Shown here one piece after another: positions 1 to 11,029 of a stretch of DNA of 11,029 bases. This DNA comes from Candidatus Woesearchaeota archaeon. Lineage in GTDB: Archaea > Nanobdellota > Nanobdellia > Woesearchaeales > UBA12501. The stretch's first letter is position 1. Each line of letters begins with the position of its first letter. The notes below the pieces were generated by a model. The model searched no databases, was not told where the DNA came from, and saw only the letters and a list, made by a program, of their open reading frames with translations. The DNA lies in NCBI GenBank assembly GCA_026394915.1, contig JAPLZS010000063.1:1-11029 (forward strand). The letters are read 5' to 3'. Made by a program: the position numbers and the translations under genes.

Positions 1-927
1 ATAAATAAGGAATCGCCAGTGCTGCCATCTTGTTATCCTTGACTTCATTATGTCTGCTTTTGAGATGAAATCATATGCCCTTGCAAGGTCAGCAGGGTCC
101 TCATATTCTTTCGGAAGATTCTCGTCAATCCAGAGAAATACCTCATCTATCTTCTCTTCTATGTTCTCGAATGCGCTGAGAGCAATCTTGACATCAGTTG
201 TCTTCAATACTTTCATCACAGCATTAAGGATAGTCTCTGTCTGCTCTCTCTGCCCTAATTCATCGATTGACTCCCTTGATATCTCTTTATCAATCCCAGC
301 TATTATCTGAAGGTCATTTATCGCAGCCCTTATGTCTCCGCCCGATCTTCTTGCAAGTGTCTTGAGGTCATCTTCCTTGAATTTGATATTCTCTTTTTTT
401 GAGATGCTGACCAGAAGATTGACTATGCAGTTATAATCCGGCTTGCTGAACTCTATCATGGCACTTTTTTTCCTGAGAATGGAGAGCTTCTTGTCAAATG
501 GATCAACTGCAGTGCAGATTATAGGGAATGCAGAATATTCAATCAGTTTTGCGAGCGCATTTATACCTCCCCTGTCCTCTTTTCCGCTCAGGCCGTCAAC
601 CTCATCAATCAGTATTATCTTTCCTTTTGAAAACAAGGACATCTGCCTTGATGATGCTCCGACAACAGAATTGATCTGCTCCTCGTTCCTGAAGTCAGAT
701 GCATTGATTTCGATGATCTCAAGATCAAGCTCACGCGCAACAGCATAGACGGCAATTGTCTTTCCGCTTCCGACTGGACCATAGATTATGGCTGCTTTCT
801 TCTTCTGCTTCTTGTAATTTGATGCAAAACTGCTTATCTGCTTTATCGCCTCTTCCTGTGAGATTATCTCAGAAGTCTTTTTTGGCTGATATTTCCTTGT
901 CCAGGGAATGCTGTTATTTTCCTGCAT
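1..927 (-). CDS. rfcL: Replication factor C large subunit (clamp loader), C-terminus beyond window
   Basis: This is an AAA+ ATPase subunit of the archaeal clamp loader, which uses ATP to open the PCNA ring and place it on primed DNA at the replication fork. The frame is open from the ATG at 927 to base 1, giving 309 residues; archaeal RfcL proteins are usually about 400-500 residues, so the C-terminal part is missing. Visible motifs are Walker A GPVGSGKT (residues 50-57), Walker B ILIDEVD (105-111), the sensor-2 region SGGDIRAAINDLQ (196-208 or so) and the large-subunit signature WQHWRF (301-306). The segment CTAVDPF (138-144) sits where family members usually read TANDP, so the usual sensor-1 asparagine appears to be valine. 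The start is supported by a TATA-like element about 26 bases upstream, consistent with a leaderless mRNA. It is transcribed away from the AbrB-like gene. Family assignment is firm; nothing can be said about the downstream end. Confidence 0.95.
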   Translation of the reverse strand, partial: MQENNSIPWTRKYQPKKTSEIISQEEAIKQISSFASNYKKQKKKAAIIYGPVGSGKTIAVYAVARELDLEIIEINASDFRNEEQINSVVGASSRQMSLFSKGKIILIDEVDGLSGKEDRGGINALAKLIEYSAFPIICTAVDPFDKKLSILRKKSAMIEFSKPDYNCIVNLLVSISKKENIKFKEDDLKTLARRSGGDIRAAINDLQIIAGIDKEISRESIDELGQREQTETILNAVMKVLKTTDVKIALSAFENIEEKIDEVFLWIDENLPKEYEDPADLARAYDFISKADIMKSRITRWQHWRFLIY

Positions 928-948
928 AAGATGTAAGGTGTTGTTTTG

Positions 949-959
949 TATTTAAATTT
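949..959 (-). promoter_or_regulatory. TATA box of rfcL
   Basis: Read on the minus strand, AAATTTAAATA lies about 22-32 bases upstream of the rfcL ATG at 927. That is the distance expected for an archaeal TATA box feeding a leaderless or very short-leader transcript. No Shine-Dalgarno sequence precedes the ATG, which fits. Confidence 0.55.
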
Positions 960-977
960 CTTTGTTTTAAGGGTATT

Positions 978-994
978 TTGCGAAAAAAACGCAA
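978..994. repeat. Short inverted repeat between divergent promoters
   Basis: TTGCG, seven A, then CGCAA: a 5-bp perfect inverted repeat around an A7 core. It lies between the minus-strand TATA box of rfcL and the plus-strand TATA-like element at 996-1004. It could be an operator shared by the divergent genes or a weak hairpin. Five-base arms can arise by chance in AT-rich spacer DNA. Confidence 0.3.
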
Positions 995-995
995 C

Positions 996-1004
996 ATTTA
1001 AATA
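996..1004 (+). promoter_or_regulatory. Upstream TATA-like element, plus strand
   Basis: ATTTAAATA on the plus strand lies about 27-35 bases upstream of an ATG at 1031. That ATG opens only a 12-codon frame (1031-1069) whose stop overlaps the next TATA box. It may be an alternative distal promoter for the AbrB-like gene, giving a leader of about 65 bases. The short frame is probably not a gene. Confidence 0.3.
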
Positions 1005-1058
1005 CTATTATATAAAATAATCAATAGAATATGCTTAAAGATATTAAAAATAATATTA

Positions 1059-1071
1059 TTTATATATAAAA
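1059..1071 (+). promoter_or_regulatory. TATA box of the AbrB-like gene
   Basis: TTTATATATAAAA lies 22-34 bases upstream of the ATG at 1093, the position expected for an archaeal TATA box with transcription beginning at or just before the start codon. The absence of a GGAG-type ribosome site before 1093 agrees with a leaderless message. Confidence 0.55.
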
Positions 1072-1092
1072 CAGCATAGAAAAAGCTTTAAG

Positions 1093-1272
1093 ATGGTAAA
1101 GATACAAAGATTACCAAACGGGCAGCTTGTGATAACTATTCCGAAAAGGCTTGCAGAACTCAAGGCATGGGACAAAGGCACAAGGCTCATGTTCAAGGAT
1201 CATTCACCTGAATCATTCATTCTTGCTGTCGACAAGAAAGAGAAGGAGAAATCGGCAAAGTCAGCTAAGTAA
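1093..1272 (+). CDS. Small AbrB/SpoVT/MazE-like DNA-binding protein
   Basis: A 59-residue protein. Residues 3-33 or so follow the swapped-hairpin AbrB pattern: a first strand, then NGQLVITIPKRLAE, then a KGTRLMF strand, comparable to the family core in which a GQ(V/I)TIPK stretch precedes a short helix and a 'GD.(V/I)' strand. After residue 48 it becomes a Lys/Glu/Ser tail (DKKEKEKSAKSAK) without predicted fold. Such proteins bind DNA as dimers and serve as transition-state regulators or as antitoxins that repress their own promoter. Here no toxin of recognisable type follows; the only downstream frame is a doubtful 42-codon ORF nine bases after the stop. The start is chosen from the TATA box 22-34 bases upstream. 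The fold is likely; the regulated target is unknown. Confidence 0.7.
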   Translation: MVKIQRLPNGQLVITIPKRLAELKAWDKGTRLMFKDHSPESFILAVDKKEKEKSAKSAK

Positions 1273-1281
1273 AAGAAGAAA

Positions 1282-1410
1282 ATGGATAAATTAACGCCGG
1301 TAAAGATTGGAAGCATTGCAAACATATCAATATCAAAGATAGCATTACAATCATTATTTGAAGGCCTCTGCAGCAGGTTTAAGTACCCCCACAAATACTT
1401 ATCAGAATAA
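1282..1410 (+). CDS. Doubtful 42-residue ORF running into the palindromic element
   Basis: An ATG frame begins nine bases after the AbrB-like stop codon and ends at a TAA (1408-1410) inside palindromic element copy 1. The first 27 codons (starting MDKLTPVKIGSIANIS) lie outside the element, the rest inside it. The only upstream ribosome signal is a weak AAGAAG. It could be the remnant of a gene cut by arrival of the element, a short operon partner, or chance. I recognise no family. Confidence 0.2.
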   Translation: MDKLTPVKIGSIANISISKIALQSLFEGLCSRFKYPHKYLSE

Positions 1411-1429
1411 TTCTGCTGCTGCAGAGGCT
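1363..1429 (+). repeat. Palindromic three-way-junction element, copy 1 (intergenic)
   Basis: The ends form an inverted repeat: 1364-1376 (GCCTCTGCAGCAG) is the exact reverse complement of 1416-1428, extended by a G-U pair 1363/1429. Inside are two hairpins: TAAGTA 1380-1385 with TACTTA 1396-1401 around a C-rich loop, and CAGAA 1403-1407 with TTCTG 1411-1415 around TAA, the second stacking directly on the outer stem. The core 1365-1427 matches 60 of 63 bases of the copy at 2864-2926. A T-rich stretch follows (1429-1451), so this copy could also end transcription of the AbrB-like gene. Outside the stem the flanks of the two copies differ, as expected for a discrete transposable or dispersed element. 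I see no target-site duplication. Confidence 0.8.
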
Positions 1430-1521
1430 ATTCATTTATCTTTATTTGATTTCAGGGATCCATGCCATTTGCCACTAATTTATTCCTTACTTACCTGATA
1501 GGAATTTGATAGACTAAATTT

Positions 1522-1536
1522 ACCTACTAAGTAGGT
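1522..1536. promoter_or_regulatory. Palindromic operator-like site abutting a TATA box
   Basis: ACCTACT-A-AGTAGGT is a perfect 7-bp inverted repeat around one base. It touches the TATA stretch starting at 1536, in the position of the archaeal B-recognition element, so a dimeric protein bound here would interfere with or recruit TFB. Its AGTAGG arm resembles the ATAGG core of the neighbouring direct repeats. Confidence 0.5.
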
Positions 1537-1547
1537 TTTATATATAA
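1536..1547 (+). promoter_or_regulatory. Distal TATA box of the HTH/surface-protein operon
   Basis: TTTTATATATAA directly follows the palindrome at 1522-1536. Transcription would start near 1570, giving a leader of about 70 bases before the HTH gene. A 14-codon ATG frame (1579-1623) lies in that leader but has no other support. Confidence 0.4.
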
Positions 1548-1610
1548 TTTATACTTATCTAATAGGAAACTAAGATAGATGTTCTTTTATTATATAGATT
1601 ACATAGAAAA

Positions 1611-1619
1611 CTTTATATA
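1611..1619 (+). promoter_or_regulatory. Proximal TATA box of the HTH/surface-protein operon
   Basis: CTTTATATA lies 24-32 bases upstream of the TTG at 1643. This is the leaderless spacing and is the main reason for accepting TTG as the start codon of the HTH gene. Confidence 0.5.
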
Positions 1620-1642
1620 CTGATACTTACACAATAGGATAA

Positions 1643-2224
1643 TTGGTAAAAATAGCGATTGAGAGCCAAGGGAAAAAAGGTAGTGATAGATATGATAGTC
1701 ATTGCTCCAATTCTCAGGTTAATCCAGATCTCGTTAAAAAAATAAAAGGATTCATAAGAAAGAACAATGTTTCTGAAGAGGATGCAAAAGATATATTCAA
1801 TGATAGGATTGTTGATATTGTATTGAGCGGCAAGGATTCTGTGCCAATAGAGATCTTCTCGAACAGGGAGCTTGGCGCATTTGAATCAATAGTGAAATAT
1901 CTCAAGGAGAATCTCTGCGAGAGCTTCTCTGAGATCTCGTCTGCAACAGAAAGGAGCGTAAAGACTGTGTGGACAGCATACAGCAAATCAAGGATAAAGA
2001 GGCCCTCTGCATATTCAATAAAGAAAAGTTCTGCTGAGATCCCATTGAGCGTGTTCAGGAACAGGTCTCTTGGCGTGCAGGAAAATCTTGTGATATACCT
2101 GAAGGATAGTTCTGGATTTAGCTATCATGACATCGCATCTGCGCTGAAAAGAGATGACAGGACAATCTGGACAGCATATCACAGGGCAAAGAAGAAATCA
2201 GGAGAATCAGGAGCGATAGCATGA
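1643..2224 (+). CDS. Tandem helix-turn-helix protein, two sigma-region-4-like domains
   Basis: A 193-residue predicted cytoplasmic DNA-binding protein. Two homologous domains of about 52 residues lie at 68-119 and 133-185. Each runs from an Ile-Pro-(I/L) start through (S/R)NR.LG and an amphipathic helix (V.YLK) to a helix-turn-helix reading roughly (F/Y)..I(S/A)SA..R..(K/R)T(V/I)WTAY. The second is more canonical (YHDIASALKRDDRTIWTAY). The pattern recalls sigma-70 region 4 and related HTH domains of DPANN archaea. Residues 1-65 are charged and have no domain I know. An in-frame TAA at 1640-1642 precedes the TTG, and the frame contains no ATG, so TTG at 1643 is the first available start; the TATA box at 1611-1619 supports it. 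The stop TGA overlaps the ATG of the surface-protein gene, so the two are translationally coupled. It may control its own operon through the upstream repeats. Binding-domain call is good; target is inference. Confidence 0.75.
   Translation: MVKIAIESQGKKGSDRYDSHCSNSQVNPDLVKKIKGFIRKNNVSEEDAKDIFNDRIVDIVLSGKDSVPIEIFSNRELGAFESIVKYLKENLCESFSEISSATERSVKTVWTAYSKSRIKRPSAYSIKKSSAEIPLSVFRNRSLGVQENLVIYLKDSSGFSYHDIASALKRDDRTIWTAYHRAKKKSGESGAIA
2200..2213 (+). promoter_or_regulatory. Duplicated Shine-Dalgarno sequence before the surface-protein start
   Basis: AGGAG occurs twice (2200-2204 and 2209-2213) within a 9-base tandem repeat TCAGGAGAA/TCAGGAGCG. The second ends seven bases before the ATG at 2221, ideal spacing. 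This fits the archaeal habit of using ribosome sites for internal operon genes while the first gene is leaderless, and it fixes the start at 2221. Confidence 0.7.
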
Positions 2225-4473
2225 GTGATGAGAGAAAAAGGATGGAGAAGATAAAGAGATTAGAAGAAGGTATAATGAAGTGCAGGGAATATAAGAAGAA
2301 GATAGAGAGATTCTCATCAAGACTATCAAAAGATTACAGGAAAGGAAGGATGGATCGTGCAGAATATGAAGAGAACATAAAGAAGCATCTGCAGGGGATC
2401 TATCCAGAACAATGGGCAGATTATTATGAGACCAAGAGCAGGGGATTCAGTGATGAGATAAAGAAGATTGCATCTTCTGGAGCAGTTATATACAATAAGA
2501 ATACAAAGACAGTCGCGATATGCGGATTCTTATTGTTCATGCTTGTCGGAATGCTTGTCGGAAACTATGCAAAGATAACAGGCTTTGCATCTTTTGAGAG
2601 CGCAGATGTTTTCACAGGCAAGGAAACTTACAATATAGGAGAGATGGTGCACATCTTCGTTGTTCCAGGAGATGCAGAGCGCACTGTCGAGGTCTATGAC
2701 TCAGAAAATAATATGATTGCAGTCTCAGAGGACTTCCCTGCTGAAAAGCCGGGAAAATATACTATAAAGGCATCAGTGAAGATTGGAGAAGGGACAAAGG
2801 AGGTGTCTGCAACATTCTCTGTGGCAGGAAACAAAGATGAAGAGACAATCAATGATCAAGAGACCTCTGCAGCAGGTTTAAGTACCCCCACAAATGCTTA
2901 CCAGAATAATTCTGCTGCTGCAGGGGTCCAGATTGCCGGAAAGGTGAATGATACCATCAAAGACGGCAATGATGATGTTGTCGGCAGGAAAATAGAGGAT
3001 GAAAAGGATTATGAGACGATATTCACTCTTGTCGGCAGACTGAATGGCAGTTTTGTGATTGAATTCCACCACAACTCGACAATTGTGCAGCCAGTCTGGG
3101 TTGAGGCAGAAGGGGGCATGCAGTATAATCTTTCCACTCTTGCAGCAGATCCAAATGAGACTGTTGTCCTGACAATACCCCTGGACAGCCAGCAGAGCCT
3201 GCCTAAGTTCAGGCTGCATGTAGGGCTTGAATCAGAGGTGTTTGAGTTTGACATAGAGGGGGCTTCTGGAGCAGGAACAGTTCTTGGCAAGGAAATAGAT
3301 TTCAGCAAAGCAGACATGGTCGAAGAGTCTGCTCTTGATGAGAACAATAATTCGATAGCTGTCACAAAGATAGAGAAAGACGGATTGAGCATAAATATAG
3401 GGGGTGCAGGAAAAGACGAGATAAAGAATGTCAATTTCAGCAAGGGCATACTGCATGTTGATCCCATACCAATAAAGGATGCAGAGATAAGCATGCCTCA
3501 TAAGCTGATAACTGGGGTTATGGTTGCCCCGAAACTTTATATCAAAGAGGATAATGAGACAAAGTTCAGGATTGCAGAGCCTTACACAAAAGACAGCAAG
3601 AGATTCAATGAGATAAAAGTGACTCCATCTTATTATGAATTCAATGTCGAGCATTTCACAGACTATTATGTGGAATCAGGAGGAGATTACGAAACACTGA
3701 CAGACTGCCTCCTTGCAATAAATGACACAGAAGATACATGTGTAATAGCCCAGGAAGGTTTATGGGACATAGATGATAGTTACATGTTCCATCTGGCTTC
3801 AAATGCGATAACGATCGCCTCGCCAAATGTCATATTAAACTGCGGCGGCTCTACAATAAATGGAGATGGAACTGGCGCGGGAATAAGATACGATGAGGAG
3901 GGAGGAAACATAACAATAGAGCATTGCAACGTAGAGGGATTTGATACTAACTTTGTTATTTATGGAGGTGGAGATGAAAACAGCAACATAGTGATACTTA
4001 ACTGCACAAGCGGAAGCGCAAATTATGAAGATTCTTTTGATTATGCAAACTTTACAATAAAGCAGTTCAACCAGACAGATGGTATGGGAATATCCCTATC
4101 GCAGGACGCATCTTACAGCGGATTGTTGGAAGACGTGCTGATGACAGGCTGCTCAGCAGCAGATGGAGAATACTTCTCATGCATGTATATTGAGGGCGCA
4201 AGCAACTACATATTCAGGAGGATAAACCTGACAACAATATCAACACCTCCTGACAGCCTGCAGTCTGGAGTGATATTCGCAGCAGGATCAAGCGACAACA
4301 TATTCGAGGACAGCTACATCAATGCAAACAGGATAACTGCATTAAACATCACATCAGACAGCAATTACAGGAACATAATCAGGAACACGACAATAGAAGA
4401 CAGCAAAGTGGGATTGAACATACAGACTGCTTCTAATGATGTAATAAACAACACGATAAGGGCAACACGATAA
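2221..4473 (+). CDS. Anchored N-terminal part of surface protein: membrane helix, Ig-like region, beta-helix
   Basis: A 750-residue product. Residues 1-95 are highly charged and probably a helical, coiled-coil-prone cytoplasmic segment. A single hydrophobic helix at about 97-117 (AICGFLLFMLVGMLVG) with Lys before it predicts N-inside, C-outside topology. Residues 125-203 look Ig/beta-sandwich-like (TGKETYNIGE, then KPGKYTIKASV). Residues 215-237 are encoded by palindromic element copy 2. From about 485 a NosD-type right-handed beta-helix begins (VILNCGGSTINGDG, NIVILNC), rich in Asn and N-x-S/T sequons, suggesting N-glycosylation outside the cell. The beta-helix is cut off by TAA 4471-4473, which exists only because of the 14-base duplication; its last residues RATR are out of register. 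It follows the HTH gene with an ATGA overlap and a strong ribosome site. Ligand or role (adhesion, surface enzyme) cannot be stated. Confidence 0.85.
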   Translation: MSDERKRMEKIKRLEEGIMKCREYKKKIERFSSRLSKDYRKGRMDRAEYEENIKKHLQGIYPEQWADYYETKSRGFSDEIKKIASSGAVIYNKNTKTVAICGFLLFMLVGMLVGNYAKITGFASFESADVFTGKETYNIGEMVHIFVVPGDAERTVEVYDSENNMIAVSEDFPAEKPGKYTIKASVKIGEGTKEVSATFSVAGNKDEETINDQETSAAGLSTPTNAYQNNSAAAGVQIAGKVNDTIKDGNDDVVGRKIEDEKDYETIFTLVGRLNGSFVIEFHHNSTIVQPVWVEAEGGMQYNLSTLAADPNETVVLTIPLDSQQSLPKFRLHVGLESEVFEFDIEGASGAGTVLGKEIDFSKADMVEESALDENNNSIAVTKIEKDGLSINIGGAGKDEIKNVNFSKGILHVDPIPIKDAEISMPHKLITGVMVAPKLYIKEDNETKFRIAEPYTKDSKRFNEIKVTPSYYEFNVEHFTDYYVESGGDYETLTDCLLAINDTEDTCVIAQEGLWDIDDSYMFHLASNAITIASPNVILNCGGSTINGDGTGAGIRYDEEGGNITIEHCNVEGFDTNFVIYGGGDENSNIVILNCTSGSANYEDSFDYANFTIKQFNQTDGMGISLSQDASYSGLLEDVLMTGCSAADGEYFSCMYIEGASNYIFRRINLTTISTPPDSLQSGVIFAAGSSDNIFEDSYINANRITALNITSDSNYRNIIRNTTIEDSKVGLNIQTASNDVINNTIRATR
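2539..2562 (+). repeat. 12-base tandem duplication inside the membrane-helix codons
   Basis: ATGCTTGTCGGA occurs twice in a row and encodes MLVG-MLVG in the transmembrane helix. Being 12 bases it keeps the frame and lengthens the helix by about one turn. It is of the same kind as the 14-base duplication downstream. Confidence 0.8.
2862..2928 (+). repeat. Palindromic three-way-junction element, copy 2 (inside a coding region)
   Basis: This copy matches 1363-1429 and keeps the same fold: outer stem 2862-2875 with 2915-2928, hairpin 2879-2884 with 2895-2900, hairpin 2902-2906 with 2910-2914. The three core differences from copy 1 are A-to-G at 2896 (still pairs, as G-U), T-to-C at 2901 (unpaired junction) and A-to-G at 2924 (still pairs, as G-U). 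Next to the core, 2863/2927 is A-U where copy 1 has G-C. It is read in frame as a Ser/Ala/Asn/Thr-rich linker of about 22 residues between the Ig-like region and the next domain. Of the three plus-strand frames, the used one is the only one open right across the element. Confidence 0.8.
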
Positions 4474-4476
4474 GGG
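4449..4476 (+). repeat. Perfect 14-base tandem duplication causing a frameshift
   Basis: CAACACGATAAGGG (4449-4462) is repeated exactly at 4463-4476; flanking bases do not extend the match. Because 14 is not a multiple of three, it moves the upstream frame onto TAA 4471-4473. With a single copy, the upstream frame reads VINNTIRDTTLQAIIYDG and runs on into the 4530-8225 frame. This is consistent with slipped-strand duplication or a contraction-expansion switch. Confidence 0.9.
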
Positions 4477-4529
4477 ACACGACACTGCAGGCGATAATAT
4501 ATGATGGCGAATCAGAAGGCGATTTAGGA

Positions 4530-7500
4530 TTGAACATAACAAACAACACAATAATAAATGCAGGCGTAATTTCTAAAGGGGGTCCTGAAGATGCTTTCAG
4601 GATAGGAGATACAACATATTCATACAATGATACTGAATTTGATACGTCAATTATGTTGCCAGGAGATATCAGCTATATTCTCACAATATCATCAAACGAT
4701 TTCAATGTAAGCAAAATAGTCACAGGAAAAAACAATTTTACACTATGCCTTTTAGACTTGAATGGGTTTAATGGACTAAATTTTGTTTATATATACATAG
4801 AGCAACCGATGCATGGGGCAGCGACTTCCTGCCAGGAAATAGCTGATTCTTTAGACAGCGCATTATATCTGAATGTCACTGATTATCTGGGCAGCAATGG
4901 AGAAGCATCAGACTATTCTGTCAATGATTCAGTTGAAGGACTTTCCATAATAAATGGAGCAGACCCTGCATATCTAAGATATGATGGAGGAATACAAGGA
5001 TATTTTCCTTTAGATATCAACACAGGAAACAACTGGGCAAACATATCAGGCAACACAATAGAGATAACAGACAGAAGGAATAATCTTTATTCAATGAACG
5101 TGACTGCTGATGAAACTTTGGCGTATGATTCTGACATCTGGCTGAACAGCTTCTACAGCTCTGGAGTGAACTATTCAAACAATGTCTATTTCTGCGCAAA
5201 TGAAGAAGGCAATTTCTATAGGGAGAATGTAGCTCCAGCAGCAGGCGACTGCGGGCAGAACAACATAACCTATCCTGCAAATGGAACTGTGCTCCATAAA
5301 GAGATAAACACAACAAGTAACATATCATGGATCCAGCAGAGCTCGCAGAACAGCCTGAATTATTCTATCTATCTTGTGAACTCGTCAGGGAGATTCTACG
5401 TGAACAGGACATCTTCACTGAGCACAATAATCAAATTCGCGTATAGAAAAGCAGATAATTACACGCTGCAGGTAGCTCCTTTTGACGGAAGATACAACGG
5501 AACAGACAGGAACATCAGCATAGATATAGAAGGCACTGGCACCAATGCTCCAACACTGACTTCTGTCCTGCTCAATGCAACATCAGCAAGCAATACAACA
5601 GATGACAACCTTACTGCAAATCCCATGGGGGTTAATGATATTGACGGCGACAATGTGGAAGTAAATTACAATTGGTACAGGGACGGAGTCTCTGAAACTG
5701 CGCTGAACATGCCATTCACCATGCCTGACAGCCTGGATATGACCTATGATTTCTCCGGCAATGGCAATGATGGGACTGTCTACAACGCTGTTTTCAACGC
5801 AGCAGGAGGATATGATGGGTTTGGAGCTTATGAGTTTGATGGCATTGACAGTTATATTGCCACAGATGATATAGATGTTGAGTATATAACAATCACTGCA
5901 TGGGTGAAAGCAGAAGATGGAACACCGGGTTATATAGTCAATAAGAATTATGATGGAGGTTATGTCCCTTATTCCTTGAGTGTCGGGGGGGACGAAGAAA
6001 CTGATGGCATGGCTTTTTATGGCGATGATGGATGGAAATCCAGCGGAATCAACACAGATATACGCGGCGATGGGAAATGGCATTTTATAGCCGGTGTTTT
6101 TGATGGCGGAACTTTAAGCTATTATGTTGATGGGGTGCTTGATTCAAGCAGCGAACCAGGTTCAGGCTTGCCGGCAAATGATGAAGATGTTAATATCGGG
6201 GCTTACCTTGATGACGACGCGTATTTCAACGGAACAATAGATGAAGTGAGGATATACGACAGAAGCCTTTCAGAAAATGAGATTGCTTTAATTTATAACA
6301 ACAGGACAAACACAACCCATCCAGATGCAATAGGTTCAGGCGAGAACTGGACAGTAAAAGCAACTCCGATTGATTCTTTTGGATTGAATGGCTCTGGATA
6401 TTTCTCAAACGGCTTGATTGTAACTTATATGGAGATGTATTTAGTCAACCAGACAAATCCGTCAGGAGAGATAATAGATGAGACAAACCCGATCCGCTCA
6501 GACCAGAACCTTACAATAAGATTTGATGTCACAAACATCGGCGGATCAATAAGCTCTGTGTGGATAATCATCTGGCAGACTGTGGCTTCTGCAGGCAACA
6601 TACTCTGGCAGGGAGTGATGAGCCTGATCGGAGGATTGTGGCAGGTTCAGGTTCCTGTGAATGCAAGCTATCCGACTTATGTCAACTACACTGTGTTCGC
6701 CAATGACACTGCAAACAGGACAACGCAGACTGAGGGGAACTTCATAACCTTCGGAAAGAACATAAGCGCATGCGGAATCCTGAACTCAGCAAACACAACA
6801 TATTATCTTACAAACAACATCACATCAGTATTGACATGCCTGAATGTCACTGCGAACAATGTGACCATAGACGGAAACGGCTACTGGATAACATACGGCA
6901 CAGCAGGAACCGCAAACACATATGGCATTGTAGTTGACAACTTCAACTTCACTGTCATCAAGAATGCAAGGATCACAGAAGGCAAATCAACAGGCTCATA
7001 CAAATCTGGGATATATTTCAACAAGTCAAGCAATGGATCCATATCCAACAGCCTGATAATCGCATCAACATCATACAGCTATGGGATCTATTTGTTCACA
7101 AGGTCCAATTTCAACACCATATTCAACAACACCATAAACTCATCAGGAAACTATGGTCATAATATCTATATATATTCTAATTCGAACAGTAATAATATAG
7201 AAAAAAACACAATGTATGGAAAGAATAATCAGATCTATACTATTTATATGTTAAGCTCAACATTGAATACAGTATATAATAACACAGTAATTTTCACTTC
7301 CTCCCTTCAGTTAGGTTATGGGATAGGTTCTGATGCAAACTCAAATGTGATAAAGAACAACACGATAAATGCTTCGGGAAACTTAGGAATTTACATACAC
7401 GGAAATACAAACAATGCAACAGGAAACATAGTTACTACAACAACAGCTTATGGAATTGAAATATACCAAGGCACATTGAACAATATCTCAAACAACCAGG

Positions 7501-8225
7501 TAAACTCATCGCAGTCAAGCAGCTATGCAATTTATGGGACAACATTAGCCAATCATAACAACACAATAGGTCCTGACAACCTTGCAGAAGGAAAGCCTGT
7601 TAACTATACTTTCAATGCATCAAATCTTGTGATCAATAATACTGATTACACGAATTATGGAGAGGTGATGTTCGGCTATTCAAGGAACATCACAATAATG
7701 AACTCCAACTTCAGCGATGACAGCCTCAACCTGTTCAACACAAGCATATCAAACATAAGCAACAATATGATCAATACATCAAACGGATATGGAATACATC
7801 TATTTTCATCATCCAACTACAACAACATAACCAATAATGTGATAAACACATCAGGGTCAGGTGGATATGCAATCTATCTGTCGACAAATCCAAAGGGGAA
7901 CATCATAGATGGCAATAAGATCAAGACTTCAGGTGGCAGTGCTCATTGCGTTTTTTTAACTTCAACTACAACAGATAGCATTGTAGAAAGAAACCAACTG
8001 ATATCAGCAAGCAGCGGTTATGGAATGTCTATATCTGGAAGTTCAGTTAGAAATTTGATAACAAACAATTCAATTACAGGCACAACAGGCGTTGGAATCT
8101 ATCTATCTTCATCGCATAATGCATTTGTAGATAATGACATCACAACGACGACTGCTTTTGGATTGGATCTAGAGAATGCCATGGTCAACATCACAATGGA
8201 TAAATTGAGGGTAACAACAACATGA
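4530..8225 (+). CDS. Middle part of surface protein: beta-helix, FN3-like, LamG, Ig-like, beta-helix
   Basis: The frame can be read from the duplication at 4449-4476; the first possible start is TTG 4530, with no ribosome site, so this is best seen as the continuation of the 750-residue frame rather than an independent gene. Order: end of the first beta-helix; a Cys-pair unit (FCANEEGNFY ... GDCGQ) joined to an FN3-like unit with SNISWIQQSSQNS (about 5139-5545); a PKD/FN3-like start (NYNWYRDG); a LamG/concanavalin-fold domain at about 5736-6300 (FSGNGNDGTV, YEFDG, ITAWVKAEDG, GKWHFIAGVFDGG, IDEVRIYDRSLSENE); an Ig-like unit at 6430-6760 with SISSVWIIIWQ and WQVQVPVN; then a long NosD-type beta-helix from about 6770 to the end (NVTIDGNG, many NNTI/SNNTI turns). 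LamG domains commonly bind glycans. The product has no signal peptide or membrane helix. It ends at in-frame TGA 8223-8225. Confidence 0.75.
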   Translation: MNITNNTIINAGVISKGGPEDAFRIGDTTYSYNDTEFDTSIMLPGDISYILTISSNDFNVSKIVTGKNNFTLCLLDLNGFNGLNFVYIYIEQPMHGAATSCQEIADSLDSALYLNVTDYLGSNGEASDYSVNDSVEGLSIINGADPAYLRYDGGIQGYFPLDINTGNNWANISGNTIEITDRRNNLYSMNVTADETLAYDSDIWLNSFYSSGVNYSNNVYFCANEEGNFYRENVAPAAGDCGQNNITYPANGTVLHKEINTTSNISWIQQSSQNSLNYSIYLVNSSGRFYVNRTSSLSTIIKFAYRKADNYTLQVAPFDGRYNGTDRNISIDIEGTGTNAPTLTSVLLNATSASNTTDDNLTANPMGVNDIDGDNVEVNYNWYRDGVSETALNMPFTMPDSLDMTYDFSGNGNDGTVYNAVFNAAGGYDGFGAYEFDGIDSYIATDDIDVEYITITAWVKAEDGTPGYIVNKNYDGGYVPYSLSVGGDEETDGMAFYGDDGWKSSGINTDIRGDGKWHFIAGVFDGGTLSYYVDGVLDSSSEPGSGLPANDEDVNIGAYLDDDAYFNGTIDEVRIYDRSLSENEIALIYNNRTNTTHPDAIGSGENWTVKATPIDSFGLNGSGYFSNGLIVTYMEMYLVNQTNPSGEIIDETNPIRSDQNLTIRFDVTNIGGSISSVWIIIWQTVASAGNILWQGVMSLIGGLWQVQVPVNASYPTYVNYTVFANDTANRTTQTEGNFITFGKNISACGILNSANTTYYLTNNITSVLTCLNVTANNVTIDGNGYWITYGTAGTANTYGIVVDNFNFTVIKNARITEGKSTGSYKSGIYFNKSSNGSISNSLIIASTSYSYGIYLFTRSNFNTIFNNTINSSGNYGHNIYIYSNSNSNNIEKNTMYGKNNQIYTIYMLSSTLNTVYNNTVIFTSSLQLGYGIGSDANSNVIKNNTINASGNLGIYIHGNTNNATGNIVTTTTAYGIEIYQGTLNNISNNQVNSSQSSSYAIYGTTLANHNNTIGPDNLAEGKPVNYTFNASNLVINNTDYTNYGEVMFGYSRNITIMNSNFSDDSLNLFNTSISNISNNMINTSNGYGIHLFSSSNYNNITNNVINTSGSGGYAIYLSTNPKGNIIDGNKIKTSGGSAHCVFLTSTTTDSIVERNQLISASSGYGMSISGSSVRNLITNNSITGTTGVGIYLSSSHNAFVDNDITTTTAFGLDLENAMVNITMDKLRVTTT
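5139..5523 (+). repeat. Long direct repeat, copy 1 (Cys-pair plus FN3-like unit)
   Basis: This stretch is closely matched at 10617-11004, about 5.48 kb away in the same frame, with only small indels. The match is strongest around ISWIQQSSQNS and in the last 60 bases (QVAPFDGRYNGTDRNIS), where it is near-identical at DNA level. It encodes a repeated extracellular module with two conserved cysteines. Confidence 0.8.
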
Positions 8226-8240
8226 GGTGCTGCTTTGATG
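8224..8240 (+). promoter_or_regulatory. Possible re-initiation site after the internal stop
   Basis: GAGGTG (8224-8229), a match to the core complement of archaeal 16S rRNA, overlaps the TGA at 8223-8225 and stands eight bases before ATG 8238, which is in the downstream frame. Ribosomes ending at the TGA could restart here. The resulting protein would lack any export signal, which argues against a selected function. A six-base match can occur by chance. Confidence 0.35.
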
Positions 8241-11029
8241 TTGGTTGACAGCTTGACTAATCTCACAGTCAACAACAGTGTATTGAATAGTTCTACAGGG
8301 TTTAGCTTTAGGTTAAATGCAGGCACAGGATGGGGAATATGGAATTTTACAAATGTGACATTCAACAGGACTACATGGCCAGCAGGAGCGACCGGAACAC
8401 TGAATGTCAAATGGTATCTTGATGCATATGCAAACTATTCAAACAGCTCTCCAGCAGTGGGCGTGCATATATCTGCATGGGATAACGTGACTCCGACAAC
8501 CCCGATATTTGATGCTGTCACAGATGGAAGTGGGGTCATCCCCCAGCAGGTGATTATGGGATACAAGCAGAATGGCTCAACTGCAATAAGCAATATAACT
8601 TATTATTCAAATTACACATTCAATGCCTCTGTCAATCTTTACACAAACCTCAGCCAGACACAAAACATGAGCACAAACAGGTTCCTGTATTTCTTCTTCA
8701 ACAATACCCCACCTACCAATGTCTCGCTTGTAAATCCGTCGAACGGGAATGCGACCCTATCCAACAGGACTCCGTTCTTCAACTGGACAGCTGCAACAGA
8801 TTTTGATGGAGACAACATAACATACACAATAAACATAACGCAGCAGACATGCCCTGATGTGCTTGCGGCAGGATTGACAGGAACAAATTATACGCCGGCA
8901 TCTGATCTCTGCATTGACAGCCTGTTCAACTGGACAGTGACTGCCTATGATGGCAAGGAAAACAGCGCCCCCTCTGCGAAGTGGAACTTCACAATAGCAT
9001 CAACTATCTCCCTTCTGTTCATAAACCAGACAACCCCGTCAGGAGAGATGATCAATGAGACAAATCCGATATTCGCAAACAAGAACCTCACAATAAGGGT
9101 GAATGTGACTAATGTCGGAGCTTCAATCAGCTCAGTGTGGATAATAATCTGGCAGATTGTGGCTTCTGCATTAAACAACAACTACGACCAGAACACGCTC
9201 TCAGGACAATCTGAAGGCAGCCTGGATGAATGGAGAATGCAGGGAAGATGGCTGAATCATACAGCGTGGGATGGGGTCAGTTTTCCATTAATAGCAGGGC
9301 TGGATAATTCATATTTCACAACTGGATCTGGTGATTTTCCTGCTTCTCCTGCTGTCGCAAACGGATATGTATATATAGGAAGCGGTGATAATCAGGTTTA
9401 CCAGCTCAATGCTTCAAACATCTCACAGCAAATAGCCAATTGCACAGTCAATTTAACATATTCAAATCATGATCTTGCTGTCGCAAACGGATATGTGTAT
9501 ATAGGAAGCTATAATGGTTCGGTTTACCAGCTCAATGCCTCAAACATCTCAAAGCCGAAAATAGCCAGTTTCAAAACGGCTTATAATAGTAGTTCTGAAG
9601 GGATTGCTGTCGCAAACGGATATGCATATATAATAAGTAGTAATTATCTTTACCAGCGCAATGCTTCAAACATCTCAAAGCAGATATACACTTTCGCAAA
9701 TCCAGAAGGCGATCTTGAAGCTTCTCCTGCTGTCGCAAACGGATATGTGTATGCAGTAAGCGTTGGTGGTAGTTTTTACCAGCTCAATGCTTCAAACATC
9801 TCAAAGCAAATAGCCAATTTCACAGTTGTTGATGGTACAGATTCTGCTGTCGCAAACGGATATGTGTATGTAGGAAGCAGTGATAATCATGTTTACAAGC
9901 TCAATGCTTATAATATCTCACAGCAAATAGCCAATTTCACAATAGGAAGTTCGGCGAGTTCTTCTCCTGCTGTCGCAAACGGATATATATACATAGGAGG
10001 CTTTGATGGTAAGGTTTACCAGTTCAACGCTTCTAGTAACGCCGATACTATATTCTGGCAGGGGCTGCTGAGCCTGATAGGAGGGTTGTGGCAGGTTCAG
10101 GTTCCTGTCAATGTCAGCTATCCGACTTATGTCAACTATACTGTGTTTGCAAACAACAGCGTGAACAGGATAATGCAGATGCAGGGCAATTTCACAACAA
10201 CGTTCTGCAAGGAATGCTTTATCAATTCCTCTGGCGGCGATTTCACAAAACTTGCTGATTGCATGGGCTATATCAACAACACCAATTATTCCTGCGTCCT
10301 GAATGAGGCAGACAAGGCTTATGACATGCTGAACAATGTGTCATACAATATCATAAGAGAAGGACTTTTCTCTGTTATAAACATAACAAACACCAACATA
10401 ACATTGGACTGCAACAATTCCATCATACAGGGGATGAATGCAGGAGTCGGCGTGTCTGTTGAAGCGGAAAATTCAACTGTCAGGAACTGCAGTTTTAGGA
10501 ACTTCAATTATGGGATTGCTGTCTCAGGCAATTTCAGCAACATAACAGGAAACAGCATCTGGTACTCTGCAATATATGACCTGAACCTGACAGGCAGATC
10601 TTCATCGACACACATATGGCTGAACAGCTTTTACAGCAAAGGAGTTGATGACAAAGGCAGCAATAATGCATTCTGCGCAGCAGATAAAGGAAACTTCTAT
10701 GAAGAGAGCCTGACTCCTGCTTTAGGCGACTGCGGGCAGGACAACATAACATATCCTGCGAACGGAACTGTATTCTCGAAAGAGGTGAACACAACAACAA
10801 ACATATCATGGATCCAGCAGAGCTCGCAGAACAGCCTAAGTTATTCTGTATACCTTGTCAACTCATCCGGAAGATTCTATGTGAACAGCACATCTTCACT
10901 GAGCACGATAATCAATTTCTCGCAGACAATGAGCGGAAGTTATACGCTGCAGGTCGCTCCTTTTGACGGAAGATACAATGGAACAGACAGGAACATCAGC
11001 ATAAACATAAGCCAGATACTGCTTGCCTT
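8238..11029 (+). CDS. Distal part of surface protein: FN3-like, Ig-like with inserted propeller, third beta-helix (open at window end)
   Basis: The frame continues without a stop from just after TGA 8223-8225 to base 11029; ATG 8238 is the first start. Order: the end of the second beta-helix (LTVNNSVLNSS); a beta-sandwich-like region with PIFDAVTDGSG (to about 8700); an FN3-like unit (NVSLVNPSNG, FFNWTAATDFDGDN) to about 9000; an Ig-like unit homologous to 6430-6760 but split by a six-blade PQQ-like propeller at about 9171-10043; a third beta-helix opening with SSGGDFTKLADC and NITLDCNNSIIQG (10215-10600); then a second Cys-pair/FN3-like unit (to 11010). N-x-S/T sequons are dense. There is no signal peptide or membrane helix in this part, so it makes sense only as the distal end of the protein anchored at 2221. 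The carboxyl end lies outside the window. Confidence 0.7.
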   Translation, partial: MLVDSLTNLTVNNSVLNSSTGFSFRLNAGTGWGIWNFTNVTFNRTTWPAGATGTLNVKWYLDAYANYSNSSPAVGVHISAWDNVTPTTPIFDAVTDGSGVIPQQVIMGYKQNGSTAISNITYYSNYTFNASVNLYTNLSQTQNMSTNRFLYFFFNNTPPTNVSLVNPSNGNATLSNRTPFFNWTAATDFDGDNITYTINITQQTCPDVLAAGLTGTNYTPASDLCIDSLFNWTVTAYDGKENSAPSAKWNFTIASTISLLFINQTTPSGEMINETNPIFANKNLTIRVNVTNVGASISSVWIIIWQIVASALNNNYDQNTLSGQSEGSLDEWRMQGRWLNHTAWDGVSFPLIAGLDNSYFTTGSGDFPASPAVANGYVYIGSGDNQVYQLNASNISQQIANCTVNLTYSNHDLAVANGYVYIGSYNGSVYQLNASNISKPKIASFKTAYNSSSEGIAVANGYAYIISSNYLYQRNASNISKQIYTFANPEGDLEASPAVANGYVYAVSVGGSFYQLNASNISKQIANFTVVDGTDSAVANGYVYVGSSDNHVYKLNAYNISQQIANFTIGSSASSSPAVANGYIYIGGFDGKVYQFNASSNADTIFWQGLLSLIGGLWQVQVPVNVSYPTYVNYTVFANNSVNRIMQMQGNFTTTFCKECFINSSGGDFTKLADCMGYINNTNYSCVLNEADKAYDMLNNVSYNIIREGLFSVINITNTNITLDCNNSIIQGMNAGVGVSVEAENSTVRNCSFRNFNYGIAVSGNFSNITGNSIWYSAIYDLNLTGRSSSTHIWLNSFYSKGVDDKGSNNAFCAADKGNFYEESLTPALGDCGQDNITYPANGTVFSKEVNTTTNISWIQQSSQNSLSYSVYLVNSSGRFYVNSTSSLSTIINFSQTMSGSYTLQVAPFDGRYNGTDRNISINISQILLA
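9171..10043 (+). other. PQQ-like beta-propeller cassette inserted in an Ig-like domain
   Basis: The left half of the host domain (SISSVWIIIWQIVASA) ends at 9170 and the right half (FWQGLLSLIGGLWQVQVPVN) resumes at about 10044; in the uninterrupted paralogue at 6430-6760 the two halves are contiguous. The insert of about 291 codons begins with a W-x-M-x-G-x-x-L-x-H-T motif (DEWRMQGRWLNHT), a common lead-in to PQQ-like propellers, and then carries six blades. Confidence 0.75.
9351..10029 (+). repeat. Six tandem propeller-blade repeats
   Basis: The core AVANGYVYIGS ... VYQLNASNIS recurs with GCTGTCGCAAACGG beginning at 9351, 9477, 9606, 9729, 9846 and 9969, i.e. every 117-129 bases (about 41 residues). 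The conserved strands are nearly identical at DNA level while the turns between them differ, suggesting recent amplification or homogenisation. Third blade is the most diverged (YAYIISSNYLYQRN). Confidence 0.85.
10617..11004 (+). repeat. Long direct repeat, copy 2 (Cys-pair plus FN3-like unit)
   Basis: This is the counterpart of 5139-5523. It encodes HIWLNSFYSKGV, then FCAADKGNFY ... GDCGQ and ISWIQQSSQNS, ending in the shared DGRYNGTDRNIS. It is a possible substrate for recombination that would remove about 5.5 kb in frame. Confidence 0.8.

Follow-up and report, generated by a model that had tools for sequence, protein, structure and literature searches.

A hairpin in a probable surface-protein gene of a woesearchaeal genome and its single intergenic copy: a possible gene-born palindromic repeat

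Introduction

In 2005, Suyama et al. reportedly described a palindromic repeat of archaea that carries an open frame and is fused into protein genes of Methanocaldococcus jannaschii, where it is said to form a dispersed family. The origin of small coding palindromic elements such as the RPEs of Rickettsia is, to our knowledge, unclear. In-frame palindromic elements of Rickettsia, and repeats fused into archaeal protein genes, are mentioned in passages of PMC2229807 and PMC10969869. For inverted repeats formed in coding DNA by template switching, PMC8604942 describes homogenisation of the arms that leads to paired, amino-acid-changing substitutions.

Here we analyse a three-way-junction element present in two copies in an 11,029-nucleotide stretch of Candidatus Woesearchaeota archaeon DNA (contig JAPLZS010000063.1; hereafter, the window). 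The reading that we tentatively prefer, at somewhat less than even confidence, is that the hairpin is native to a probable surface-protein gene, has been kept palindromic and gave rise, by a single copying event, to a second unit of hairpin size.

Table 1. Features of the window that are relevant to the element
Feature	Position	Strand	Context	Basis
Replication factor C-like AAA ATPase gene	1..927	-	Extends past the window; borders the gained stretch on the left	
59-aa ORF	1093..1272	+	Lineage-specific stretch	AbrB-like by eye; without Pfam match
Copy 1	1363..1429	+	Between genes	Fold, repeat, boundaries, covariance-model match
Copy 1, parts	Outer arms 1363-1376 and 1416-1429; hairpin 1 1380-1401; hairpin 2 1403-1415			
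Regulator ORF	1643..2224	+	Directly upstream of the surface-protein ORF	Sigma70_r4_2 match
ORF, probable surface protein	2221..4473	+	Copy 2 in linker	ORF; Beta_helix match below the Pfam cut-off; relatives
Copy 2	2862..2928	+	Coding, codons ~214-236 of ORF 2221-4473	Fold, frame, inverted repeats of G008 and G009 at this site
Copy 2, parts	Outer arms 2862-2875 and 2915-2928; hairpin 1 2879-2900; hairpin 2 2902-2914			

The two copies and their surroundings

The copies have the same orientation and are spaced 1499 bases apart (Table 1). Identity is 62/66 between 1362-1427 and 2861-2926, close to the 60 of 63 core bases given in the preliminary description, and 61/67 between 1363-1429 and 2862-2928, with mismatches at 1364, 1397, 1402, 1425, 1428 and 1429. 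As had been stated there, none of these differences breaks a pair, positions 1428 and 1429 lying just beyond the ungapped core, and the plus strand of each copy does form the described fold, with a 14-bp outer stem and hairpins of 6 bp and 5 bp (-30.8 and -29.6 kcal/mol for copies 1 and 2, z -5.8 and -4.7; matched by 0/200 shuffles). On the minus strand, about which the preliminary description gives no fold, copy 1 forms a structure no less stable (-34.6, z -5.8), and copy 2 yields a weaker, different fold (-26.4, z -3.0). Outside the core, flank identity drops to 20/62 and 10/63, and the similarity of the flanks is not above that of shuffles (P 0.35 and 0.15); the similarity between the copies stops at the stem ends, and copy 1 is bounded by the palindrome.

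Copy 2 is coding, a fact overlooked in the preliminary description: it lies in an in-frame linker of ORF 2221-4473, the product of which is probably a surface protein. Copy 1 lies within ~515 bp of gained DNA between the replication factor C-like gene and the regulator gene. The gap between these genes is 715 bp in the window vs 201 bp in the same-genus genome G008; in G008 and in G001, a relative from the same family, they adjoin without the ~515 bp stretch, and G001 has the same neighbour genes close together and no 59-aa ORF. The order of regulator and surface-protein genes is the same in G008 and G001, and the region upstream of the G008 regulator is devoid of an element copy.

Counterparts in relatives and searches for further copies

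At the same linker, G008 and another genome of the genus, G009, contain inverted repeats with perfect arms of 11 bp and 13 bp. Their proteins are 43-47% identical at the copy 2 region, with the linker peptide conserved in part (TPTN, AAG), and the spacer motif TACCCCCAC is common to window copy 2, G008 and G009. Two element copies were found in the window genome and one each in G008 and G009, all from incomplete genomes. G008 has a complete three-way junction in which the outer stem is kept and both inner hairpins consist of other bases, whereas in G009 only the outer stem is present. The earlier claim of a conserved three-way junction accordingly stands for one of the two other species; similarly, the proposed structured RNA element is real as a structure and is carried by relatives, but G009 lacks both inner hairpins. 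At 1364 and 1397, copy 1 rather than copy 2 has the base of the relatives, so copy 1 does not derive from the present-day copy 2 unchanged.

The linker of the homologue P0002 can be aligned throughout and does not look like an empty site. Because its peptide permits at most 8 bp at the position of the palindrome, the linker can exist without it; with wider flanks and G-U pairs allowed, the same peptide could code a 16-bp stem elsewhere in the linker. The linkers of G001 and of the paralogues are too diverged for an empty-site comparison. The homologous linker of G283 (L120) has one 12-bp inverted repeat unrelated in sequence to the element. Averaged over 12 of 19 homologues (the other 7 were set aside for want of the anchor motif), the folding profile dips near -135 to -105, partly because of the three element-bearing genes; we did not adopt the view that hairpins are a general feature of this linker. 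Nor do paralogue contigs appear to be broken at the element: the motif is absent from the contig ends inspected, those of C10, C68 and C121. Contigs C121 and C108 (G008) have a 141-base end in common.

A covariance model, the check proposed in the preliminary description, was run on 352 genomes of the order and gave no convincing copy beyond those of the window genome, G008 and G009; weak matches in G396 (E 0.061), G007 (0.16) and G006 (3.9) were discarded because they lack TACCCCCAC. The Rfam 15 comparison suggested there gave zero covariance-model matches to the window up to E 1, and a SNORD74 match in L028 falls short of its cut-off and lies outside the element. The exact 21-mer is absent from the species genomes and viral contigs searched, the gapped pattern has no match in the viral contigs, and the phage and plasmid searches returned no copy, in sets that may omit the source genome of the window or one very close to it. 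Gapped-pattern matches in G213 and G056, among 371 genomes of the phylum in a draw that did not contain G009, have no arms by eye, and a 20-base match in G003 (E 0.0098) covers a single arm. As a base rate, 89,382 bases of 30 loci contain 10 perfect inverted repeats of at least 11 bp, counted with a spacer of up to 60; the element accounts for three of these, including both 13-bp repeats.

Is the fold selected?

Among synonymous recodings of the whole linker, folds like the observed one are rare for the window (P 0.0002) and for G009 (0.0014) and borderline for G008 (0.041). With only the spacer recoded synonymously (5000 variants per sequence), two hairpins of at least 5 bp appear in just 1.2% of cases for G008 and 0.8% for window copy 2, and the fold energy is ordinary among such variants (P 0.22, 0.47 and 0.33). 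In the three-sequence alignment, 5 of the 23 pairs are altered on both sides, which is matched by 10/500 shuffles, and the count of further pair types is ordinary (110/500). At identical residues, codon identity is 7/8, 5/8 and 11/16 inside the element vs 92/173, 94/176 and 87/181 outside, an enrichment that is not significant (P 0.057, 0.45 and 0.09, the register being uncertain).

By hand count, the non-Watson-Crick pairs 1363/1429, 2866/2924 and 2883/2896 fit only as plus-strand RNA and the A-C end pair of G008 fits only the minus strand; with three of four in favour of the plus strand, which is not significant, the earlier proposal that RNA rather than DNA is maintained lacks statistical support. 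Template switching between arms can also yield paired changes, according to PMC8604942, and therefore pairing-preserving changes in a palindrome are by themselves no proof of a functional RNA.

Origin of the element

The coding copy would be the parent under the reading that we tentatively prefer. The inverted repeat, observed in three same-genus genomes, would have been present in the linker of their common ancestor; its arms were probably kept palindromic by replicative template switching, with one arm copied onto the other, and selection on the folded strand perhaps contributed to their upkeep. In the lineage of the window, a single copying event would then have placed the segment, as a unit of hairpin size, in the new intergenic stretch 1.5 kb upstream, so that copy 1 would be a young gene-derived palindromic repeat rather than a member of a dispersed family. 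We favour a gene origin because the repeats and spacer motif recur at the same site in G008 and G009, the similarity of the copies ends at the stem ends, copy 1 sits in DNA missing from G008, the 352 genomes hold no convincing further copy, few recodings match the folds of the window and G009, with G008 borderline, and the P0002 peptide leaves room for at most 8 bp at the place of the palindrome. Several observations speak against it: the G008 junction has two hairpins made of other bases, a recurrence for which outer-arm template switching does not account; copy 1 holds the relatives' bases at 1364 and 1397; no copying intermediate was seen; and P0002 could code a long stem elsewhere in its linker.

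Rather less probable is a small mobile palindrome of the RPE kind that first entered the linker, keeping its reading frame, in the ancestor of the genus and later, in the window lineage, landed between genes. Terminal inverted repeats of 11-14 bp in a linker, a second copy bounded by the palindrome and the precedents from Rickettsia and archaea cited above are all compatible with such an element, but the copy number is low, no target duplication is seen by eye at either copy, the alignable P0002 linker offers no empty site, and Y1_Tnp transposases number zero in the window's own genome (76% complete), with the control positive in 5/14 genomes. The MITE-like mobile element of the preliminary description fares poorly on the same copy numbers and on the same absence, by eye, of a target duplication.

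It is unlikely that the element is a functional three-way junction, of RNA or single-stranded DNA, that controls the operon as a bound or processed structure in both the surface-gene mRNA and the region upstream of the regulator. Such a function would fit the G008 junction kept with other hairpin bases, the pairs changed on both sides and the scarcity of two-hairpin folds among synonymous spacers; against it stand the missing inner hairpins of G009, the single copy of G008 with none upstream of its regulator, the ordinary fold energies, the empty Rfam result, the insignificant wobble direction and the equally good minus-strand fold of copy 1. It is very improbable that the linker peptide (with its Ala-rich ends) and codon bias account for most of the palindrome, copy 1 being an unrelated rearrangement accident: the peptide is partly conserved, 5% of 4000 synonymous G008 variants reach an equally long perfect repeat and codon identity is not clearly raised, but few synonymous variants match the folds of the window and G009, the 13-bp perfect repeats in the 30 loci are confined to the element, and copy 1, which lies outside the gene, begins and ends with the palindrome.

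Comparison with known systems

Like the RPEs, as passages on these describe them, the element is a long stem-loop palindrome that is in frame within a protein gene (copy 2, G008 and G009) and has an intergenic copy; unlike them, it occupies one orthologous gene and one intergenic site instead of many unrelated genes, and spans 52-67 bases vs 105-146 bp. Prokaryotic MITEs are similarly short, non-coding by themselves and flanked by terminal inverted repeats, but the element has no target duplication by eye, no copy family and, in a search limited to Y1_Tnp, no partner transposase. With the archaeal coding palindromic repeats it shares a palindrome read within a protein gene; those reportedly form a dispersed family, and none was found here. 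It also resembles the template-switch repeats in being a perfect inverted repeat in coding DNA, but the changes described in the abstract of PMC8604942 lie within the repeat and, as far as that abstract goes, only here is there a second whole-hairpin copy elsewhere.

What distinguishes this locus is a single orthologous hairpin in two species along with an extra, hairpin-bounded copy in a third, for which the likely parent gene can be named. It also cautions that pairing-preserving changes in a palindrome need not mean a functional RNA. If the gene came first and the repeat followed, the birth of coding palindromic repeats would become testable. A stronger version, which we consider improbable, is that this is a palindromic repeat at birth, a gene hairpin under three-way-junction constraint that was copied out as one folded unit; if true, such a birth-stage repeat would show host genes to be a possible start of coding palindromic elements.

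The two copies and the genes around them

The two copies lie in direct orientation and are identical at 62 of 66 bases, with identities of 20/62 and 10/63 in the flanks outside this core; a gapped alignment of the flanks does not rise above shuffled sequence (P 0.35 and 0.15). The unit common to both places is the palindrome itself. The three-way junction reported in the preliminary description is indeed formed by the plus strands of both copies (z -5.8 and -4.7; 0/200 shuffles equal). On the minus strand the fold of copy 1 is no weaker than on the plus strand, and that of copy 2 is weaker; the further argument, that the wobbles favour plus-strand RNA, stands on three of four non-Watson-Crick pairs, which is not significant. 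The source genome comprises 1.25 Mb in 225 contigs and is 76% complete, the window being its contig C90.

Copy 2, as had been overlooked, is coding. The product of the gene that holds it shows a beta-helix match under the Pfam cut-off and, by eye, a hydrophobic segment near its start, and is probably a surface protein. The neighbours of copy 1 are a 59-aa ORF on one side, for which a Pfam search gave no match, and the regulator ORF on the other. The motif CTTA[CT]N(2-3)ATA[AG]G recurs upstream of the regulator in the window, in the same-genus relative G008 and in G001, from another genus of the family (shuffle expectation 0-0.015, for a pattern picked after the sequence had been read), and may be the operator of the regulator itself. 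At the stop of the surface-protein ORF lies a tandem 14-base unit, after which a long frame continues in another phase; because adding or losing 14 bases alters the frame, slippage, phase variation or assembly error could be involved.

Coordinates of features in the window and in relatives
Feature	Sequence	Coordinates	Remark
59-aa ORF	window	1093-1272	
Reading frame extending into copy 1	window	1282-1410	42 codons; at most a putative gene
Copy 1	window	1363-1429	core 1362-1427
Motif	window	1490-1502, 1554-1566, 1626-1638	three occurrences
Regulator ORF	window	1643-2224	Sigma70_r4_2 match
Probable surface-protein ORF	window	2221-4473	
Copy 2	window	2862-2928	core 2861-2926; residues ~214-236 of the ORF
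14-base unit	window	4450-4477	two tandem copies
Long ORF	window	4530-8225	ends in single TGA (8223-8225)
Next ORF	window	8235-11027	same frame as 4530-8225, from which that single TGA separates it
Tandem repeats	window	9343-10033	five to six, ~117-129 bp, core GCTGTCGCAAACGGATAT; ORF with beta-propeller/PQQ-type Pfam matches
Motif region	G008, L047	6262-6462	three occurrences
Motif region	G001, L048	1603-1933	two occurrences
Inverted repeat	G283 (another family), L120	1615-1666	12 bp, perfect; unrelated sequence in the homologous linker

Inverted repeats at the same site in the genus

DNA similarity searches of 10 genomes of the family found the full element in its own genome only, the sole match elsewhere being 20 bases in G003. 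Protein searches located homologues of the surface protein in G008 and G009, also of the genus (43% and 47% identity over the compared region), and the same linker carries an inverted repeat in each: GCCCCTGCAGC, with 11-bp arms around a 37-nt spacer, in G008, and GGCCCCTGCAGCA, with 13-bp arms around a 26-nt spacer, in G009. TACCCCCAC is common to the window, G008 and G009 elements, and CCCCCACAAA to the window and G008. Any two of the four sets of 12-bp arms show 1-4 differences over 24 positions; the sets contain 11, 11, 11 and 12 Watson-Crick pairs. The genus is represented by three genomes, two of them 76-79% and one 91% complete. In G008, contigs C121 and C108 (ends of loci L054 and L055) have 141 terminal bases in common, within the Ig-like domain of a paralogue; this is an assembly-graph branch, and variation there may be behind it.

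A covariance model built from both copies and G008, run on 352 genomes of the order under strict filters that may lose weak relatives, matched both copies, one site in G008 (E 1.4e-12) and one in G009 (5.3e-6); as expected from a palindrome, the minus strand of copy 1 also scored (6.5e-4). A match in G396 (E 0.061) is at chance level, and a lax search of the family added matches only at E 0.16 and 3.9. An exact 21-mer search of species genomes and viral contigs, a gapped pattern search of viral contigs, and searches of phages and plasmids gave no further copy in these collections, which may omit the window's own genome or very close ones, and we found nothing in print on the element, which has no name to search under.

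The proposed conservation of the junction holds in one relative and fails in the other: G008 folds into two 5-bp inner hairpins of sequence unlike the window's, whereas G009 lacks inner hairpins. In the alignment of both copies with G008, 95.5% of cells pair (29-54% in slid controls) and 5 of 23 pairs are changed on both sides, a number that 10/500 shuffles reach; the tally of additional pair types does not stand out (110/500). When the spacer was redrawn from synonymous codons with the arms fixed (5000 variants each), two hairpins of at least 5 bp arose in 0.8% of variants for copy 2 and 1.2% for G008; in G009 they occur neither in the observed spacer nor in any variant. Fold energy is not unusual among these variants (P 0.22, 0.47, 0.33). 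Under whole-linker recoding (20000 variants each), the observed fold is a rare outcome for the window (P 0.0002) and for G009 (P 0.0014), and a borderline one for G008 (P 0.041). Perfect-repeat length, judged against 4000 variants each, gives 0.024, 0.004 and 0.051, respectively. Identical residues do not clearly share their codon more often within the element (7/8, 5/8, 11/16 against 92/173, 94/176, 87/181). The outer stem, we conclude, belongs to the surface-protein gene of this genus as a nucleotide-level feature. In the metagenome homologue P0002, alignable through the linker, the peptide permits a stem of at most 8 bp at the element's place, with or without G-U; when wider flanks are taken, other parts of the linker permit 10 bp, or 16 if G-U is allowed. 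The same calculation gives 9, or 14 with G-U, for the window.

Origin of copy 1

In the window, G008 and G001 alike, an RFC-like gene is followed by the regulator and then the surface-protein gene. The 59-aa ORF has no match at this locus in G008 or G001; weak relatives of it occur in G008, G009 and G001, but on other contigs. Since the gene order is kept without this ORF and the gap between RFC-like gene and regulator is 715 bp in the window against 201 bp in G008 (~374 bp between the matched parts in G001), copy 1 lies within ~515 bp gained in the window's lineage, loss in the others being less simple. Copy 1 bears the relatives' base at 1364 (G008 and G009) and 1397 (G008), and copy 2 at the position of 1425, so both copies have changed since the duplication.

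Comparison with known systems

The best reading is that the hairpin is native to the surface-protein gene and was copied a single time as a hairpin-sized unit. A published account (PMC8604942) describes template switching between arms as homogenising inverted repeats and altering amino acids in coding DNA. The pair 2863/2927 is A-T in copy 2 versus G-C in copy 1, G008 and G009, and changes the amino acid at both linker ends (ACC, GTC versus GCC, GCC); switching from arm to arm could be its source, with no RNA function needed. A functional RNA three-way junction is a less likely explanation, kept alive by the rebuilt inner hairpins of G008, which template switching leaves unexplained. A search for a single transposase family, Y1_Tnp, gave no match in the window's genome. 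A mobile, RPE-like origin does not agree with the copy number, although it agrees with the element's form.
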